A stretch of DNA of 64,000 bases from Peptococcaceae bacterium 1109 (lineage in GTDB: Bacteria > Bacillota > Limnochordia > Darwinibacteriales > Darwinibacteriaceae), in NCBI GenBank assembly GCA_001028815.1, contig LDJB01000001.1, forward strand, positions 825,634 to 889,633. Direction: 5' to 3'. Position numbers and translations under genes: made by a program. The notes under the pieces were generated by a model. That model ran no database searches. It had not been told where the DNA came from and saw only the letters and a program-made list of their open reading frames with translations. Shown piece by piece: positions 1 to 64,000 of the stretch (position 1 is the stretch's first letter; every line of letters starts with the position of its first letter).

Positions 1-170
1 GGACCGGAGGCGGCAGTGACGCAAACATCATCAACAGCCGGGGTATCCCCTCGGTAGTATTGGGGCTGGGTTACGAAAACATCCACAGCACCGCGGAATC
101 AATCCCCGTTTCGCAGTTAGTGAAGGCTGCGGAGCTCGTGGTATCTATCATCCAAGCAAGTGGAAGGTAA
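1..170 (+). CDS. M20-family metallopeptidase, C-terminal fragment (PepT-like)
   Basis: The reading frame is open from base 3 to the TAA at 168-170; the 5' part lies outside the window. The 55 visible residues begin TGGGSDANIINSRGIPSVV and continue to LGYENIHSTAESI. This matches the C-terminal end of M20 zinc peptidases of the peptidase T / tripeptidase type, in which the G-G-(G/T)-S-D-A stretch and the late His in the I-H-(S/T) motif belong to the catalytic domain. The likely role is removal of residues from short peptides in the cytoplasm. A terminator follows directly. The family is reasonably clear; the exact substrate cannot be told from this fragment. Confidence 0.72.
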   Translation, partial: TGGGSDANIINSRGIPSVVLGLGYENIHSTAESIPVSQLVKAAELVVSIIQASGR

Positions 171-194
171 AAGGGGCCGAGGGCCCCTTTTCTA
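170..194. terminator. Bidirectional rho-independent terminator
   Basis: The stem is AAGGGGCC / GGCCCCTT with a three-base loop, followed by TTTT on the plus strand and preceded by AAAA, so it can also work on the minus strand. It separates the plus-strand peptidase gene from the convergent alcohol dehydrogenase gene. Confidence 0.85.
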
Positions 195-1307
195 TTATCC
201 CAACAAGCTCTGGCGGTAAATCTCTTCAACAGTGCGAGGGCCCGGGTTGCCGATGGTGTTAGCCGCGTTCTTCGTAGCTGCGGCCCGCTGAGCCCAAGCA
301 GGTAGATCTGCCGGATTGATCTGCAGCTCACGCCGGACGTCCTTGAAAAGGTCCTCCATGAGCTGTTCAAACTCGAGGAGGCTCGTGAGGCCCAGGGCAA
401 CCATTACTTCCCCCACTTTTTGCGGGGCTGCCTGGTGAACGTACTTCAGGTAGGACGCAAACAAGAGGCCGTTTGCCTGGCCGTGGGGCAGCCCGTGGAA
501 ATAGGTCAAGGGGTACCCCATGGCATGGACAACGGTGGTCCCTGTTTGGGCAATGGTCATGCCGCCCAGGGTTGAGGCGATCATGAGTTCTGCCCGGACT
601 GTCCGGTCAAAGCCCCGGTTCCTAAGAGCAGGAATGCACTTACCCCACAGGCGCATGCCCTGCAGGGCTAGGCCGCTGGCGATCACATTGACCCGCATGG
701 AGAGGTAGCCTTCCACGAGGTGAGAGAGGGCATCTACCGCGGTGTCAATCGTGATCTCTGGGCTCAATGACTCTGTGTACTTCGGATCCAAAAGGGCCAC
801 TTGGGGAAACATGTCATAGCCCCCCAGCCCCCGTTTAGTCTGATCCTTGTCTATGGTGAGCACAGCATATTGCGTCACTTCGCTTCCTGTCCCCGCGGTT
901 GTTGGGATTGCGACCACAGGTAAGGCTGGGTTTTCCCATCCGCCACTATACAGTTCCAATGGGTCTTTCTCATTCCGGGCGAGAACGGCCATGACCTTAG
1001 CCGCATCTAGGGGAGAGCCGCCGCCAATCGCCACCACGAAGTCACACCCTGCCTCCCTGGCAAGCCTGCCCCCTTCAGCCACCGTGGCCAAGGAAGGGTT
1101 GTTCTCCACTTTTCCAAAGAGTTCATACTCAACACCGATAGAGTCCAGCACATCATCGAGGGCACCGCTTGCCTTCGCGGACGACCGCCCTGTCACAATC
1201 AAGGCCTTTTTTCCTAAGACCCAATCAGAGGTGTGGCTCTTCACACATTCTGGCCCATAAAACACTTTGGTGGGCATTCCATAAGTAAACTTCGTCAGCA
1301 CAGCCAT
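195..1307 (-). CDS. Iron-containing alcohol dehydrogenase
   Basis: A 370-residue group III (iron-dependent) alcohol dehydrogenase, which interconverts alcohols and aldehydes or ketones with NAD(P)H in the cytoplasm. Visible family marks are the nucleotide-binding GGGSPLDAAKVMAV motif near residue 85, PTTAGTGSEVT, and the metal ligands in DALSHLVEGY, TTVVHAMGYPL and GLPHGQAN. The ATG at 1307 is preceded by AAGGAGG with only two bases between, so the GTG two codons downstream (spacing 8) may be the true start. A longer in-frame extension would run into the MATE gene and has no ribosome binding site. The MATE stop codon lies 7 bases upstream, so the two genes are probably cotranscribed. The substrate is unknown. 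Confidence 0.88.
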   Translation of the reverse strand: MAVLTKFTYGMPTKVFYGPECVKSHTSDWVLGKKALIVTGRSSAKASGALDDVLDSIGVEYELFGKVENNPSLATVAEGGRLAREAGCDFVVAIGGGSPLDAAKVMAVLARNEKDPLELYSGGWENPALPVVAIPTTAGTGSEVTQYAVLTIDKDQTKRGLGGYDMFPQVALLDPKYTESLSPEITIDTAVDALSHLVEGYLSMRVNVIASGLALQGMRLWGKCIPALRNRGFDRTVRAELMIASTLGGMTIAQTGTTVVHAMGYPLTYFHGLPHGQANGLLFASYLKYVHQAAPQKVGEVMVALGLTSLLEFEQLMEDLFKDVRRELQINPADLPAWAQRAAATKNAANTIGNPGPRTVEEIYRQSLLG

Positions 1308-1314
1308 AGCCTCC

Positions 1315-2685
1315 TTACACTCTAATGAGTTTCCATTGACCACTGCGGAAACGTTGGTTTATTAAGAAGCTCCGGAAGAACAGATCCACTACCATCCCTA
1401 TCCAAGCACCTACAAGGCCAATCCCCAAAACGACCGCAAGAACATAGGCGACGCAGATTCTTACAAGGATAAATCCTAAGAGGGTGATCTTGACGATGGC
1501 CCTGGTATCGCCTGCACCTCGTAAGGCCCCTGCTAGGACCATGATGGTGGCCAGAGCCGGTTGTGAAACCGCAACCAAGCGCAGACACACCACTGCGAGC
1601 TCCATGACTTCTGGATCCGCGGAGAAAATGGACACAAGTGGCCGGGGAAAGAGTAAGAACACCACCCCCATAACAGACATGACCACAACAGCCATCCGCC
1701 GAGACTCGTACCCTGCCTTCTCAGCTTCATCGGGCCGCTCCGCGCCAAGGTTCTGTCCCACTAGGGTGGTAGCTGCCACGGCAAACCCTGCCCCAGGCAT
1801 AAAGGAAAGGGACTCCGCGTTAAGGGCCACTTGGTGGGCTGCATAGGCCACTGTCCCAAGGGACGAGACTATCATCGTATAGGCCAGCTGTGCGACGCGC
1901 ATGATCCCCTGCTCGACCCCTGCGGGGACTCCGATGTTCATGATGCGCTTAATCATCACTGCGTTGGGCCTGAAAGAATCGGAGAGCTTCACCAAAACCA
2001 GCTGGCTCCTGAGCAAGGCCCTGGCTGCCAACAGGCCACCAATGCTCTGAGAAATGGCAGTGGCAATTGCTGCTCCAGCCACACCCAAAGCGGGAAATGG
2101 CCCGATCCCATAGATAAGGAAGGCGTTGAGGATAACATTAATACCGTTAACTAGGGCTGTAATGCGCATGGGAGTTTGGGTATCGCCCGCGCCCCGCAAA
2201 ACTCCGTTGATAATAATCAAGAAGTAGTTGAACATCTGGGCAGCCGCTACAATCCGCACGTAAAGCCCGCCGTGGTACAGAACGGCTTCTTCCGCTCTTG
2301 GGAAGAGAAGGCGCAGGAATGCAGGGCCCATCCCTACCAAGGCCAAAAGCACCACCCCAGAGACATATACCCCAACCACCAGGGACTGCCGGGCAACCTC
2401 AGCGGCTTCTTCGCGGCTTTCGGCTCCGATATACCTGGCCACCAGGGCAGTACTGCCTGTTGCCAGGGCGGCGAAAACCGTCAAGCTGATGTTAAAGATC
2501 TGATTGGCCAAGCCCACAGAAGCCAAAGCATAAGCACCTAACCGGCCTACCATGGCAGTGTCTACCACGCCCACCATAGTGTGGAGGAGATTTTCTACGA
2601 TGGCTGGCCCCGCGAGTTTGAAGACTCGCGCGCGGAGCTCAGGTTGGCCGCTCACAGCTGTGGGCATCGCATTTTGTGGGTCCAT
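1315..2685 (-). CDS. MATE-family efflux transporter
   Basis: A 456-residue polytopic membrane protein with the internal twofold repeat of MATE exporters, which expel drugs or metabolites in exchange for Na+ or H+. Family marks include the early PAIVENLLHTMVGVVDTAM segment, GVLRGAGDTQTPM, and the matching GALRGAGDTRAIV in the second half. About 12 hydrophobic segments are present, the usual number. The ATG at 2685 follows a GGAGG 11 bases upstream; a TTG six codons earlier has no ribosome binding site. It is the first gene of a two-gene unit with the alcohol dehydrogenase, which could mean that the exported compound and the dehydrogenase substrate are linked. Confidence 0.9.
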   Translation of the reverse strand: MDPQNAMPTAVSGQPELRARVFKLAGPAIVENLLHTMVGVVDTAMVGRLGAYALASVGLANQIFNISLTVFAALATGSTALVARYIGAESREEAAEVARQSLVVGVYVSGVVLLALVGMGPAFLRLLFPRAEEAVLYHGGLYVRIVAAAQMFNYFLIIINGVLRGAGDTQTPMRITALVNGINVILNAFLIYGIGPFPALGVAGAAIATAISQSIGGLLAARALLRSQLVLVKLSDSFRPNAVMIKRIMNIGVPAGVEQGIMRVAQLAYTMIVSSLGTVAYAAHQVALNAESLSFMPGAGFAVAATTLVGQNLGAERPDEAEKAGYESRRMAVVVMSVMGVVFLLFPRPLVSIFSADPEVMELAVVCLRLVAVSQPALATIMVLAGALRGAGDTRAIVKITLLGFILVRICVAYVLAVVLGIGLVGAWIGMVVDLFFRSFLINQRFRSGQWKLIRV

Positions 2686-2754
2686 AAGGAACGGCGCCTC
2701 CAATAATTCATAATTCTTTCAACAAATCCGCGGCGCAATCCTGCTCCGCCTCTG

Positions 2755-2770
2755 AGGAGGATTTCCTCCT
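2755..2770. repeat. Short perfect inverted repeat between divergent genes
   Basis: AGGAGGA-TT-TCCTCCT lies between the MATE gene (minus) and the methyltransferase gene (plus). It has no T-run. It could be an operator for either gene or a chance purine/pyrimidine palindrome. Confidence 0.3.
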
Positions 2771-2816
2771 GGCAACTTCGAAACATATGGCTAATACCGC
2801 TAGAAAGGTGCTGCCC

Positions 2817-3314
2817 ATGTACAGTGCAAATTACCAAAGCCCCTTAGGCCCTCTCTACCTCGTGTTTCGCGGGGACAAGCTGATTACCCTCTCGTTCTCC
2901 GAGGAAGGTGCTGCCCAGTGGGTGCGGCGCATGCTTGCCTGTCCTCTCCCCGAGGAGCGCCCCCTCCCCCATCGGTATGCCCGTGACTTGACAGAGTACT
3001 TCCGGGGCCAAAGACCGGCTTTTGACTGGGAGCTCGAACTCATAGGAACAGATTTTCAGAAGAAGGTCTGGCACGCCCTATTAGAGATTCCTTATGGCCA
3101 GACAGCCACCTACAAAGATATCGGCGAAAAGTGCAGATGCCCCGGGTACCGAGCCATTGGCCAAGCGGTGGGGGCCAACCCCATCGCCATCATCGTCCCC
3201 TGCCACCGGGTTGTGGGTGGCGCAGGGCTAGGCGGCTACAGCGGCGGCCTGCAGATCAAGCGGTTCCTTCTTGAAGTGGAAGGAGCCTTTGACCCACCCC
3301 ATGACCACGCTTAA
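2817..3314 (+). CDS. ogt: Methylated-DNA--protein-cysteine methyltransferase
   Basis: A 165-residue O6-alkylguanine-DNA alkyltransferase that repairs O6-methylguanine by moving the alkyl group to its own cysteine. The active-site motif PCHRVVG is intact near residue 130, preceded by the helix-turn-helix segment GYRAIGQAVGANPIAII with its Arg finger, and followed by GGYSGGLQIKRFLLEVEG, typical of the family C-terminus. The chosen ATG gives the usual N-terminus (MYSANYQSPLGPLYL) and has a GAAAGGTG ribosome binding site; an upstream in-frame ATG at 2787 has none. The nucleotidase gene follows at once, which makes a small nucleic-acid/nucleotide maintenance pair. Confidence 0.93.
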   Translation: MYSANYQSPLGPLYLVFRGDKLITLSFSEEGAAQWVRRMLACPLPEERPLPHRYARDLTEYFRGQRPAFDWELELIGTDFQKKVWHALLEIPYGQTATYKDIGEKCRCPGYRAIGQAVGANPIAIIVPCHRVVGGAGLGGYSGGLQIKRFLLEVEGAFDPPHDHA

Positions 3315-3328
3315 AGGAGGTTATCCGC

Positions 3329-3916
3329 ATCTCTAGACTCATCTTCGGATTTGACATCGACGGCGTACTCACAGATGATGACAACGGACAAGAAAACATC
3401 TGGCTTGCTAGGGCAAGTGCTTATTTCAGCAAACCCATTGTAAAGCATTCCTTTTACATCGACGAAGCCCTGGGGTTGGCCAGAGATGACCTTTTTGCCT
3501 TCTTGGAGGACGAAACCATCCCTATCCTTACTTCGGTGACTCCTCGCCAGGGGTGCGTCCAGGTGTTACGCGGCCTCTTGCAGGCCGGGTATGAAGTTCA
3601 CCTGATTACAGCTCGCAGTGAGTTCCTCCGGCCCGTTACTGAAGACTGGCTCCACCGCTACCAGGTTCCCTATACAGCCCTGCACATGAGCCCTTCCCTA
3701 GAAGAAGACTACTCTAAAGGCGAACGGTGCGATCAGCTGGGAGTGCAGTTCTTCGTAGATGATCACTACCCCAACTGCATCGACACCGCAGATCGGGGCG
3801 TGTATACCCTCCTGTTTCACGCGTCTCACAACAAGCATTTCTCTTGCCCACCTGAGATTACCCGGGTGTACAACTGGCGGGAGATCGCACAGCATATCGC
3901 CGCACTAACGGGCTGA
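3329..3916 (+). CDS. HAD-superfamily 5'-nucleotidase (NT5C/YqfW type), apparent ATC start
   Basis: A 195-residue HAD-fold nucleotidase-like protein. The nucleophile loop FDIDGVLTDD lies at residues 6-15 and LITARSEF and FFVDDHYPN give the later HAD motifs. The family resembles YqfW/NT5C-type (deoxy)nucleotidases. No ATG, GTG or TTG lies between the upstream in-frame stop (3302-3304) and the DxD motif; the first usable TTG (3476) would delete the catalytic aspartates. A perfect AAAGGAGG at 3313-3320 sits 8 bases before an ATC at 3329, so ATC is the most economical start. A sequencing error is the alternative. The gene begins 14 bases after the methyltransferase stop and its 3' end overlaps the convergent nuclease gene by 12 bases. 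Confidence 0.72.
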   Translation: MSRLIFGFDIDGVLTDDDNGQENIWLARASAYFSKPIVKHSFYIDEALGLARDDLFAFLEDETIPILTSVTPRQGCVQVLRGLLQAGYEVHLITARSEFLRPVTEDWLHRYQVPYTALHMSPSLEEDYSKGERCDQLGVQFFVDDHYPNCIDTADRGVYTLLFHASHNKHFSCPPEITRVYNWREIAQHIAALTG

Positions 3917-4867
3917 AACGGCCTCTAAATCCACCTGGAGTTCTCCAGCGCAGAGTTCCAAGAAGTTGCAGCGTAGGCATTGACTGCGGTTATCTGTTAA
4001 GGGAAAAGCCCTAAGGGGCTTTGCCTTGTTTAGGTCCACATCGTCTAAGTACGCGAGCATGGCGGCCATGCTCGCCTGGGCCTGCTCCCGCACTTCTGCA
4101 AGCATCTCCCCGTTGAGGCTGTGTTCTACACAGGACCCCGTCTCTAGGTATTCTAGGCGGACTGTGATGCCCTCCGGGGGGATGTTGTGCTTTTCATGAG
4201 CGTAGAGGCCGTAGAGAGCCACTTGCTCAAGGTTGTGATCCTCTTGGCGCCCAGTCTTCCAATCCACTATTACCAGCCTGCCGCCGCTGGTGCGATACAT
4301 TACGTCCGGGACAGCATAAACCTGGGTATGGTGGAGGACAAAGGTGTCAAACTGCTCACAGGCCAGGAGTTCACTGGTGCTATCTGCAAGCTCCTTAAGG
4401 GTCACCGAACCTGCCAACCCTTGTGCGCACCGGGTTATGCGGTCATTGATCCGATCCAGCAGTTCCTGTCCAGGACCTTTCCCGTAGTAAAACTCATGCA
4501 GCATGGGCACCTGTTTTGGCCGGAGAAAAAACTGTTCCCGACCGCCCACGGACCACTGCCAAACGCTCCGCATCTTCCTGCGGATGAACTCCTCAACTTC
4601 CCCAGCATCCATGAGGCGCCCTTGGAGGCCTAGCCTCTCCACCGCCAGCTGAGCCGCTTGATGCACCGCATCTCCCAAAGCTGTGTAGAGATTGGTGAGC
4701 TGTTTCAAGCGATAGGCTGCCGCGGCCAACGGAGGGGCATTCCGTTCCCACCCATTGTGAGACCCGTAGTACTGGTAGTAGTACATCCTCCGGCAAGATT
4801 CGAAAGCCTGCTGCCGTGAAAACGACCATGACCACTGGGGGTACTCCCGGCGTACGTAAGCCATCAT
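3905..4867 (-). CDS. PD-(D/E)XK nuclease-family protein with Fe-S cysteines (RecB/Cas4-like)
   Basis: A 320-residue stand-alone nuclease of the RecB/Cas4/Dna2 superfamily. The catalytic core is visible in order: ALGDAVHQAA near residue 63 (motif I His), AVPDVMYR (metal-binding Asp), VIVDWKTGRQ (D-x-K) and QVALYGLYA (Q-x3-Y). One Cys in FESCRRMYYY near the N-terminus and three in CLRCNFLELC near the C-terminus match the [4Fe-4S] staple of AddB, Cas4 and Dna2. It probably cuts single-stranded or flapped DNA. There is no helicase or Cas gene beside it. Its ATG overlaps the stop of the MscS gene (ATGATG/TGA) with AAAGGATG as ribosome binding site, so it is translationally coupled as the last gene of the long operon. 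Confidence 0.82.
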   Translation of the reverse strand: MMAYVRREYPQWSWSFSRQQAFESCRRMYYYQYYGSHNGWERNAPPLAAAAYRLKQLTNLYTALGDAVHQAAQLAVERLGLQGRLMDAGEVEEFIRRKMRSVWQWSVGGREQFFLRPKQVPMLHEFYYGKGPGQELLDRINDRITRCAQGLAGSVTLKELADSTSELLACEQFDTFVLHHTQVYAVPDVMYRTSGGRLVIVDWKTGRQEDHNLEQVALYGLYAHEKHNIPPEGITVRLEYLETGSCVEHSLNGEMLAEVREQAQASMAAMLAYLDDVDLNKAKPLRAFPLTDNRSQCLRCNFLELCAGELQVDLEAVSAR

Positions 4868-6084
4868 GTCATCCTTTCCATCTGAGTTAACGCTCCTACT
4901 GCCCGAGCCAAATCGTGGCCGCTCGGATTCTGGAATATGCGGAGTTCAAATTCGGGCACCACGGCAAGAACGTGGTCGAAAATGTCCGCCTGAATCCCTT
5001 CATAGTTGACCCAAGCCACGTCGTTGGTAAAGGCGTAGATTTCCATGGGTATACCATCAGGGGTAGGCTGGAGCTGGCGCACCATGGTAATCATCCCTTG
5101 ATGCACCCCAGGATGATTCCTGAGGTAGGCCATGAGGTATGCCCGGAACGTACCCAGGTTAGTCATATGCCTGCCATTCACTAGGGATGAGGAATCGATG
5201 TTGTGAAGCCGGTTATACTCTGCGATCTCCCGGCTGCGCTCTGCCAGGTAACCGTGGAGGAGCTGAATCTTGCTGAGGCGGTTCAAAAGGGCATCATCGC
5301 AAAACTTCACGCTGGTTTGATCGATTAAGATGGAGCGCTTAATCCGGCGGCCTCCTGATTCAAACATGAAGCGCCAGTTCTTGAAGGAGTCGCCCACCAG
5401 CTTATAGGTGGGGATTGTGCTCATGGACTTGTCCCAGTTCCGCACCTTGATTGTGTGGAGGGCTACTTCCTCCACAAAGCCATCTGCCCCGTAAGCGGGC
5501 ATCTCAATCCAATCCCCCACCCTGATCTGGTCATGCATGGTGAGCTGAATGCCAGCCACAAAAGACAGGATTGTGTTCTGGAACACCAGGATGAGCACAG
5601 CGCTCAAAGCCCCTAAGCCGCCCAAGATAGCCCAGGGTGATTGCCCCACCAGGATAGAGAATCCCAGTACGGCAGCGAGGATAAACAGAGCAATCTGTAT
5701 AACCTGCACATACCCCTTGATGGGCACCCGCTGGGCAACGGGGAAGGTGTTGTACACCGTCACAATCAAGTTCAACACCCGATCAAGGGTAATGGTCACA
5801 ACCACTAGGGACCACATTCTCAGCATAAGGACGATGAACTCATGGGTGAGCTCTAGGAACGGCAACGTCTGGGACACAATGAACGCTGGAATAAGCAGGG
5901 CCGCGCTGGGCAAGACTCCTTCCTCGATCAGAATCTGATCCCACTTAAACTTCGTCCGCAGAAAGAACTTGTGCAGAAGCCCTAGGACGTGGCGGCGCAC
6001 CACCTGATAAACAATGGTGCTAAGGGCCCCCACGAAGACAAGAAGCAGGATCTCCCTTACCAACTGGTTTTCAAGGAAGTTCAT
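4864..6084 (-). CDS. Mechanosensitive ion channel, MscS/YbdG type
   Basis: A 406-residue MscS-superfamily protein with about five hydrophobic segments followed by the conserved pore helix and beta domain. ILGGLGALSAVLILVFQNTI is the pore-lining helix and VGDWIEMPAYGADGFVEEV and STIPTYKLVGDSFKNWRF match the YbdG (MscM) branch, whose length is about 415 residues. It should open under membrane tension and release solutes during osmotic downshift. The start ATG overlaps the stop of the upstream ABC permease gene by one base, indicating coupled translation. Confidence 0.9.
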   Translation of the reverse strand: MNFLENQLVREILLLVFVGALSTIVYQVVRRHVLGLLHKFFLRTKFKWDQILIEEGVLPSAALLIPAFIVSQTLPFLELTHEFIVLMLRMWSLVVVTITLDRVLNLIVTVYNTFPVAQRVPIKGYVQVIQIALFILAAVLGFSILVGQSPWAILGGLGALSAVLILVFQNTILSFVAGIQLTMHDQIRVGDWIEMPAYGADGFVEEVALHTIKVRNWDKSMSTIPTYKLVGDSFKNWRFMFESGGRRIKRSILIDQTSVKFCDDALLNRLSKIQLLHGYLAERSREIAEYNRLHNIDSSSLVNGRHMTNLGTFRAYLMAYLRNHPGVHQGMITMVRQLQPTPDGIPMEIYAFTNDVAWVNYEGIQADIFDHVLAVVPEFELRIFQNPSGHDLARAVGALTQMERMT

Positions 6085-7751
6085 TACGACTCAATCCTTC
6101 CCCACCGCACCGAGGCGTACTTTTCCACCAGAACCCTGTACACACCCCACAGCAAGGCTGCCCCAAGGAGGAGCAAAGCATAGCTCAGGTAACCGGCTCC
6201 TGCCTTAACGAGCATGTACATACCCCATCCAAAGCCGAAACACAAACCCACTGCCATGATCAAGGCAAAAATGGAGTTTAAGTTGGATTTGACAGCCTTC
6301 ACAGGGTTGGTCCAGTTCAGCATGGGCCGAGCTAAATCAAGTACAGTCAACAGGCCAGCAAAGCCGGTGGAGAGCAACACGCCTAGTACACAGCCGGAAA
6401 GCACCGCCAGGGGCGGAAAGCGAAACACTACAGCAACCGCTATAGCAGACAGCAGACTGCCACAAACGTTAATCACCTGCGCACCAAGGATGCGCCCTGC
6501 CAAGATCTGGTCAATGGTGAGGGGCAGCGTTCTGGGAAACCAGAGGTATCTCCCTTCTCGAGAGAACGTGGTGGCGGGAATCATACTCATGGCGGAAGTG
6601 ACTACGAAGAACAGGGCGATCCCCCCCATGATGAGCTCAGCACTGGCTACCTGCCCGATCAGTGCGAAGGGATTACCATCCTCCATGGGAGCAAACTTGG
6701 GCAAGATAGCCATCATAGGGAAGAGGATGTAGCCAATCAGCCCGTTTAGTACGAAACCTGGGTTCCGCATAAACAGGCGAATTTCCATTAAAGCCAGGGA
6801 CCAGAGCAGGGGCCGCTCTTTCCCTCGAGCCAGTTTAGCTCTTCCTGCTCCTACCCTTCTTCCCCGTTCCATTCCAGAGATTACACCTTGGTAGAATACC
6901 CGTTCTCCAAGGGCCAGCAGAACGGCTCCTCCTGCGACAGTCACCGCGGAGAATAAGAGGAAGTTGAGCCAGCCAAGGGGTGAAGAAGCATAGGCCATGG
7001 CCTTAGCCGCCCACACGCTCGGAGGAAAATACGAACCCAAGGCTTCTACTAGGCCATCAGCCCGCTGAAGGAGCTCTGCCATAATTGCTTCCGGATCGGC
7101 ATCAGCCATGCTGAACTGGAGGTAAAACTGGGAGCCCACAATTAAGAGGGTGAGGGCAAACCCACCGATTACAGCCCACAAATCCTTGCGCCGACTGAGA
7201 TTGACGACGCGCATGAGGACCACGCTGAACACCGTCGCGATGATCAACGGCAGGACAGGCAGGCCCAGAAACACCAAGAGTGCGGCAACCCAGTATTCTG
7301 GAGCTGCTTGTGACTTCAGCCCATAGACCACTGCCGCTGGGGCAAAGGTAAACAAGATGGGAAGGTACTGCCCGGTCATGATGGTGAGAAGCTTTGCAGC
7401 GAGCACTTCCCAAGGCTTATACGGCAGAGGGATAAGCATTCCCAAGTCATTGCTGAAGTAAAAGGCAGAGAGCACATAAAACACGCCGAAGAACAAGGTC
7501 ATGACCTGGCCTGCCAAAGCAGCAAGAGCCAGCAGCATATGGGGCTGTGCGAACATCATCCCTGAGGTGTAAATCAGATCGGAGAACCATACAATCCCCG
7601 TTACGACCATCACCGCTACAGGTGCCAGGCCTAAGACGATCACAACGGGTTCCCAAATCCGCTGGCGCTTCCTAATATAGAGGTATTTAGCCGCGGACCA
7701 GTTGTACTGCACATTTAGGAGTGTTTTGTACAGGCTCCACACCCTACTCAC
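6084..7751 (-). CDS. ABC-2 type exporter, membrane subunit
   Basis: A 555-residue membrane protein with about 12 hydrophobic segments, partner of the ATPase encoded just upstream. The fold is that of large ABC exporter permeases (YhaP/ABC_exporter-like) rather than the short ABC-2 subunits. No substrate can be assigned. The GTG start at 7751 overlaps the ATPase gene by 8 bases and has a GGAGGAAG ribosome binding site inside that gene, so the two subunits are made together. Confidence 0.83.
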   Translation of the reverse strand: MSRVWSLYKTLLNVQYNWSAAKYLYIRKRQRIWEPVVIVLGLAPVAVMVVTGIVWFSDLIYTSGMMFAQPHMLLALAALAGQVMTLFFGVFYVLSAFYFSNDLGMLIPLPYKPWEVLAAKLLTIMTGQYLPILFTFAPAAVVYGLKSQAAPEYWVAALLVFLGLPVLPLIIATVFSVVLMRVVNLSRRKDLWAVIGGFALTLLIVGSQFYLQFSMADADPEAIMAELLQRADGLVEALGSYFPPSVWAAKAMAYASSPLGWLNFLLFSAVTVAGGAVLLALGERVFYQGVISGMERGRRVGAGRAKLARGKERPLLWSLALMEIRLFMRNPGFVLNGLIGYILFPMMAILPKFAPMEDGNPFALIGQVASAELIMGGIALFFVVTSAMSMIPATTFSREGRYLWFPRTLPLTIDQILAGRILGAQVINVCGSLLSAIAVAVVFRFPPLAVLSGCVLGVLLSTGFAGLLTVLDLARPMLNWTNPVKAVKSNLNSIFALIMAVGLCFGFGWGMYMLVKAGAGYLSYALLLLGAALLWGVYRVLVEKYASVRWGRIES

Positions 7752-8490
7752 TGGTTTCTTCCTCCTCCGCGGTTAGTTCCAAGAACAACCTCTCCAACGT
7801 GCTGTCCTGAGCCTTGCGGCTCTCTCTGAGCTCCTGGAGCGTCCCGCAGGCAATGAGGCGTCCGTTGTGAATGATGCCCACCCGGTCGCACAGCCGTTCC
7901 GCGACTTCCAACACGTGAGTGGAAAAGAAGACCGTGCGCCCCTTGTCAGCGTGGTCCCGCATCAGTTCCTTAAAAAGGTGGGCAGACTTGGGATCGAGTC
8001 CCACCATGGGTTCGTCCAGAATAAAGAGCTCCGGGTCGTGGAGAAGTGCCCCGGTTAAGGCCAGTTTCTGCTGCATACCGTGGGAAAAACTCTGAATCAA
8101 GTCCCCCACTGCTCCCTCAAGGCCGAACATCGCCAAATAGTGGGCGATGCGCTTCTGTCTCTCCTGGACACTTACCCCATAGGCGTCAGCAACGAAATTC
8201 AGGTATTCAATACCGGTAAGCTTTTCGTACAGGTTGGGGTTATCGGGCACAAAACCGATGGATCGCTTGGCCTCGATGGGGTTGCGCCGTGTATCGAAGC
8301 CGTTAACGGTTATTGTGCCTTGATCCTGCTGCAGCAGGCCCACAATCATCTTGATGGTCGTAGTCTTCCCCGCGCCGTTTGGCCCGAGAAAGCCGAAGAT
8401 CTCACCATGGCGAACCTCTAGGTCCAAACCATGGACGGCGAAGTTCGTGGCGCCGCTGTATTTTTTCGAGACATTCACCAGCTTGAGCAT
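7744..8490 (-). CDS. ABC transporter ATP-binding protein (ABC-2 exporter)
   Basis: A 248-residue nucleotide-binding subunit. Walker A is GPNGAGKTT near residue 36, the signature is FSHGMQQKLALTGALLHDP, Walker B is LFILDEPMVGLDP, and the switch histidine lies in FFSTHVLE. It belongs to the CcmA/NatA-type group that energises drug, polysaccharide or peptide export with ABC-2 permeases. A GGGGGAAGAG ribosome binding site precedes the ATG. The gene lies 59 bases downstream of the dipeptide-type permease gene; its signature differs from the DppD/DppF type, so it is unlikely to power that importer. Confidence 0.92.
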   Translation of the reverse strand: MLKLVNVSKKYSGATNFAVHGLDLEVRHGEIFGFLGPNGAGKTTTIKMIVGLLQQDQGTITVNGFDTRRNPIEAKRSIGFVPDNPNLYEKLTGIEYLNFVADAYGVSVQERQKRIAHYLAMFGLEGAVGDLIQSFSHGMQQKLALTGALLHDPELFILDEPMVGLDPKSAHLFKELMRDHADKGRTVFFSTHVLEVAERLCDRVGIIHNGRLIACGTLQELRESRKAQDSTLERLFLELTAEEEETSE

Positions 8491-8549
8491 AGCTCTTCCC
8501 CCAATCCTTCAGTGTGCCTATTCTTTGTTCTTCTGCAATAGCTTGGGGT

Positions 8550-9332
8550 TTACCTGCCTTGGGAGTAATGGTCCCCAATTAAGTTAAATCCCAGTACGGT
8601 CCCGGCAATGAGGATCCCAGGGGCAAGGATCGCCCACGGTGCCAGCCCTGCAAAAGACTGTGCCTCCCGGAGCATCCGCCCCCAGCTTGGGTCGGGTGGT
8701 TGAATACCTACGCCCAGGTAACTCAGGGACGCTTCAGCCAAAATCGCGCCTGCCAAACTCACCGCACCTTGCACCGCGAGGACCGGCCCTGCATTGGGGA
8801 TAATATGGCGAAACAAGATGCGAGGTTCGGAAGCGCCTAGGGCCCGGGCAGCTTCAACAAAAGGTTCAGTCTTGATCTTGAGGATTTGATTCCGTGCGAG
8901 GCGCATAAAGATGGGTACATTTCCCAGGGCAACAGCGATCAAGACCGCTTGGCTGCCCGGGCCAAGGACCGTTACCGCCAAGAGCGCAACCAAGATCGTG
9001 GGAAAGGCATACATGCCATCCGCGCCCCGCATCAAGATTTCATCAATACTTCTGCCGAAAAAGCCTGATGCGGCACCGAGGAGCGTACCGATGCTGCCGC
9101 CGACTAAGACCCCCAAGCCACCCACTAGCAGGGACCACCGGCCGCCCACCGCGAGGCGGCTGAAAACATCGCGCCCTAGGTTATCTGTACCCAGCCAATG
9201 CCCTGCAGAGGGAGGTTGAAATCTCTCCAGCACAGCGATTTTCTCTGGATCATGGGGAGTGTAGATAAACCCGCTTACAGCGAACAGCAGGATCACACTG
9301 ATCAGTATTAGGCCAACTCTTGTATGCTTCAA
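8550..9332 (-). CDS. Peptide/nickel-type ABC transporter permease (DppC family)
   Basis: A 260-residue inner-membrane permease with the N-terminal anchor and PHDPEKIAVLERFQPPSAGHWLGTDNLGRDVFSR region of DppC/OppC proteins, broken here only for description: the key block is HWLGTDNLGRDVFSR. The EAA loop is FVEAARALGASEPRILFRH. It starts at a TTG at 9332 with AGGAGGTG 7 bases upstream. It forms the membrane channel together with the DppB-like protein encoded 11 bases upstream. No DppD/DppF ATPase genes are nearby. Confidence 0.9.
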   Translation of the reverse strand: MKHTRVGLILISVILLFAVSGFIYTPHDPEKIAVLERFQPPSAGHWLGTDNLGRDVFSRLAVGGRWSLLVGGLGVLVGGSIGTLLGAASGFFGRSIDEILMRGADGMYAFPTILVALLAVTVLGPGSQAVLIAVALGNVPIFMRLARNQILKIKTEPFVEAARALGASEPRILFRHIIPNAGPVLAVQGAVSLAGAILAEASLSYLGVGIQPPDPSWGRMLREAQSFAGLAPWAILAPGILIAGTVLGFNLIGDHYSQGR

Positions 9333-9343
9333 TCCCTCACCTC

Positions 9344-10273
9344 CTATTCAAACCGCACCCGCGGATCGAGGGCCAGTAAGACAAAGTCCATGATCAAATT
9401 CGTGAGCAGGACTGCCACAGCCACTAGCACTATTACGGACTGCACCAGGGGAAGATCCCGCTGCAGCACCCCAGCAAGGAGCAGCTGGCCAAGGCCTGGG
9501 AGGCCGAAGACCTGTTCCACTACGATGGTGCCAGCGAGCAGCTGGACGAGCTGGATACCTGCGGTGGTGGCCACACCGATAGCACCGTTTATGAAAGCAT
9601 GCTTGAATAGGACAGTAGCCCAAGGCAACCCCTTGGCTTTTGCGGTGCGGATGTAATCAGAATTGAGGACGCCCCCAAGGCCGACTTGCACCATGTTGGT
9701 GAGCACAGCAGAGCGCGGCAGGGCAAGAGTGACAATGGGCAGGATCAAGCTTTGCCAGTTAGAGTAACCCCCTGCAGGCAAGAGGCGCAGCTTAACCGCG
9801 AAGAGCTGGATGAGCAAAATGCCCACCCAAAACTGGGGCACAGCCATACCAAGCTGGGAAAGGACCCGCATCCCCTTTCCCCACCAGCGGTTGCTATAGG
9901 CCGCGCTGAAGACGCCCGTGATTACAGCAGTGGCCAAGGCCAGGAGCACTGCCCACATCGCGAGGTTCAGCGTAATGGGCAGCGCCTGCACCACAAGGTC
10001 CTTCACAGGAATGTTGTACCTAAGAGACTCTCCCAAGTCCCCCTGGATGAAGTTAACCAGCCACTGCCCAAAGCGGACAGGGGCTGGTTTGTCTAATCCT
10101 AACTGGAGACGGAGGGCGGCGAGGGCTTCATGGGAACCTTCCGTACCCAGGATAAGCTGGGCGGGGTCACCAGGTAGAACCTGCAGAGCCACAAAGCTCA
10201 TCAAACTAACCAAAAAGACGACAGCAACAAAGCTCACAGCCTTCCTGAGGATATACGCTCCCACAACCTTCAC
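9344..10273 (-). CDS. Peptide/nickel-type ABC transporter permease (DppB family)
   Basis: A 309-residue DppB/OppB-type permease with six predicted membrane spans. The N-terminal block SFVALQVLPGDPAQLILG and the EAA loop SDYIRTAKAKGLPWATVLFK are characteristic. It pairs with the DppC-like subunit and receives substrate from the binding protein encoded 18 bases upstream. The GTG start at 10273 has a weak GAAGGT; a second GTG three codons on is also possible. Confidence 0.9.
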   Translation of the reverse strand: MKVVGAYILRKAVSFVAVVFLVSLMSFVALQVLPGDPAQLILGTEGSHEALAALRLQLGLDKPAPVRFGQWLVNFIQGDLGESLRYNIPVKDLVVQALPITLNLAMWAVLLALATAVITGVFSAAYSNRWWGKGMRVLSQLGMAVPQFWVGILLIQLFAVKLRLLPAGGYSNWQSLILPIVTLALPRSAVLTNMVQVGLGGVLNSDYIRTAKAKGLPWATVLFKHAFINGAIGVATTAGIQLVQLLAGTIVVEQVFGLPGLGQLLLAGVLQRDLPLVQSVIVLVAVAVLLTNLIMDFVLLALDPRVRFE

Positions 10274-10291
10274 ACCTTCACTGGAGAAACT

Positions 10292-11767
10292 CTACTCATA
10301 CAGCCTTGCTGCATCAACCACATAGATGGGATAGTGCTCCCAGCCTTGGATTTCCCCCCGCATGGCAGCGAGCTGTTCTGGATCCATGACAAACACTCCA
10401 GCTACTTCACGGGCAAGGATCTCCTGGGCCAGGTGGTAGACAGCCACCCGCTCACTGCCTTGCAGCACCAATCCCTGTTCAATCAACTGGTCAAACTCTG
10501 GCGATGAGAAGTTAAAGAAGTTGCGGCTGTTTCCTGAGGTATACCGCACTAAAATGGCATGGGGGTCGAGCCGCCCTGCCAGGCCAACGATGGACACATC
10601 ATAGTCTCGCTGCGCGTAAACCTTCTCCAGCCACGTTCCCCATTCTACCAGCTGGATATCAACGTCTATCCCGATGGCCTCCCACTGCTGGGCCGCGATC
10701 TCCCCAGTCTGGACATGCAGTGGATAATCTGAGGGCAAGGTCAATGTGAGCTTAAGATTGCTCACTCCAGCTTCCCGCAAAAGCTCACGGGCCAGAGCCG
10801 GATCGTAGGGATTCACTTCCTGCAGCTTTCCGTTGAAGAAGGCAGGCATTGCGGGGCTGAGCCCACTGTAGAGCGGCTGGGCAAACCCCCAGGCGGCCCC
10901 GAACATAATCTCTTCCCTGTTGACAGCCATGGCTAGGGCCTTGCGCACCCGCACATCGTTAAAGGGCGGCCGTTGGTTGTTAATGGCCAAGATCTGCACC
11001 AAGTTCATGGGCCCTGCTACCACCTTGATTCGAGAGTCGTTGGCCACCTGATGGTAAACAGAAGCTTCCATACGGGGAATAAGGTCTACATTGCCGCTCA
11101 AGAGATTGAGCACCGCGCTGTACTCATCGGGAATGATGCGGAACACGACCTCATCGTAGTACGGGGCCTTTTCACCCCAATACTCGTTGAAGCGCTCGAG
11201 CCTCACATACTGATTGGGCCGCCATTCCGCAAGCTTGTAGGGGCCAGTGCCGATGGGTTTGGCCGCTAGCCCTTCCGCACCCTTGGGATAGATCGCGGCA
11301 TTGACTTCCGCCAAGGTATATAGAAACGCTGCGTTTGGCTGACTGAGGCGCACCACAACCGTACTGCCTTCACCTTCCACCGCTTCCACCAGGGCGAAGT
11401 CGTTCCACCGAGCCGACACTTCCGCATCCCGTGCCCTGTTCAAGGCGTTTACCACGTCTTCCGCGGTCACCTTCGCACCGTTGTGGAAGAAGGCGTCCCG
11501 GAGAGTAAACGTATACGTTTTCTGATCTGGGCTCACATCCCAGTCAGTGGCAAGGGCACCTACTAAGCTGCCATCTGGCGCAGCTTTGACCAATCCCTCA
11601 TAGATGTTAAAGGCTATCTCCACAGTGGCAGCAGCCACTGTCTTGGTGGGATCAAAGGTATCTGGATCCGCGGATACAGCCACGTTCAGTGCCGCACTAA
11701 AGGCACTGCTACTGCCCGCGAGAGTGAGCAACAAAACCAGGGCAGCTAGACCTAATCTCAGTTTCAT
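10292..11767 (-). CDS. Extracytoplasmic solute-binding protein, family 5 (DppA/OppA)
   Basis: A 491-residue family 5 binding protein for peptides, nickel chelates, sugars or similar ligands. Domain marks are LNVAVSADPDTFDPTKT after the signal peptide, AFNIYEGLVKAAPDGS, and IGTGPYKLAEWRPNQYVRL. The signal peptide ends in SSSAFSA and has no lipobox cysteine, unlike most Firmicute binding proteins, which suggests a periplasm. The ATG overlaps the TetR stop by four bases (ATGA) with AGGAAAGGAG before it. The ligand cannot be read from sequence. Confidence 0.9.
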   Translation of the reverse strand: MKLRLGLAALVLLLTLAGSSSAFSAALNVAVSADPDTFDPTKTVAAATVEIAFNIYEGLVKAAPDGSLVGALATDWDVSPDQKTYTFTLRDAFFHNGAKVTAEDVVNALNRARDAEVSARWNDFALVEAVEGEGSTVVVRLSQPNAAFLYTLAEVNAAIYPKGAEGLAAKPIGTGPYKLAEWRPNQYVRLERFNEYWGEKAPYYDEVVFRIIPDEYSAVLNLLSGNVDLIPRMEASVYHQVANDSRIKVVAGPMNLVQILAINNQRPPFNDVRVRKALAMAVNREEIMFGAAWGFAQPLYSGLSPAMPAFFNGKLQEVNPYDPALARELLREAGVSNLKLTLTLPSDYPLHVQTGEIAAQQWEAIGIDVDIQLVEWGTWLEKVYAQRDYDVSIVGLAGRLDPHAILVRYTSGNSRNFFNFSSPEFDQLIEQGLVLQGSERVAVYHLAQEILAREVAGVFVMDPEQLAAMRGEIQGWEHYPIYVVDAARLYE

Positions 11768-12369
11768 AACGGTTCTCCTTTCCTAGCTCTCAGCCCATAT
11801 TTCAAAACATCAAGGACGCAGCACAGGAATGTGCTATCTACTTTCTCCCCGAACTGATCGATGAGAGCTTTACCCACCGCGTGGTACACGAAGAACACCG
11901 CTTCTGGATCAAGCTCACCGTTTACAACACCGCTTTCCATGGCATCTTGGAGAAAAGCCCGGAAGTCGCTGGCCCGGGATGCCCGTACTTGATCAATCGT
12001 CTTATCTAGATGCTGGCCACGGCTTTCCCAGAACTTGTTGGCCACTTTGTGCAGCGCGGGATGCTCTAGGGCAAAGCGAAGAGACTCGCGGTAATACGCC
12101 TCCAGGACTTGAAAAATGTCGCCAGGAACAGCATAGGCACGCTCAACGTACCGCCGTTTCTCTGCATAAGCAAGTTCTACGATGTAAAGGTACAGGTCAA
12201 GTTTATCTTCGAAGTATTGATACATACTGCCCTTCGCGATGCCGCAGTTTTCCACTATCTTGCTCAGGGAAGCACGCTCAAAGGTGTTCTCACCGAACTC
12301 TCTGATCGCTTGTGCTTCGATTGCTTCCCGCTTCTCTGGGGGCAGGTTAAAAAAGGTCGGTTTGGGCAC
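11764..12369 (-). CDS. TetR/AcrR-family transcriptional regulator
   Basis: A 201-residue regulator. The N-terminal helix-turn-helix is IREFGENTFERASLSKIVEN followed by CGIAKGSMYQYFEDKLDLYLY, residues 23-63, typical of TetR repressors; the C-terminal part is the ligand-binding helical domain. It starts at GTG 12369 with GGAGTG as ribosome binding site and is the first gene of the minus-strand operon that runs to 3905. A palindrome and a promoter lie just upstream, so autoregulation of the whole operon is likely. Confidence 0.92.
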   Translation of the reverse strand: MPKPTFFNLPPEKREAIEAQAIREFGENTFERASLSKIVENCGIAKGSMYQYFEDKLDLYLYIVELAYAEKRRYVERAYAVPGDIFQVLEAYYRESLRFALEHPALHKVANKFWESRGQHLDKTIDQVRASRASDFRAFLQDAMESGVVNGELDPEAVFFVYHAVGKALIDQFGEKVDSTFLCCVLDVLKYGLRARKGEPL

Positions 12370-12384
12370 CGTATCACTCCTCTA

Positions 12385-12402
12385 TGTGACCACCCAGTCA
12401 TA
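12385..12402. promoter_or_regulatory. Probable TetR operator
   Basis: The palindrome TGAC-CACCCA-GTCA (12387-12400) lies between the -10 box and the start of the tetR gene. TGAC..GTCA half-sites are common for TetR-family repressors. Binding here would block transcription of the operon. Confidence 0.5.
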
Positions 12403-12413
12403 TCTGCACAAAA

Positions 12414-12442
12414 AGTATACCATGCTGCCCTGCCTGGGGCAA
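12414..12442 (-). promoter_or_regulatory. Promoter of the tetR-led operon
   Basis: On the minus strand TTGCCC (12442-12437) is followed after 17 bases by TATACT (12419-12414). The spacing is ideal for the vegetative sigma factor. The same stretch contains hairpin-forming sequence and a TTTTT run on the minus strand (12412-12408) that could also terminate the chromate transporter transcript. Confidence 0.55.
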
Positions 12443-12476
12443 GGCAAAACATGGTAAACGGATTGGCAACAAAATG

Positions 12477-13016
12477 CTAGCGGAACAAGAAGATGCCGGC
12501 GATCCCGCAGAGGATAATCATCTTGAAGGGGTCGATCTTCTTGATGTACACGGCTAGGAACACCACAGCAGCCATGATCAACCCGGTGAAGTTGATATTG
12601 CCAGCGCCATGCGCGGTTAGGACCGTCGCGCCTAAGGTCAAAGCTACAGATATAATGAGGCCGGCAACTGCAGGCCGAATCCCTTTGAATACCGCCACCA
12701 CCGGGGGGCTGTCCTTGTAGCGCTCCCACACCCTGCTGATGAGGAGAATGCCGATGAGAGACGGAAGCACCACCGCACCCGTTGCAACTACTCCGCCCAG
12801 GAAACTTGCGGAACGAAAGCCCACAAAGGTGGCAGCATTGACCGCGATGGGCCCGGGAGTCATCTCTGCGATGGCCACGATATCAACAAACTCCTCCAGG
12901 GTTAGCCAGCCGTGTTCTACAATCTCCCGCTGAATCAGGGCAAGCATGGCATATCCGCCGCCTACTGTGAACAACCCGATCTTGAAAAAGGACAAAAACA
13001 GCTCCAGGATAATCAC
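12477..13016 (-). CDS. Chromate transporter half (CHR domain), second subunit
   Basis: A 179-residue single CHR-domain membrane protein. FKIGLFTVGGGYAML and MTPGPIAVNAATFVGFR are the signature blocks of ChrA proteins. Single-domain pairs act together as a chromate/anion exporter; in Firmicutes their natural substrate is often unproven. The GTG at 13016 overlaps the stop of the first subunit (GTGA), so the longer frame that begins at 13130 is not used. The pair should have opposite membrane orientation, as known for short CHR pairs. Confidence 0.87.
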   Translation of the reverse strand: MIILELFLSFFKIGLFTVGGGYAMLALIQREIVEHGWLTLEEFVDIVAIAEMTPGPIAVNAATFVGFRSASFLGGVVATGAVVLPSLIGILLISRVWERYKDSPPVVAVFKGIRPAVAGLIISVALTLGATVLTAHGAGNINFTGLIMAAVVFLAVYIKKIDPFKMIILCGIAGIFLFR

Positions 13017-13567
13017 TGTGCCTGCGCCCCTTTCACCCTGTACTGCCCATAGCCTACCAATCCAGCCAGGATAATAATGAAGATAATATTGACATACCCG
13101 CTGATACTGAGGAGAAAGGCACCGAGGCACACCCAGAAGGCAAACCGGCTGGTAACAGCCGTTCTGCCTACACGTACTGCAGCCACTGCCAGTAGTCCCA
13201 CAACCGCAGAGCGGATCCCTTCAAAGGCCGCGGCGATGATGGCGTTCCCCTTGATCTGGTTGAAAAACAGGGCAATGAGGGTGATGATGACAAGGGAGGG
13301 TAAAACAACTCCCACTAACGCGGTGACTGCTCCCCAGAAGCCGTGCAGACGATTACCTAAGAAAATCGCTGTGTTGGCGGCGATCACCCCCGGAACCGAC
13401 TGGGCCATAGCATAGATGTCCAAGATTTCATCCCGGTCAGTCCAGCCGTGCCGCTCAATCACCTCACGCTCGATCATGGGAAGCATGGCCAAGCCACCGC
13501 CAAACGTGAACAAGCCGATGCGGAAAAACGCTGTGAAAAGCTGCCAAAGCTCCTTACGCTTCTGCAT
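13013..13567 (-). CDS. Chromate transporter half (CHR domain), first subunit
   Basis: A 184-residue CHR-domain protein with FRIGLFTFGGGLAMLPMIE and QSVPGVIAANTAIFLGNR. It is the partner of the next gene and translationally coupled to it by a four-base overlap. The ATG at 13567 follows GAGGTGG at a spacing of six; a TTG two codons upstream is the longer alternative. The gene is divergent from the HD-GYP gene. Confidence 0.87.
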   Translation of the reverse strand: MQKRKELWQLFTAFFRIGLFTFGGGLAMLPMIEREVIERHGWTDRDEILDIYAMAQSVPGVIAANTAIFLGNRLHGFWGAVTALVGVVLPSLVIITLIALFFNQIKGNAIIAAAFEGIRSAVVGLLAVAAVRVGRTAVTSRFAFWVCLGAFLLSISGYVNIIFIIILAGLVGYGQYRVKGAQAQ

Positions 13568-13614
13568 TTGCAACCACCTCTCTTACTTCGATGCAGCCAA
13601 CGTTTTGTATTCTA

Positions 13615-13623
13615 TGTTATAAT
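13615..13623 (+). promoter_or_regulatory. Extended -10 promoter of the HD-GYP gene
   Basis: TG-T-TATAAT at 13615-13623 is a perfect extended -10 element; no good -35 is visible, which extended -10 promoters do not need. Transcription would begin near 13630, about 45 bases before the start codon. Confidence 0.6.
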
Positions 13624-13673
13624 GAAGAAGTCCTGCACTTAGGAAATAACTGCTAATTGGGAGGGTGGATATT

Positions 13674-14864
13674 ATGAGCCTGACGATCAAAGCAGATGTA
13701 ACAAAAACCCTCAGCGCAGTGGCTGCCGCGTGCGACCTAGTCGATCGGCGCCTGCAAAACCACGGTGAGCGTGTTGCCTATATAGCCCAAGAGATCGGAT
13801 CCCACATAGGCCTGGACAAGGAGCGCCTGAACCTTCTCACCCTCAGCTCTCTTGTCCACGACATCGGTATCGTAACCACCAGGGAGAAACTGGAGCTGGC
13901 AGATTTTAACCCCGATAGTGCAATTGTCTCCCGCCATGCGAAGCGGGGATACGATTTGCTGATGACGACCCGCTATCTCCAAGCTCTTGCCCAGCCAGTC
14001 CTGGAGCATCACGAGCATTACAGAGAAGACCTTGACCTGATCCCAGCGATCATCTTTGTCGCAGATAGGGTGGAGCTGCTTCTCCACCGAGATGAGTACT
14101 ATCTCTGGCAGACAGATAGGGTGGTCCAGCGCGTTCGGGACCACATAGGAACCATCTTCCACCCAGAAGTGGTAGAATGCTTCGCTGATCTGGCCCAAAA
14201 GCCCAGCCTGTGGTTGGATCTGCAGACAGGCAACTATGTGAAAGCTATCCGAGACAATCCAGATATGATGCATGTCCTCAGCATGGAAGAACTGGAAGAC
14301 ATTGCGGAGCTCTTTGCTACCATCGTTGACAGCAAGAGCCCCTTTACAGCGACACACTCTTCCGGGCTGGCAGCAAAAGCGGCCATCATGGCGGAGAAGC
14401 TAGGCATGGAGCCCCTCAAAGTCAGGCAGATGCGCCTGGCTGCCCTCCTCCACGACATCGGAAAACTGGCTGTCCCAGAGGAAATCCTTGTCGCGCCCAG
14501 GAAACTTACCAGGGAAGAATTCGCGGTGATGCAGCAGCACACCTACCATACCTACTACCTCATTGGGATGCTCGGCGATGGCCTCGAGTCCATCCAGCGG
14601 TGGGCAGCTTATCACCATGAGCGCTTAGATGGCAGCGGCTACCCCTTTGGCTTAACCGGAGATCAGCTAGACATGGAATGCCGCCTCATGGCTGTCCTTG
14701 ATGTCTTTCAGGCCCTTACCGAAGACCGCCCCTACCGTTCTCCCCTTTCCCTCGAAGAGACGGGAGCTATCCTTCGGAAGGAAGTGCAAGCTGGCCATCT
14801 CGATGGAGATTTGGTTGACCTGATTATGAAACACGGAGAAGAACTGATAAACCCCGCAAGCTGA
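13674..14864 (+). CDS. Tandem HD / HD-GYP domain phosphodiesterase
   Basis: A 396-residue protein with two HD domains. The first (about residues 30-170) has GERVAYIAQEIG, LSSLVHDIGIV and LEHHEHYRED but lacks the GYP element. The second (about 215-390) is a full HD-GYP domain: LAALLHDIGKLAVPEEIL, MQQHTYHTYYLIGML and YHHERLDGSGYPFGL. HD-GYP proteins hydrolyse cyclic di-GMP, controlling motility, biofilm and sporulation decisions. There is no receiver or membrane domain, so it is cytosolic and the first HD may be regulatory. GGGAGGGTGG precedes the ATG; the GTG three codons upstream overlaps that site. Confidence 0.88.
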   Translation: MSLTIKADVTKTLSAVAAACDLVDRRLQNHGERVAYIAQEIGSHIGLDKERLNLLTLSSLVHDIGIVTTREKLELADFNPDSAIVSRHAKRGYDLLMTTRYLQALAQPVLEHHEHYREDLDLIPAIIFVADRVELLLHRDEYYLWQTDRVVQRVRDHIGTIFHPEVVECFADLAQKPSLWLDLQTGNYVKAIRDNPDMMHVLSMEELEDIAELFATIVDSKSPFTATHSSGLAAKAAIMAEKLGMEPLKVRQMRLAALLHDIGKLAVPEEILVAPRKLTREEFAVMQQHTYHTYYLIGMLGDGLESIQRWAAYHHERLDGSGYPFGLTGDQLDMECRLMAVLDVFQALTEDRPYRSPLSLEETGAILRKEVQAGHLDGDLVDLIMKHGEELINPAS

Positions 14865-14880
14865 GCCTGCGGGGTTTTCC
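14850..14880. terminator. Terminator between convergent genes
   Basis: AACCCCGCA / TGCGGGGTT stem (14850-14858 and 14868-14876) with TT tail. It overlaps the stop codon of the HD-GYP gene and faces the end of the phosphohexomutase gene. Confidence 0.8.
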
Positions 14881-14882
14881 CA

Positions 14883-16586
14883 TTAAGCTTTCTTGAGCCC
14901 CTTCTGCACTAACGCATCAAAGGCCCCTTCCAGGACTTTTAGACGCTCGCGGGCGTCCGCGAGTGAACCAGCCCTCACCCCTAGATACAGCTTCATCTTT
15001 GGTTCTGTACCCGAGGGCCGGATCGTTACCTTGCTCCCCTGATCGGTAAGCCACTGGATGACATCTTCCTGGGGAAGGGTTATGGGGGCGCTGGTGCCCT
15101 GTGCCAGGTCCAGTTCAACGCTTCTGCCGTAGTCACGGACCACTGTGACCACCTCTCCCCCGATCTCCCGGAGAGGCTCCTTACGGAGCTGAGCAATAAA
15201 CTCTTTCGCTAGCTGAGCTTCTACGGTACCGGAAAAGGCGTAGGATCGCAGGCCTTCAACGTAGTAGCCGTGTTCCTCCATGAGCTCCTCCAGCCTTTGC
15301 ACAAGCGTTTTTCCCTGCTCCTTGTAGTAAGCGGCCATCTTGGCCACTAACACGCTGGTGAGTACCGCATCTTTGTCTCTAACCGCTGTGCCAGCCAAGT
15401 AACCGTAGCTTTCTTCAAAACCAAAGACAAAGTGCTTGCCTTGGGCGGGCAGTTCGTCAATGAGATCGCCGATATACTTGAACCCTGTTAAGGTGTTCAT
15501 CACATCCACGTTGTACTTCCGAGCAATGGGCAAGACCATCTCAGTGGTAACAATCGTCTTAACCACCACCGCACCTGCCAGGTCCACAGGATCCATGTGG
15601 GCCAGGAGGAAATCAGCCAAGAGCACCCCCACCTGGTTGCCGTTCAGGAGGTGCCACCCCTCTTCATGCCACACCGCCACCCCCACCCGGTCTGAATCAG
15701 GGTCTGTGGCGAGAATCAAATCGCATGGCTCCCCTTTCGCTAGGTCCATGCTGAGCTCAAAAGCTCCCCTTTCCTCAGGATTGGGAAGGGCGACCGTGGG
15801 GAATCTGCCATCTGGTACCATTTGTGCCCCTGCGGTCTTGACATCTGCAAATCCAGCCCGGGCAAGCATTTCTGGGACGTAGCGGGCACCAGTTCCGTGG
15901 AGGGGAGTGTACAACACCTTCAGTTCACCTTGGCCTACCTTGGGCATTTGGCCTAAGGACACTTCATAGTATGCAGAAATCGTATCCTCCCCTAGCTCAT
16001 GCCAAAGGGGCGATGCCTTGGGATTATCTGCGAGCTTCACATCCTCGAGGCTTAGAGCTGCCATCTGAGCGCTGATGCGAGAGGCTTCTTCTGGCAGGAG
16101 CTGCACGCCCTTGGAGTTGTACGCCTTGTAGCCGTTATATTCAGGGGGGTTGTGGCTTGCTGTGATCACCAGCCCTGCAGCGGCTCGGTGATGACGAACG
16201 GCAAAAGACAACAGGGGCGTTGGAGCGATGTCCTTAAAGATGTAAACAGGGATGCCGTTGCCCACCAAGACCTGGGCAGCTGTTTCCGCGAACTCCCGGG
16301 ACATGTTGCGGGAATCGTACGCGATAGCAACCCCTTGGGTGTGCTTTCCATCTGCGACTAAGGCGTTAGCAAGGGCTTGTGTAGCCAGGCGCACAGTATA
16401 GATGTTCATTCGATTCGTGCCCGCGCCGATCTTCCCCCGCATGCCTCCAGTACCAAACTCTAACCAGCCAAAGAATCTGTCGGCTATCTCCGCTGTATCG
16501 TCCTTTAGCTGCTTCAGTTCCCACTTTGTCTCTTCATCGATGAGCGGATCATCTAGCCATGCTTTATAGAGCGTCCGTGCATCCAC
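14883..16586 (-). CDS. pgcA: Alpha-D-phosphohexomutase (phosphoglucomutase/phosphomannomutase)
   Basis: A 567-residue cytosolic phospho-sugar mutase, the length of the Bacillus PgcA group. The phosphoserine loop is VITASHNPPEYNGYKAY near residue 140, the metal loop is ATDPDSDRVGVAV, the sugar loop is FGFEESYGYLAG, and the phosphate-binding loop near the C-terminus is IRPSGTEPKMKLYL. It interconverts glucose 1- and 6-phosphate and would link glycogen phosphorylase (23.9 kb) to glycolysis. GTG start at 16586 with GGAGGAGATGAG upstream. The PAP2 gene ends 14 bases upstream, so they may be cotranscribed. Glucose versus mannose preference is not certain. Confidence 0.9.
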   Translation of the reverse strand: MDARTLYKAWLDDPLIDEETKWELKQLKDDTAEIADRFFGWLEFGTGGMRGKIGAGTNRMNIYTVRLATQALANALVADGKHTQGVAIAYDSRNMSREFAETAAQVLVGNGIPVYIFKDIAPTPLLSFAVRHHRAAAGLVITASHNPPEYNGYKAYNSKGVQLLPEEASRISAQMAALSLEDVKLADNPKASPLWHELGEDTISAYYEVSLGQMPKVGQGELKVLYTPLHGTGARYVPEMLARAGFADVKTAGAQMVPDGRFPTVALPNPEERGAFELSMDLAKGEPCDLILATDPDSDRVGVAVWHEEGWHLLNGNQVGVLLADFLLAHMDPVDLAGAVVVKTIVTTEMVLPIARKYNVDVMNTLTGFKYIGDLIDELPAQGKHFVFGFEESYGYLAGTAVRDKDAVLTSVLVAKMAAYYKEQGKTLVQRLEELMEEHGYYVEGLRSYAFSGTVEAQLAKEFIAQLRKEPLREIGGEVVTVVRDYGRSVELDLAQGTSAPITLPQEDVIQWLTDQGSKVTIRPSGTEPKMKLYLGVRAGSLADARERLKVLEGAFDALVQKGLKKA

Positions 16587-16600
16587 AGCTCATCTCCTCC

Positions 16601-17227
16601 TCATTCCCAATCTAATACGAAGCGGGCAGTAAGATAACCAAGTCCTGCCCCAAAAACAACATTGCTTGGCCAATGGGCCTCTACAAAGATGCGGGACAAA
16701 CCCACGAGAGCGGCGGCAAGGTACGCCCACCCGGCATCCTCTGGATAGTAGTGGGCCACCACTGTAGCCGCGGCAAATGCCGATGATGTGTGCGCTGAGG
16801 GAAACGCTCCATAGTCATTGTTCATGGTGGGGCCCGTTAGGATGGGCCCCAACCCTGTCTGCGGCCGGGCCATGCCTGTTAAAGACTTCAGGCCAAGAGT
16901 CACTGCACCGTTCACCAAAAGCACGCGGCTTAAATCTCGTCCAAACTCTGAACCTAGCCCTGTCAGCCCAAGGGCCGTTCCTAAGGCCACCTGGGGGCTT
17001 CCAGCTAAGCTGAAGCCTTTCCAGATCACGCTTTCTCTAACAGGCAGTCCCCTGATTCCCTCGTACACCTCTTGATCCCAGGGAACCAGCATCATCCCTA
17101 ACGCTAGGCTCAGGTAGGCCGCGTCCTCAGGATGCAGGACGTAAGGTGCGGCCTCCACAGGTACGGAGCTCAACACCGCAACGATTGCTAACAAGGTCAC
17201 AGCATGGCGGAACGAGCTTCCCCTCAT
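16601..17227 (-). CDS. PAP2-family phosphatase, exported or membrane-bound
   Basis: A 208-residue type 2 phosphatidic acid phosphatase-like protein with an N-terminal signal (VTLLAIVAVLSSVPVEA). The three PAP2 motifs are KSLTGMARPQ, GAFPSAHTSSAFA and SRIFVEAHWPSNVV. The catalytic histidines are present, but the last motif has Asn where the charge-relay Asp usually stands. It probably removes phosphate from lipid or undecaprenyl-type substrates. The ATG at 17227 has GAAGGTG upstream; the GTG at 17236 is a longer alternative. It follows the HAD gene by about 11 bases. Confidence 0.83.
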   Translation of the reverse strand: MRGSSFRHAVTLLAIVAVLSSVPVEAAPYVLHPEDAAYLSLALGMMLVPWDQEVYEGIRGLPVRESVIWKGFSLAGSPQVALGTALGLTGLGSEFGRDLSRVLLVNGAVTLGLKSLTGMARPQTGLGPILTGPTMNNDYGAFPSAHTSSAFAAATVVAHYYPEDAGWAYLAAALVGLSRIFVEAHWPSNVVFGAGLGYLTARFVLDWE

Positions 17228-17238
17228 GGCCTTCACCT

Positions 17239-17916
17239 TCAGGAAATGAGCTTATCGAGCTTGCCCATAAGCATCGCCATAAGTTCCTTGAGGGGCAGGT
17301 CAGCCATGGAGCTGAGCTTGAGATCAAAGTCCCCAAAGCTAAGGCCTTCCGTCACCGAGTTAGGGATGACAACGCAGGACAGCCCCGCGCGCTTTGCCGC
17401 GAGAGCGCCGTTGGGAGAGTCTTCAAAGGCCACAGCCTCAGCTGGCTCAATCCCCAGCCGCTGAACGGCTACTTCATAAAGAGCCGGGTCAGGCTTTACC
17501 ACTTCCACGTCATCGGCTGTGCAGATAGCGTGGAAATACCTGATGAGGCCAAGATCCTCTAGGAAGCCCTCTACCCAGCTCATGGGTGAACTAGATGCGA
17601 TGGCTAACTTTAAGCCCATTTCCTGAGCTGATTCCAGGTAATCAACAACGCCGGGCCTGGGCTTTTCGTTCCTGATGAGACGGCAGAACCGCGCCCGGTA
17701 TAAGCGGTGAAGTCCCTGAGCGGGAAGCTCCAGCTCGGCGATTTCCTTAAGGTGCAAAATCGGGTCGAACTCATGCTGGGTGCCAATGCAGGCTCCCCAG
17801 ATGTCCATGGACAGGCTCTGCCCATATTGGTTGTAAACCCACTGCAGCGCTGCGTACTCTACGCTTTCTGTGTCGAGAATAAGTCCGTCGAAATCGAATA
17901 CAAGTCCTTTAATCAA
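17239..17916 (-). CDS. HAD-superfamily hydrolase (beta-phosphoglucomutase-like)
   Basis: A 225-residue HAD subfamily IA phosphatase or sugar phosphomutase. Motif I is DFDGLILDTES at residues 8-18, motif II is LAIASSSPMSW, motif III is KPDPALYE and motif IV is VAFEDSPNGALAAKRAGL. Such enzymes act on sugar phosphates or nucleotides; the cap insert resembles beta-phosphoglucomutase. It starts at TTG 17916 with GGGGAGG upstream and is the first gene of a run with PAP2 and the phosphohexomutase. Confidence 0.88.
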   Translation of the reverse strand: MIKGLVFDFDGLILDTESVEYAALQWVYNQYGQSLSMDIWGACIGTQHEFDPILHLKEIAELELPAQGLHRLYRARFCRLIRNEKPRPGVVDYLESAQEMGLKLAIASSSPMSWVEGFLEDLGLIRYFHAICTADDVEVVKPDPALYEVAVQRLGIEPAEAVAFEDSPNGALAAKRAGLSCVVIPNSVTEGLSFGDFDLKLSSMADLPLKELMAMLMGKLDKLIS

Positions 17917-17958
17917 ACGGTTTCAACCTCCCCCCACTATGTTCGCCAGAAGCTAATT

Positions 17959-17978
17959 ATTTCCTGCAACAAGGAAAT
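17959..17978. repeat. Inverted repeat in the HAD / serine hydrolase intergenic region
   Basis: ATTTCCT and AGGAAAT (7-base arms, 6-base loop) lie between two divergent genes. There is no T-run, so an operator is more likely than a terminator. No factor can be assigned. Confidence 0.3.
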
Positions 17979-18020
17979 GGCGCTCCTGCCTCGAAAACCT
18001 TTGAAGGAGAGGTGAGCACA

Positions 18021-19094
18021 ATGTTTTCCAGGGCGTTAGGGTATGTAGGAGAATTCGTAACACAGCGCAATGCATCCGGAGCAGTGGCAGTGATGGGCTC
18101 TGCCCATGAGATGTGGGGCCCATACGCTTTTGGCCATCTCAGCTTCTTTCCCGGCGCTGATCCTGTATTGCCTGACAGCCTCTTTGATCTAGCCTCCTTA
18201 ACAAAGGTCATCAGTACCACCACTATCGCCTTGAGGCTTATCGAGGAAGGTAAGCTGTCTTTGGAGCAGTGTATTGGGGACTTCGCTCCTTGGGCACCCC
18301 CAGAGAAGCACCCCATCACTATTCAGCAGCTCTTAAGCCATACTTCAGGGTTCCCTGCCACAGCCCCTTTATATGAATCGCCCCACTTCCACTCGGGGGA
18401 AGGCGCTCTTGCTGCGGCCCTGGCACTCCCCTTAAGCTACCAGCCAGGAACGGCTGTGGAGTATTCCTGTATCGGCTTTATCACCCTGGGCCGCATTATA
18501 GAACAGATCGCAGGCAAAACCCTGGACAGGCTGTTTGAGGAGTTCGTCGCGCAGCCGCTGGAGCTTGAGGACACAAGCTACGGTGTGCCCCCCAGCAAAC
18601 TTGCTCGCACAGCTTATACCGAGTGGGATCCGGTGGAAAAGCGTTTCATCAGAGGAGTGGTCCACGACGAGAATGCCCGGTCCCTGAAGGGGATCAGCGG
18701 TAACGCTGGCTTGTTCTCTACCGGGGCCGAGCTTGGCAAGTTCTGCCAGATGCTCCTCGGGCGGGGAAGCTGGGACGGGCAGCATGTCCTCCGCCCTGAA
18801 ACCGTAGACCTCTTGGCTAGAGACTTCACGGGCAGCGAGGAAGAACCACGCACCCTTGGCTGGCTCCTTCCCAGCCCCAGGCGCTGTTCTGGCGGGAAGC
18901 TCGTTTCCAAACATGCCATCGGGCATACGGGCTTCACCGGAACCTCCATCTGGATTGACTTCACCCGGAACCTCTTTGCAGTGCTCCTTACCAACCGGGT
19001 TCATCCGGTGCGGGCCAATTTGGCTATTCTGCGCCTCCGCCCCCGCTTTTACAATGCCGTTTGGCAGGCATATGATGAGAAAACAGGCGCCTAG
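18021..19094 (+). CDS. Serine hydrolase, beta-lactamase class C / penicillin-binding protein-like
   Basis: A 357-residue serine beta-lactamase-like hydrolase. The S-x-x-K motif is in LASLTKVIST near residue 61, the Tyr motif is EYSCIG (Tyr-x-Asn is altered to YSC), and HTGFTGTS replaces the K-T-G triad. Such proteins act as D-alanyl peptidases, esterases or peptide amidases. No signal peptide is seen, so it is likely cytoplasmic. The ATG at 18021 follows AAGGAGAGGTG; a GTG three codons earlier is possible. It converges on gerAB with a shared stop region. Confidence 0.88.
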   Translation: MFSRALGYVGEFVTQRNASGAVAVMGSAHEMWGPYAFGHLSFFPGADPVLPDSLFDLASLTKVISTTTIALRLIEEGKLSLEQCIGDFAPWAPPEKHPITIQQLLSHTSGFPATAPLYESPHFHSGEGALAAALALPLSYQPGTAVEYSCIGFITLGRIIEQIAGKTLDRLFEEFVAQPLELEDTSYGVPPSKLARTAYTEWDPVEKRFIRGVVHDENARSLKGISGNAGLFSTGAELGKFCQMLLGRGSWDGQHVLRPETVDLLARDFTGSEEEPRTLGWLLPSPRRCSGGKLVSKHAIGHTGFTGTSIWIDFTRNLFAVLLTNRVHPVRANLAILRLRPRFYNAVWQAYDEKTGA

Positions 19095-19115
19095 CTGGGC
19101 GCCTGTTCCTTTTTC
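19082..19115. terminator. Bidirectional terminator in overlapping gene ends
   Basis: AACAGGCGCC / GGCGCCTGTT stem with a TTTTT tail on the plus strand and TTTT on the minus strand. The loop carries CTAG, which gives TAG stops to both convergent genes. Confidence 0.87.
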
Positions 19116-20185
19116 CCCTTGAGGCGAATCTCCGCGACAATCCAGATGGTCACGGGCAAAATGAGCTGTACGAAAAGCTCTACAGGCCGCCAGAGCTGCA
19201 GAGAGATAGCCTCCACCTCCAGCGTCCCTTCTGAGAGCCAAAAGGTCCCCACGATACCTGAAAGGGCCAGGGGCGTGACTAGGTATGTGTAATTGGACTC
19301 GCCGATCAAATAACTCCAACACCGCGCCGCGGCTATCAAACACACCGAGGTCTTCACAAAGGCTGTCACTAGGTAGATGAATGTAACAGTGATCTCCAGC
19401 CGGGTGAAGAACCCCCCTACATCAATGCGGGATACGGCGCCGTAGACCGGGTAGTAGAAGATTTTGTACACCTCTGGGCCCACAACCGCCAAGGTAATAC
19501 TAATGATAAACAAGATGGTGGCACCTGCCACAAGGTGGCCGCCGATCATCACAGGCCTGGCTCCCCCTTTTCCTCGATACGCCGCACCCACAAACATAAA
19601 AATCACGGCTTCCAGAAACGGAAACTCCATCAGGGACAGCGTACCTACGGCCACGGGGCCGATGCCGTTATACAAGATGGGCAGAAAGTTTGTTAGGTCT
19701 ACTTCCTCCAAAACAAAGAGGAAGGCCAAGAGAGAAGTGCTGAGCACGACCCACAGAAAAATACTGGACCACCGGGTAAGGACTTCGATGCCCAGCTTAG
19801 CAGCGAGGATGGTAATGCAGAGCAGTACCAAAGCGGGCACCACTTTCGGTGTTTCCACGAGCCCCGCCACCACAATGAAGTTATCCATGTTGTTGACGCT
19901 CTCGTACATAACCTGCAAAGCGTACCAACCGTAAAGCAAGGTTACCGCCCACGCCAAGGGCTTCCCAAGCGCCCGTTCCATCGTTTGAAGGACATCATGC
20001 TCAGGGCTGAGGTCCACAAGGCGAGCGTATATCAGTATGAAAGGTATGCTGAGCACGACCGCGGTAATCACTACCAGCCAAGTATCAGCTCCCGCCTGTT
20101 TGCCGATACCATAGACAATGGAACCGCCCATGAGCATCAAAACTAAGGTGGCTATCCCCGCTCTGGTGGCTACCACTTCCTTCAT
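19091..20185 (-). CDS. gerAB: Spore germination receptor subunit B (GerAB/GerKB family)
   Basis: A 364-residue amino-acid-permease-like membrane protein with about 10 spans, the B subunit of nutrient germinant receptors in the spore inner membrane. MKEVVATRAGIATLVLM and LYGWYALQVMYESVNNMDNF match the endospore germination permease family, whose usual length is about 365. The B subunit is thought to bind the germinant. GGAGGTTAGG precedes the ATG, and the small membrane gene ends three bases upstream. Confidence 0.93.
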   Translation of the reverse strand: MKEVVATRAGIATLVLMLMGGSIVYGIGKQAGADTWLVVITAVVLSIPFILIYARLVDLSPEHDVLQTMERALGKPLAWAVTLLYGWYALQVMYESVNNMDNFIVVAGLVETPKVVPALVLLCITILAAKLGIEVLTRWSSIFLWVVLSTSLLAFLFVLEEVDLTNFLPILYNGIGPVAVGTLSLMEFPFLEAVIFMFVGAAYRGKGGARPVMIGGHLVAGATILFIISITLAVVGPEVYKIFYYPVYGAVSRIDVGGFFTRLEITVTFIYLVTAFVKTSVCLIAAARCWSYLIGESNYTYLVTPLALSGIVGTFWLSEGTLEVEAISLQLWRPVELFVQLILPVTIWIVAEIRLKGKKEQAPS

Positions 20186-20188
20186 GGC

Positions 20189-20410
20189 CTAACCTCCAAT
20201 CCCTAGCCTGCGGATGAGGCTCAAGGCCAAGTTGCGGAGGATCAGCTTGGGCGGCTCGATGCCGAGAGCGAGCAAGGCTGTGAGAATACAGATGACGCCC
20301 ATCATTGCCCCATAGGTGAGCACAACAGGTGTTTTCCGCTCTTCCCACGACATTACCTCAGCCACCCCCACTAGCACGTATAGGAGTACCACTGCAGCTG
20401 CTGCCAGCAT
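20189..20410 (-). CDS. Small two-span membrane protein of the ger operon
   Basis: A 73-residue protein with two predicted transmembrane segments (about residues 2-18 and 29-51) and a basic C-terminal tail (ALSLIRRLGIGG). It is not one of the classical A, B and C subunits. The gene is well supported: AAAGGGAGG lies 7 bases before the ATG, TGA of gerAC is one base upstream, and gerAB starts three bases after its stop. Small extra membrane genes (D-type subunits) accompany some Bacillus and clostridial ger operons and modify receptor function; whether this is a homologue needs a profile search. Confidence 0.82.
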   Translation of the reverse strand: MLAAAAVVLLYVLVGVAEVMSWEERKTPVVLTYGAMMGVICILTALLALGIEPPKLILRNLALSLIRRLGIGG

Positions 20411-20411
20411 C

Positions 20412-21557
20412 TCAAAGCCTCCCTTTTAGGGGCTTGGCTAGAGTACCTGTCTCGGTCATCAAGACCGCCACCTTCACTGTAACGGGCACCTTGGAAAACT
20501 CCCGCTCCCAGTCCCGCTGCAGCTTCCGCCAGTGGCTAGGCATCTTCTTCTTCACAAGGTTGCCAAGCCCGAGAACATCAGATTCTAGTTCTTTTTGGAG
20601 GGTGTGCATGAGGTGTTCAGTATCTTCCTTCAGTTGGCGGGCAAGACCCTCTTCAAGAATGCGCTTTAGGTCTGGTTGGCTGTAATCAAAGTCGGCAAAG
20701 CCGATTTCGTGCAGATCCACGCCCAAATTGAACTGAATGTCCAAACGCACTTCCTCGTTCTCCCACTTCGGTTCCAGCTTGACCTTAGACCACGTTACTT
20801 CTGCCGCGACCCGCTTCACTTCCCCCTTGAACTCTAGCTCTGTGACGATAACACCAGTGACTTCGCGGCTCCGGAGATAGCTGAGGATCCGGGCATCCTT
20901 GGCATCCAACCACCCGGCAAGTTTGTCTTGTTTGAACACAGCACAACCTTCTACCATTGGCACCTTACTGTCATCGATTTCTACCAGCTCGATCGCGGGT
21001 AAAACGGGCCGCAGCCCTTCTTCGCTCAACGCTCTGTTGAACTCCCAAATCTGAATGGGAATAGACGTGGGATTGCGGTGCTGCACTTGCATCACCCGAT
21101 CGAGGTAATGGCCTACGCTCGTACCCAGGGGTGCATCCGCCTTAAGCACGTCTTCCGCTGACGCCCCCCGCACAACGAACAACCATGTGTTGGTCCGAAT
21201 ACCCACATCCCGCTGCATAAACCCTACCGCATTTCCTACTCCTCGCTTGGCATACTCCTCGGAAAAAACCACTGCGTGGCTATGGCCGAAAAACATCTGT
21301 TTGCCTGTAAGATTGGTAAGGTTGCGCAAAGCATTGAACATGGTGAGGCCTGGAGCTTTTGTCACATAAGGCGTCATCTGAGTGGGCTGCCCGCCTTCCA
21401 CCTTAAGGGTTTCCACGCTTAAGACCAGGCTATCATCTGGTCCTGCGTCGATCCCCGCCCCCATGGCGAAGCTCAATGTTTCCAGTTCGAGGTAATCCCA
21501 ACAGCCGCTCAGAAGCATAGTTGTTGCTACAATGACCAGGAGGGCAAGCCTTCTCAC
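20412..21557 (-). CDS. gerAC: Spore germination receptor subunit C, lipoprotein (Ger(x)C family)
   Basis: A 381-residue lipoprotein. The signal MRRLALLVIVATTMLLSGCWD contains a lipobox with Cys19, followed by the conserved WDYLELETLSFAMGAGID of Ger(x)C proteins. The C subunit sits on the outer face of the spore inner membrane and is essential for the receptor. GTG start at 21557 overlaps the gerAA stop (GTGA). The clear lipobox shows that the organism makes lipoproteins. Confidence 0.94.
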   Translation of the reverse strand: MRRLALLVIVATTMLLSGCWDYLELETLSFAMGAGIDAGPDDSLVLSVETLKVEGGQPTQMTPYVTKAPGLTMFNALRNLTNLTGKQMFFGHSHAVVFSEEYAKRGVGNAVGFMQRDVGIRTNTWLFVVRGASAEDVLKADAPLGTSVGHYLDRVMQVQHRNPTSIPIQIWEFNRALSEEGLRPVLPAIELVEIDDSKVPMVEGCAVFKQDKLAGWLDAKDARILSYLRSREVTGVIVTELEFKGEVKRVAAEVTWSKVKLEPKWENEEVRLDIQFNLGVDLHEIGFADFDYSQPDLKRILEEGLARQLKEDTEHLMHTLQKELESDVLGLGNLVKKKMPSHWRKLQRDWEREFSKVPVTVKVAVLMTETGTLAKPLKGRL

Positions 21558-23089
21558 GGGCGGGCACCCTTCCTATAGCGCTCGGGGTTCAGCCGGCCGA
21601 TGAGTTGTGGGCGCCGGCGCATCACCCACCAAGGCACCCGGATAGCAGTATCTTTGATGTTTTGTGGGTCAAAGGAGGTGAAGTTGACCATGTAGGGAAC
21701 GCCAAAGGAGCGGACTGACATCAAGTAAACAGTGGCTGCGATTAGGCCGCAAAAATAGCCGTACAGGCCTAAAACAGCGGCAAGCAAGGCAAAGAACGCG
21801 CGCAGCAGAATCATGACGCCGTAGAAGCTCGGGACAGCGAAGCCAGAAATCGCGGTGATGGCCACAACGATAATCATGGGTGCGCTTACGATCTGGGCCT
21901 GGACTGCTGCATCGCCTAAGACGATCGCGCCCACGATGCTCAGGGCTTGACCAATGGGAGTGGGTAGGCGCACTCCCCCTTCTCGCATGATCTCAAAGAG
22001 GAGCCCCATGACAAACACCTCGATCACTGCAGGAAAAGGCACACTTTGCCGTGCTGCGGAAATACTGATGGCAAGATGAGTAGGGATCAAAATGGGATGA
22101 TACGCCAACAGTGCTAGATACAGCGCGGGGGTACTTGTACTGATAAACATACAAGTGTAGCGAATCAAGCGGTCAACGGAGCCGATGGCGAAGTGCTTAT
22201 AGTAGTCCTCGTTCGCCTGCAGGTGCTCTGTGAACAAAAAGGGCATGGTCAGCGCCACCGGCGACCCATCCACAAGAACAGCCACCCGTCCCTCAAGGAT
22301 CCGAGCAGCCACAACGTCAGGCCGCTCTGTATGCCCGATAGTCTTGACCGGCAGTAAGGGTTCATCTTTAATGAGCTCTTCAATGTAACCAGAATCGAGA
22401 ATTCCATCAATATCAATCGCGGCGATCCGCCGCTTTACCTCGTCAACAATGGCTGGGGACGCAATTCCCTCAATGTATGCAACGGCCACCTTGGTGTGGG
22501 TCTGCTGCCCCAGTTGCAGGAAATTGAACTTCAGCTTGGGCGAACGAATACGCCTTCTAATAAGAGTCGTGTTCACCGTTAGAGACTCACCGAAGCCCTC
22601 CCTAGGCCCCCGGACCACCGATTCTGACTGAGGCTCTGATGGGGGGCGTAGTGTGAGTTTCTTCGACCGGATGATGAACGCGGCGGCACAGCCATCCACG
22701 AACAGTGCAGCATCGCCTGTAAGGACCTCATCCACCACTTCTGCAAGGAGAGTGCGCTCCTCCACCCCGCTCACAGGCAGGGCTTGCTCAGAGAGGAACT
22801 CACTCAGCTTTGCCCCCCACAGGCCCGGAGCTAGCGAGAGTTGGCTTAAGGGTTTAACCACGTACTCGCTGAGGAAGGCGCTATCTGTCATTCCCTCGGG
22901 GTATACGAGTAAGCATTCCCTGGGATGTGGGTCGCCGGTCATAAACGAGCGATAGACAATGGTGTCGTCCCCCACGAAGATGCTGCTTTGCAGATGCTCG
23001 GTGACTTCTTTGATGGTACTGGCAACGTATGCTGGTTCTGCTGTGGTCCGGACTTTCTTTCCAAACAGGCGCTGGAGCAGTGGACGCAT
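21554..23089 (-). CDS. gerAA: Spore germination receptor subunit A (GerA family)
   Basis: A 511-residue protein with a soluble N-terminal domain (about 1-280) and a C-terminal membrane domain with four to five spans. Family blocks are VTEHLQSSIFVGDDTIVYR, RIAAIDIDGILDSGYIEELI and VPFPAVIEVFVMGLLFEI. It is the A subunit of the nutrient receptor, now thought to form an ion channel. The ATG has only a weak ribosome binding site (GGGAA). A forespore-type -10 element lies 38 bases upstream. Operon order is A, C, small gene, B. Confidence 0.94.
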   Translation of the reverse strand: MRPLLQRLFGKKVRTTAEPAYVASTIKEVTEHLQSSIFVGDDTIVYRSFMTGDPHPRECLLVYPEGMTDSAFLSEYVVKPLSQLSLAPGLWGAKLSEFLSEQALPVSGVEERTLLAEVVDEVLTGDAALFVDGCAAAFIIRSKKLTLRPPSEPQSESVVRGPREGFGESLTVNTTLIRRRIRSPKLKFNFLQLGQQTHTKVAVAYIEGIASPAIVDEVKRRIAAIDIDGILDSGYIEELIKDEPLLPVKTIGHTERPDVVAARILEGRVAVLVDGSPVALTMPFLFTEHLQANEDYYKHFAIGSVDRLIRYTCMFISTSTPALYLALLAYHPILIPTHLAISISAARQSVPFPAVIEVFVMGLLFEIMREGGVRLPTPIGQALSIVGAIVLGDAAVQAQIVSAPMIIVVAITAISGFAVPSFYGVMILLRAFFALLAAVLGLYGYFCGLIAATVYLMSVRSFGVPYMVNFTSFDPQNIKDTAIRVPWWVMRRRPQLIGRLNPERYRKGARP

Positions 23090-23126
23090 GCTATCATTCC
23101 CAAGGACGTAATAGTAGCTCTTCCCC

Positions 23127-23136
23127 TAGTATGCCC
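23127..23136 (-). promoter_or_regulatory. Candidate forespore (SigF/SigG) -10 element of the ger operon
   Basis: On the minus strand GGGCATACTA fits the SigF -10 pattern (GG-N2-A-N-A-N-T-A) and contains CATACTA, the SigG -10. It lies 38 bases before gerAA, as expected for a short leader. No convincing -35 element is present at the right distance because a terminator stem occupies that place. Confidence 0.5.
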
Positions 23137-23145
23137 AGAAAGCTA

Positions 23146-23176
23146 ACAAAAAAAGCCGGTAGCACCGGCTTTTTGA
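23146..23176 (-). terminator. Terminator of the glgP / TIM-barrel transcript
   Basis: AAAGCCGGT / ACCGGCTTT stem with a T-run of seven on the minus strand just after the stop of the isomerase gene. Confidence 0.88.
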
Positions 23177-23932
23177 TTAAGCTTTATCCCGAACGGCCTT
23201 AAGGTTGGCTAGGCCCTGGCGTACGCTAGCTACAGGCGATTCGGCATACTCTTCCGTCTCAACAATGAGCCACTCCACACCCACCTCTTCACTGGCACGG
23301 AGCACATCCTCCAGGTTAAGCGCCCCGCACCCCACATCCACCTGGCGGTTAGCGCCGTCAAAGTCCTTTACATGAACTAGGGGGCAGCGTCCTTTAAAGC
23401 TCCTGAGGTACGCTCCAGGGTCAACCCCTGCATGGAGCACCCACCCTAGGTCGATTTGGGCAAAGACGTAGGCTGGATCGCTTTCTTCGAAGAAAATGTC
23501 CAGAGCATACTTCCCGTCAAACTTGACAAACTCAAAGCTGTGGTTGTGATATCCCAGCCGCAGGCCTTTGTCCGCAAGCTGTTTTCCCAGCTCAGTCATC
23601 TCCTGAGCAAAACGGCGCCAACCTTCCCGGGAATCTGTATACTCCTTGGGAGCACCAGGACAGACCACAGTGTTGTTCCCAATTGCCAGGTTGTAGGTGG
23701 CCAATTCTGCTAAGGATGTCTTGAGCTGTTCAAACCCCACGTGGCTGCTTACTGGAACGAGCCTCAGCTGTTGAAGGGTATCTCGCAGTTCAGAACTGGA
23801 CAGCCCGCCGTACCCCGCGAACTCTACCCCATCGTACCCCAGTTCAGCGGTTGTCTCCAACACGCCCACGAAGTTTTGCGCGGCGGCTTCCCGCAGGGAG
23901 TAAAGCTGCAGCGCAATGGGCAACTTCTTCAT
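23177..23932 (-). CDS. Sugar phosphate isomerase/epimerase, AP-endonuclease-2-like TIM barrel
   Basis: A 251-residue xylose-isomerase-like TIM barrel. IALQLYSLREAA, LGYDGVEFAGYGGL, LRLGYHNHSFEF, AQIDLGWVLHAGVD and PLVHVKDFD are typical of the IolE/hexulose-phosphate isomerase group, with metal ligands Glu, His, Asp and Glu (WLIVETEEY). The substrate is unknown. The ATG at 23932 follows AGGAG; the longer frame to 23971 would overlap glgP. It ends the transcript that begins with glycogen phosphorylase and has its own terminator. Confidence 0.85.
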   Translation of the reverse strand: MKKLPIALQLYSLREAAAQNFVGVLETTAELGYDGVEFAGYGGLSSSELRDTLQQLRLVPVSSHVGFEQLKTSLAELATYNLAIGNNTVVCPGAPKEYTDSREGWRRFAQEMTELGKQLADKGLRLGYHNHSFEFVKFDGKYALDIFFEESDPAYVFAQIDLGWVLHAGVDPGAYLRSFKGRCPLVHVKDFDGANRQVDVGCGALNLEDVLRASEEVGVEWLIVETEEYAESPVASVRQGLANLKAVRDKA

Positions 23933-23955
23933 AGCTTCATCTCCTCTCCATAGCC

Positions 23956-26394
23956 TTACCGCAGTTTCCAAATGCGGTTGTTGTAATCCAAAACGGTGCG
24001 GTCGCTGGCAAACCTACCAGCACTAGCGATGTTGAGCAGTGCCTTCTTCCACCATACTTCCGGCTGCTGGTATTCTGCATCAATGCGCAGGTGCGCTTCC
24101 CGGTAGGAGTCGAAGTCCTTTAGAACGAAGAAGGGATCAGCCATGCCGCCATTGCCGTACAACAGCCCCTGATAAATCTCCCTAAACATCTCTGGATGGC
24201 CGGGATCGAGGAAGCCGCTCACCAGTTGGTCCACAACCTGGCGGAGATAGGGATCGCTCAGGTAGGTCTCATAGGGACGGTAAGCCCCGCTTTGGTAATA
24301 AGCGCTAGTCTCATCCGCGTTCAGCCCAAAGATGAACATGTTCTCCTTACCAACCGCCTGGTAAATCTCCACATTAGCCCCGTCCATAGTGCCGATAGTC
24401 AACGCACCGTTCGCCATAAACTTCATATTCCCGGTTCCCGATGCCTCTTTTCCCGCGGTAGAGATCTGCTCGCTCACGTCCGCGGCGGGGATGATCTCTT
24501 CTGCTAGGGAAACCCTGTAATCCTCTAGGAACACCACCTTCAACAGATCACTTACCGCGGGGTCTGTGTTCACCAGATCACCCACCGCATGAATGAGCTT
24601 GATAATCAGCTTGGCGGTGCGGTAGCCAGGCGCTGCTTTGCCTCCGAAAATGAAGGTGCGGGGGTGAATCCTGAAGCTTTTGTCATCCTTCAAACGGTTG
24701 TACAAGTGAAGCACATGTAGGATGTTGAGGAGCTGCCGTTTGTATTCATGGATACGCTTCACATGAACGTCGAAGATAGAGTCTGGATCAACCTTCAGCC
24801 CCTGGTTCTTAGCGATATAGTTGGCCAGATCAACCTTGTTAGCCCGGCGAATCTCCGCGAGGGCCCGCTGCACATCTGGCTTGGCAGCACTGGGCGCTAA
24901 GTTCTCCAAAGCACGATAATCTGTGATCCACTCTTCCCCGATCTCGCTGCTGATCAGATCAGCCAGTTTGGGATTGGACTCCAGCAAGAACCTCCGGAAT
25001 GTGACGCCGTTGGTCACATTGTGAAACTTCTCAGGGAAGAACTGGTAGAAATCGCGGAACACGTGTTCCTTCAAGATAGAGGTGTGGAGATCTGCCACCC
25101 CGTTGACGGAAAAGGACCCTACGATGCACAAGTTGGCCATCCGAACCTCGTGATAGGCTATAATGGACATCCGCGCAATGCGATCCCAATCGCCAGGGTA
25201 GCGCTGCCACAACTCAGCACAGAACCGCTCATTGATCTCATAAACAATGTCCCACAACCGCGGGAGGAGCTCTCGAAACAGCCCTTCTGGCCAGCGTTCC
25301 AAGGCTTCTTCCATCACAGTGTGATTGGTATAGGCGAAGCTGGAGCGCACCACTTGCCACGCTTCTTCCCAACTGAGGCCCTCTTCATCAAGAAGCAGGC
25401 GCATTAATTCGGGAATCGCGAGGGCGGGGTGAGTGTCATTGATGTGAATCACAACCCGCTTGGGGAAGTTTATCCAATCAGGGCCGTGCTCCCGCTTGTA
25501 TGTGCGGACGATACCCTGGATGGTAGCTGAGACGAAGAAGTATTGCTGTTTGAGGCGGAGGGCCTTGCCCTCAGGGTGATTGTCCTCCGGATAAAGGACC
25601 TTGGAGATAACCTCCGCAAGCTCCTTTTCCTCCAGGGCATCCAGATAGCGGCCCTGGCCGAAGAGGTGCATGTCCAAATGCTTGGTGGATCGGGCAGCCC
25701 ACAGGCGAAGGGAGTTTACGTTCTCGGTGCCGTAGCCTGTGATGGGTATGTCGTAGGGTACTGCTTTCACTGATTGGTAGCCTTTATGTTCATAGACCAA
25801 GCGGCCGTTTTCCATGCGGGGTTCTACCCACCCGCCAAACCGGACAGTCTCTGATTCTTCAGGAATGCATACTTCCCAGCTGTTGCCCCCTTCGAGCCAC
25901 GAATCGGGAACTTCTACTTGATAGCCATCTACGATTCGCTGCCGAAAAAGCCCGTACTCATATCGTATCCCACAGCCGTGCCCGTGCATTCCTAGGGTGG
26001 TGAGGCTATCCATGAGGCAGGCTGCCAAGCGCCCCAGCCCTCCGTTCCCTAGTCCCGCATCGGGCTCAAGTTCCCGGATCTCTTCATAGTCGATCCCTAA
26101 GGAACTGCACACTGACTTCACGAGCTCCTCAATCTGTAAATTTACCAAGTTGGTCCGCAGGCTCTTGCCAATGAGAAACTCCATGGATAGATAATAGAGC
26201 TCTTTGCCACCCTTATAATGAGCCCGTTCCCTGGAGTAGGCCCATTTCTCCTTTACTAAGTCTGCCACCACCTCAGAGATGGCTCTGTATATCTGTGAAC
26301 AGGACGAACCCTTAAAAGTCCGGCCATAGAGGCGCTGTACTTTTCGTTCCAAGAGCTCCTCGAACTCTTGGGGCTGGGCAAGACTAAACTTCAT
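23956..26394 (-). CDS. glgP: Glycogen/alpha-glucan phosphorylase
   Basis: An 812-residue glycosyltransferase family 35 phosphorylase, which releases glucose 1-phosphate from glycogen or maltodextrin. PLP is bound by the Lys in EASGTGNMKFMANGALTIG near residue 660. Other family blocks are YYLSMEFLIGKSL, DAGLGNGGLGRLAAC and VHIKRIHEYKRQLLN in the variant form FDVHVKRIHEYKRQLLN. The chosen ATG at 26394 has GGGGGACAG before it; the ATG at 26454 has no ribosome binding site. The product would feed the phosphohexomutase encoded at 14.9 kb. Confidence 0.96.
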   Translation of the reverse strand: MKFSLAQPQEFEELLERKVQRLYGRTFKGSSCSQIYRAISEVVADLVKEKWAYSRERAHYKGGKELYYLSMEFLIGKSLRTNLVNLQIEELVKSVCSSLGIDYEEIRELEPDAGLGNGGLGRLAACLMDSLTTLGMHGHGCGIRYEYGLFRQRIVDGYQVEVPDSWLEGGNSWEVCIPEESETVRFGGWVEPRMENGRLVYEHKGYQSVKAVPYDIPITGYGTENVNSLRLWAARSTKHLDMHLFGQGRYLDALEEKELAEVISKVLYPEDNHPEGKALRLKQQYFFVSATIQGIVRTYKREHGPDWINFPKRVVIHINDTHPALAIPELMRLLLDEEGLSWEEAWQVVRSSFAYTNHTVMEEALERWPEGLFRELLPRLWDIVYEINERFCAELWQRYPGDWDRIARMSIIAYHEVRMANLCIVGSFSVNGVADLHTSILKEHVFRDFYQFFPEKFHNVTNGVTFRRFLLESNPKLADLISSEIGEEWITDYRALENLAPSAAKPDVQRALAEIRRANKVDLANYIAKNQGLKVDPDSIFDVHVKRIHEYKRQLLNILHVLHLYNRLKDDKSFRIHPRTFIFGGKAAPGYRTAKLIIKLIHAVGDLVNTDPAVSDLLKVVFLEDYRVSLAEEIIPAADVSEQISTAGKEASGTGNMKFMANGALTIGTMDGANVEIYQAVGKENMFIFGLNADETSAYYQSGAYRPYETYLSDPYLRQVVDQLVSGFLDPGHPEMFREIYQGLLYGNGGMADPFFVLKDFDSYREAHLRIDAEYQQPEVWWKKALLNIASAGRFASDRTVLDYNNRIWKLR

Positions 26395-26410
26395 AATCTG
26401 TCCCCCAATG

Positions 26411-26451
26411 AATTGATTTTTCTTAATATCCCCGCCGCAGGAATTGATTTT
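26411..26451. repeat. Direct repeat AATTGATTTT upstream of glgP
   Basis: AATTGATTTT occurs at 26411-26420 and 26442-26451, 31 bases apart (three helical turns), overlapping the glgP promoter region. A CCCGCC/GGCGGG hairpin brackets the second copy. This could be a binding site for a glycogen-metabolism regulator. Confidence 0.35.
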
Positions 26452-26454
26452 CAA
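26425..26454 (-). promoter_or_regulatory. Candidate glgP promoter
   Basis: Minus strand TTGAAA (26454-26449), 18 bases, then GATATT (26430-26425), about 30 bases before the glgP start codon. The -10 match is moderate. Confidence 0.4.
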
Positions 26455-26495
26455 GGCGGGAACTATGTATCGAAAGAGGAAAGGAGTTGGGTGCG

Positions 26496-26702
26496 ATGGG
26501 TACCATGTTTCAGGCGGCAGATTGGTTCGTTCGTGTTCGGAATAAAGGGGGCCATATCAAGGTTACCATCTGGGACAAATACGGAGATAAGCTATTCAGT
26601 GATTTCCTCGGCCCAGAGCCGCGCACAAAGTTCTGGAACGCCATTGCAAAAATAACATCGCGGGAAGTGGCAGAAGCGATTCAGGAAAAACTACCTGGTT
26701 GA
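26496..26702 (+). CDS. Small hypothetical protein
   Basis: A 68-residue protein that I do not recognise. It is basic and mixed alpha/beta in look, with FVRVRNKGGHIKVTIWDKYG near the N-terminus and an amphipathic C-terminal helix (SREVAEAIQEKLPG). GAAAGGAG lies 9 bases before the ATG at 26496, which supports a real gene; a TTG start at 26487 would overlap the ribosome binding site. It has no signal peptide or membrane segment. Its last 12 bases overlap the end of the convergent comFB gene. Confidence 0.6.
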   Translation: MGTMFQAADWFVRVRNKGGHIKVTIWDKYGDKLFSDFLGPEPRTKFWNAIAKITSREVAEAIQEKLPG

Positions 26703-27248
26703 GAATTCCGCCTGGACGCGCTTGAGTGCTTTGTGCACGGCCACATAGATTGCTGCCATACTGCTGGGATGAATCTCCTCCACCCGAGCATAAGCATCAC
26801 CTTTGGGAGTAGTCGTGTACTTGGGAGCCAGCTCCCTTAAGCTGTAAGCTAAAGCCCAGGAAAGCTGGGGTTTGGTCCACGTTTGCTCCTGATTATGCTC
26901 GAGTACCTCTGCCAGCACCGTCCGAACCAGTTCCTCATTAGAGTTAATCAAAGCATTCTGGGAGGCACCGCTGTGATGCGGTGCTTTATTTACTAACTCC
27001 AGTGCCTTGAGGGCCGCATCCTCAGCTTGGATGAGCCTGCCTAAGAGATCCTCTCCGGAGGCAGCCAGTTCCCCGGCGTATTCCACAGGAACATAATCTG
27101 GGGGTAAGCTGTTTAAGGCGATGGCTGCCACGTCAGTCCGGCACTTGCTGCAGGAGCAACTGAACGACCCTTCCGCGAGGAAGCGCTCCACTACGTCCTC
27201 CACCAACTTCTGCCAACGGTTTTCCACCTTGAGAAGCGTAAGATCCAT
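26691..27248 (-). CDS. ComFB-domain protein with C-terminal extension
   Basis: A 185-residue protein whose first 95 residues match the late competence protein ComFB family: VEDVVERFLAEGSFSC, the cysteine cluster CSCSKC, then DVAAIALNSLPPDYV. The cysteines probably bind zinc; some ComFB proteins bind cyclic di-nucleotides. Residues 100-185 (TWTKPQLSWALAYSLREL and so on) are an extension that I cannot assign. GGGGGAC precedes the ATG. It follows the methyltransferase gene by 18 bases on the same strand. Confidence 0.78.
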   Translation of the reverse strand: MDLTLLKVENRWQKLVEDVVERFLAEGSFSCSCSKCRTDVAAIALNSLPPDYVPVEYAGELAASGEDLLGRLIQAEDAALKALELVNKAPHHSGASQNALINSNEELVRTVLAEVLEHNQEQTWTKPQLSWALAYSLRELAPKYTTTPKGDAYARVEEIHPSSMAAIYVAVHKALKRVQAEFSTR

Positions 27249-27266
27249 AGTCCATGTCCCCCAGGT

Positions 27267-28049
27267 TTATTTCTCTGCTACAATCACACAGAATTCTTCT
27301 CCGGCGTAGGGAGTACCGCTGTAATCGCTGTAGATCCCCCGCACGGAAAAGCCCACCTCAGTGAGGAGCTCTGCCACCCGCTCACTGGGGCAAATCCCTT
27401 CCAAACTAGCTTGCACAGTTATCTTTGCAGGCCCGTCCTCGCCCATATGGTAGCTCACCTGGTTTAGCAAACGCAGATCTTCCCGGATGCCCTTGACTTG
27501 CACTGTGTGGACAAGCACTTCACCAGTAAATGGGTGCACGCCCTGCAAGGCAAGGTAGGGCAGCTCTTCCCCCACCGAGACCTTGCCCGCAAGGAAATCG
27601 AAGGCTAACACGCCGCCCGGATGGAGATGCTGAAAGCAGCGTTCAAAGACTGCCCGGCGCTCCTGATCATTAGTCGCGTATATAAGGGTGCAATAGGGTA
27701 TGATGATGAGCTGAAACATGTGGGGAAGCTCAAAGCTCCTCATATCCCCATGAACGAGCTCGGCCTTCCGTTCGCCTAGGCGGGCTGCTGCTTGGCGAAG
27801 CATTTCCGCTGAAGCATCAAGCCCCACCACATCAATGCCCGCCTCAGCGAGGCGGTGGAGCACCCGCCCCGATCCGCACCCCACCTCTAAGACTTTTCCC
27901 TGGGCAGCCTGGGCAAGCCCCAAGTAAAAGGGAATATCATCATCAAATTGATTGAGCAAGTCGTACAGTGAATCTGCACCATACGGGGGAGCCTCCACGG
28001 CTTTCCCCCGTTCCAAGAGCTCCTGAGCAAATCCGAAATACTTCTCCAT
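27267..28049 (-). CDS. Class I SAM-dependent methyltransferase
   Basis: A 260-residue methyltransferase. The SAM-binding motif I is VLEVGCGSGRVLHRLAEAG near residue 53, motif II region is VVGLDASAEMLRQA, and VHGDMRSFEL gives the adenine-contact acidic loop. The substrate is unknown; the family includes small-molecule methyltransferases. AGAGG lies before the ATG. It sits between xylB and comFB in a likely three-gene unit with short gaps. Confidence 0.87.
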   Translation of the reverse strand: MEKYFGFAQELLERGKAVEAPPYGADSLYDLLNQFDDDIPFYLGLAQAAQGKVLEVGCGSGRVLHRLAEAGIDVVGLDASAEMLRQAAARLGERKAELVHGDMRSFELPHMFQLIIIPYCTLIYATNDQERRAVFERCFQHLHPGGVLAFDFLAGKVSVGEELPYLALQGVHPFTGEVLVHTVQVKGIREDLRLLNQVSYHMGEDGPAKITVQASLEGICPSERVAELLTEVGFSVRGIYSDYSGTPYAGEEFCVIVAEK

Positions 28050-28058
28050 AGGAACCTC

Positions 28059-29561
28059 TTACTGCAGCGCCACCAAGCGGTGGAAGCTCTCCTTTAGGGC
28101 TGGGTACAACCCCCTGTACACCCCGTAGAGCTCATCATAGGCCTGCTGCCATGCAGGATTGGGGCCCACTGTATCTACGACCTTCACCACCGAATCGGAA
28201 GCCTCTGGTACGCTGGCGAAGACACCAGCGCCTACACCAGCCAACACGGCAGCACCAAAGGCAGGCCCCTCATCAATGTTGAGGCGCTCCACAGCCAAGC
28301 CTGTAACACTGGCGATGATCTCCTTCCACAGAGGAGATTTTAGGCCCCCTCCGATTCCCCGGAGAGCGGTGCCGTTCCACCCGGCACTTCGCAGCAGCTC
28401 TACGGAGTCCCGCAGTGCGAAAGCCACCCCTTCTAAAACGGCCCGCCTTAAGTCTCCACGGTTGTGGGCGCTGCTCAGGCCCACGAAGCTGCCTCGGGCG
28501 TTTCCATCCCCGTGAGGGGTGCGCTCCCCTGTAAGGTATGGGAGGAACAGCAAACCACGGCTCCCTGCAGGAGATGTTGCCGCTTTGGCCGTTAGATCAT
28601 CATAGGACTCCCCAGCATCGCCGAGCACGTCCCTAAACCAGCTCAGGGAAAGCCCTGCGGACAAGGTAACTCCCATCATGTAATACTCGTCGGGCACACA
28701 GCTGTTGAACATATGCACAGTCCCAGTGCGCACCAGTTTCGGGGCGGTGAGGTGTGCGAGTACCACACCGCTGGTCCCCAGGCTGATCATGCCCCGGCCT
28801 TGCTTTACTACGCCCGATCCCACCGCTCCGCAGGCGTTATCAGCACCGCCGCCTACAACAGGGGTTCCTGCAGCAAGCCCCGTAAGCTCAGCCACTTCCG
28901 GAGTGATTGTCCCTGCCACCTCAGCAGATTGGATGATCCGCGGAAGCATCTCTGGGGCCAGGCCGAGGCCTTCCAGAACAGGAACGGACCACTTGCGCTC
29001 CCTGATATTCATCATAAGCATCCCAGCGGCGTCAGAGACCTCCATGGCCAACTCGCCAGTTAAGCGGAACCGCACGTAATCCTTGGGCAGGACAAGCCAG
29101 CGCAGTTTTCCATAGTTGTCCGGCTCATTGTCCCGCAGCCAAACCACTTTCGGCAGGGTAAACCCTTCCAGCACAGGATTGCACACTTCAGAGAAGAGCA
29201 TCTCTGGATCCAGGGCCTCGCGAATGGCCTGGCACTGTCCGCTGGTGCGGGTATCATTCCACAAAATAGCAGGGCGAATCACTTCACAGGCTTCATCAAG
29301 AAACACCGATGAGTGCATCTGGCCGGAAAGCCCCACACCCTTGACGTCGCTGCCTGCTACGCCGCACTTGGCCAATACCTGGCGGACAGCCTCCACAGAC
29401 GCCTGCCACATATCCTCTGGGTTCTGCTCGGTCCAGCCTGGCCGAGGTGAATAGAGGGGATACTCTACGGTGGCACTGCCCGCCACTTCACCCGTATCCT
29501 TCATCACCAGCGCCTTAACTCCAGAGGTGCCTATATCCAGTCCTAAGAGGAACGACAACAC
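28059..29561 (-). CDS. xylB: Xylulokinase
   Basis: A 500-residue FGGY-family kinase that phosphorylates D-xylulose with ATP. LGLDIGTSGVKALVM at the N-terminus is the phosphate loop, PAILWNDTRTSGQ, GLSGQMHSSVFLD, GGGADNACGAVGSGV and LPYLTGERTPH match XylB closely. Xylose isomerase is not adjacent. The chosen GTG at 29561 follows GGGGGG; an in-frame GTG at 29609 with a better AGGAAGG site would add 16 residues encoded by an AT-rich stretch that looks like leader. Its product would enter the transketolase pool. Confidence 0.93.
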   Translation of the reverse strand: MLSFLLGLDIGTSGVKALVMKDTGEVAGSATVEYPLYSPRPGWTEQNPEDMWQASVEAVRQVLAKCGVAGSDVKGVGLSGQMHSSVFLDEACEVIRPAILWNDTRTSGQCQAIREALDPEMLFSEVCNPVLEGFTLPKVVWLRDNEPDNYGKLRWLVLPKDYVRFRLTGELAMEVSDAAGMLMMNIRERKWSVPVLEGLGLAPEMLPRIIQSAEVAGTITPEVAELTGLAAGTPVVGGGADNACGAVGSGVVKQGRGMISLGTSGVVLAHLTAPKLVRTGTVHMFNSCVPDEYYMMGVTLSAGLSLSWFRDVLGDAGESYDDLTAKAATSPAGSRGLLFLPYLTGERTPHGDGNARGSFVGLSSAHNRGDLRRAVLEGVAFALRDSVELLRSAGWNGTALRGIGGGLKSPLWKEIIASVTGLAVERLNIDEGPAFGAAVLAGVGAGVFASVPEASDSVVKVVDTVGPNPAWQQAYDELYGVYRGLYPALKESFHRLVALQ

Positions 29562-29637
29562 AACCCCCCACTTTCTAATTATTTCTATTCTTATTTCGCT
29601 GTTTGACACATGGTTCCTTCCTAGCGGCCATGAGTAG

Positions 29638-29663
29638 CAAAAACCAGGGGCAAAGCCCCTGGC
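29638..29663 (-). terminator. Terminator of the fliD transcript
   Basis: CCAGGGGC-AAA-GCCCCTGG stem followed by TTTTTG on the minus strand, directly after the FlgN/FliT-like gene. Confidence 0.88.
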
Positions 29664-29667
29664 TCAG

Positions 29668-30108
29668 TTACGTTCTTTTATCCACGAAAAACCCTTCGCC
29701 CGCCTCAGGCTTGTGGCGGTAGGCACGGGCGGAACGCTGGCCACGCTGTTCTTGGTGCACCGCTTCCTTCAACATGCCTGTTTCCCGTTCCAGCGCCTTT
29801 TCCAGCCCGGCATCCATCTGCCTGATTCGCTCTGCCACACCGGCGATCTCAGCCCGAACCGCAGCGGCAGTGGAGTCCCGGCCCCCCTCTTCGCGGGCAG
29901 CGATCTCCACATCCAGGGCATCAATCTCAGCGATAAGCTTCGCTCTTTCGTCCAACAAAGCTTGCAGGCGGGTAATTCCTGTATCCGGTAGTTTGCGGTA
30001 GTCGATAGTAACGGCAGCGCACTGCCTGCTGAGCATTTCCAAGCTTTTGAACAGTCGCAGTTTATCTTGGTACAAAGCAGTCAGCGGCTTACCGCCTTGA
30101 TTGGCCAT
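29668..30108 (-). CDS. Putative flagellar chaperone, FlgN/FliT-like
   Basis: A 146-residue, highly charged, helical protein with a predicted coiled coil (about residues 10-125; LDERAKLIAEIDALDVEIAA is typical). I call it FlgN/FliT-like from its position 10 bases after fliD and its size and helicity, not from a strong motif. Such chaperones hold the cap or hook-associated proteins before export. The ATG has GGGGG upstream. It shares the SigD promoter of fliD. Confidence 0.55.
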   Translation of the reverse strand: MANQGGKPLTALYQDKLRLFKSLEMLSRQCAAVTIDYRKLPDTGITRLQALLDERAKLIAEIDALDVEIAAREEGGRDSTAAAVRAEIAGVAERIRQMDAGLEKALERETGMLKEAVHQEQRGQRSARAYRHKPEAGEGFFVDKRT

Positions 30109-30118
30109 GGGCTACCCC

Positions 30119-31615
30119 CTACCCTTGCAGCACCGCTAGCTGTTGGTACAGCCAGTCGCTTTGCGCATACAGCTCGCTAAGGGCCCGCTCCATGGCGATG
30201 AACTGGTTCCAATACCTGTTTTCTACCCTCGCCAAGCGGTCCTCCATAGCCTCCAGCCGCGACTCATAGCGGCGAATCTGTTCCCCAAGGTAACTGGTGT
30301 CATAGGGCATGCTGGCTTTGCCCGCAGTGGAACTGATCCGTTCCATGCCGTCATCAAGAATCTTGGTGAGCTTGCCTGCAAGCCCCACATTCTCTCCGCC
30401 ATCCTGGCGGGTAAAGATCTCCATCACCCCATCGGGGTCTTCCGCGATAGCCTCTTTCAGTGCAGTTTCATCAATGTGGAGGCGGCCGTACTCCTGCCAC
30501 GAACCAGTCTTAATCCCGACCTTTGCCAGATCGGAGCCGGAAATGGCCATCCGCATGTCTGATAGGATGCGGGAGATGATGGAGTCAGACCGAAGCAAAC
30601 CGCTCTTCGCTGCTGTCTCCCAACGCTCAATGTCCTTCTCATTCATCTCGTCCCGCTCCGCCTCTGTGAGCGGCTCGTACGAACGGTTTACAGGCTCCCT
30701 GAGTTTGAGGTTGAGTTCGGTGATGATCTCATTGTAGAGATCTACAAAACCTTTAATCCGATCATAAACAGCATCCACATCACGCTCTACGGTAACCCGA
30801 ACCGGCGAAGTGCCCTCTGTGGGGCCATGCAAGGTGATGTTTACACCGTTAATCTCAAAGGTGTTCGATTCCCGCTCCGTCGCGAGCCCGTTGATTGTGA
30901 GCTGCGCATTCTCGCCGGCCGTGCCAATGCTCACAAACGCCTGTTCCTGGAAATCGTGGCCGTCCAGATCTACCCCAAATAGCTCGGACACGATGGCCCG
31001 CCCCGCTGCATCGGTATCTTCTCCGAGCTTCACAGAAGCGCTGGCACCAGTGGCCTTGGTGGTAATCACCATCTGCTTCTTCACATCGTCGTAGAAGGCA
31101 TTTAACCCCAGGTTCTTGTTGCTGTTAATCTTAGCGGCGAAACTCGCAAGGGTATCATTCTTGGTAAGTTCCACGAGCACGGGGTTGCCGTCGACCCCTT
31201 CAAAGGCTATGACAGCCTTTTCAACGTCTGAGCCCGCTTCAGCGATGGCATCGGTGACTATGGCATTAACGTCTACATCCTCACTGGCACGCCATTCAAC
31301 CCGCCCTGAAGAGGCCAAACTAGCCACGGAGATTTCATAGGTGCCATCTACTGCTTTGCCCGTTGCCGTTGCTGTGACTAGGCTTGGGTTAGATGAAGTC
31401 ACCTTGCGCGTGGAAAAACTGCCCTGCAGGCGCAAATCAAAAGCCTTGGTCCGAAGCTGGAGAAGCTTAGTGTTTACATCTCGATAAGCATCCCGCTTCC
31501 ACTCCGCCTTTACTTTCTGGCGGTAAAGCCTGTCAACGGGAATGCGTTCGGCTCGCATGATATCCTCTAGCATACCTTCAATATCTAAGCCAGAGGCCAG
31601 GCCAGAGATTCGCAT
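30119..31615 (-). CDS. fliD: Flagellar filament capping protein FliD
   Basis: A 498-residue flagellar hook-associated protein 2. The N-terminus ISGLASGLDIEGMLEDIM is the export and coiled-coil segment of FliD; TYEISVASLASSGRVEW lies at the start of the central domains; FEINGVNITLHGPTEGT and VERDVDAVYDRIKGFVDLYN are the usual blocks before the C-terminal coiled coil. It caps the growing filament and helps flagellin fold. GGAGGTGAT precedes the ATG, and a perfect SigD-type promoter lies 36 bases upstream. No other flagellar genes are in the window except the small gene downstream. Confidence 0.95.
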   Translation of the reverse strand: MRISGLASGLDIEGMLEDIMRAERIPVDRLYRQKVKAEWKRDAYRDVNTKLLQLRTKAFDLRLQGSFSTRKVTSSNPSLVTATATGKAVDGTYEISVASLASSGRVEWRASEDVDVNAIVTDAIAEAGSDVEKAVIAFEGVDGNPVLVELTKNDTLASFAAKINSNKNLGLNAFYDDVKKQMVITTKATGASASVKLGEDTDAAGRAIVSELFGVDLDGHDFQEQAFVSIGTAGENAQLTINGLATERESNTFEINGVNITLHGPTEGTSPVRVTVERDVDAVYDRIKGFVDLYNEIITELNLKLREPVNRSYEPLTEAERDEMNEKDIERWETAAKSGLLRSDSIISRILSDMRMAISGSDLAKVGIKTGSWQEYGRLHIDETALKEAIAEDPDGVMEIFTRQDGGENVGLAGKLTKILDDGMERISSTAGKASMPYDTSYLGEQIRRYESRLEAMEDRLARVENRYWNQFIAMERALSELYAQSDWLYQQLAVLQG

Positions 31616-31650
31616 ACGATCACCTCCAATGTGATCTAGTTCTACCCACT

Positions 31651-31677
31651 ATATCGGCATCCTAGCGCTCTACTTTA
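31651..31677 (-). promoter_or_regulatory. SigD (sigma-28) flagellar promoter for fliD
   Basis: On the minus strand TAAA (31677-31674), exactly 15 bases, then GCCGATAT (31658-31651). This is the full sigma-28 consensus. The TAAA overlaps the stop codon of the upstream LysM gene. Confidence 0.88.
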
Positions 31678-33045
31678 CGGGACAGGAATAAATATGACTT
31701 GCCCGATTTGCAGCTTGCGGGGATCGGCGATCTCATTAGCGTCCATGATAGCATTGATAAATCCCCTGGAAGGCGGGTTCTCAAAGCGGCGGGCCAGGTC
31801 CCAAATGGTGTCCCCACGGAGCAACCGGAGGCGCACGCCGCCCTCCACATGCTCCACGAGGCGCCCTGAACTAAAGACCGGTATGATGACTTCCCGCTCC
31901 CCAGGCTCTAGCTGCTCTAGCATGGCACTGAGCTGCTGAATCTGGGTGCTTAGGCCGCTGAAGTCTGCCTGCAGATCGCCACTTGCGGCCTCAACCTGCC
32001 CAGAAACAGCCTCTGGAGGGGTGGAATGGGCTGCAAGGCTAGCTTCCACCGCTTGTAGCCGCTCTCCGAGGGCGGCTGTGGCTGCACTAAGCTCCGCAAT
32101 GCTCGCGCTGTAATCAAGTTGGTCCGCGAGTTGAGCCACAGCTGCGGACAGCTCTGTGAGGGACGACAGTGCCTCGAGCTCCTCCATCTGTGATGCGATC
32201 TCGCTAAGTTTATCCTGGAGAGCGCTTTCCCCAGCGTGGGTTTGTTCGGCAAGGGATACTGTCTGAGTGGACAGGGCGGCGAGGCTAGCCTCTAAGGCAG
32301 TCAGTCGCTCTTGGAGCTGAGCGGTAGCAGAGGTGAGTTCTGCAAGGGCAGGCCCGTGGTCAGGCCGCTCTGCAAGGCCGTTGACGACCGCAGTGAGCTC
32401 TGTGAGGGTGGGATCGGCCCCTAATGCCTGGACCCGAGCTGCTAGGGCACTGAGTTCAGCGTGGAATGCACTGTCCCCACTTTCGGTCCGGGCAGCAAGG
32501 GCTGCGGTCTCTGTGGATAGGGCCGCGAGGTTAGTTTCTAAGGCAGCTAACCGTTCTTCGAGCTGAGTGGTGGCGGTGGCAAGCTCCGCTAGAGCGGGGC
32601 CGTGATCGGGCCTGGCCGTCAGCTCAGCAACAGCCGCAGTTAGCTCTGTTAACGCAGTGAGCGCACCCAGCTCTCTCACCTGAGAAGCTAGTGCACTTAT
32701 ATCAGCCTGCAGAGCCGCATCTCCACTCTGGGTTTGCTCTGCAAGAGAGGCTGTCTGGGCCACGAGAGCAACAAGGTCGGTCTCCAGAGAACTCAAGCGC
32801 TCCTGGAGCTGCCCAGTGGCTGTGGTGAGTTCTGCAAGGGTAGGCCCGTAATCGGGAAAGGAACCCACGGTAGAGACTTCCCCCTCAAGCCGCCCGATCC
32901 GGCTCACCAAGACCGAATCGTCATAGGGCGTAGGAGCGGCTTGCTTCACATACCAAATCACTAGGGCATTGCCTCCTACAGAGAGCACAGCCAATACAAC
33001 TACTGCAGCGATTATGCTTCGGGACAGGTTTTGTGATTTTTTCAT
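31675..33045 (-). CDS. Membrane-anchored repeat protein with C-terminal LysM domain
   Basis: A 456-residue protein with an N-terminal membrane anchor (about residues 11-32, IIAAVVVLAVLSVGGNALVI), then four tandem repeats of 82 residues (63-144, 145-226, 227-308, 309-380), and a LysM domain (about 403-456: LLRGDTIWDLARRFENPP ... LQIGQVIFIPVP). LysM binds peptidoglycan. The repeats contain heptad-like Leu/Ala patterns and should form a long helical rod or coiled coil, placing the LysM domain at a fixed distance from the membrane. The ATG at 33045 follows AGGAG; a longer ATG start has none. It lies upstream of fliD but the SigD promoter separates them. Confidence 0.83.
   Translation of the reverse strand: MKKSQNLSRSIIAAVVVLAVLSVGGNALVIWYVKQAAPTPYDDSVLVSRIGRLEGEVSTVGSFPDYGPTLAELTTATGQLQERLSSLETDLVALVAQTASLAEQTQSGDAALQADISALASQVRELGALTALTELTAAVAELTARPDHGPALAELATATTQLEERLAALETNLAALSTETAALAARTESGDSAFHAELSALAARVQALGADPTLTELTAVVNGLAERPDHGPALAELTSATAQLQERLTALEASLAALSTQTVSLAEQTHAGESALQDKLSEIASQMEELEALSSLTELSAAVAQLADQLDYSASIAELSAATAALGERLQAVEASLAAHSTPPEAVSGQVEAASGDLQADFSGLSTQIQQLSAMLEQLEPGEREVIIPVFSSGRLVEHVEGGVRLRLLRGDTIWDLARRFENPPSRGFINAIMDANEIADPRKLQIGQVIFIPVP
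31906..32859 (-). repeat. Four tandem 246-bp in-frame repeats
   Basis: Repeat unit encodes 82 residues, beginning (R/Q)(P/L)D(H/Y) and containing AELTxATxQLxERLxALE, AALSTxT and LTELxAAV. Periodicity is exact at the protein level with no insertions between units 1, 2 and 3. The last unit is more diverged. Internal duplication and recombination are the likely origin. Confidence 0.85.
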
Positions 33046-33180
33046 TTCGCACCGACTCCTGTTCATGGTAGACTGTCCTAGTTAAACCTCTATTTACCTG
33101 TTCGGTTTCGCCCAGGAAATTCCTTCACCAATCGCGCGTATTCTTTAACATGAGAAATTTCTGCCCGCCCACTTATTTGG

Positions 33181-33209
33181 TTGACACCCCCACTTTCATG
33201 TGATAGACT
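33181..33209 (+). promoter_or_regulatory. Vegetative promoter of the cold-shock gene
   Basis: TTGACA (33181-33186), 17 bases, TAGACT (33204-33209). The predicted start near 33216 gives a leader of about 114 bases, the long type seen in cspA-like genes. Confidence 0.75.
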
Positions 33210-33244
33210 GATAACGGTTAAGATTTAAATGTAGCGAACATGTG

Positions 33245-33325
33245 TGGCCTCCGAGGTTTACCTCCAGGATAGGAATACGTTGTTTGCGAAGTTTAGGTTT
33301 TTGACTAGTATCTTTTAGGAGGCCA
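33245..33325 (+). promoter_or_regulatory. Leader RNA element that can mask the csp ribosome binding site
   Basis: TGGCCTCC at 33245-33252 is perfectly complementary to GGAGGCCA at 33318-33325, which contains the ribosome binding site of csp. A competing local hairpin (GAGG 33253-33256 with CCTC 33261-33264) and a second anti-site ACCTCC (33260-33265) suggest switching between structures. A temperature-controlled leader is the natural reading. Confidence 0.55.
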
Positions 33326-33329
33326 TCAA

Positions 33330-33527
33330 ATGACTGGCAAAGTAAAATGGTTCAACGCAGAAAAGGGTTATGGTTTCATCGAGTGCGACAACGGTAACGA
33401 CGTATTCGTCCATTTCTCCGCTATTCAAGGCACAGGCTTTAAGACCCTCAACGAAGGCGAAGAAGTTTCCTTTGATATCGTAGAAGGCGACCGGGGCCCT
33501 CAGGCTGCTAACGTAGTTCGCCACTAA
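33330..33527 (+). CDS. csp: Cold-shock protein, CspA family
   Basis: A 65-residue single cold-shock domain that binds single-stranded RNA and DNA and melts mRNA structure. RNP1 is KGYGFIE, RNP2 is VFVHFSAI, and the N-terminus [17 protein letters not shown] is canonical. TAGGAGG precedes the ATG. It has its own promoter, long leader and terminator and is thus a single-gene unit. Confidence 0.98.
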
Positions 33528-33538
33528 ACCTTTCTCGC

Positions 33539-33575
33539 AAAAAAAGCTGCTGGAATTCATCCAGCAGCTTTTTTG
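33539..33575. terminator. Bidirectional terminator
   Basis: AAGCTGCTGG / CCAGCAGCTT stem (33544-33553 and 33561-33570) flanked by A-run and T-run. It serves csp on the plus strand and the siderophore transporter operon on the minus strand. Confidence 0.92.
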
Positions 33576-33591
33576 TGCTTCTCCGCAGCGG

Positions 33592-34503
33592 TTACTCAAA
33601 GACCTTCCTCACATCTTCTACCATAGTACCTGTTGCCTTTAGCCCTCCGGCCGCGGTGTACCAAACTTGCGAAGTGAGATAGACGATCCGCCCGCTCTGG
33701 GCAGCGTTGGTCATCTTAACTAGGATATTATCCAGAACCTGCTCCGCGGAAATGCTTCCTCCCACTGTGGCCGCACGGTCGATGACGAGGATAATCTCGG
33801 GGTTTACTTGCAGGAGGTACTCGAAGGAGACATTCTGTCCGTGGTTAGCAGTGGCGATCTGTGGATCTGCGGGGATAAACCCGAACTCATTGTGCACCAC
33901 CCCAAATCGAGAACCTGGCCCATAGACGCTTAGAGCTCCATCGTTTGCCATGAGAATCAAGGTACGGAGCCCGCTGTCTTGGGCCTTTTCCCGTACTTCT
34001 GACAAGCCCCGGGCCAAAGCGTCCAGCTTCCCTTCTACCTCAGCCTCCCTGTCGAAGATCTCCGCAATCACCTTGACGTTGCGGGTAAACGAACCCCAGT
34101 AGTCACTAGTGTCGACGGTGAGATACACCGTTGGGGCGATTTTCGCGAGTTCACTATAAACCTCTGCCTGCCTGCTCGATACAAAGATTACATCAGGCTG
34201 CAAGGCATAGATCCGCTCGAAATCCGGCTCAAACAGTGTTCCCACATCCACATATTTCTCATCCTGGAAATGGCTCAGATACTGCGGGAGGCTGCTCTTT
34301 ACAACTCCAGCGGGCTCAATGCCTAAGTAATCCAGGATATCAAGGGCCGCATAGTCAAACACCACAACGGTCTCTGGGCTTTGCTTCACCACAGCTTCGC
34401 CAAGCTCGTGGACGATGTGTACAAAGTCCTCTGCCCATGCGGTGGTGCTAAAGACAAGCAGTGCCAATAACAACGCAACTGTCAAACTGAACTTCTTGTT
34501 CAT
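33592..34503 (-). CDS. Siderophore ABC transporter substrate-binding protein (YclQ/CeuA type)
   Basis: A 303-residue class III binding protein for ferric siderophores. SPETVVVFDYAALDILDYLG near residue 40 is the hallmark of the YclQ/CeuE/FatB branch that binds catecholate or petrobactin-type ligands. The signal peptide (ALLLALLVFSTTAWA) lacks a lipobox cysteine, so the protein would be free in a periplasm. Gene order permease, permease, ATPase, binding protein equals yclNOPQ of Bacillus subtilis. Confidence 0.9.
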   Translation of the reverse strand: MNKKFSLTVALLLALLVFSTTAWAEDFVHIVHELGEAVVKQSPETVVVFDYAALDILDYLGIEPAGVVKSSLPQYLSHFQDEKYVDVGTLFEPDFERIYALQPDVIFVSSRQAEVYSELAKIAPTVYLTVDTSDYWGSFTRNVKVIAEIFDREAEVEGKLDALARGLSEVREKAQDSGLRTLILMANDGALSVYGPGSRFGVVHNEFGFIPADPQIATANHGQNVSFEYLLQVNPEIILVIDRAATVGGSISAEQVLDNILVKMTNAAQSGRIVYLTSQVWYTAAGGLKATGTMVEDVRKVFE

Positions 34504-34520
34504 CCATCTCCACCTCGTCC

Positions 34521-35276
34521 TTAGTAGTAAATGCAGATTCTGTTGTCATTGATGTTCTCAATCCGGAAGTCCATTTGGTACAAAGGGCCCAAAACGGCAT
34601 CGTCAATGATCTCTTCACAGCAGCCTACCCGGACAATCCGCCCTTGATCCATGGCCACAATATGGTCTGAATAGCATGAGGCGAAGTTGATGTCGTGGAG
34701 CACGATCACAACTGTCTTACCCAGATCTGCCACCAGTTCTTGCAGAGTCTTCATAATGTCCACCGCATGGCGCATATCAAGGTTGTTTAGGGGTTCATCC
34801 AGCAAGATGTAGTCCGTATCCTGGGCCACCACCATTGCAATGTACGCCCGCTGGCGCTGGCCGCCGCTGAGCTGGTGAAGGTACTTATCTGCCATGCCCT
34901 CGAGCTTCAGGTACGCAAGGGCTCGGTCCACCATCTCGTGGTCTGCCTCACTTAGACTTCCGTGGGAGTACGGAAAGCGCCCGAAACTCACCAGCTGCCT
35001 CACGGTTAGGCGAAGGTTAGTGAAGTTGGACTGCCGCAAGACCGCGAGCTTCTGCGCGAGAGCGGTGCTTTTCCACTCCTTAAGCTCTCGCCCATCGATC
35101 CACACTTCCCCTCCGTCCTTGGGAATGAGCCGGCTCATAATGGACAGAAGGGTGCTCTTGCCCGCGCCATTTGGCCCAATGAGGGACGTGATTTTACCCT
35201 GGGGGATATCCAGGGAAACATTGTCCAGGACCGTTACCTCTCCGTACCGCTTAACAACATTCCGTACTGTGAGCAT
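34521..35276 (-). CDS. Siderophore ABC transporter ATP-binding protein (YclP type)
   Basis: A 251-residue FecE/YclP-type ATPase. Walker A is IGPNGAGKSTLLSIM, the signature is HQLSGGQRQRAYIAMV, Walker B is TDYILLDEPLNNLD, and IVLHDINFAS carries the switch His. The ATG at 35276 follows GAGGAG at 9 bases; a GTG three codons upstream is too near the site. It powers the two permeases encoded upstream. Confidence 0.94.
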   Translation of the reverse strand: MLTVRNVVKRYGEVTVLDNVSLDIPQGKITSLIGPNGAGKSTLLSIMSRLIPKDGGEVWIDGRELKEWKSTALAQKLAVLRQSNFTNLRLTVRQLVSFGRFPYSHGSLSEADHEMVDRALAYLKLEGMADKYLHQLSGGQRQRAYIAMVVAQDTDYILLDEPLNNLDMRHAVDIMKTLQELVADLGKTVVIVLHDINFASCYSDHIVAMDQGRIVRVGCCEEIIDDAVLGPLYQMDFRIENINDNRICIYY

Positions 35277-35295
35277 GTACACCACTCCTCGATTA

Positions 35296-36252
35296 TTAGT
35301 GCACGGTGCGGGCTCGAAGCAGGAGCCCGATGAAGTAAACTCCGCCTATGAAGTTGATGATTACGCTGATCGGTGTGGCAAGGCTGAGGACATGTTCTGC
35401 CACCAGCTGCCCACCTACCAAGGCAATGATCCCCATCAGGGCTGCCGCAGGGAGCACAAGCCGGTGCTCGCAGGTATTCATAGCTTCCCGGGCCAGGTTT
35501 GCCACAAGCAACCCCAAAAAGGTGATTGGCCCAACCAGGGATGTAGCTACGGCCACCATGATGGCCACCGCGATCAAGTACTTTCCCGTGGCCTGTTCAT
35601 AGGGAATCCCGAGGCTCACTGCATGGTCTCGCCCCAGGGCTAAGACGTCTAGCACAGAGACCTGCCTCACGATATAGGCCATGGCCCCAAGCAGGATAAT
35701 CCCTCCAGGGACGAGTATGTTCACCTGGATATTGTTGAAACTCGCGAACATGCGGTTTTGCACCGTTTGAAACTCGTTAGGATCGATGACCATCTGCATA
35801 AACGAGGCACTGCTGTCCAACAGGGTCCCGAGGATTACACCTACCAAAAGCAGATGGAACAAACGGCCCCCTTCCTGGGCCCGGAAAAGCCTTCCGAAGA
35901 TGAGCAAGGTAAACCCTACCATCAAGCCTGTGGACAGGAGAAAGCTCAGCAACCCGTTAACCACGAAGGCACTCTGTACGCCGAAGGCAAATACCACCGC
36001 TGTTTGCAGGAATAGATACAAAGCATCCAGCCCCATGATGCTGGGAGTCAGAATGCGGTTGTGGGTGATGGTTTGGAACACCACCGTGGAACAGGCAACC
36101 GCGGATCCGGTAAGGAGCATGGCCAGAAGCCTGGGGAGCCGGCGGCTTAAGGCGTAGCGGAAGATGAAGGAGTTCAGCCCCCAACCCACCAAGAGCACAG
36201 CGAGGGCTGCCGCTGCACAGGCTAAGGCCACAAGTTTCTTGCGGTCACTCAT
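35296..36252 (-). CDS. Siderophore ABC transporter permease (YclO, FecCD family)
   Basis: A 318-residue FecCD/BtuC-type permease with about nine spans. SRRLPRLLAMLLTGSAVACS and ITHNRILTPSIMGLDALY are the family blocks, and VGPITFLGLLVANLAREAM the coupling region. AAGGAGG precedes the ATG at 36252. It overlaps the preceding permease gene by 8 bases, so the frame that extends to 36339 is not the start. Confidence 0.93.
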   Translation of the reverse strand: MSDRKKLVALACAAAALAVLLVGWGLNSFIFRYALSRRLPRLLAMLLTGSAVACSTVVFQTITHNRILTPSIMGLDALYLFLQTAVVFAFGVQSAFVVNGLLSFLLSTGLMVGFTLLIFGRLFRAQEGGRLFHLLLVGVILGTLLDSSASFMQMVIDPNEFQTVQNRMFASFNNIQVNILVPGGIILLGAMAYIVRQVSVLDVLALGRDHAVSLGIPYEQATGKYLIAVAIMVAVATSLVGPITFLGLLVANLAREAMNTCEHRLVLPAAALMGIIALVGGQLVAEHVLSLATPISVIINFIGGVYFIGLLLRARTVH

Positions 36253-37240
36253 TGCGCTGCCTCCTTCCCAACAGGTACAGGAAAACGGCGCTGCCCAGAA
36301 CGCCCACGGTGAGGCCGATGGGGATCTCGTAGGGAGCAATCACAATCCGCCCTGCAATATCCGCTCCTAACAAAAACACGGCCCCAAACAACCCCGCGGA
36401 AAAGAAGTTACTCCGTAAGTGGTCTCCCCGGTAGAGGGTAATGATATTAGGAATAATCAGGCCGAGGAACGGGATTCTTCCCACCGAAGCAACCACAACC
36501 GCGGTTATCCCTGCCACAACGCCGAGGCCAACGTACATTACCGAAGCGTAGTTGAGTCCCAGGCTCGTGGCCTGGTCTTTGCCCATCCCTGCGATGGTGA
36601 ACTTGTCAGACCACAAAAACCCCACCACCACAAAGGGAATTGCGGCATAGAGCAGTTCATAGCGGCCTACCGTCACCATGGCGAAGTTCCCCATCAGCCA
36701 AATGCCGATACTCTGCACGAGGTCAAAGCGGTAAGCCACCAGCGTGGTCACGGCACTCACCACGCTGCCCATCATAAGCCCGATCAAGGGCACAAACACT
36801 GCATCCTGCATCTTGATGCGCTGCAGCACGCCAAGGAACAAAAACGCCCCCAGCAGCGAAAAGACAAAGACAATTACCATCTTCCCCAACGAACTTGCCT
36901 GGGGGACTATGAGCAGGGAAATTAAGACTCCCAGGCGGGCGAACTCAGAGGTACCGGCGGTTGTAGGAGAGACGAACCTGTTGCGGCTCAGCTGCTGCAT
37001 GATCAGGCCGCTGATGCTCATGCCCGCGCCTGTCAAGATAACCGCCAACATCCGCGGGACCCGGCTGATTACCAACACCTGTGCTGCGATGTTGTCCCCT
37101 GTCAAGAGATCAAAGAGGCTGAAGCTAGATACTCCAACAAACAAAGAGATTAGGCTGAGTACGGCTAAGGCCGCACTGAGATAGGCAAGGCGAAAAATGG
37201 CTGAGATTTGACAGACCCCCCTCCCCTTTGCTAAACTCAA
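36245..37240 (-). CDS. Siderophore ABC transporter permease (YclN, FecCD family); start uncertain
   Basis: A FecCD-family permease of about 320-331 residues. VISRVPRMLAVILTGAGMS, RNRFVSPTTAGTSEFARLG and VGRIPFLGLIIPNIITLYRG are diagnostic. The annotated TTG at 37240 has no ribosome binding site; a strong AAAGGGGAGGGGGG lies inside codons 4-9 and points to a start further on. The codon 8 bases after that site is ATC (37207-37205), the same arrangement as in the nucleotidase gene at 3329. No ATG, GTG or TTG follows in frame near it. First gene of the transporter operon, divergent from an AraC regulator. Confidence 0.88.
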   Translation of the reverse strand: MSLAKGRGVCQISAIFRLAYLSAALAVLSLISLFVGVSSFSLFDLLTGDNIAAQVLVISRVPRMLAVILTGAGMSISGLIMQQLSRNRFVSPTTAGTSEFARLGVLISLLIVPQASSLGKMVIVFVFSLLGAFLFLGVLQRIKMQDAVFVPLIGLMMGSVVSAVTTLVAYRFDLVQSIGIWLMGNFAMVTVGRYELLYAAIPFVVVGFLWSDKFTIAGMGKDQATSLGLNYASVMYVGLGVVAGITAVVVASVGRIPFLGLIIPNIITLYRGDHLRSNFFSAGLFGAVFLLGADIAGRIVIAPYEIPIGLTVGVLGSAVFLYLLGRRQRNE

Positions 37241-37250
37241 AAGTGACTGA

Positions 37251-37275
37251 GAGTGAGTTTCACTTTCACTTACTC
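37251..37275. promoter_or_regulatory. Imperfect palindrome, candidate operator of the siderophore operon
   Basis: GAGTGAGT-N9-ACTTACTC, seven of eight positions paired, just downstream of the predicted transcription start of the yclNOPQ-like operon, between it and the AraC gene. TTTCAC is also directly repeated. It does not match Fur or DtxR boxes as I know them; the neighbouring AraC protein is the likely ligand. Confidence 0.45.
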
Positions 37276-37304
37276 ATGATAGCACGGCTAACAGGAAATG
37301 TCTT
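37276..37304 (-). promoter_or_regulatory. Candidate promoter of the siderophore transporter operon
   Basis: Minus strand AAGACA (37304-37299), 17 bases, TATCAT (37281-37276). A weak -35 fits a promoter needing an activator such as the divergent AraC protein. Confidence 0.4.
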
Positions 37305-37357
37305 GCAGTAGATTGAGGGGATTCGCACTATATTTAGATGCTTTGGAGGCGAGTTGG

Positions 37358-38065
37358 ATGGGTACATACAGCAGGATCAGCCAGGAAATCCAGGAAACCC
37401 TTGCCGCGTTTACGGCGTGCACTGCACTTCCCATTTCCGCATTAACTCTGGAGGGGGCTGTGCTTGGTTACGCGGGCAGCAAGCTCCCTGGGGCACTAGA
37501 TGTGGATAAGCTGAAAGCCGCCTACGAGAAGGTGGCTCTGAGGCTCGAGAGCTGCGAGCTGACACCGTGGCCCATCCATCTGAACCTGGACGGCGACTCG
37601 CAGTTCCAGCTCACCGCGGTGCCCATTACTGAAGGGAATCACAGTCCAGGTATCTATCTCATCGGCCCCTTTTCCCGCTCTCAGCTTCATGCATGTGTCC
37701 ACTTCCTCGTTGGGCTGCTTCGGCAAATACAAGCGAGCAAAGTAAGCAGCCCGGGCGGTTTCCCCGCGAATCTTCACGTCCGCCGCGCGGTGCGCTATGT
37801 CCACCAGCACTATAAAGAACCTCTCACCTTAGCGAGCATGGCGCGGCACCTAGGAATCACAAAGTCCTACCTGGCCCAAGTGTTCCGGGGAGAAATGGGT
37901 GAGACTTTTTCTGAGTTTGTGAACCGCTTCCGAGTAGAAATGAGCAAGGAGGCCCTAGCTCACGGAAGTGAACCAGTGCTCACCATTGCCCTCCGCCACG
38001 GCTTCACCAGCCAGAACTACTACGGCCGAGTATTTAAAAAACCTCACCGGGATTACTCCCAGTGA
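37358..38065 (+). CDS. AraC-family regulator, frameshifted near its 3' end
   Basis: A 235-residue regulator with an N-terminal sensor-like domain (about 1-130) and a C-terminal double helix-turn-helix: LHVRRAVRYVHQHYKEPLTL, MARHLGITKSYLAQVFRGEM and VLTIALRHGFTSQNYYGRVF. The current frame ends PHRDYSQ. Removing one A from the run of six at 38036-38041 restores the family ending VFKNLTGITPSEFRNQ and extends the gene to the TAA at 38130-38132. GGAGG lies 8 bases before the ATG at 37358. Its divergent position suggests control of the siderophore importer, as Btr does for feuABC in Bacillus. Confidence 0.83.
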   Translation: MGTYSRISQEIQETLAAFTACTALPISALTLEGAVLGYAGSKLPGALDVDKLKAAYEKVALRLESCELTPWPIHLNLDGDSQFQLTAVPITEGNHSPGIYLIGPFSRSQLHACVHFLVGLLRQIQASKVSSPGGFPANLHVRRAVRYVHQHYKEPLTLASMARHLGITKSYLAQVFRGEMGETFSEFVNRFRVEMSKEALAHGSEPVLTIALRHGFTSQNYYGRVFKKPHRDYSQ

Positions 38066-38094
38066 GTTTCGGAACCAAGCTCGCTTTCAGTCTG

Positions 38095-39684
38095 TCAGTC
38101 AAGGAGAACTGCCCTCAGCCAACTCCCAATAATGTCATAGAGCTCCGCAGGGGTCTTCCAAGGGTCTGTAGGGTCGTGCGCGGGATTATCTAATGGAAAC
38201 AGCATGAACTCATGGGTAACCTTTGGAAGCACGTGCAGCTCTACTTGCCCGTTGCCCGCCTCTAAAAGAGCCCGTTGGAGCTGCTCTGCGTGGCTGGGAA
38301 GGACTTTAAGGTCATTCTCACCGTGAATCAGCAGCACGGGTTGGGTAACATTGGCAATCACGGCCACGGGGTCGTGGGCCATATGCTCCCGCAGCCAATC
38401 CAAGTTGTAAGGCAAGACACTTTCAGCCTTCCCGGCACGGGCATCCGCGATGACCTGTTCTGTAAGGGGCAGGTAAGCACCGATCATCCCCCGCTCCGCC
38501 TCTGAGAGATACTCCAGGCCAGCCTGGTACTCTAGCTGCTCAATCATGATCTTGTCTAGCGAAGCGCTGGGGGCACCAAGAAGGATAATGCCAGCCAGTT
38601 CCGGATCTTCACTGGCGATGATCGGGGCGAAGTACGCCCCTTCGCTGTGTCCAAGCATAGCTATGCGCTGCGAATCAATGCTGGGATGGTTCTTCAAATA
38701 GGCCATCAACGCCCGGATGTCATTCATGAGATCGGTGAAGGTAGCGGCGTTGTAATCGCCCGTGCTTTCCCCCACTCCCCGTTCATCATAGCGCAGCACT
38801 GCCACGCCCAGGGAACTGAACTCCTCAGCCATGATCTTGAACATATTGGTCATCAGCGCTGGAGGAGTATTCCCGTCCCGATCTTGGGGGCCTGACCCAG
38901 AGTTCAGGAGAATGGCTGGGAAAGGGCCTTGTCCTTCGGGAAGGGTCAACGTTCCAGCCAAGGTTATGTCGCCGCTCTGAACCCTAAACTCTTCGGTGCG
39001 CAATGCATCTCCTTGCGGCAGAGCCTCTTCCACCGGCTTCAGCCCCTCATAGCCTTCGAGGGCAGCTTTGGCCATTTGAGCGGGTACCTCCACCAGCACT
39101 AGGTTCCCCTCATGAGCCAGGATTCGCACGTAGACACTGCCTGCTAAGAGGGCCCCGTACTCCTCAAGTTCAACCACTTGGCCGTCAACTTCATAGGCAG
39201 CGGCCCCCACCTTCCACACCTTCCCTGTGAGTACTGGGGGTTGGCTCATCAACACAAGCACAGGAGTAACCACTTGCACTTCTTCTGCGCCCGACTCAGC
39301 TAAGTCGATCACTTGCTGGTACTGGGCAAACACGTTGTTGTCCAGTACGAAGTATGGCTGGGCCAGGCCATAGGACAGCTGAACAGGCCCTGCTGCGACT
39401 TGAAAAGACCCATCAGCAAACTTACCTGTGAGAGTCACACCCATCTGTTTCAGCTCATAGGAATCCCTTGTAAGGCGCGTTTCAAGGGCGATGGTTTGAC
39501 CGGCCACCGTAAGTGATGCCTGCGTCGTGATGCCCTCAGGTGAGATACTGAACTCCTCATAGCCCACAGCGTCGCCCCCGAGGAAAACCACCAGCTTTCC
39601 TTGGTGCAGTGCCGACCCCTGCACTGCATTAGCGGTCAGTAAAATGGCGCACACTACCAGTATGACGATTGCTTTGTTTTTCAC
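38095..39684 (-). CDS. Exported alpha/beta hydrolase (S9/S33-like)
   Basis: A 529-residue protein with a signal peptide (IVILVVCAILLTANAVQGSA), an N-terminal beta-rich domain of about 220 residues, and a C-terminal alpha/beta hydrolase fold. The nucleophile elbow is MLGHSEGAYFA, the oxyanion region is AILLNSGSGPQDRDGN, and the catalytic acid and base probably lie in LIHGENDLKV and KVTHEFML. It is likely an extracytoplasmic esterase or peptidase. The GTG at 39684 has GGAGGAGGGAG upstream and overlaps the stop of a small upstream gene (GTGA). No lipobox is present. Confidence 0.86.
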   Translation of the reverse strand: MKNKAIVILVVCAILLTANAVQGSALHQGKLVVFLGGDAVGYEEFSISPEGITTQASLTVAGQTIALETRLTRDSYELKQMGVTLTGKFADGSFQVAAGPVQLSYGLAQPYFVLDNNVFAQYQQVIDLAESGAEEVQVVTPVLVLMSQPPVLTGKVWKVGAAAYEVDGQVVELEEYGALLAGSVYVRILAHEGNLVLVEVPAQMAKAALEGYEGLKPVEEALPQGDALRTEEFRVQSGDITLAGTLTLPEGQGPFPAILLNSGSGPQDRDGNTPPALMTNMFKIMAEEFSSLGVAVLRYDERGVGESTGDYNAATFTDLMNDIRALMAYLKNHPSIDSQRIAMLGHSEGAYFAPIIASEDPELAGIILLGAPSASLDKIMIEQLEYQAGLEYLSEAERGMIGAYLPLTEQVIADARAGKAESVLPYNLDWLREHMAHDPVAVIANVTQPVLLIHGENDLKVLPSHAEQLQRALLEAGNGQVELHVLPKVTHEFMLFPLDNPAHDPTDPWKTPAELYDIIGSWLRAVLLD

Positions 39685-39854
39685 TGCTCTCCCTCCTCCG
39701 TTATCAGTTCCAATACCCACTGCAGCTCAGCGATGGCTCTATCCAAAACCTCTTGGCGGATGCGATCTGATTCAATGTAGGGACGCAAGTGGACCTGTTC
39801 AAAGCGGAGCTCATTGATGCGCGTTGTGATCGCTTCTTTCAGATCTCCATTCAT
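39681..39854 (-). CDS. Small acidic helical protein, translationally coupled
   Basis: A 57-residue open frame starting at ATG 39854 with GTGAGGTT 7-8 bases upstream and ending in a TGA that overlaps the GTG of the alpha/beta hydrolase gene. The product (MNGDLKEAITTRINELRF near the start, LDRAIAELQWVLELITEEG near the end) is acidic and helical, with no signal or membrane segment. I do not recognise it. Good ribosome binding site and GTGA overlap support it as a real leader gene of the hydrolase. Confidence 0.65.
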   Translation of the reverse strand: MNGDLKEAITTRINELRFEQVHLRPYIESDRIRQEVLDRAIAELQWVLELITEEGEQ

Positions 39855-39960
39855 GGCATAACCTCACAGATTGAATTTTTCCTGTTCCATTGTACCACCT
39901 TCAAGATACCTTCACAACAACAGTATTCCGAAAAAGGGGTTCCCCACTGCCTTACCGAAA

Positions 39961-39966
39961 TATAGT
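39961..39966 (+). promoter_or_regulatory. Candidate -10 box upstream of degV
   Basis: TATAGT lies 34 bases before the degV start codon. No clear -35 element is seen at the proper distance. Confidence 0.3.
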
Positions 39967-39994
39967 CTCATGAACAACATGATGAGGTGAAGAC

Positions 39995-40882
39995 ATGCTC
40001 CAAATTATAACGGACAGTGCGTGCGATCTCCCCCGAAAGCTCGCGGCTGATCACAATATCCACATTATTCCCTTTATAGTCCATATCAATGACGAGGAAT
40101 ATGTGGACGGGGAAACCATTGAACCGGAAGCAGTTTACCAAGCTATTCGGGAAGGAAAACGTACTTCTACGAGCCAGGTTCCTGCGGAGTTTTTCTGGAA
40201 CACCTTTACCAAGTACGCGGAACAGGGGGCCCGCTGCCTATACATAGCCTTTTCCTCTAAGCTCTCCGGTGCCTGCAACACCGCTCGAATGGTTGCCAAA
40301 GAAGTCAAGCGCAGATATCCCAAGTTTGAACTGACCATCTGTGATTCCCTTAGCGGTTCCATGGCACAGGGTTTGATCGCTTTAGAAGCAGCCCAGCTCA
40401 GCGCCGCGGGGTCCGCGGACGAAGAGGTGATTGCCAGGGTGAACACCCGCTCACAGAACAACGTGGAACATGTGTTCACCGTCGATGACCTGGGCCACCT
40501 CCATCGGGGCGGGCGTTTGCGCTGGACTAGCGCTGTCATGGGCACCGTCTTGAAAGTCAAACCTATCCTGCATGTGGTGGATGGGCAGATGCTCCTCCTG
40601 CAAAAGGTCCGGGGAAAAACCGCCGCCCTGAAACGCATCGTAGAGCTGGTGCGGGAACGGTCCCTAGGAAATGCGGAGCAGCTCGTGGGCATCACCCACG
40701 CGGACGACTGGGAAGCAGCAGAAAAGCTGCAAGAGATGCTCAGAACCACATTAGGTTATAAGAATTTCCTGGTTAACATGGTGGGCAGCGTCCTAGGCTG
40801 CCACATCGGCTTGGGAGGCGTAGCGGCCTTTTTTGTCAACAAGAACGCTGACGTTCCCAACCTGCCCCACGCATCTTTGTAA
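39995..40882 (+). CDS. DegV-family fatty-acid-binding protein
   Basis: A 295-residue DegV protein. ITDSACDLPRKLAADHNIHI, INDEEYVDGETI and TSTSQVPAEFFWNTF are the N-terminal family blocks; LYIAFSSKLSGACNTARM and GHLHRGGRLRWTSAVMG follow. DegV (FakB-type) proteins bind a fatty acid and present it to a kinase; no fakA gene is near. GATGAGGTGA precedes the ATG. The tyrosine phenol-lyase gene follows after 45 bases on the same strand and may be cotranscribed. Confidence 0.93.
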   Translation: MLQIITDSACDLPRKLAADHNIHIIPFIVHINDEEYVDGETIEPEAVYQAIREGKRTSTSQVPAEFFWNTFTKYAEQGARCLYIAFSSKLSGACNTARMVAKEVKRRYPKFELTICDSLSGSMAQGLIALEAAQLSAAGSADEEVIARVNTRSQNNVEHVFTVDDLGHLHRGGRLRWTSAVMGTVLKVKPILHVVDGQMLLLQKVRGKTAALKRIVELVRERSLGNAEQLVGITHADDWEAAEKLQEMLRTTLGYKNFLVNMVGSVLGCHIGLGGVAAFFVNKNADVPNLPHASL

Positions 40883-40912
40883 CCTGCTTAAGATACATAG
40901 ACCCTAACCTAA

Positions 40913-42304
<1,392 letters not shown>

Positions 42305-42312
42305 ACATGGTG

Positions 42313-42351
42313 AAAGCCCTTTTCTGCTCCGCAGAAAAGGGCTCGTTTTTA
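42313..42351 (+). terminator. Terminator after tyrosine phenol-lyase
   Basis: AGCCCTTTTCTGC-TCC-GCAGAAAAGGGCT perfect 13-base stem with CGTTTTT tail. Confidence 0.95.
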
Positions 42352-43812
42352 CTCCTGAGACTTAAGGAAGTCCACCAACTCTGACCGGCTCACCCGGTTC
42401 ACGCCGCTGTGCTCGATGTCAAAGGAGGGGTCGATGGGTTCACCGTACTCCCGTTCCATCACAGCCGCGATGCGGGGCCGGCAAAATTCCCCTTGGCACC
42501 AGCCCATGGACGCCCGTGTACGGCGCTTCACGCCATCAATGGTCTTCACCTTGATGCCCCGATGGAGAGCATCTACGATCTCTCCCTCCGTTACCTGCTC
42601 ACACCGGCAGATAATCTTCTCCGGCGCAGAGGGGATGTCCAGAAGCGGTTTGATCTCTTTCAAGGGCCTGAGTTCCTTCTTCCGTATTATCGGAGGGCGG
42701 TAGGGATCGAAATCGCTTTTCTTCACAAGTTCCAGGCCCGCGTCTTGCAAAAGGCCCTCTACCATCTGGGCGATGGCAGGCGAAGCGGTGAGCCCAGGCG
42801 ATTGAATCCCTGCCACATTAATGAACCCCCGCACCTTGGTCGCCTCAATGACAAAGTCGTTGGTAGAACTCCTGGCCCGAATGCCTGTAAAGCTGCGGAT
42901 AAACTGGCGAGGATCAAGTTTGTCGTACAGCGTTTTGCATTGCTTGTAAATGGCCGCTATCCGCACGATGTCTGTGGAAGTGTCCTCCCTGGACGCATCA
43001 TCACTGGCATCAGGCCCAATCAGGAGGTTGTCATAGTATGTGGATGTTAAGAGCACGCCCTTCCCCTTGTCTGTTGGAAGCTGGAAGATCACCGAGTTAA
43101 TGGGCTTGCCAGTGCCCCGGGCAAAGAGTAGGTACTGGCCGCTCCTGGGTAAGATCTCGAAGCTATCCACGCCCACCATCTGGGAAACCTTGTCCGCATG
43201 GACACCTGCAGCATTTACCACATAGCTGCTGCGGACTTCCCCTTGGCTAGTCTGGAGGATAAACTCCTTGCCGTCCAGGGCGATGCCCAAGAGCTCATGT
43301 TCCAAAAACAGCTCTGCCCCATTGGCAATGGCATTTTCGGCCATGGCGATGGCCATCTCGTAGGGAGAGCACACTCCCGCTCCTTTGCAGTGTAAGGCCC
43401 ACCTCAAGCCTGGGTTTAGGGCAGGCTCCATCTCTCTCAGCTCATCCTGGCCGATGATGCGCAGATCAGTCAGGCCGTTAGCACGGCCCCTTTCCAGCAA
43501 GCGTTCTAGGGGTGACCTATCATCATCTGTTGTTACCACCAGAGAACCGGTTTCTGCAAAGCCGAAGTTCAGCTCTTCATTGAGCATGCGGAACTGCAGC
43601 CTGCCTGGGTAGCAAAGCCGGCCCCTAAGGGAAGCGGGATGCTCCGCGTATCCCCCGTGGACGATAGCACTGTTGGCCTTGGTGGCACCCATGGCCACAT
43701 CACTGCCCCGCTCAATTATGGCAATCTTCAGATCATACTGAGACAACCTGCGTGCTGTGGCTGTCCCTACAATTCCCGCTCCGATAACGGCAACATCGTA
43801 AACTGGCAACAT
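42349..43812 (-). CDS. FAD-dependent oxidoreductase with BFD-like [2Fe-2S] domain (GlpA/LhgO type)
   Basis: A 487-residue flavoenzyme of the DAO fold. VAVIGAGIVGTATARRLS binds FAD; the middle resembles glycerol-3-phosphate dehydrogenase and L-2-hydroxyglutarate dehydrogenases (SAIVHGGYAEHPASLRGRL). The last 90 residues form a bacterioferredoxin-like domain with IICRCEQVTEGEIV and MGWCQGEFC, four cysteines for [2Fe-2S]. Likely substrate is a 2-hydroxyacid or glycerol phosphate. The ATG at 43812 has AAAGGGAG upstream. It follows ccdA by 24 bases; CcdA and TlpA may have nothing to do with it beyond transcription. Confidence 0.86.
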   Translation of the reverse strand: MLPVYDVAVIGAGIVGTATARRLSQYDLKIAIIERGSDVAMGATKANSAIVHGGYAEHPASLRGRLCYPGRLQFRMLNEELNFGFAETGSLVVTTDDDRSPLERLLERGRANGLTDLRIIGQDELREMEPALNPGLRWALHCKGAGVCSPYEMAIAMAENAIANGAELFLEHELLGIALDGKEFILQTSQGEVRSSYVVNAAGVHADKVSQMVGVDSFEILPRSGQYLLFARGTGKPINSVIFQLPTDKGKGVLLTSTYYDNLLIGPDASDDASREDTSTDIVRIAAIYKQCKTLYDKLDPRQFIRSFTGIRARSSTNDFVIEATKVRGFINVAGIQSPGLTASPAIAQMVEGLLQDAGLELVKKSDFDPYRPPIIRKKELRPLKEIKPLLDIPSAPEKIICRCEQVTEGEIVDALHRGIKVKTIDGVKRRTRASMGWCQGEFCRPRIAAVMEREYGEPIDPSFDIEHSGVNRVSRSELVDFLKSQE

Positions 43813-43836
43813 ATCTACTCCCTTTCCCATCCAGGC

Positions 43837-44541
43837 TCAGTAGAACAAACCTACGAATCGCTGAAAGTGGCCGGTCACCATAAGCACGCCTGTGAGGACC
43901 AAAAGCAGCCCCGCGCCTTTCTGAATCACGGCCAAGTTCCGCCTGATAAACCCTACCACCTTTTGCAGCTGCTGCCACAGGAGTGCTGCAAGAAGAAAGG
44001 GCACGCCTAAGCCCATCCCATAGACGAAGAGCAGTGCCATCCCCGCAACGGCTGTTGAGGTATTGGACGCAAGCAATAGGGCCGTTCCTAAAAAGGCGGT
44101 GAGGCATGGAGTCCAGCCCAAGGAGAACGTGCCCCCAAAAATCAGGCTGGACCAAAAACCCAAATTAGTAGTTCTGGCCTTGAGCCCCACGGCCCGGTTG
44201 AGGAACCCGATCCGCAGGATACCCATAAAACTTAACCCAAAGACGATCACGATCAGCCCGCTGATTCTTGCCAGCAGCTCTCGCTGCAGAAAAACCATGC
44301 TGCCGAAGATAGACGCGGTGCCGCCCAGGATCACAAACACCACAGTGAACCCCAAAACGAACCCTATGGTGTTCCGGATAAGACGAGCCCGGTTAACCTC
44401 TTCCCCTGTTGTACCTGACAGATACATCAAGTAGATAGGCAGCATGGGCAGAATACAGGGGGACACAAAGGTGAGCAGCCCGTCTACAAACACCAACCCA
44501 AAGAGGGCCGGAGTTACTTCCGGCAGCATTTGCCTTAGCAT
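43837..44541 (-). CDS. ccdA: Cytochrome c biogenesis protein CcdA (DsbD transmembrane type)
   Basis: A 234-residue membrane protein with six spans that carries electrons from cytoplasmic thioredoxin to exported thiol proteins. The two redox cysteines are in FVSPCILPMLPIYLMYLSG and LGWTPCLTAFLGTALL, each in the family setting. The ATG overlaps the TlpA stop by one base (TAATG), so the two are translated together. Confidence 0.94.
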   Translation of the reverse strand: MLRQMLPEVTPALFGLVFVDGLLTFVSPCILPMLPIYLMYLSGTTGEEVNRARLIRNTIGFVLGFTVVFVILGGTASIFGSMVFLQRELLARISGLIVIVFGLSFMGILRIGFLNRAVGLKARTTNLGFWSSLIFGGTFSLGWTPCLTAFLGTALLLASNTSTAVAGMALLFVYGMGLGVPFLLAALLWQQLQKVVGFIRRNLAVIQKGAGLLLVLTGVLMVTGHFQRFVGLFY

Positions 44542-45050
44542 TAATTTGCCTCCTCGATCAGTCTTTTAGCTTGCTCGTAGGTGATGGGGCCAAACCAAAA
44601 GCCGCTCAGATAGCCCTCCTTATCGATCACCACTGTGGTTGGATAGCCCGGTACTCCAAAGATCCCGTTGCTCACAGCACCGTAGTCGTAGAGGTTGACC
44701 AAGTCAAAACCGTTTTCCTCCAGGAAGGCATTGCCTACTGCGGGTGTTTCATATTCCCCATCCACTTGATCGAGAAGGAGCAGGACCGCTTCCCCTGTTT
44801 CCATTAACTCATCATGGAGCTTCTGCAGTTCAGGCAGTTCTTCAAGGCAGTACGGGCACCAAGTGGCCCAGAAGTTCAGCAGAACAACCTTCCCAGCGTA
44901 GTCAGATAGGGAGATCGCCTTCCCCTGGTTGGACATGAGCGTAAAGTCTGGTACCCTCTGCCGCTGGCTCTGTGCCTGGGTAATGCCTGGCAAGAGCAGC
45001 AGCACAGCCACGAGCAGTACAAACGTTGTCCGAAAACCCCTATACTTCAC
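44541..45050 (-). CDS. TlpA/ResA-type thiol-disulfide oxidoreductase, exported
   Basis: A 169-residue thioredoxin-fold protein with a signal peptide (VLLVAVLLLLPGITQA) and no lipobox. The active site is WATWCPYCLEELPEL near residue 67 (C-P-Y-C). It is kept reduced by the CcdA encoded next and would reduce apocytochromes or other exported proteins. GTG start at 45050 with AGGAGGCG at a spacing of 7. Confidence 0.94.
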   Translation of the reverse strand: MKYRGFRTTFVLLVAVLLLLPGITQAQSQRQRVPDFTLMSNQGKAISLSDYAGKVVLLNFWATWCPYCLEELPELQKLHDELMETGEAVLLLLDQVDGEYETPAVGNAFLEENGFDLVNLYDYGAVSNGIFGVPGYPTTVVIDKEGYLSGFWFGPITYEQAKRLIEEAN

Positions 45051-45140
45051 ACCATCGCCTCCTAAATATGTGCTGTGAGCTAATGATTAATGATTCTACC
45101 ACAATCCCACTTTTCCTTCGTTGCAAAACAATAACATCGC

Positions 45141-45185
45141 CGTTAATCATAAATGCATTGACGGACAACCTTTTAGTGATAGAAT
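45141..45185 (+). promoter_or_regulatory. marR promoter with overlapping operator
   Basis: TTGACG (45158-45163), 16 bases, TAGAAT (45180-45185). An interrupted palindrome CGTTAAT-N9-ATTGACG (45141-45163) covers the -35 box and fits an autoregulatory MarR site. Confidence 0.6.
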
Positions 45186-45215
45186 ATATATAGAACACAA
45201 CTATTGGAGGGTGAC

Positions 45216-45683
45216 ATGGAAATCATTGAGTTTCGCAATGCGGTGTGGGAGTACTTCCGCTACCTGCGCCTCAGTATGGACTTTATCTTCCGTCCCATTG
45301 TGGAGGATTTGGGCCTGACGATGCTGCAAGCCCGCATCCTCGTGGAGGTACAGGCAGCGGGCGAGATTACCATTGGGGATCTGGGAGAATCCATCGGCAC
45401 TGGAAGCGGCAATGCCTCAACCATGTGCAAGCGCTTAGAACAGATGGGCTGTGTCCGGCGGGAGCGCGCGCTCGCCGATGAGCGGGTAGTACTCGTCTCC
45501 CTTACAGAGGAAGGCCAAGCCCTCCTCATCGAGATGGAAAGGGAAATTGCCCGCCGATACGGCAGCATCCTCAGAAACTGGCCCGAGGAGGATCTGGCCC
45601 AGATTCAAGCCGGGGCTCGGAGAATCAAGGAGATGCTTGATGCTCTCCAATCTAACCAAGACTGCAAGGGGGTCGATGTCTAG
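45216..45683 (+). CDS. MarR-family transcriptional regulator
   Basis: A 155-residue winged helix-turn-helix regulator. LTMLQARILVEVQAAGEITI, LGESIGTGSGNASTMCKRLE (recognition helix) and ERALADERVVLVSLTEEG (wing) are typical of MarR. GGAGGGTGAC precedes the ATG; a TTG four codons earlier overlaps the site. The gene overlaps ftsH by one base (TAGTG), so the regulator and the protease share one transcript and the operator upstream probably controls both. Confidence 0.92.
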   Translation: MEIIEFRNAVWEYFRYLRLSMDFIFRPIVEDLGLTMLQARILVEVQAAGEITIGDLGESIGTGSGNASTMCKRLEQMGCVRRERALADERVVLVSLTEEGQALLIEMEREIARRYGSILRNWPEEDLAQIQAGARRIKEMLDALQSNQDCKGVDV

Positions 45684-47506
45684 TGGAAGAAAAGCCTAAT
45701 CCAAGAAGGCCACTCATCGTTTACTATATTGGGTCACTTCTCCTCATCATGCTGTTTAACGCCATCGTGTATCCTATGCTGATCCGCTCCCGGATCAATG
45801 AAGTGGATTACTCAACTTTTCTCCAGCTGGTAGAGGAAGGACGCGTCCGAGAGGTACAGCTGGACAGCGTCAATCAACAGATTGCCTTTACGGCCATAGA
45901 CAGGGCCGGGAGTGAACAAGTGTATGTCACAGGAGCGGTGCCAGACCCTGACTTGGTCAACAGGCTCCTAGCAAGCAAAAGCCCAGTGCGCTTCTCGGGC
46001 GTCATGCCCCGGCCCCACTCCCCGCTCCTCAGCTTCTTGACTAACTGGATCGTACCTATCCTCATCTTTGTGGGCCTGGGCCAATTCTTCTCCAAGCAGA
46101 TGCAGAGCCGAATGCGGAATGCCATGGCCTTTGGTAAGAGCAATGCCCGAGTGTACGTTAAAGCCCAGACAGGTAAGACCTTTGCGGACGTTGCAGGGCA
46201 AGATGAAGCGAAGGAAGCCCTCCAAGAGATTGTCGACTTCCTCCACGATCCAGAACGCTATGCGGAAATTGGCGCCACCCTGCCCAAGGGTGCGCTCCTG
46301 GTGGGGCCCCCTGGAACGGGCAAGACTTTGCTTGCTCAGGCGGTGGCTGGTGAGGCTAATGTCCCCTTTTTCTCCATCTCCGGATCTGAGTTTGTGGAGA
46401 TGTTCGTAGGGCTCGGTGCCGCGAAAGTGCGGGACCTGTTTAAGCAAGCCACCGAGAAGGCCCCGTGTATAGTGTTTATCGATGAAATCGACACCATTGG
46501 CAAGAAACGAGGGGATGGTGGGTTCACGGGAAACGATGAGCGGGAGCAAACCCTGAATCAGCTCCTCACTGAAATGGATGGTTTCGACAGCCGTAAGGGC
46601 GTAGTGCTCTTAGCTGCAACCAACCGCCCTGATGCCCTCGATCCTGCACTGTTGCGCCCAGGCCGGTTTGACCGGCGCATCCCGGTGGAGCTTCCTGATC
46701 TCGCGGGACGCATATCCATCTTAGAAGTCCACGCCAAGAAGGTAAGGATGGCGGAGCCAATCGATTTTGCTGCCATTGCCCGGGCCACCGCGGGTGCATC
46801 AGGAGCTGATCTGGCCAACATCATCAATGAAGCCGCACTGCGAGCGGTGCGGATGGGCCGCAAGGCAGTCCAGCAAATCGACTTGGAGGAGAGCGTGGAA
46901 GTGGTCATCGCGGGGTACCAGCGGAAGAATGCTGCCCTCTCCCCCAAGGAACGGCAGATGGTTGCCTACCACGAACTTGGCCACGCGATAGTCGCCGCAA
47001 AGCAGGGGCACAGCGCGCCAGTGCATAAGATTACCATTGTACCCCGGACTTCAGGGGCCCTCGGCTACACCCTGCAGATTGAAGAGGCGGACCGCCACTT
47101 AATCAGCAAGGAAGAAGCCTTTGCCCGCCTAGTTACCCTCACAGGGGGCCGCGCTGCCGAGGAGCTAATCTTTAATACCGTCACAACGGGTGCGGCCAAC
47201 GACATCGAGCAGGCCACGGGGATCGCCCGTGCCATGGTGACCCGCTATGGGATGAGCGACCGTTTCGGCATGATGGCCTTGGAGACTCAAACAAACCCGT
47301 ACCTAAATGGGAACAACGTTCTAACCTGCTCAAGCGAGACTGCAGCGCAGGTCGATTTAGAAGTGATGAAGCTGATCAGCAAGGCCCATGAGACGGCCAT
47401 CGCGATCCTCAAAGATAACATGGAAAAACTCCACGAGATCGCGACTTACCTCCTGGAAAAGGAGACTATCTCAGGGGAAGAGTTTCTCCAACTGCTCAAC
47501 GCATAA
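45683..47506 (+). CDS. ftsH: ATP-dependent zinc metalloprotease FtsH
   Basis: A 607-residue membrane-anchored AAA protease for quality control of membrane and some cytosolic proteins. Two spans (about 10-30 and 113-132) enclose a short outer domain. Walker A is [17 protein letters not shown] near residue 209, Walker B is [19 protein letters not shown] is [18 protein letters not shown], and the zinc site is [12 protein letters not shown] start shares a base with the marR stop; AAGGGGG is the ribosome binding site. The MarR coupling is unusual and suggests stress-regulated expression. Another copy may exist elsewhere in the genome. Confidence 0.96.
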
Positions 47507-47533
47507 ACTAGTGGTTCTACGACACAAGGATGG

Positions 47534-49075
47534 ATGTGGAGCATGAAGAAGATACTCAGCCTAATGTTTCACCGAGTTGTGTTGATCGGGGCAGCAATCG
47601 CTGCTCAAGTTGCTGCCCTGATCATCATGATCGATCGTTTTTCCTCTTACTTTTCCCTCTTCTACGGCATTACGGCCTTGGCGAGCATCGGTGCGGTCTT
47701 GGCCATTGCAGGGGGCAGAGGCAACTCAGGCTACAAAATCGCATGGATCATCCTGATCATGGCCTTCCCCATTTTCGGGGGCCTCTTCTACCTAATGTTC
47801 GGCGGCAGCCGCATGGGTACTTACCTGCGGAAGCGGATGGACAGCATGCAGCAGCAGCAAGCGGACATCCTCCAGCCCAACGATGAAGTCCTTGCGGAGC
47901 TGGAAACAGAAAATCCAGATGCAGCCCGCCAAGCCCATTACATCCAAAACTACGCGTATAGCCCGCCGTACAAAGACACCTATACAAAATACCTCCCCAT
48001 AGGGGAGGATAAGTTTGCGGCCATGGTAGAAGCCCTCAAGGGTGCGGAGCGCTACATTTTCCTTGAGTACTTCATCGTTGAAGCGGGCATCATGTGGGAT
48101 ACCATACTGGAAATCCTCAAGGAAAAGGCAAAAGCGGGCGTGGATGTACGCATGATCTACGATGACGTGGGCTCCATCATGACCCTTCCCTTCCGCTATG
48201 ACCGCAAGCTTGAGGCGATGGGCATAAAGTGCTGCCGGTTTAACCCCTTTATCCCCGTGCTGTCTGCCCGGCTCAACAACCGGGACCACAGGAAAATCGC
48301 GGTCATCGATGGCCACACCGCCTTTACGGGAGGCATCAACTTAGCGGACGAGTACATCAACGCCTACGAGAAACATGGCCACTGGAAGGATTCGGCGATA
48401 TTAATCCAGGGGCCCGCGGCTTGGAGTTTGACGGTGATGTTCCTCACAATGTGGAACTATCTCCGGAAGACTTCTGAAGACATTGAGGCGTTCAAACCAG
48501 AGCGCTTTCCGCCCGTCCCTCCATCACCTGGCGTAGTCCAGCCATACAGCGACAACCCGCTGGATGACAACGCGGTGGGTGAAGCGGTTTATCTCAACAT
48601 GATTGGCCGGGCCAAGCGCTACGTTTACATCAACACCCCGTACCTCATTCTAGACAGTGCCATGCAGACAGCCCTCTGCACCGCTGCCCAGTCTGGAATA
48701 GATGTGCGGATAGTAACCCCCCACGTCCCAGACAAGTGGTACGTCCATGCCGTCACCCGCTCCTACTACCCTGTCCTGATTGAAAGCGGCGTGAAGATTT
48801 ACGAGTATACTCCTGGCTTTATGCACTGTAAGACCTTTGCCGTGGATGACGAGTACGGAGTAGTTGGAACGATCAACCTGGACTATCGCAGCCTCTACCA
48901 GCATTTCGAATGCGGGGTGTGGCTCTATAGAACTGATAGTGTGATTGAGATTAGGGACGACTTCCTCGAAACCCTCAAGCTTTGCCAGGAGTTCGATCTA
49001 GCTGAATACCGGGCGCGCAGCCCCCTAAAGCGGGCTGGTACCGCCATTTTAAGGTTGTTTGCCCCCTTGATGTAG
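47534..49075 (+). CDS. cls: Cardiolipin synthase
   Basis: A 513-residue phospholipase D-family enzyme that joins two phosphatidylglycerols into cardiolipin. Two N-terminal spans (about 12-35 and 41-60, then 72-90) are followed by the two HKD motifs: NRDHRKIAVIDGHTAFTGG and MHCKTFAVDDEYGVVGTIN. PIFGGLFYLMFGG is characteristic of bacterial Cls. The start may be the ATG at 47534 or that at 47543; ribosome binding signals are weak for both. It follows ftsH by 27 bases and ends at a strong terminator. Confidence 0.94.
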   Translation: MWSMKKILSLMFHRVVLIGAAIAAQVAALIIMIDRFSSYFSLFYGITALASIGAVLAIAGGRGNSGYKIAWIILIMAFPIFGGLFYLMFGGSRMGTYLRKRMDSMQQQQADILQPNDEVLAELETENPDAARQAHYIQNYAYSPPYKDTYTKYLPIGEDKFAAMVEALKGAERYIFLEYFIVEAGIMWDTILEILKEKAKAGVDVRMIYDDVGSIMTLPFRYDRKLEAMGIKCCRFNPFIPVLSARLNNRDHRKIAVIDGHTAFTGGINLADEYINAYEKHGHWKDSAILIQGPAAWSLTVMFLTMWNYLRKTSEDIEAFKPERFPPVPPSPGVVQPYSDNPLDDNAVGEAVYLNMIGRAKRYVYINTPYLILDSAMQTALCTAAQSGIDVRIVTPHVPDKWYVHAVTRSYYPVLIESGVKIYEYTPGFMHCKTFAVDDEYGVVGTINLDYRSLYQHFECGVWLYRTDSVIEIRDDFLETLKLCQEFDLAEYRARSPLKRAGTAILRLFAPLM

Positions 49076-49101
49076 CGTCCCAAGCAGCTTCCCTCGCGAT
49101 G

Positions 49102-49135
49102 AAGCCCCTGCCGCAGAAGGCAGGGGCTTGTTTTG
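49102..49135 (+). terminator. Terminator after cls
   Basis: AAGCCCCTGCC / GGCAGGGGCTT stem with GTTTT tail. On the minus strand it forms the same stem but has no T-run, so it only weakly serves the inositol operon. Confidence 0.9.
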
Positions 49136-49151
49136 TGCGATTATGTTCTAG

Positions 49152-50159
49152 TCAGTTTCGCGCGGCCCGGCGGTATTGGAACGGCCAGTTCTCCCTCTGA
49201 TTCCCCATGGCCTGCAGAGGCCAGTAAGGGTTGCGGAGAAGCTCGCGCCCTAGGGCTACAAAATCCGCTCGCCCATTGGCCAAGATCTCCTCAGCTAGTT
49301 CCGTTGTGGAGATGAGGCCCACCGCGATCGTAGGTATGACGGCTCCCCTCCGTACTGCCTCTGCAAAGGGCACTTGATACCCTGGCCGTGCCTGAATGGG
49401 CGCGGGCAAGAGCCCACCGGAACTCACATCGATCAAGTCCACGCCCGCCTCTTTGAGCTTGGCAGCGATCTGGACCGTATCCGAAACAGTGAGCCCGCCT
49501 TCCAGGTAGTCCACTGCGGAAAGGCGTACCGAAAGCGGCTTATCTTCCGGCCAGTGCGCTTTGGCCGCTTCCACAATCTCCAAGAGAAAGCGCATCCTCC
49601 CCGGGAGATCCCCTCCATACTCGTCATCGCGAGCGTTGCTCAACGGCGAGAGGAACTCGTGAATGAGGTAGCCGTGAGCGCCGTGGATCTGCAGCAGATC
49701 AAAGCCTGCCTCGGCTGCCCGTTTAGCTGCCAGGCCCCACTGACCCACAATGTCCTGGATCTCCCCCTGGGAAAGGGCCCGAGGCGTGGGCTGATCCGGG
49801 CCCGCGGGCAGGGCGGAGGGCGCCACCAGTTCTGGCCCGCATGCCTTCCGGCCCGCGTGGGCAATTTGGATGCCCATGACGGCCCCTTGCCGGCGGCAGA
49901 AGTCTACCAGCCGCCTGAGGGGTTCTACTTGCCTATCGTCCCAAAGGCCAAGATCCTGTGCGCTGATCCGCCCCCGAGGTTCCACAGCCGTGGCCTCCAC
50001 GATGATGCACCCTGTCCCCCCAACTGCCCGGCTGCCATAGTGGACGTAGTGCCACTCAAGGGCAAGGCCGTCCTCTTCTGCAGAGTACTGGCACATGGCC
50101 GGCATCACGATTCGGTTAGGAAAAACAACAGATTTGAGGGTAAAGGGAGAAAACAACAT
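49152..50159 (-). CDS. NADH:flavin oxidoreductase / old yellow enzyme (YqjM/NamA type)
   Basis: A 335-residue FMN-binding TIM barrel of the YqjM (NADPH dehydrogenase) class. MPAMCQYSAEEDG holds the redox-tuning Cys, GIQIAHAGRKA the His-Ala-Gly-Arg core, and LIHEFLSPLSNARDDEYGG the loop that binds substrate. These enzymes reduce activated C=C bonds. As the last gene of the inositol operon, starting directly after the iolG stop with GAGGTG inside iolG, it may act on an enone or dione side product of the pathway; this role is a guess. Confidence 0.92.
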   Translation of the reverse strand: MLFSPFTLKSVVFPNRIVMPAMCQYSAEEDGLALEWHYVHYGSRAVGGTGCIIVEATAVEPRGRISAQDLGLWDDRQVEPLRRLVDFCRRQGAVMGIQIAHAGRKACGPELVAPSALPAGPDQPTPRALSQGEIQDIVGQWGLAAKRAAEAGFDLLQIHGAHGYLIHEFLSPLSNARDDEYGGDLPGRMRFLLEIVEAAKAHWPEDKPLSVRLSAVDYLEGGLTVSDTVQIAAKLKEAGVDLIDVSSGGLLPAPIQARPGYQVPFAEAVRRGAVIPTIAVGLISTTELAEEILANGRADFVALGRELLRNPYWPLQAMGNQRENWPFQYRRAARN

Positions 50160-51176
50160 CTACCGCACCTCGGAGATCTTCACCGGCTTGCCTGTCTTTG
50201 CAGACTCGGTGGCCGCAATCGCGATATACAGCGCCTCTAAGCCATCGATGCCCGTGACAGGCGGTTCCTTATCCTCGGTTACGGCTGTGACGAAGTCCTG
50301 CAGCTCTTGGGCAAAGGATCCCATATAACGTTCTAAGAAGAAATAGAGCGGTTTGTCGGTGCACACGCCATCTGCGGTGCTCACTTCCACATTAGTGGGC
50401 TTTTCGTTGAACGCCTGTGCTCCGCCCTTGGAACCGAAGGCCTCGACGCGCTGGTCGTAGCCGTAAACGGCCTTGCGGCTGTTATCGATGACGCCAATGG
50501 CACCGTTAGCAAATTTCAGGGTAATAACTGCTGTATCAAAGTCGCCTGCTTTGCCGATCTCAGGATCAACAAGTACTGCACCCTTGGCGTAGACTTCCTC
50601 AACCTCACTGCCTGTCAAGTAACGGGCCATATCGAAATCATGGATGGTCATATCCATGAAGATGCCGCCAGAAACCTTCACATACTCGATGGGAGGCGGG
50701 CCTGGGTCGCGGCTTGTAATCTTGACGATGTGCACATCACCGAGCTGCCCTGTCTGAATAAGCTCGCGGATCCGGCGGAAGTTCCGGTCAAAGCGCCGGT
50801 TGAAGCCCAGCTGTAGTTTGACCCCAGCTTCTTCCACAGCCTTCAAGGCTTCTTTCGTCTTTTCCAAGTCGTTAGCAATAGGCTTCTCACAGAAAATGTC
50901 CTTGCCCGCTTTCGCCGCCGCGATGATGTAATCCGCGTGGGTGTCTGTTGGCGAACAGATCAAAACTGCATCCACCTCTGGATTATTGATCACTTCGTGG
51001 GGATCGGCGGTTACGTTAGTGATGTTAAACTGCTTTGCCCATTCCCGAGTGGCGTCCACCGCCACGTCAGCAACGCTCACCACTTCTACATTGGGCACAT
51101 TGTGGCACAGGTTCTCCACATGGATCTTACCGATCCTGCCAGCGCCCAGCACACCGACGCGCAACTTCTTTGTCAT
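50160..51176 (-). CDS. iolG: myo-Inositol 2-dehydrogenase (Gfo/Idh/MocA family)
   Basis: A 338-residue NAD-dependent dehydrogenase that oxidises myo-inositol to scyllo-inosose. VGVLGAGRIGKIHVENL is the Rossmann motif, FCEKPIANDLE holds the catalytic Lys of the E-K-P motif, and GGIFMDMTIHDFDMARYL carries the Asp and His (D-x3-H-D) that complete the active site. The length equals Bacillus IolG (344). The position in an iolBDE operon supports the assignment. AGAGGAGGG precedes the ATG. Confidence 0.93.
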   Translation of the reverse strand: MTKKLRVGVLGAGRIGKIHVENLCHNVPNVEVVSVADVAVDATREWAKQFNITNVTADPHEVINNPEVDAVLICSPTDTHADYIIAAAKAGKDIFCEKPIANDLEKTKEALKAVEEAGVKLQLGFNRRFDRNFRRIRELIQTGQLGDVHIVKITSRDPGPPPIEYVKVSGGIFMDMTIHDFDMARYLTGSEVEEVYAKGAVLVDPEIGKAGDFDTAVITLKFANGAIGVIDNSRKAVYGYDQRVEAFGSKGGAQAFNEKPTNVEVSTADGVCTDKPLYFFLERYMGSFAQELQDFVTAVTEDKEPPVTGIDGLEALYIAIAATESAKTGKPVKISEVR

Positions 51177-51199
51177 GGAAAATACCCTCCTCTGCTAAC

Positions 51200-52096
51200 T
51201 TAGATACCGGCTTTTTCCCGGATATACTCCCGGGCCTTTTTCGCATACTCCAGCGGCGGAGCCTTGTATGGATCCTGCTCAGCCTCAACGATAATCCAGC
51301 CCTTGTAGTCGATCTTGTTGAGGGCTTCAATGATGGGCACAAAATCAATGCGGCCGTCGCCAGGCACAGTAAAGACGCCCCGCTTTACAGCTTGCAGGAA
51401 GCTGAGGTTTTCATTCTTCACCGCTTCTTCCACCTCAGCCCGGAGATCCTTAAAGTGCACATGCTTGATGCGGTGACCGAACCGCTCTATGAGTTCCAAG
51501 GAATTGCCGCCCGCGAAGCTGATGTGCCCTGTATCTAGGAGAAGGGATACCAGCTCTTCGTCGGTACTCTCCATCAGGCGGGCCGTCTCTTCCATGGTCT
51601 GGACGCCCGTACCCATGTGGTGGTGGTACACAATCTGCATGCCTTTTTCGTGGGCAAGCTTACCCAGCTTGTTCAGGCCATCTGCCAGGCGATCCCACTC
51701 CTCATCGGTAAACACCGGCTTGTTAGGGAAGAGCGGCGTATCCATCTGTCCCTGAATGGAATGGCCTTGCTCAGAGACGACGATCACCTTAGCTCCCATA
51801 GCATTGAGGAAATCCCGATGCTTCACAAAGGCTTCAGCTGTTTCCTCATAGGGCTTGGTGGTTAAGAACGCACTGAACCAAGCGCTGGCAATGGACAGTC
51901 CCCGAGGCTCTAAAGCTGCCTTCAGGACTTCTGGATCCCGAGGATACTTGTTCCCCACTTCGCTGCCCTCATAGCCCGCAAGTGCCATCTCATCGATACA
52001 CTGTTCAAACGGAATCTCCCCGCCAAGCTCGGGCATATCATCGTTTGTCCAGGCGATGGGGGCAATACCTAACCTGACATCACCTTTCTTCAGCAC
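51200..52096 (-). CDS. iolE: Inosose dehydratase
   Basis: A 298-residue TIM-barrel enzyme that dehydrates scyllo-inosose to 3D-(3,5/4)-trihydroxycyclohexane-1,2-dione. RLGIAPIAWTNDDMPELGG at the N-terminus is diagnostic of IolE; IVYHHHMGTGVQTMEE and LLLDTGHISFAGG give metal ligands. The true start is probably the GTG at 52096, with GAGGTGG at a spacing of five, which gives the Bacillus length (297). The longer frame to 52219 runs into iolD. The gene follows iolD by 10 bases. Confidence 0.95.
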   Translation of the reverse strand: MLKKGDVRLGIAPIAWTNDDMPELGGEIPFEQCIDEMALAGYEGSEVGNKYPRDPEVLKAALEPRGLSIASAWFSAFLTTKPYEETAEAFVKHRDFLNAMGAKVIVVSEQGHSIQGQMDTPLFPNKPVFTDEEWDRLADGLNKLGKLAHEKGMQIVYHHHMGTGVQTMEETARLMESTDEELVSLLLDTGHISFAGGNSLELIERFGHRIKHVHFKDLRAEVEEAVKNENLSFLQAVKRGVFTVPGDGRIDFVPIIEALNKIDYKGWIIVEAEQDPYKAPPLEYAKKAREYIREKAGI

Positions 52097-52106
52097 TGCA
52101 TCCACC

Positions 52107-53978
52107 TCATCTCGTTTTGTATTTCGCCAAATACTCAGCGTCACGCTGTGCTGCTGTGAGTACATCAGGATTCTCCGAAACCTCAGCCACGCCCACGCGC
52201 CACCAAGACTCGTAGCCATCGCTTTGAGTAGCTGGGAGAATCTTAATGTCGATCAAAGTGCTCACTTTAGACTCCCTGGCTGCCTGAAGTGCCTTAGGCA
52301 GGTCTGCCAGGTTCCGGACGGAGAACGTCTTCACACCCATGGCTCCAGCCATTTGGGCGAAGTCGATAGGCACATAGTCCCCGGTGAGCAAGCCTGTCTC
52401 TGGATCCCGGAAGCGAAGCTCGTTGCCGAAGCCCTTGCTCCCTTTGCTCTTCTGCAGGCTGAGGATGCTCTGGAAGCCGCCGTTGTCAAACATCACAACG
52501 TTGATCTTCATGCCCTCTTGCACACTGGTAAGAAGCTCAGAGTGGAGCATGAGGTAGCTTCCATCGCTGACCAGCGCGAAAATCTCCCGCTCTGGTTCAG
52601 CCATTTTCACGCCGAGAGCTCCCGCAATCTCGTAACCCATAGTGGAGAAGCCGTACTCCATATGGTAGGTCTTAATACCCTTGCTCCGCCACAAGCGGTG
52701 CAAATCACCGGGGAGGCTGCCCGCGGCGCAGACCACGATATCGCTGTCCTGGACGAACTCGTTCACAACGCCCAAGGCGGTGGTCTGGACAATCCCCTCA
52801 GGAGACTCGAGGCTGTACAGCCGGTCAACTTCCTTGTTCCAGTCGTCCTTGAGCTTCTTCAGATAATCCTCAGTGTAACCTGATTTATAGCCTGCTTCTT
52901 TGAGGAGCGTGCCAAGCTCGATGAGCCCCAACTTGGCATCAGCTTGGACGTACACAGAATCCATCTTCAGGGCATCAAACCGGTTCACGTTAATGCTGAC
53001 AAAATCGACCTCAGGATTCTGGAAAGCAGTCTTGGAGGCTGTGGAGAAGTCCTGCAGCCGTGAACCTACCGCGATGATCAGATCGGCTTCCTTGGCAAGA
53101 AGGTTTGCTGCTTGCGTACCGGTAGTCCCAATTCCGCCCATGTTGAGGGGATGGTCCCAAACGAGGCAGCTCTTGCCCGCCTGGGTAACACCTACTGGAA
53201 TCTGGAAGGCTTCCGCAAACTCCCGGAGCTCTTCGGTGGCGAGAGAGTAGTGCACCCCACCCCCTGCGATAATCACTGGCCGCTTCTTCTTCAGGATCAG
53301 ATCCACAGCCCGTTTCAAGGCATTGGGTGAAGGCACGTCCCGGTCAATGTGCCAGATGCGCTTGTCAAAGAAGCTCGCGGGGAAATCATATGCCTCGGTT
53401 TGGACATCTTGAGGCAGAGCCAAGGTTACCGCACCTGTCTCCGCTGGGTCAGTAAGGACCCGCATGGCCTGCATGCAGGCTTCCACCAGCTGTTCAGGGC
53501 GATCAACCCGGTCCCAATACTTGGAAACTGCCTTGAAGGCGTCGTTGGCAGTGATGGTGTAGCTGTGGGGCATCTCCATCTGCTGCAGGACGGGGTCAGG
53601 CTGCCGGTCTGCGAAGGTATCCCCTGGTAGAATCAGTACGGGGATGCGGTTCACAGTGGCCGTAGCCGCGCCGGTCACCATGTTAAGGGCCCCAGGCCCA
53701 ATGGAGCTTGTGCAGGCCATGATCTGCAGCCTGTTGTGCTGCTTGGCATACGCTGTGGCCAGATGGACCATGCCTTGCTCATTCATACCCCGGTAGTACC
53801 TTAGGCCAAGGCCGGGCAAATTCTCCAAAGCCTCTCCAATACCTAAGACGTTGCCGTGGCCGAAGATGCCGCAAACACCATTCACGAACTTGTACTCCTG
53901 CCCGTCGAGCTCAACGTACTGAGCATCCAAGAAACGCAGCAGGGCCTGAGCGGTTGTCAGGCGGATTGTCTTACCCAT
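52107..53978 (-). CDS. iolD: 3D-(3,5/4)-trihydroxycyclohexane-1,2-dione hydrolase
   Basis: A 623-residue thiamine-diphosphate enzyme that opens the ring to give 5-deoxy-D-glucuronate. [17 protein letters not shown] is the N-terminal cofactor-activating region with its Glu nearby, [20 protein letters not shown] follows, and the ThDP motif runs from [18 protein letters not shown] to [10 protein letters not shown]. Length equals Bacillus IolD (637). The ATG at 53978 follows GAGGAGG; iolB ends one base upstream. Confidence 0.96.
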
Positions 53979-53979
53979 G

Positions 53980-54777
53980 CTACTTCCTCCTCTCGGGGAA
54001 AAATATTGCATCCTTATCTGTCACCCACTTATGTTCAGGGACGAACGTGGGTGTAATGTACGGCTCATCATCAAGATGGCGGATCACCCAGAGGTAGTAC
54101 ATGGCATACCCCGGGGCCGCTGTCTGGGGGTGAACTTCGTTCTGGACGATCTTCACCGTGGATTGGTGGGTTACCTTAACCAGATTCTCGCCGAGTACCG
54201 CTACGCCAAATCCTTGTTCAGGAAGGAAGCGATAGTGGTAAATCTCAGGCTGAGGATGATGGTGCGGTGGGTAGCTGGACCACTTTCCAGGGAAGGTAAT
54301 CACTTCACCCAGGACTAAGTTGGCGTCCGGTGCGTTAGACTTGTCAAAAATCGTCCGGACGATCCTTGTGGAAGTCTCCTGCATTGTCCCCTTACCCCGT
54401 TCCTCACTGCGGACGTCCTCAGCACTGTAGAACTTGGGTGCGAAAAACTTGGGATTGGTTGTGGCCTGCACTGCAAACTCCACTTCGCTCTTGGCGGTAA
54501 TCTCCACCTGAGTTCCTGCAGGCACATGCAAGCAGGGGCACGACTCGTGGAACAGCGATGTCCGCTCTGCGCTGGCGGTCTCATCGCCGAACTTGAACTC
54601 GGCGCTGCCGTCCATGAGTAGGTAAGCTACCTCTTTCTCTGTCTTTTCCCGATGAACTTCGCCGGCCCTAAGCCGCAGGATACCAAAGTCAATCATGGTA
54701 TCGAGGGTTGCTTCCCCTTCTGTGGTGATGGGTGTATAACCCCATCCGTACGGTTCCTTCCTATCGATGAGCAGCAC
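53980..54777 (-). CDS. iolB: 5-Deoxy-glucuronate isomerase
   Basis: A 265-residue cupin-type isomerase that turns 5-deoxy-D-glucuronate into 2-deoxy-5-keto-D-gluconate (DKG). [19 protein letters not shown] holds the metal-binding His cluster, and [20 protein letters not shown] is the conserved C-terminal block. The GTG at 54777 has AAAGGGGTGG at a good distance; GTG 54786 is an alternative. DKG is the last intermediate for which the operon has a standard enzyme, because IolC and IolJ are not in the window. Confidence 0.94.
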
Positions 54778-54794
54778 GGCTGCCACCCCTTTCT

Positions 54795-55748
54795 TTAACT
54801 ATTCTTCCGTCCCAGCACTGCTTTGGCCTTTTCAACTATGGCCTCGCTAGTCAAGCCGAAGCGCTGCTGGAGGTATTCCACAGAGCCCACTTCACCAAAG
54901 AGATCCTGCACACCTACTCGCTCCATGGGCACCGGGTGATGCTGGGAGAGGACTTCCGCGACCGCTGAACCCAAGCCATTGATCACGTTGTGGTTTTCTG
55001 CAGTGACCACCGCGCCTGTTTCCTGCGCTGCCTTGATCAAGAGCTCTGCGTCAATAGGCTTGATGGTAAACATATTAATGACTCTGGCCCCGATTCCCTC
55101 CTCAGCCAGAGCCTCTGCGGCTTCTAGCGCCTCTGGAACCAAGATACCTGTGGCAACAATGGTCAGATCGTCACCATCCCGGAGGACCTTGCCCTTGCCG
55201 ATGGTAAACTCGGTGCCAGGGGCGTAGATCTTAACAGGCTGTTTGCGGTTCACCCTAAGGTAGACTGGAGTATCCATGGCTGCTACCTGCGGAAGGATGG
55301 CCCGCATCATCACATTATCCACTGGTTCAATCACTGTCATGGTGGGGATGCCCCGCAAAAAGCCAACATCTTCTAAGGGCATATGGGTCCCACCGTTGAA
55401 GGCCGCTGTGACTCCAGGGTCGGTCCCTACGATCTTCACCGGCAGCTGCGCGTAGGCCACAGACATATAGATCTGATCCAAGGCCCGCCGCGCGTTAAAG
55501 CACGCGAAGGTATGGGTAAAGGGGATTTTCCCCACAGCTGCCAGTCCCGCAGCCATCCCCAGCATATTGGCTTCTTGCACACCTACGTTGATGGCCCGTT
55601 CTGGGAAACGCTTTAGGAACTTGATAGTGGAGTTCGAGTTCATCAAGTCCGCATCCAACACCACAATTTGAGGATTCTCCTCTGCAAGCTCCATCAGGGC
55701 ATCAATATACGCATCTTTCATCGCCACTTCATCGATGCTAAACCGCAT
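54795..55748 (-). CDS. Transketolase, C-terminal subunit (pyrimidine and C domains)
   Basis: A 317-residue subunit of a two-part transketolase. VVLDADLMNSNSTIKF and RAINVGVQEANMLGMAAGL, with catalytic Glu59, are the pyrimidine-domain blocks. Compared by eye with ordinary split transketolases, Asp110 (IVGTDPGVT) stands where a phosphate-contacting His is usual and Asn118 (AAFNGGTH) where the conserved Asp of GEDG is usual; His122 is kept. The start overlaps the N-terminal subunit gene by 11 bases with GGGGGCAGAGG as ribosome binding site. I infer a changed donor, namely DKG. Alternatives are 1-deoxyxylulose synthase-like enzymes, but the length and partner favour transketolase. Confidence 0.85.
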   Translation of the reverse strand: MRFSIDEVAMKDAYIDALMELAEENPQIVVLDADLMNSNSTIKFLKRFPERAINVGVQEANMLGMAAGLAAVGKIPFTHTFACFNARRALDQIYMSVAYAQLPVKIVGTDPGVTAAFNGGTHMPLEDVGFLRGIPTMTVIEPVDNVMMRAILPQVAAMDTPVYLRVNRKQPVKIYAPGTEFTIGKGKVLRDGDDLTIVATGILVPEALEAAEALAEEGIGARVINMFTIKPIDAELLIKAAQETGAVVTAENHNVINGLGSAVAEVLSQHHPVPMERVGVQDLFGEVGSVEYLQQRFGLTSEAIVEKAKAVLGRKNS

Positions 55749-56583
55749 TTCCCTCTGCCCCCTTCAGCGCTGCGATGGCTTGCTCAATCTGCTCCTTGGT
55801 AAAGCGCATGTGGTGGTTGAACTCCACGCCTTCCGCGAAAGTGCAGCCCTTCCCTTTGATGGTGTGGAGGATGATCACCGAACTCTTACCCTCCACCTCT
55901 TGGGCCCTGCGGATGGCTTCATAAATCTGGGCCACGTCGTGCCCATCTACCTCTTGGGCGAACCAGCCGAAAGTCTCCCACTTCGCCCTGAGATCACCCA
56001 GAGGATTAATGTTGTCTACGTACCCATCGAGCTGCTGTTTGTTGTAGTCTACAAAGACGATGAGGTTATCCAGTTTGGCGTTGCCCCCGTAGAGGGCCCC
56101 CTCCCAAATCTGCCCCTCTTGGCATTCCCCATCTCCTAACACGAGGTAGACATAGTTGTCCTTCCCGTCCATCTTCAGGCCCAAGGCTACGCCTAGCCCT
56201 GTGGACATTCCCTGCCCTAAAGAGCCTGTGGTCATGTCCACCCCCGGTGTCTTGTTCCGGTCCGCATGGCTGGGAAGGTTTGTTCCCCCTTGATTCAGCG
56301 TCTTCAGCATGTCGTAAGGGAAGAATCCCTTGAGGGCAAGGGTTGCATACAAAGCAGGCCCTGCGTGGCCCTTGGAAAGCACCAGCCAATCCCGCCCGTC
56401 CCAGCGGGGCTCTTCTGGTTTATAGCGCATTACTTTACCATACAGCACGGCAAGAAGTTCCACGATGGACATTGCGCCCCCTATGTGGCCAAAGCCGAGG
56501 TGGCCGAACTCTTCCAGCGTGGCAATGCGGATCTCTTTCGCTAACTCTTCCAGCCGTTGTTGTTCCTCACGTTCCAACATCAC
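55738..56583 (-). CDS. Transketolase, N-terminal subunit (ThDP-binding domain)
   Basis: A 281-residue subunit that binds thiamine diphosphate. GHIGGAMSIVELLAVLYG, LSKGHAGPALYATLALKG, TTGSLGQGMSTGLGVALG, the ThDP motif LGDGECQEGQIWEG through DNLIVFVDYNKQQ, and GHDVAQIYEAI are all canonical. Two-gene transketolases are common in Firmicutes and Archaea and have been recruited for C2-unit removal in other pathways (sulfoquinovose). Gene starts at ATG 56583 (a GTG and a second ATG are adjacent), 12 bases after the LarA-like gene. Confidence 0.92.
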   Translation of the reverse strand: MMLEREEQQRLEELAKEIRIATLEEFGHLGFGHIGGAMSIVELLAVLYGKVMRYKPEEPRWDGRDWLVLSKGHAGPALYATLALKGFFPYDMLKTLNQGGTNLPSHADRNKTPGVDMTTGSLGQGMSTGLGVALGLKMDGKDNYVYLVLGDGECQEGQIWEGALYGGNAKLDNLIVFVDYNKQQLDGYVDNINPLGDLRAKWETFGWFAQEVDGHDVAQIYEAIRRAQEVEGKSSVIILHTIKGKGCTFAEGVEFNHHMRFTKEQIEQAIAALKGAEGNAV

Positions 56584-56595
56584 TACGAGATCACC

Positions 56596-57852
56596 TCAAT
56601 TCACTACCTTTGGTAAGGTGGAGGCCCCAAGGGGGAACACCGCATAGGTAAACTCCCGCCCGAGGATCTCCTGGGCACGCTCTAGGGCATAATCCAGGGA
56701 AGCCGTGACCGTCACGCCCACCATTTTCTCGTTGGCAAGCACATCTGAGGTCACCAAGATGATCTCCGCCCCAGTGCTCACCTTACTGATTGCCGCAGCC
56801 TTGTGGCCGCCTAAGACAAACTGCCGCCTCAGGTCTTCCAGCAGATCTTCAGGGGCCTTGTCCGCGGTCATCCACTCTTGGAAGATCTTGCTCCCATACC
56901 CTTCCCCGCACTCTGCTAAGAGGATGATTACCCCGCCAGGGCGCACAACCCCTGCGCAGTTATCTAGCGCTTTCTGGGCCTGGTAAAGGTTAATATCCTT
57001 GGGATCGCCCCCTGCGCTCACTACCGCTAGATCCACCTTGGCGGGCAGTTCTACCAAGCCCTCCTCAGCAAGGCGTTGACAGAGCACTCGGTGGGCCTTA
57101 ACCACGTGGCCAGCAGCGGCATCCACGATGCGCTGGTGCTCATCGACGATTACGTTGAGGATAAAGTCAATCCCCACCATGTTTGCGGCCTCCTCCAGGT
57201 CTTCCCGAACAGGGTTTCCTTCAAGGAGAGCCGCGACAGCAGCGTCCTCAACCATATGGGAATGGTTATCTGTAACAGTCCGCACCGAAGCGGTGCCGGG
57301 CACCATGGACTTAGCACCGCCAGAGTAGCCTGCAAAATAGTGGAACTCTACATTGGCCATGCAGAGGCGGAAATCAGCTTCAACAACCTCCCGAAAGACA
57401 TCCACTCTGGTGCCTCGGGCAGTGGTGCCGACGTGGACCACATCCTCTACGTCGTGGTTGATCACCCGGACTGTCTCGTAAACCTCTGCGCCTACAGACT
57501 GGCGCAGCTCCTCTTCACTCATAGGCCTGTGGAGCCCTAGGGCGATCACTACCGTCACTTGCTTCAGATTAACGCCAGCTTCCTCCAGTTCCTTAAGGAC
57601 TGGAGGAAGCAGTTTGTGATTAGGGCAAGGCCTGGTCATATCACTGGTGATGATCACGATGCGCTGATCTTTTTGCACCAGTTCGCCAAGGCGCGGCGTA
57701 CCAATGGGGTTCTCCAGGGCTGACAAGATCAGCTCCCCTTCAGTCCCTGCTCCAACAGTCTTACTGGGCAGGAATGTCCCCACGTAGCCACGCTCAGGCA
57801 GGGCAACTTCCCTTTCCACCTTGCCGTAGGGAAGTTTGAATTTTCGGGTCAT
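56596..57852 (-). CDS. LarA-family nickel-pincer hydroxyacid racemase/epimerase
   Basis: A 418-residue LarA homologue. Visible residues that match the lactate racemase active site are His108 (ALGLHRPMSEEEL), His171 and Lys181 (EFHYFAGYSGGAKSM) and His197/His199 (TDNHSHM); DMTRPCPNHKLLPPVL is the N-terminal family block. The lysine holds the nickel-pincer cofactor. Known members racemise lactate, malate and other 2-hydroxyacids. No larB, larC or larE is in the window. The ATG shares one base with the pgk stop (TAATG), with GGGAGG in pgk; the frame extended to 58053 is false. From operon context I predict malate (D to L) as substrate. Confidence 0.85.
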   Translation of the reverse strand: MTRKFKLPYGKVEREVALPERGYVGTFLPSKTVGAGTEGELILSALENPIGTPRLGELVQKDQRIVIITSDMTRPCPNHKLLPPVLKELEEAGVNLKQVTVVIALGLHRPMSEEELRQSVGAEVYETVRVINHDVEDVVHVGTTARGTRVDVFREVVEADFRLCMANVEFHYFAGYSGGAKSMVPGTASVRTVTDNHSHMVEDAAVAALLEGNPVREDLEEAANMVGIDFILNVIVDEHQRIVDAAAGHVVKAHRVLCQRLAEEGLVELPAKVDLAVVSAGGDPKDINLYQAQKALDNCAGVVRPGGVIILLAECGEGYGSKIFQEWMTADKAPEDLLEDLRRQFVLGGHKAAAISKVSTGAEIILVTSDVLANEKMVGVTVTASLDYALERAQEILGREFTYAVFPLGASTLPKVVN

Positions 57853-59117
57853 TAGTATTTCCTCCCGTACGCCTTCCGCAGTGCCGTGATGAGGGGGAGT
57901 TCCACCCCAGATAAGAAGCGGACCATGGCCCCGCCGGCAGTGCAGATGTAGCCAAAGCGCTCTGCAGGGTTTTCCACGAAGCGGCTGGCCGCGGTGACGC
58001 TGTCGCCCCCGCCCACCACGGAAAAGCCAGGTGCATCCGCAATGGCATTCCAAAGAGACTTGGTGCCCTTCTCAAAGAGGGCGTTCTCGTAAGCCCCTAC
58101 TGGCCCGTTGACAAAGATGGTGCCCGCTTGGGCAATCTCCTTTTCGAACAACGCGATACTTTCCGTTCCGATGTCCATGAACAGCGCAGCATCGTTGGGC
58201 AAATCAGCAAGGCTGCATTCCTTCCGCACTCCGTTGTCTTCGTAAGCGAAGTCCACTGGGTTGATAAACTTCTCTCCAAAGCGCTCAAGATACATCCTGG
58301 ACTCATCCACATACTTGAGGAGACCCCGATTTGCTAGGAACTTCTCCTGTGCCTGGCCAAACTTAACGCCCCTGGCCATCTGGAAGAGGATGCCCGTTAC
58401 GCCTCCAGTGAGGATGCGGTCTGCAGTGCCATTCTCCAAAACCTGCCGCAGCATACCGTACGCGTCCGAAACCTTCAAACCGCCTAGGACAAACACTGCG
58501 GGCCGTTCAGGGCTCTCTGCAACGCGGCTTAAAGCACCGAACTCTGCAATCAGCTGGCGCCCACCAGCTGTGGGCAGCAGTTCAGGAAAAGCCACCATGG
58601 AGGGAGCGTTCCGGTGTGCGGCAGCAAAGGCATCATTGACGTAGTAGTCGGCCAACGGTGCCAAGTTCCGTACCAGGTAGGTGTTGAGCATCTCTTCTGG
58701 CTTTAGCGTGACCGCATCTTCAAAGGTGGAGATCTCTTCACACAAATAGCGCACATTCCCCAGGAGGATAGCTTCTCCTGGCTGCAGGTCTTTCACAGCC
58801 TGCTGCGCCGCGGGCCCAGCCACATCATCAATGTACTTAACGGGCCGGCGCAGCCGCTCAGAAAGGAGCAGAGCGTGCTCAGCCATGGGCATGAGGTTGT
58901 GGTAATCAAGGGTATCCCCTTGGTGGGCGAGGATGGCCACCTTGGCTCCCCGATCAAGGAGATCCCGGATGGTGGGGATACTCTTATCGATGCGGTTCGT
59001 GTTTACTATTCTCTTAGTCTTCGGGTCGATAGGTGAGTTGATATCCACCCTGAGCAAGACAGTCTTACCGCTGTAATCGAAATCATCGATTGTATGAATG
59101 GGCAATGTCACGTTCAT
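57852..59117 (-). CDS. pgk: Phosphoglycerate kinase homologue, archaeal type
   Basis: A 421-residue PGK-fold protein. LLRVDINSPI (Arg23, Asp25, Asn27), NRIDKSIPTI (Arg42), LLGNVRYLCEEI, YVNDAFAAAHRNAPS, GGLKVSDAYG and GGGDSVTAAS are all present, so the acyl-phosphate and nucleotide sites look active. VKYIDDVAGPAAQQAV resembles archaeal PGKs. The H-x-G-R motif that binds the substrate 3-phosphate reads AHQGDTLDY: His65 is kept, but Asp68 stands in place of Arg. This suggests a substrate with a carboxylate instead of the phosphate. Ordinary glycolytic function remains possible. AAGGAAGG precedes the ATG, and the GAPDH stop lies 8 bases upstream. Confidence 0.88.
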   Translation of the reverse strand: MNVTLPIHTIDDFDYSGKTVLLRVDINSPIDPKTKRIVNTNRIDKSIPTIRDLLDRGAKVAILAHQGDTLDYHNLMPMAEHALLLSERLRRPVKYIDDVAGPAAQQAVKDLQPGEAILLGNVRYLCEEISTFEDAVTLKPEEMLNTYLVRNLAPLADYYVNDAFAAAHRNAPSMVAFPELLPTAGGRQLIAEFGALSRVAESPERPAVFVLGGLKVSDAYGMLRQVLENGTADRILTGGVTGILFQMARGVKFGQAQEKFLANRGLLKYVDESRMYLERFGEKFINPVDFAYEDNGVRKECSLADLPNDAALFMDIGTESIALFEKEIAQAGTIFVNGPVGAYENALFEKGTKSLWNAIADAPGFSVVGGGDSVTAASRFVENPAERFGYICTAGGAMVRFLSGVELPLITALRKAYGRKY

Positions 59118-59125
59118 CGCCTTCC

Positions 59126-60139
59126 TTAACGCAGGTTGAGGTACTTGTTGGTCATTCCAACGCCTTCGAGCCTGTCAGTCTGCATTTCCATAGCTGCCCG
59201 GACTGCGTCTAAGGACTCAGGGATTACCACAGCTTCCTGCGGGACGTTAAAGGCAAAGATAATGTGGCCTTCGAAGACCTCCACGGTCTCTTCGAACACC
59301 GCGATCTCGTACATGTCGCTGTGGGGGTTCCCCATATCCCGGGCATATCTAAACAGCGCAGCGTTGCCCTGGAACCCGTCCTTGATCCGGACAACACGAA
59401 TGCGGGGATGCGCGTTGAACATCTCCAGGACCTCATCGCGGGTCACAGGCTTCTTCGGCTTAATATTGGTAGAAATGATGTGCCCGTGAGTCACCGGAGT
59501 ATGCACCAACACGCCGGTAGCCTTGATATGCGGCATGATGAGCATCAAGTCAGATGCTTGGTGGCTAGGCACTGTATCAACCTTCAGCGCATTGGTGAGG
59601 CCCCGGTGGTAATCACCTGGGTCAGCGACGCGGCGGATGATAGTGATCATCACATTGTCCACCCCGACTGCCCGGTCGACGCAGTCAACGGCCCGAATCA
59701 AGCCTGTGGTGTTGCAAGAGGTGAGCTTAAGGAACTGCTTGCCCAGTCCTTCTTCGTAGTTCGCGTAGCCGTGGAAGAACACATCAGCAACACTTGTGCT
59801 TTCCCCACCTTGGAAAACCGCCTTCTTGCCGTACTTTTCATAGAGGGCCTTGTTCTTCTCCCCTACGCCAGCTGGGGTAGCATCCAAGATGACGTCGCAC
59901 TTCTGGATGAGTTCCTCCACAGTGCCAGAGACTTTGACGCCTGCGGCCTCCAGCTCATCCCTCTTTTCAGGCACAACCGCGTAGAAGTCATAGGGCATAC
60001 CCCTCTCAGCCAATGCCCGCACCGACAGGGTCAATCCAACGTCAGCCACACCAACGAGTTCCATGTCCTCTTGGCGCGCCACACCAGCGGCCAGCCGCAG
60101 ACCGATAACACCATATCCCACTACACCAACTTTAACCAC
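59126..60139 (-). CDS. Type II (archaeal-type) glyceraldehyde-3-phosphate dehydrogenase homologue
   Basis: A 337-residue archaeal-type GAPDH, which oxidises an aldehyde to an acyl phosphate with NAD(P). VVKVGVVGYGVIGLRLA binds the nucleotide, LTSCNTTGLIRAV carries the catalytic Cys142, and IIRRVADPGDYHRG and MPHIKATGVLVHTPVTHGH follow. The conserved S-H-H-G-P-D motif near the phosphate and catalytic site reads SHQASD here (His193 kept). Start is the GTG at 60139 with AGGGAGGA at 6 bases; the ATG at 60160 has no site. It is the first gene of the operon. In the pathway proposed here it would act on D-malate semialdehyde. Confidence 0.88.
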   Translation of the reverse strand: MVKVGVVGYGVIGLRLAAGVARQEDMELVGVADVGLTLSVRALAERGMPYDFYAVVPEKRDELEAAGVKVSGTVEELIQKCDVILDATPAGVGEKNKALYEKYGKKAVFQGGESTSVADVFFHGYANYEEGLGKQFLKLTSCNTTGLIRAVDCVDRAVGVDNVMITIIRRVADPGDYHRGLTNALKVDTVPSHQASDLMLIMPHIKATGVLVHTPVTHGHIISTNIKPKKPVTRDEVLEMFNAHPRIRVVRIKDGFQGNAALFRYARDMGNPHSDMYEIAVFEETVEVFEGHIIFAFNVPQEAVVIPESLDAVRAAMEMQTDRLEGVGMTNKYLNLR

Positions 60140-60180
60140 ACTGATTCCTCCCTGTAGCATATTGTTCCAAAATACACAAA

Positions 60181-60247
60181 GGTTTATATAGGTTCATTTT
60201 GGTTTATTTGAGGTGTCTTTGATTCCATTATATCCCTAAATGAACGG
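60181..60247. promoter_or_regulatory. DeoR-type operator: three phased direct repeats plus one inverted copy
   Basis: GGTTTATATA, GGTTCATTTT and GGTTTATTTG start at 60181, 60191 and 60201, an exact 10-base period. AAATGAACGG at 60238-60247 is an inverted copy inside the operon promoter spacer. Direct repeats fit DeoR/IolR-family binding. The triplet lies just downstream of the transcription start of the inositol operon. Confidence 0.7.
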
Positions 60248-60255
60248 TAATTCAA
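60227..60255 (-). promoter_or_regulatory. Promoter of the inositol/transketolase operon
   Basis: Minus strand TTGAAT (60255-60250), 17 bases, TATAAT (60232-60227). Predicted start near 60220 gives an 80-base leader that contains the three repeats. Confidence 0.75.
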
Positions 60256-60277
60256 TACCTCGGCAGGAATTACTTAA

Positions 60278-60283
60278 TATAAT
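60278..60283 (+). promoter_or_regulatory. -10 box of the deoR gene
   Basis: Perfect TATAAT, 36 bases before the regulator's start codon; the -35 region is weak. Confidence 0.5.
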
Positions 60284-60318
60284 AGGGAATACTGATTACG
60301 TGGAAAGAAGGGATGAAA

Positions 60319-61104
60319 ATGAACTCGGCAAGGCGCTTAGAGGAAATAGCTCAAATCCTCGCTGCCCGCGGCAGTGTCGAAGTACAAGAACTAGCAAAGC
60401 AGTTCAAAGTCACAGGCAAAACCATCCGCCTTGACTTGGACAAGCTGGCCCGGATGGGGATGGTAGAACGGGTTCACGGTGGTGCAGTTTTGAAACAGCC
60501 CCAGACCGATCTGTTCCAGATTCGAACCCGGCGCAAGACGAACATCCGAGAAAAGCAAGCCATCGCCCAAAAGGCCCTCGAACATATCAAGGAAGACGAT
60601 ATAATCCTTATTGACGGCGGAAGTACCACCCAGCCCCTAAGCCGTTTGCTGGGCGAAAAACGCCTTACCCTCCTCACCAACGATCTGTTAATCGCGGGCG
60701 AAGTGTTGGAAAAGGAAAACGTCACATTGTACGTGACCGGAGGCAAACTCAGCGATCACCGGCGTGAAGGAGTCTACACCCTCTTGGGGCGAGATGCAGA
60801 AGCCCTGCTCCAAAAGTATAAGGTGAACAAGCTCTTCCTAGCGGCCACGGCCCTGAACTTTAAGCAAGGGCTTATGGTCTATTCAGAAGATGTTGCCGCA
60901 GCAAAGAAGGCCATGCTGCAGGCGGCTGAAGAAGTCATTTTATTAGTGGATTATACTAAGTTCCACCAACAGGCCTTCCTCACCTTCGCGCGTTTAGAAG
61001 AAATCGACACCATCATCACCGATGACCGCATTCCTGACCATGATGTGAAGTATCTAGAAAGCAGGGGTATTAAGGTTGAGGTGGCAAGACTAAACGGGCC
61101 CTGA
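60319..61104 (+). CDS. DeoR/GlpR-family transcriptional regulator of the inositol operon
   Basis: A 261-residue DeoR regulator. The N-terminal winged helix-turn-helix is ILAARGSVEVQELAKQFKV followed by TGKTIRLDLDKLARMGMVER and VHGGAV; the sugar-phosphate-isomerase-like sensor domain has DDIILIDGGSTTQPLSRLL and LLTNDLLIAGEVLE. It is divergent from the operon and close to a repeat array, like IolR. IolR senses 2-deoxy-5-keto-gluconate 6-phosphate; with no IolC here, the ligand may be DKG itself. The ATG at 60319 has GAAGGG at six bases; the ATG at 60313 touches the site. Its last 35 bases overlap the convergent gene. Confidence 0.92.
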   Translation: MNSARRLEEIAQILAARGSVEVQELAKQFKVTGKTIRLDLDKLARMGMVERVHGGAVLKQPQTDLFQIRTRRKTNIREKQAIAQKALEHIKEDDIILIDGGSTTQPLSRLLGEKRLTLLTNDLLIAGEVLEKENVTLYVTGGKLSDHRREGVYTLLGRDAEALLQKYKVNKLFLAATALNFKQGLMVYSEDVAAAKKAMLQAAEEVILLVDYTKFHQQAFLTFARLEEIDTIITDDRIPDHDVKYLESRGIKVEVARLNGP

Positions 61105-61855
61105 TGGGATAGTGGTCGGAGGGAAACCGCCCGGCCACTTTTTCTTTTACGATTTCTGCTTCCAGAATCTGGACACCAGGGGACGCAAAGATGTAATCGA
61201 TCCAGCCGCCCACTCCCAGTCCAGTAAAGGCGTGGAATGTGTGCCCGCCTGCACCCATCTCCCACAGTGCATCTTTGAGGTGGCTCCGGAAAAGCTGCAC
61301 CGGGGCGCTCCCAGGCTCACAGTTAAAGTCACCCATTAAGATGCATGGTATCCCCTCTGCCTGAAGGGGCTCTATCTTCTGCCAGATAAGCTCAGCACCG
61401 GATCTCCGGGCGTCTTCCCCTTCATGATCAAGGTGGGTGTTAAACACCGCAAAGGGGGCGTTCCCTTCGCTGCCTTGGAAAAGGCCCCAAGTGCAGATCC
61501 GCGGGAGAGAGCTGTCCCAGGAGATGCTTCCAGGAACACTTGGCTCCTTAGAAAGCCAGAACTGGCCTTGTTCCACGAGCTTAACCTGGCCCTTTCGGAA
61601 GTACACCGCATTATGCTCCCCGCTCCGATCTTCGTCCCTGCCAAAGCCAAAACGCTCGTACTCGTGAAGCGCGCTGTCAAGGCCTGCCAACATAGGTGGC
61701 AGGCCTTCTTGTGTGCCGAGAATCGCAGGCGCGTACTTATTGATAATGGACACAACCGCGGCTTGACGGTTGGGCCACGCATTCTCTCCGTCCACGGGAG
61801 TCCAGATGCGCAAGTTAAAGGACATTACATCAATGAGCACGGTAACACTTCCCAT
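61070..61855 (-). CDS. Endonuclease/exonuclease/phosphatase-family hydrolase
   Basis: A 261-residue EEP-fold metal-dependent hydrolase. MSFNLRIWTPVDGENAW, LGTQEGLPPML (metal Glu), FNTHLDHEGEDARR, MGDFNCEPGS and FPSDHYPIRARL are the usual catalytic blocks. Members cut DNA or remove phosphate from lipids and sugars; the short form without signal peptide is often a predicted phosphodiesterase. The start could be ATG 61855 (GAGAGG directly adjacent) or the GTG at 61840. It overlaps the deoR 3' end. Confidence 0.88.
   Translation of the reverse strand: MGSVTVLIDVMSFNLRIWTPVDGENAWPNRQAAVVSIINKYAPAILGTQEGLPPMLAGLDSALHEYERFGFGRDEDRSGEHNAVYFRKGQVKLVEQGQFWLSKEPSVPGSISWDSSLPRICTWGLFQGSEGNAPFAVFNTHLDHEGEDARRSGAELIWQKIEPLQAEGIPCILMGDFNCEPGSAPVQLFRSHLKDALWEMGAGGHTFHAFTGLGVGGWIDYIFASPGVQILEAEIVKEKVAGRFPSDHYPIRARLVLPPQP
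61110..61149 (+). terminator. Terminator of the deoR gene
   Basis: AGTGGTCGG / CCGGCCACT stem (one G-U pair) followed by TTTTTCTTTT. It lies within the end of the convergent nuclease/phosphatase gene. Confidence 0.75.
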
Positions 61856-61901
61856 CCTCTCATCATTTAGCCCAAAAAAGAATCAGTTCCCTATGATATT
61901 G

Positions 61902-62870
61902 TTATTCTGGGAACTTGTCCCTGTCAAGGGGAGATGTCTCAGGCTTTCTCCAACGGTTTACTGCGGCAATACCAAAGGCGACCAAGGCGAGGGCCACCAG
62001 GGCCGCAGGACTAAGTGATTCCCCAGGCAGCACCAGGGCTGATAGCACAGCACCGGATACGGGGATTACGAAGCGGTAAAGGGTAATTTCACCTGCCTTA
62101 TTGTACTTCAGGAGATAGTACCAAAGGGAAAAGGCCGCTGCAGACAAGGCTGCGGAGTACATGAACAGCCCCCAGAACAGCGGAGTAAACTGAGGGGACC
62201 GTCCCACCACTCCCGGCACCCCTACAGCCAGGAGGACTAGGGATCCAAAGAGCAGCTGGTACCCATTGATCAGGACCGGATCGAGAGTTCGGCCCAAGCG
62301 CTTTGCTTGGAAGGTACCCGCGGTGCTCACTAAGCTGGATAAAACCAAAAAGCCTTCCCCACGGAAGGTCATGCCCCATGATATCCCTGCCTGGCCATGC
62401 CAATTGATTAGGACGATCCCTGCAAAGCCGGTGGCGATCCCCACAAGCTTTCCCGGATTTATCCTGTCGTCTCGGTAGATGAAATGGGCCGCGATAACCA
62501 CGAAGAAGTTGCCCACGGCGTTCAAGACCGCACCCTTCACGCCCTCAGTAAAGGCAATGCCATTATAAAAGAAATAGTACTGCAAGCCTGTCTGTAAGAG
62601 TCCTAGTATTACAACTGGCCCCACATATTCCCTTGTGATGCCAACAGGACGGCGCAGGATCCATTTGATAAAACCAAAGAGCAACAAGGCCGCAAGAAGA
62701 AACCGCCCTCCCGCAAGCACGACTCGGCTCGCTGTATCATCGGGCCCTAAACCCAACTCTGCATAGGTGACCTTTAACACCGGGAAGGCGCTGCCCCACA
62801 AGATACACGCTGCTACTGCCGCTACTCCTACGAAGTATTTGTTTGTCCAAAGGTTCGTTTGCTTATTCAT
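61902..62870 (-). CDS. DMT-superfamily (EamA) transporter
   Basis: A 322-residue membrane protein with ten spans and two EamA repeats: AACILWGSAFPVLKVTYAEL opens repeat 1, GFVLINWHG-like GIVLINWHGQAG and FSLWYYLLKYNKAGEITLYR lie in repeat 2. Such proteins export or import amino acids or other metabolites. AAGGAG precedes the ATG. It follows rbsD by about 50 bases on the same strand, with a hairpin between. Confidence 0.9.
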   Translation of the reverse strand: MNKQTNLWTNKYFVGVAAVAACILWGSAFPVLKVTYAELGLGPDDTASRVVLAGGRFLLAALLLFGFIKWILRRPVGITREYVGPVVILGLLQTGLQYYFFYNGIAFTEGVKGAVLNAVGNFFVVIAAHFIYRDDRINPGKLVGIATGFAGIVLINWHGQAGISWGMTFRGEGFLVLSSLVSTAGTFQAKRLGRTLDPVLINGYQLLFGSLVLLAVGVPGVVGRSPQFTPLFWGLFMYSAALSAAAFSLWYYLLKYNKAGEITLYRFVIPVSGAVLSALVLPGESLSPAALVALALVAFGIAAVNRWRKPETSPLDRDKFPE

Positions 62871-62892
62871 CCTCTTGTTTTACTCCTTAAAT

Positions 62893-62916
62893 ATGGAGGG
62901 CGGATTCGCCCTCCAT
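62893..62916 (-). terminator. Hairpin after rbsD, possible terminator
   Basis: ATGGAGGGCG-GATT-CGCCCTCCAT, a perfect 10-base stem. The minus-strand tail ATATTTAAGG is poor in T, so it may only partly stop transcription into the DMT gene. Confidence 0.55.
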
Positions 62917-62920
62917 TTCG

Positions 62921-63313
62921 CTAGAAAACAACTCCTGCTTTGAGAATCACGTTCGCATAGGGAGTAAACTCTCCCGTCCGGATAACCGCTTTCACGTCAT
63001 TAAGCTGCTCTTTAAACTCCGTGTGGCTTACGAGCTCCACATCCTTAGTGGGCAGCACTGCCAGCACTTGATTGTAGAAATCAGGGTTTGCGGTGAGCTC
63101 TTGTGCGACTACTGCGGCCTCGACCGCAAGCTCCTCCAAGACCGTTTCCAAGACAGTCAGGAACCCCGGTACCCCAGGTTTCACCGCGAGGTCTATCCGC
63201 TGAACGTGATCGGGAATGGGGAGCCCCGCATCGCCGATGCAGATGGTGTCGCAGTGTCCTAGCTCTGCCACCAGTGCCGCGATTTGAGAGTTAATAATTC
63301 CTGTCTTCTTCAA
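62921..63313 (-). CDS. rbsD: D-Ribose pyranase
   Basis: A 130-residue RbsD/FucU-family mutarotase that interconverts beta-pyranose and beta-furanose forms of ribose. LGHCDTICIGDAGLPIPDHV contains the catalytic His and the conserved D-A-G-L-P-I-P block; the C-terminus NVILKAGVVF is usual. TTG start at 63313 with AGGAGGGAC upstream. No ribose transporter or kinase is in the window; the isomerase gene is 16 bases upstream. Confidence 0.93.
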   Translation of the reverse strand: MKKTGIINSQIAALVAELGHCDTICIGDAGLPIPDHVQRIDLAVKPGVPGFLTVLETVLEELAVEAAVVAQELTANPDFYNQVLAVLPTKDVELVSHTEFKEQLNDVKAVIRTGEFTPYANVILKAGVVF

Positions 63314-63329
63314 AGCTGTCCCTCCTGCA

Positions 63330-64000
63330 TCATTCTATACTCTTAAGGTACCTCCGGAGGTTGGCCAGACCGATGCGCACTGCTTGTACAGGCTCTTCCA
63401 TGCCCTCAAACTCGATGGACAGCGCCCCATCATAGCCGTAGGTTTTCAGAAGCCTAAGGCACTGTACCACCGGCACTACTCCGTGGCCAACCACGGCACC
63501 TCGCAAGTAGTTCCCTGAACGGGTCGGAAACCAACCCTCCCCGGGATCAGGTTCTAATCCCGTCTTGAAATGGAAGTCTTTCACATGAACATGAAACACA
63601 TATGGCAAGAGCTTCCCCACTGCCTGGGCAGGGTTTTCATCTACACACAGGAAGTTGCCCACATCCAGTAGGAGGCCGAAGTTGGGATGGTCCACTGCAT
63701 TGATTAGCTTCTCCACCCTATCGCTGTCCTGGGCAAAATAACCGTGGTTTTCCACCATGGTATAGATCCCCAGATCCGCGGCAAACTCTGTAACAGCCCT
63801 GCAGCCCTCGGCCAGGATGGGGAGGGCATCATCAAACCCCCGTGCACCCTGCTTGCCTTTGGGAAAGCCCCAGGCAGCATCGTGGCGCATCCTAGAGCAA
63901 CCTAAAGCCTGTGCGATCCTGACCTCATCTTTTAGGCGTTCCACTTCCGCCCGCCAATCGCCACCGGATCCGTTGAGAAAATCTGCGCCAATGGTGTAGC
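63330..64000 (-). CDS. Sugar phosphate isomerase/epimerase, TIM barrel, 5'-truncated by the window edge
   Basis: The frame is open from 63330 to the window end (64000), so the N-terminus is missing; the GTG at 63944 is internal. The 223 visible residues have YTMVENHGYFAQD, GLLLDVGNFLCVDENP, YVFHVHVKDFHFKTG and ALSIEFEGMEEPVQA, with the Glu, Asp, His and Glu metal ligands of the IolE/hydroxypyruvate isomerase superfamily. Pairing with rbsD suggests a sugar-catabolic role. Substrate unknown. Confidence 0.85.
   Translation of the reverse strand, partial: YTIGADFLNGSGGDWRAEVERLKDEVRIAQALGCSRMRHDAAWGFPKGKQGARGFDDALPILAEGCRAVTEFAADLGIYTMVENHGYFAQDSDRVEKLINAVDHPNFGLLLDVGNFLCVDENPAQAVGKLLPYVFHVHVKDFHFKTGLEPDPGEGWFPTRSGNYLRGAVVGHGVVPVVQCLRLLKTYGYDGALSIEFEGMEEPVQAVRIGLANLRRYLKSIE

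Follow-up and report, generated by a model that had tools for sequence, protein, structure and literature searches.

Which substrate does a phosphoglycerate kinase (PGK) homologue use when its substrate site has lost a conserved positive charge and its gene lies among genes of inositol and malate metabolism? We asked this for a gene at 57852-59117 (minus strand) of the window, by which we mean the whole 64,000-nucleotide stretch of Peptococcaceae bacterium 1109 DNA analysed here, using family scores, alignment, a tree and a predicted structure. The open reading frame, whose coordinates in the preliminary description proved exact, is complete and encodes a full-length PGK of 421 amino acids, which scores 347 bits against the Pfam PGK model PF00162 (cut-off 27). 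An AlphaFold2 model of the protein has a mean pLDDT of 92, and a fold search with this model returned the archaeal PGK of Pyrococcus horikoshii (2cun, TM 0.88) as the top match, followed by human, yeast and bacterial PGKs. Sequence comparison also placed the protein closest to 2cun (272 bits, versus 197 for the Thermotoga maritima enzyme).

The translation reads H65-Q-G-D68 where PGKs have H-x-G-R/K, as had been noticed earlier, and a multiple alignment that included the genome's canonical PGK and eight relatives places D68 in the column of the canonical Arg/Lys. Human PGK binds bisphosphoglycerate through Arg122, Arg65, Arg170, His62, Asp23, Asn25 and Arg38 (PMC3900376). All of these except Arg65 have counterparts in the window protein (D25, N27, R42, H65, R123 and R169 for human D23, N25, R38, H62, R122 and R170), and these six remaining 1,3-bisphosphoglycerate ligands are invariant in 89 of 89 aligned sequences. 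The nucleotide and catalytic motifs (K215, N337, E344 and GGGD at 369-372) are likewise intact, as the preliminary description had stated; across the aligned clade members K215 is found in 87 of 89, with Arg in the other two, and N337 and E344 in all 89. On closure of PGK, Arg65 and Arg170 form salt bridges to Asp218 (PMC7729029), and Asp218 is retained in the window protein. The idea that the arginine is supplied from a shifted position fails, since D68 sits on the canonical column and a search for a compensating conserved Arg or Lys at positions 60-80 found none. The preliminary description spoke of the arginine, and it is indeed absent, but Lys occupies the same site in some true PGKs: clostridia and S. 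aureus have H-x-G-K there, and the P. horikoshii enzyme 2cun has HQGK. The meaningful loss is thus that of the positive charge and not of Arg itself.

A gap-pgk-tpi cluster of canonical type lies on a different contig of the host genome; its PGK scores 588 bits and reads H-F-G-R. The variant is thus not the sole pgk, and the preliminary description's reading passes this check. All 15 genomes examined for it, the host's included, have a second PGK of canonical type in addition to the variant; in one of them (L052) the second match is fragmentary and lies at a contig end. Scanning species genomes gave at least 574 matching relatives, of which the best 80 were used; their records are from Bacillota, Spirochaetes, Chloroflexi, Poribacteria, Latescibacterota, proteobacteria and a small number of others, and many are metagenome-assembled genomes (MAGs). 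Among the 89 aligned sequences (the window and 88 loci), site 68 is Asp in 83, Gly in four and Ser in two, and never Arg or Lys, with the reservation that the proportion of Asp is biased because one of the two retrieval patterns spanned the HQGD motif. A motif-independent search of whole genomes, covering 398 genomes of the phylum, found nine members including the window (Asp in three, Gly in four, Ser in two), and these too are without Arg or Lys. In the tree, a branch with full support separates all 87 distinct variant sequences from the canonical bacterial PGKs. They fall on the same side as the archaeal enzyme, whose long branch leaves the exact place unsure.

The gene belongs to a run of minus-strand genes that almost touch one another, the ATG of larA overlapping the stop codon of the PGK gene by one base (TAATG). 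The run opens with an archaeal-type (type II) glyceraldehyde-3-phosphate dehydrogenase (GAPDH) homologue (59126-60160), followed by the PGK homologue, a LarA nickel-dependent racemase of the malate-racemase type (56596-57852) and the N-terminal (55738-56583; Pfam Transketolase_N, 169 bits) and C-terminal (54795-55748; family match and alignment) subunits of a split transketolase. Next come an IolB-like isomerase (53980-54786; Pfam KduI/IolB, 202 bits), which would convert 5-deoxyglucuronate to 2-deoxy-5-keto-D-gluconate, the trihydroxycyclohexanedione hydrolase IolD (52107-53978), the inosose dehydratase IolE (51200-52219) and the inositol 2-dehydrogenase IolG (50160-51176). The start of IolD was taken at MGKTIRL, the longest open reading frame extending to 54011; the IolE coordinates are those of the longest open reading frame, and homology begins at about residue 48. 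IolG, IolE and IolD all exceed their curated cut-offs (TIGR04380, 496 bits versus 355; TIGR04379, 436 versus 290; TIGR04377, 933 versus 715). The IolB-like protein reaches 119 bits with TIGR04378, below the cut-off of 205, which makes its product less certain. A NamA-like old yellow enzyme (49152-50159; Pfam Oxidored_FMN, 263 bits) closes the run and has no part in the route proposed below. Upstream of the operon lie a candidate sigma-70-like promoter on the minus strand (TTGAAT-17-TATAAT, 60227-60255), which is a consensus match only (10/12), and a divergent DeoR-family regulator on the plus strand (60313-61104; Pfam DeoRC 149 bits, HTH_DeoR 58 bits). A DeoR gene is also the divergent neighbour in loci L040, L041, L042 and L043.

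We hypothesise that the PGK homologue is quite likely an ATP-forming D-malyl-phosphate kinase, with D-malyl 1-phosphate as its substrate instead of 1,3-bisphosphoglycerate; every substrate and reaction of the route set out here we infer from sequence and context. In the classical pathway IolB yields 2-deoxy-5-keto-D-gluconate, and IolG, IolE, IolD and IolB would lead from myo-inositol to this compound in the same way. Written from C6, it would read CH2OH-CO-CHOH-CHOH-CH2-COOH, which by our own derivation is D-threo like xylulose and has a geometry suited to transketolase. It would bypass phosphorylation by IolC and cleavage by IolJ and be split by the dedicated split transketolase; the two-carbon ketol would pass to glyceraldehyde 3-phosphate to give xylulose 5-phosphate, and the remainder would be D-malate semialdehyde (D-3-hydroxy-4-oxobutanoate), which matches D-glyceraldehyde 3-phosphate except that a carboxylate takes the place of the phosphate group. 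As a putative phosphorylating D-malate semialdehyde dehydrogenase, the type II GAPDH homologue would use NAD and phosphate to convert this aldehyde to D-malyl phosphate, and the PGK homologue would then transfer the phosphoryl group to ADP, giving ATP and D-malate. In its substrate site R123 and R169 would suffice for a carboxylate in place of a phosphate, while D68 may reshape the pocket. Finally, LarA would turn D-malate into L-malate, and malic enzyme would turn L-malate into pyruvate. Malic enzymes take L-malate and a D-threo donor would give D-malate, so a racemase would be needed, again by our own derivation.

The residue change by itself would not prove malyl phosphate as the substrate. 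Malyl phosphate fits the operon best because transketolase acting on the IolB product would give malate semialdehyde, and a malate racemase and malic enzyme follow. The earlier suggestion of a different acyl phosphate, such as malyl phosphate, is supported by this fit and by a context conserved in dozens of loci, and the proposal made here widens it to an entire pathway.

The partner enzymes were compared with their canonical relatives. The GAPDH homologue scores 314 bits with TIGR01546 (cut-off 232.9) and keeps the catalytic Cys149 and His227; it departs from four solved archaeal enzymes at 22 sites that do not vary among them, some near the active site; H194 to Q, L217 to H, M218 to G and H221 to I are among these changes. 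In human transketolase H416 is a ligand of the donor phosphate. The window's C-terminal subunit has Asp there and Asn for human D424, as do the iol-type transketolases in 35 of 35 cases, whereas canonical transketolases, the host genome's own included, have His and Asp. Among 14 genomes whose fetched stretch lacked a transketolase, 11 have one of the Asp/Asn type elsewhere. In three close relatives of the window (L044, L046 and L086) the altered transketolase is absent from both locus and genome; the operons of L044 (3256-5013) and L086 (4009-5760) lack the transketolase pair, and upstream there is a ribulokinase-like gene, which scores 708 bits in L044 and was judged by its similar sequence start in L086.

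For LarA, the best match of all LarA families is the malate racemase LarAH6 (NCBIfam, 491.6 bits, below the equivalog cut-off of 500), and the nearest solved structure is the malate racemase Mar2 (6d6z). Gln293 and Lys351 of Mar2 have been linked to malate (PMC7583248). Both residues, together with the cofactor and catalytic residues, are invariant in 42 of 42 LarA sequences. LarC is needed for making the LarA cofactor; a search of the host genome (assembly 97% complete) with Pfam PF01969 gave no match to it. A malic enzyme of the type found in the neighbours' clusters is present elsewhere in the host genome.

We also looked for the steps that the route would bypass. No protein of the host genome passes the IolC cut-off, the best reaching 190 bits against 300; this candidate, a PfkB protein, scores higher as a fructokinase and was rejected. 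In the host genome and 13 relatives with iol genes and transketolase in the locus, IolC passes its cut-off in one of 14 genomes (one of the 13 relatives), and IolA, the malonate-semialdehyde dehydrogenase, also in one of 14, which is not the host. The host genome has six class II aldolases, none of them in the operon, and the family score cannot assign IolJ. In the open-licence literature, judged by title and abstract, we found no description of a route from inositol through transketolase and malate semialdehyde, and earlier work may exist elsewhere; in that literature malyl phosphate was met in engineered pathways only. A search for literature on growth of host species on inositol returned nothing usable.

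The association of these genes is conserved in relatives. After removal of duplicates and two short loci, 84 loci were counted, and the GAPDH homologue adjoins the PGK homologue in 81 of them. At least two of IolB, IolD and IolE are encoded in 44 of the 84, transketolase in 40, LarA in 54 and malic enzyme in 27. About 16 of the 84 have no iol gene, transketolase, LarA or malic enzyme nearby, so that the GAPDH-PGK pair is probably fed from more than one source with the same aldehyde or one like it. In the proteobacterial MAGs L091, L094, L101 and L106 the pair stands nearly alone, with none of these partners nearby. Genes resembling those for the E1, E2 and E3 components of acetoin dehydrogenase adjoin GAPDH, PGK, LarA and malic enzyme genes in L037 (8069-16341), L038 and L065 (133-12675), which suggests another source of the same aldehyde. 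A recurrent cluster in L059, L063 and L074 combines the pair and malic enzyme, without iolD, iolE or iolG, with a KduI/IolB-like protein (146 bits in L063, below the IolB cut-off), a 2-hydroxyacid-dehydrogenase-like and an Asp/Glu-racemase-like protein. In L034 (6826-13388), L035 (5046-10140) and L117 the pair lies with another split transketolase, which has Tyr and Asn at human H416 and D424, beside the 3-dehydro-scyllo-inosose hydrolase IolN (553 bits in L034, cut-off 245). These three loci probably encode a sister pathway that acts on a different keto acid of inositol origin. Tartrate semialdehyde formed from 5-keto-L-gluconate was considered for loci of the L034/L035 type and set aside, the ketose being L-threo by our own derivation; it remains a lead.

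Could the protein instead be an ordinary 3-phosphoglycerate kinase, an isozyme induced with the inositol genes to handle triose phosphates and tolerant of Asp68? The PGK fold, the motifs and the invariance of every other 3-phosphoglycerate ligand agree with this, and the solved structure of the yeast R65Q mutant (1qpg) indicates that losing Arg65 alone need not block the PGK fold. For the same reasons, namely the retained ligands and the yeast mutant, a side activity with 3-phosphoglycerate is possible. As the main function we consider it unlikely, since no genome examined for it was without a canonical PGK, the whole clade carries Asp, Gly or Ser where canonical PGKs have Arg or Lys, the partners are malate racemase and malic enzyme and not triose enzymes, and the partner transketolase has likewise lost a phosphate ligand. 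That the protein is a pseudo-enzyme or a regulatory PGK relative devoid of kinase activity seems highly improbable: it would account for the loss of one charge in the substrate site, but the catalytic and nucleotide residues are kept clade-wide and the gene is tightly coupled to that of the GAPDH homologue.

It is rather improbable that the window protein acts on the acyl phosphate of another dicarboxylic acid or of an aldonic acid, such as tartryl phosphate or a further hydroxy-dicarboxylyl phosphate, which transketolase would supply from some other keto acid derived from inositol. This reading draws on the IolN-type loci, with their different transketolase and, in L034 and L035, Gly for D68, and on malate racemases that epimerise tartrate too (PMC11770544). 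The window, however, has IolB and IolD and not IolN, and malic enzyme recurs next to members with D68, which points to malate. For malyl phosphate as the substrate we count the additional canonical pgk and gap of the genome, the residues at site 68, the conserved gene neighbourhood, the stereochemistry, the lost phosphate-site His of the transketolase, the mostly missing IolC and IolA, the malate-type LarA and the presence of malic enzyme; against it we count the failure to find LarC, the scores of IolB and LarA below their cut-offs, the close relatives L044, L046 and L086 without the altered transketolase, the roughly 16 loci without recognised partners, the full set of other 3-phosphoglycerate ligands together with the yeast R65Q structure, and the retrieval bias in the Asp68 counts.

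Compared with known systems, the window protein shares with the archaeal PGK 2cun the fold, the length, the catalytic and nucleotide motifs, six of seven bisphosphoglycerate ligands and the HQG motif, and its GAPDH neighbour is also archaeal-type; unlike 2cun, its clade has Asp, Gly or Ser for Lys or Arg, is separate from the canonical bacterial PGKs and has inositol and malate genes as neighbours. The operon has IolG, IolE, IolD and an IolB homologue in common with the classical myo-inositol pathway (iolGEDBCJA), but in place of an IolC over its cut-off, IolA and an operonic IolJ it has transketolase, GAPDH and PGK homologues and a malate racemase. The window LarA keeps Q293 and K351 of its nearest solved relative, Mar2/LarAH6, and differs in lying about 8 bits under the LarAH6 cut-off and inside an inositol operon. 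The synthetic pathway through malyl phosphate is unlike the proposed route in being engineered and starting from malate, and it reportedly phosphorylates the other carboxyl group of malate. It uses malyl phosphate on the way to 2,4-dihydroxybutyrate (PMC12104201). A precedent is found in sulfoquinovose breakdown, where a transketolase splits an acidic ketose and the ketol is passed to glyceraldehyde 3-phosphate (PMC9594981). The proposed route would share both features with this Sulfo-TK pathway (SqwGH); it would differ in having a carboxylate for the sulfonate, and in that the acidic aldehyde would be oxidised with formation of ATP and enter central metabolism.

Taken as a whole, we find it fairly likely that these genes belong to a route of inositol breakdown that is undescribed but widespread, occurring in Bacillota, Spirochaetota, Chloroflexota and other groups. 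In it, a GAPDH/PGK pair of archaeal type would have switched to D-malate semialdehyde and D-malyl phosphate, a dedicated transketolase would replace IolC, IolJ and IolA, and ATP would be made at malate. Hundreds of genomes, with at least 574 stretches matched, have a gene which the family models name phosphoglycerate kinase but which probably is no such enzyme, and the GAPDH homologue beside it would be mislabelled as GAPDH. We know of no earlier natural PGK with a different acyl phosphate, nor of a natural malyl phosphate intermediate; if the proposal is true, both would be the first of their kind. Surveys have used iolC as a core inositol marker (PMC9430895), and those based on it may then undercount inositol users. 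PGK is among the most conserved enzymes of life, and the clade would offer a natural one-charge switch for studying its substrate specificity.
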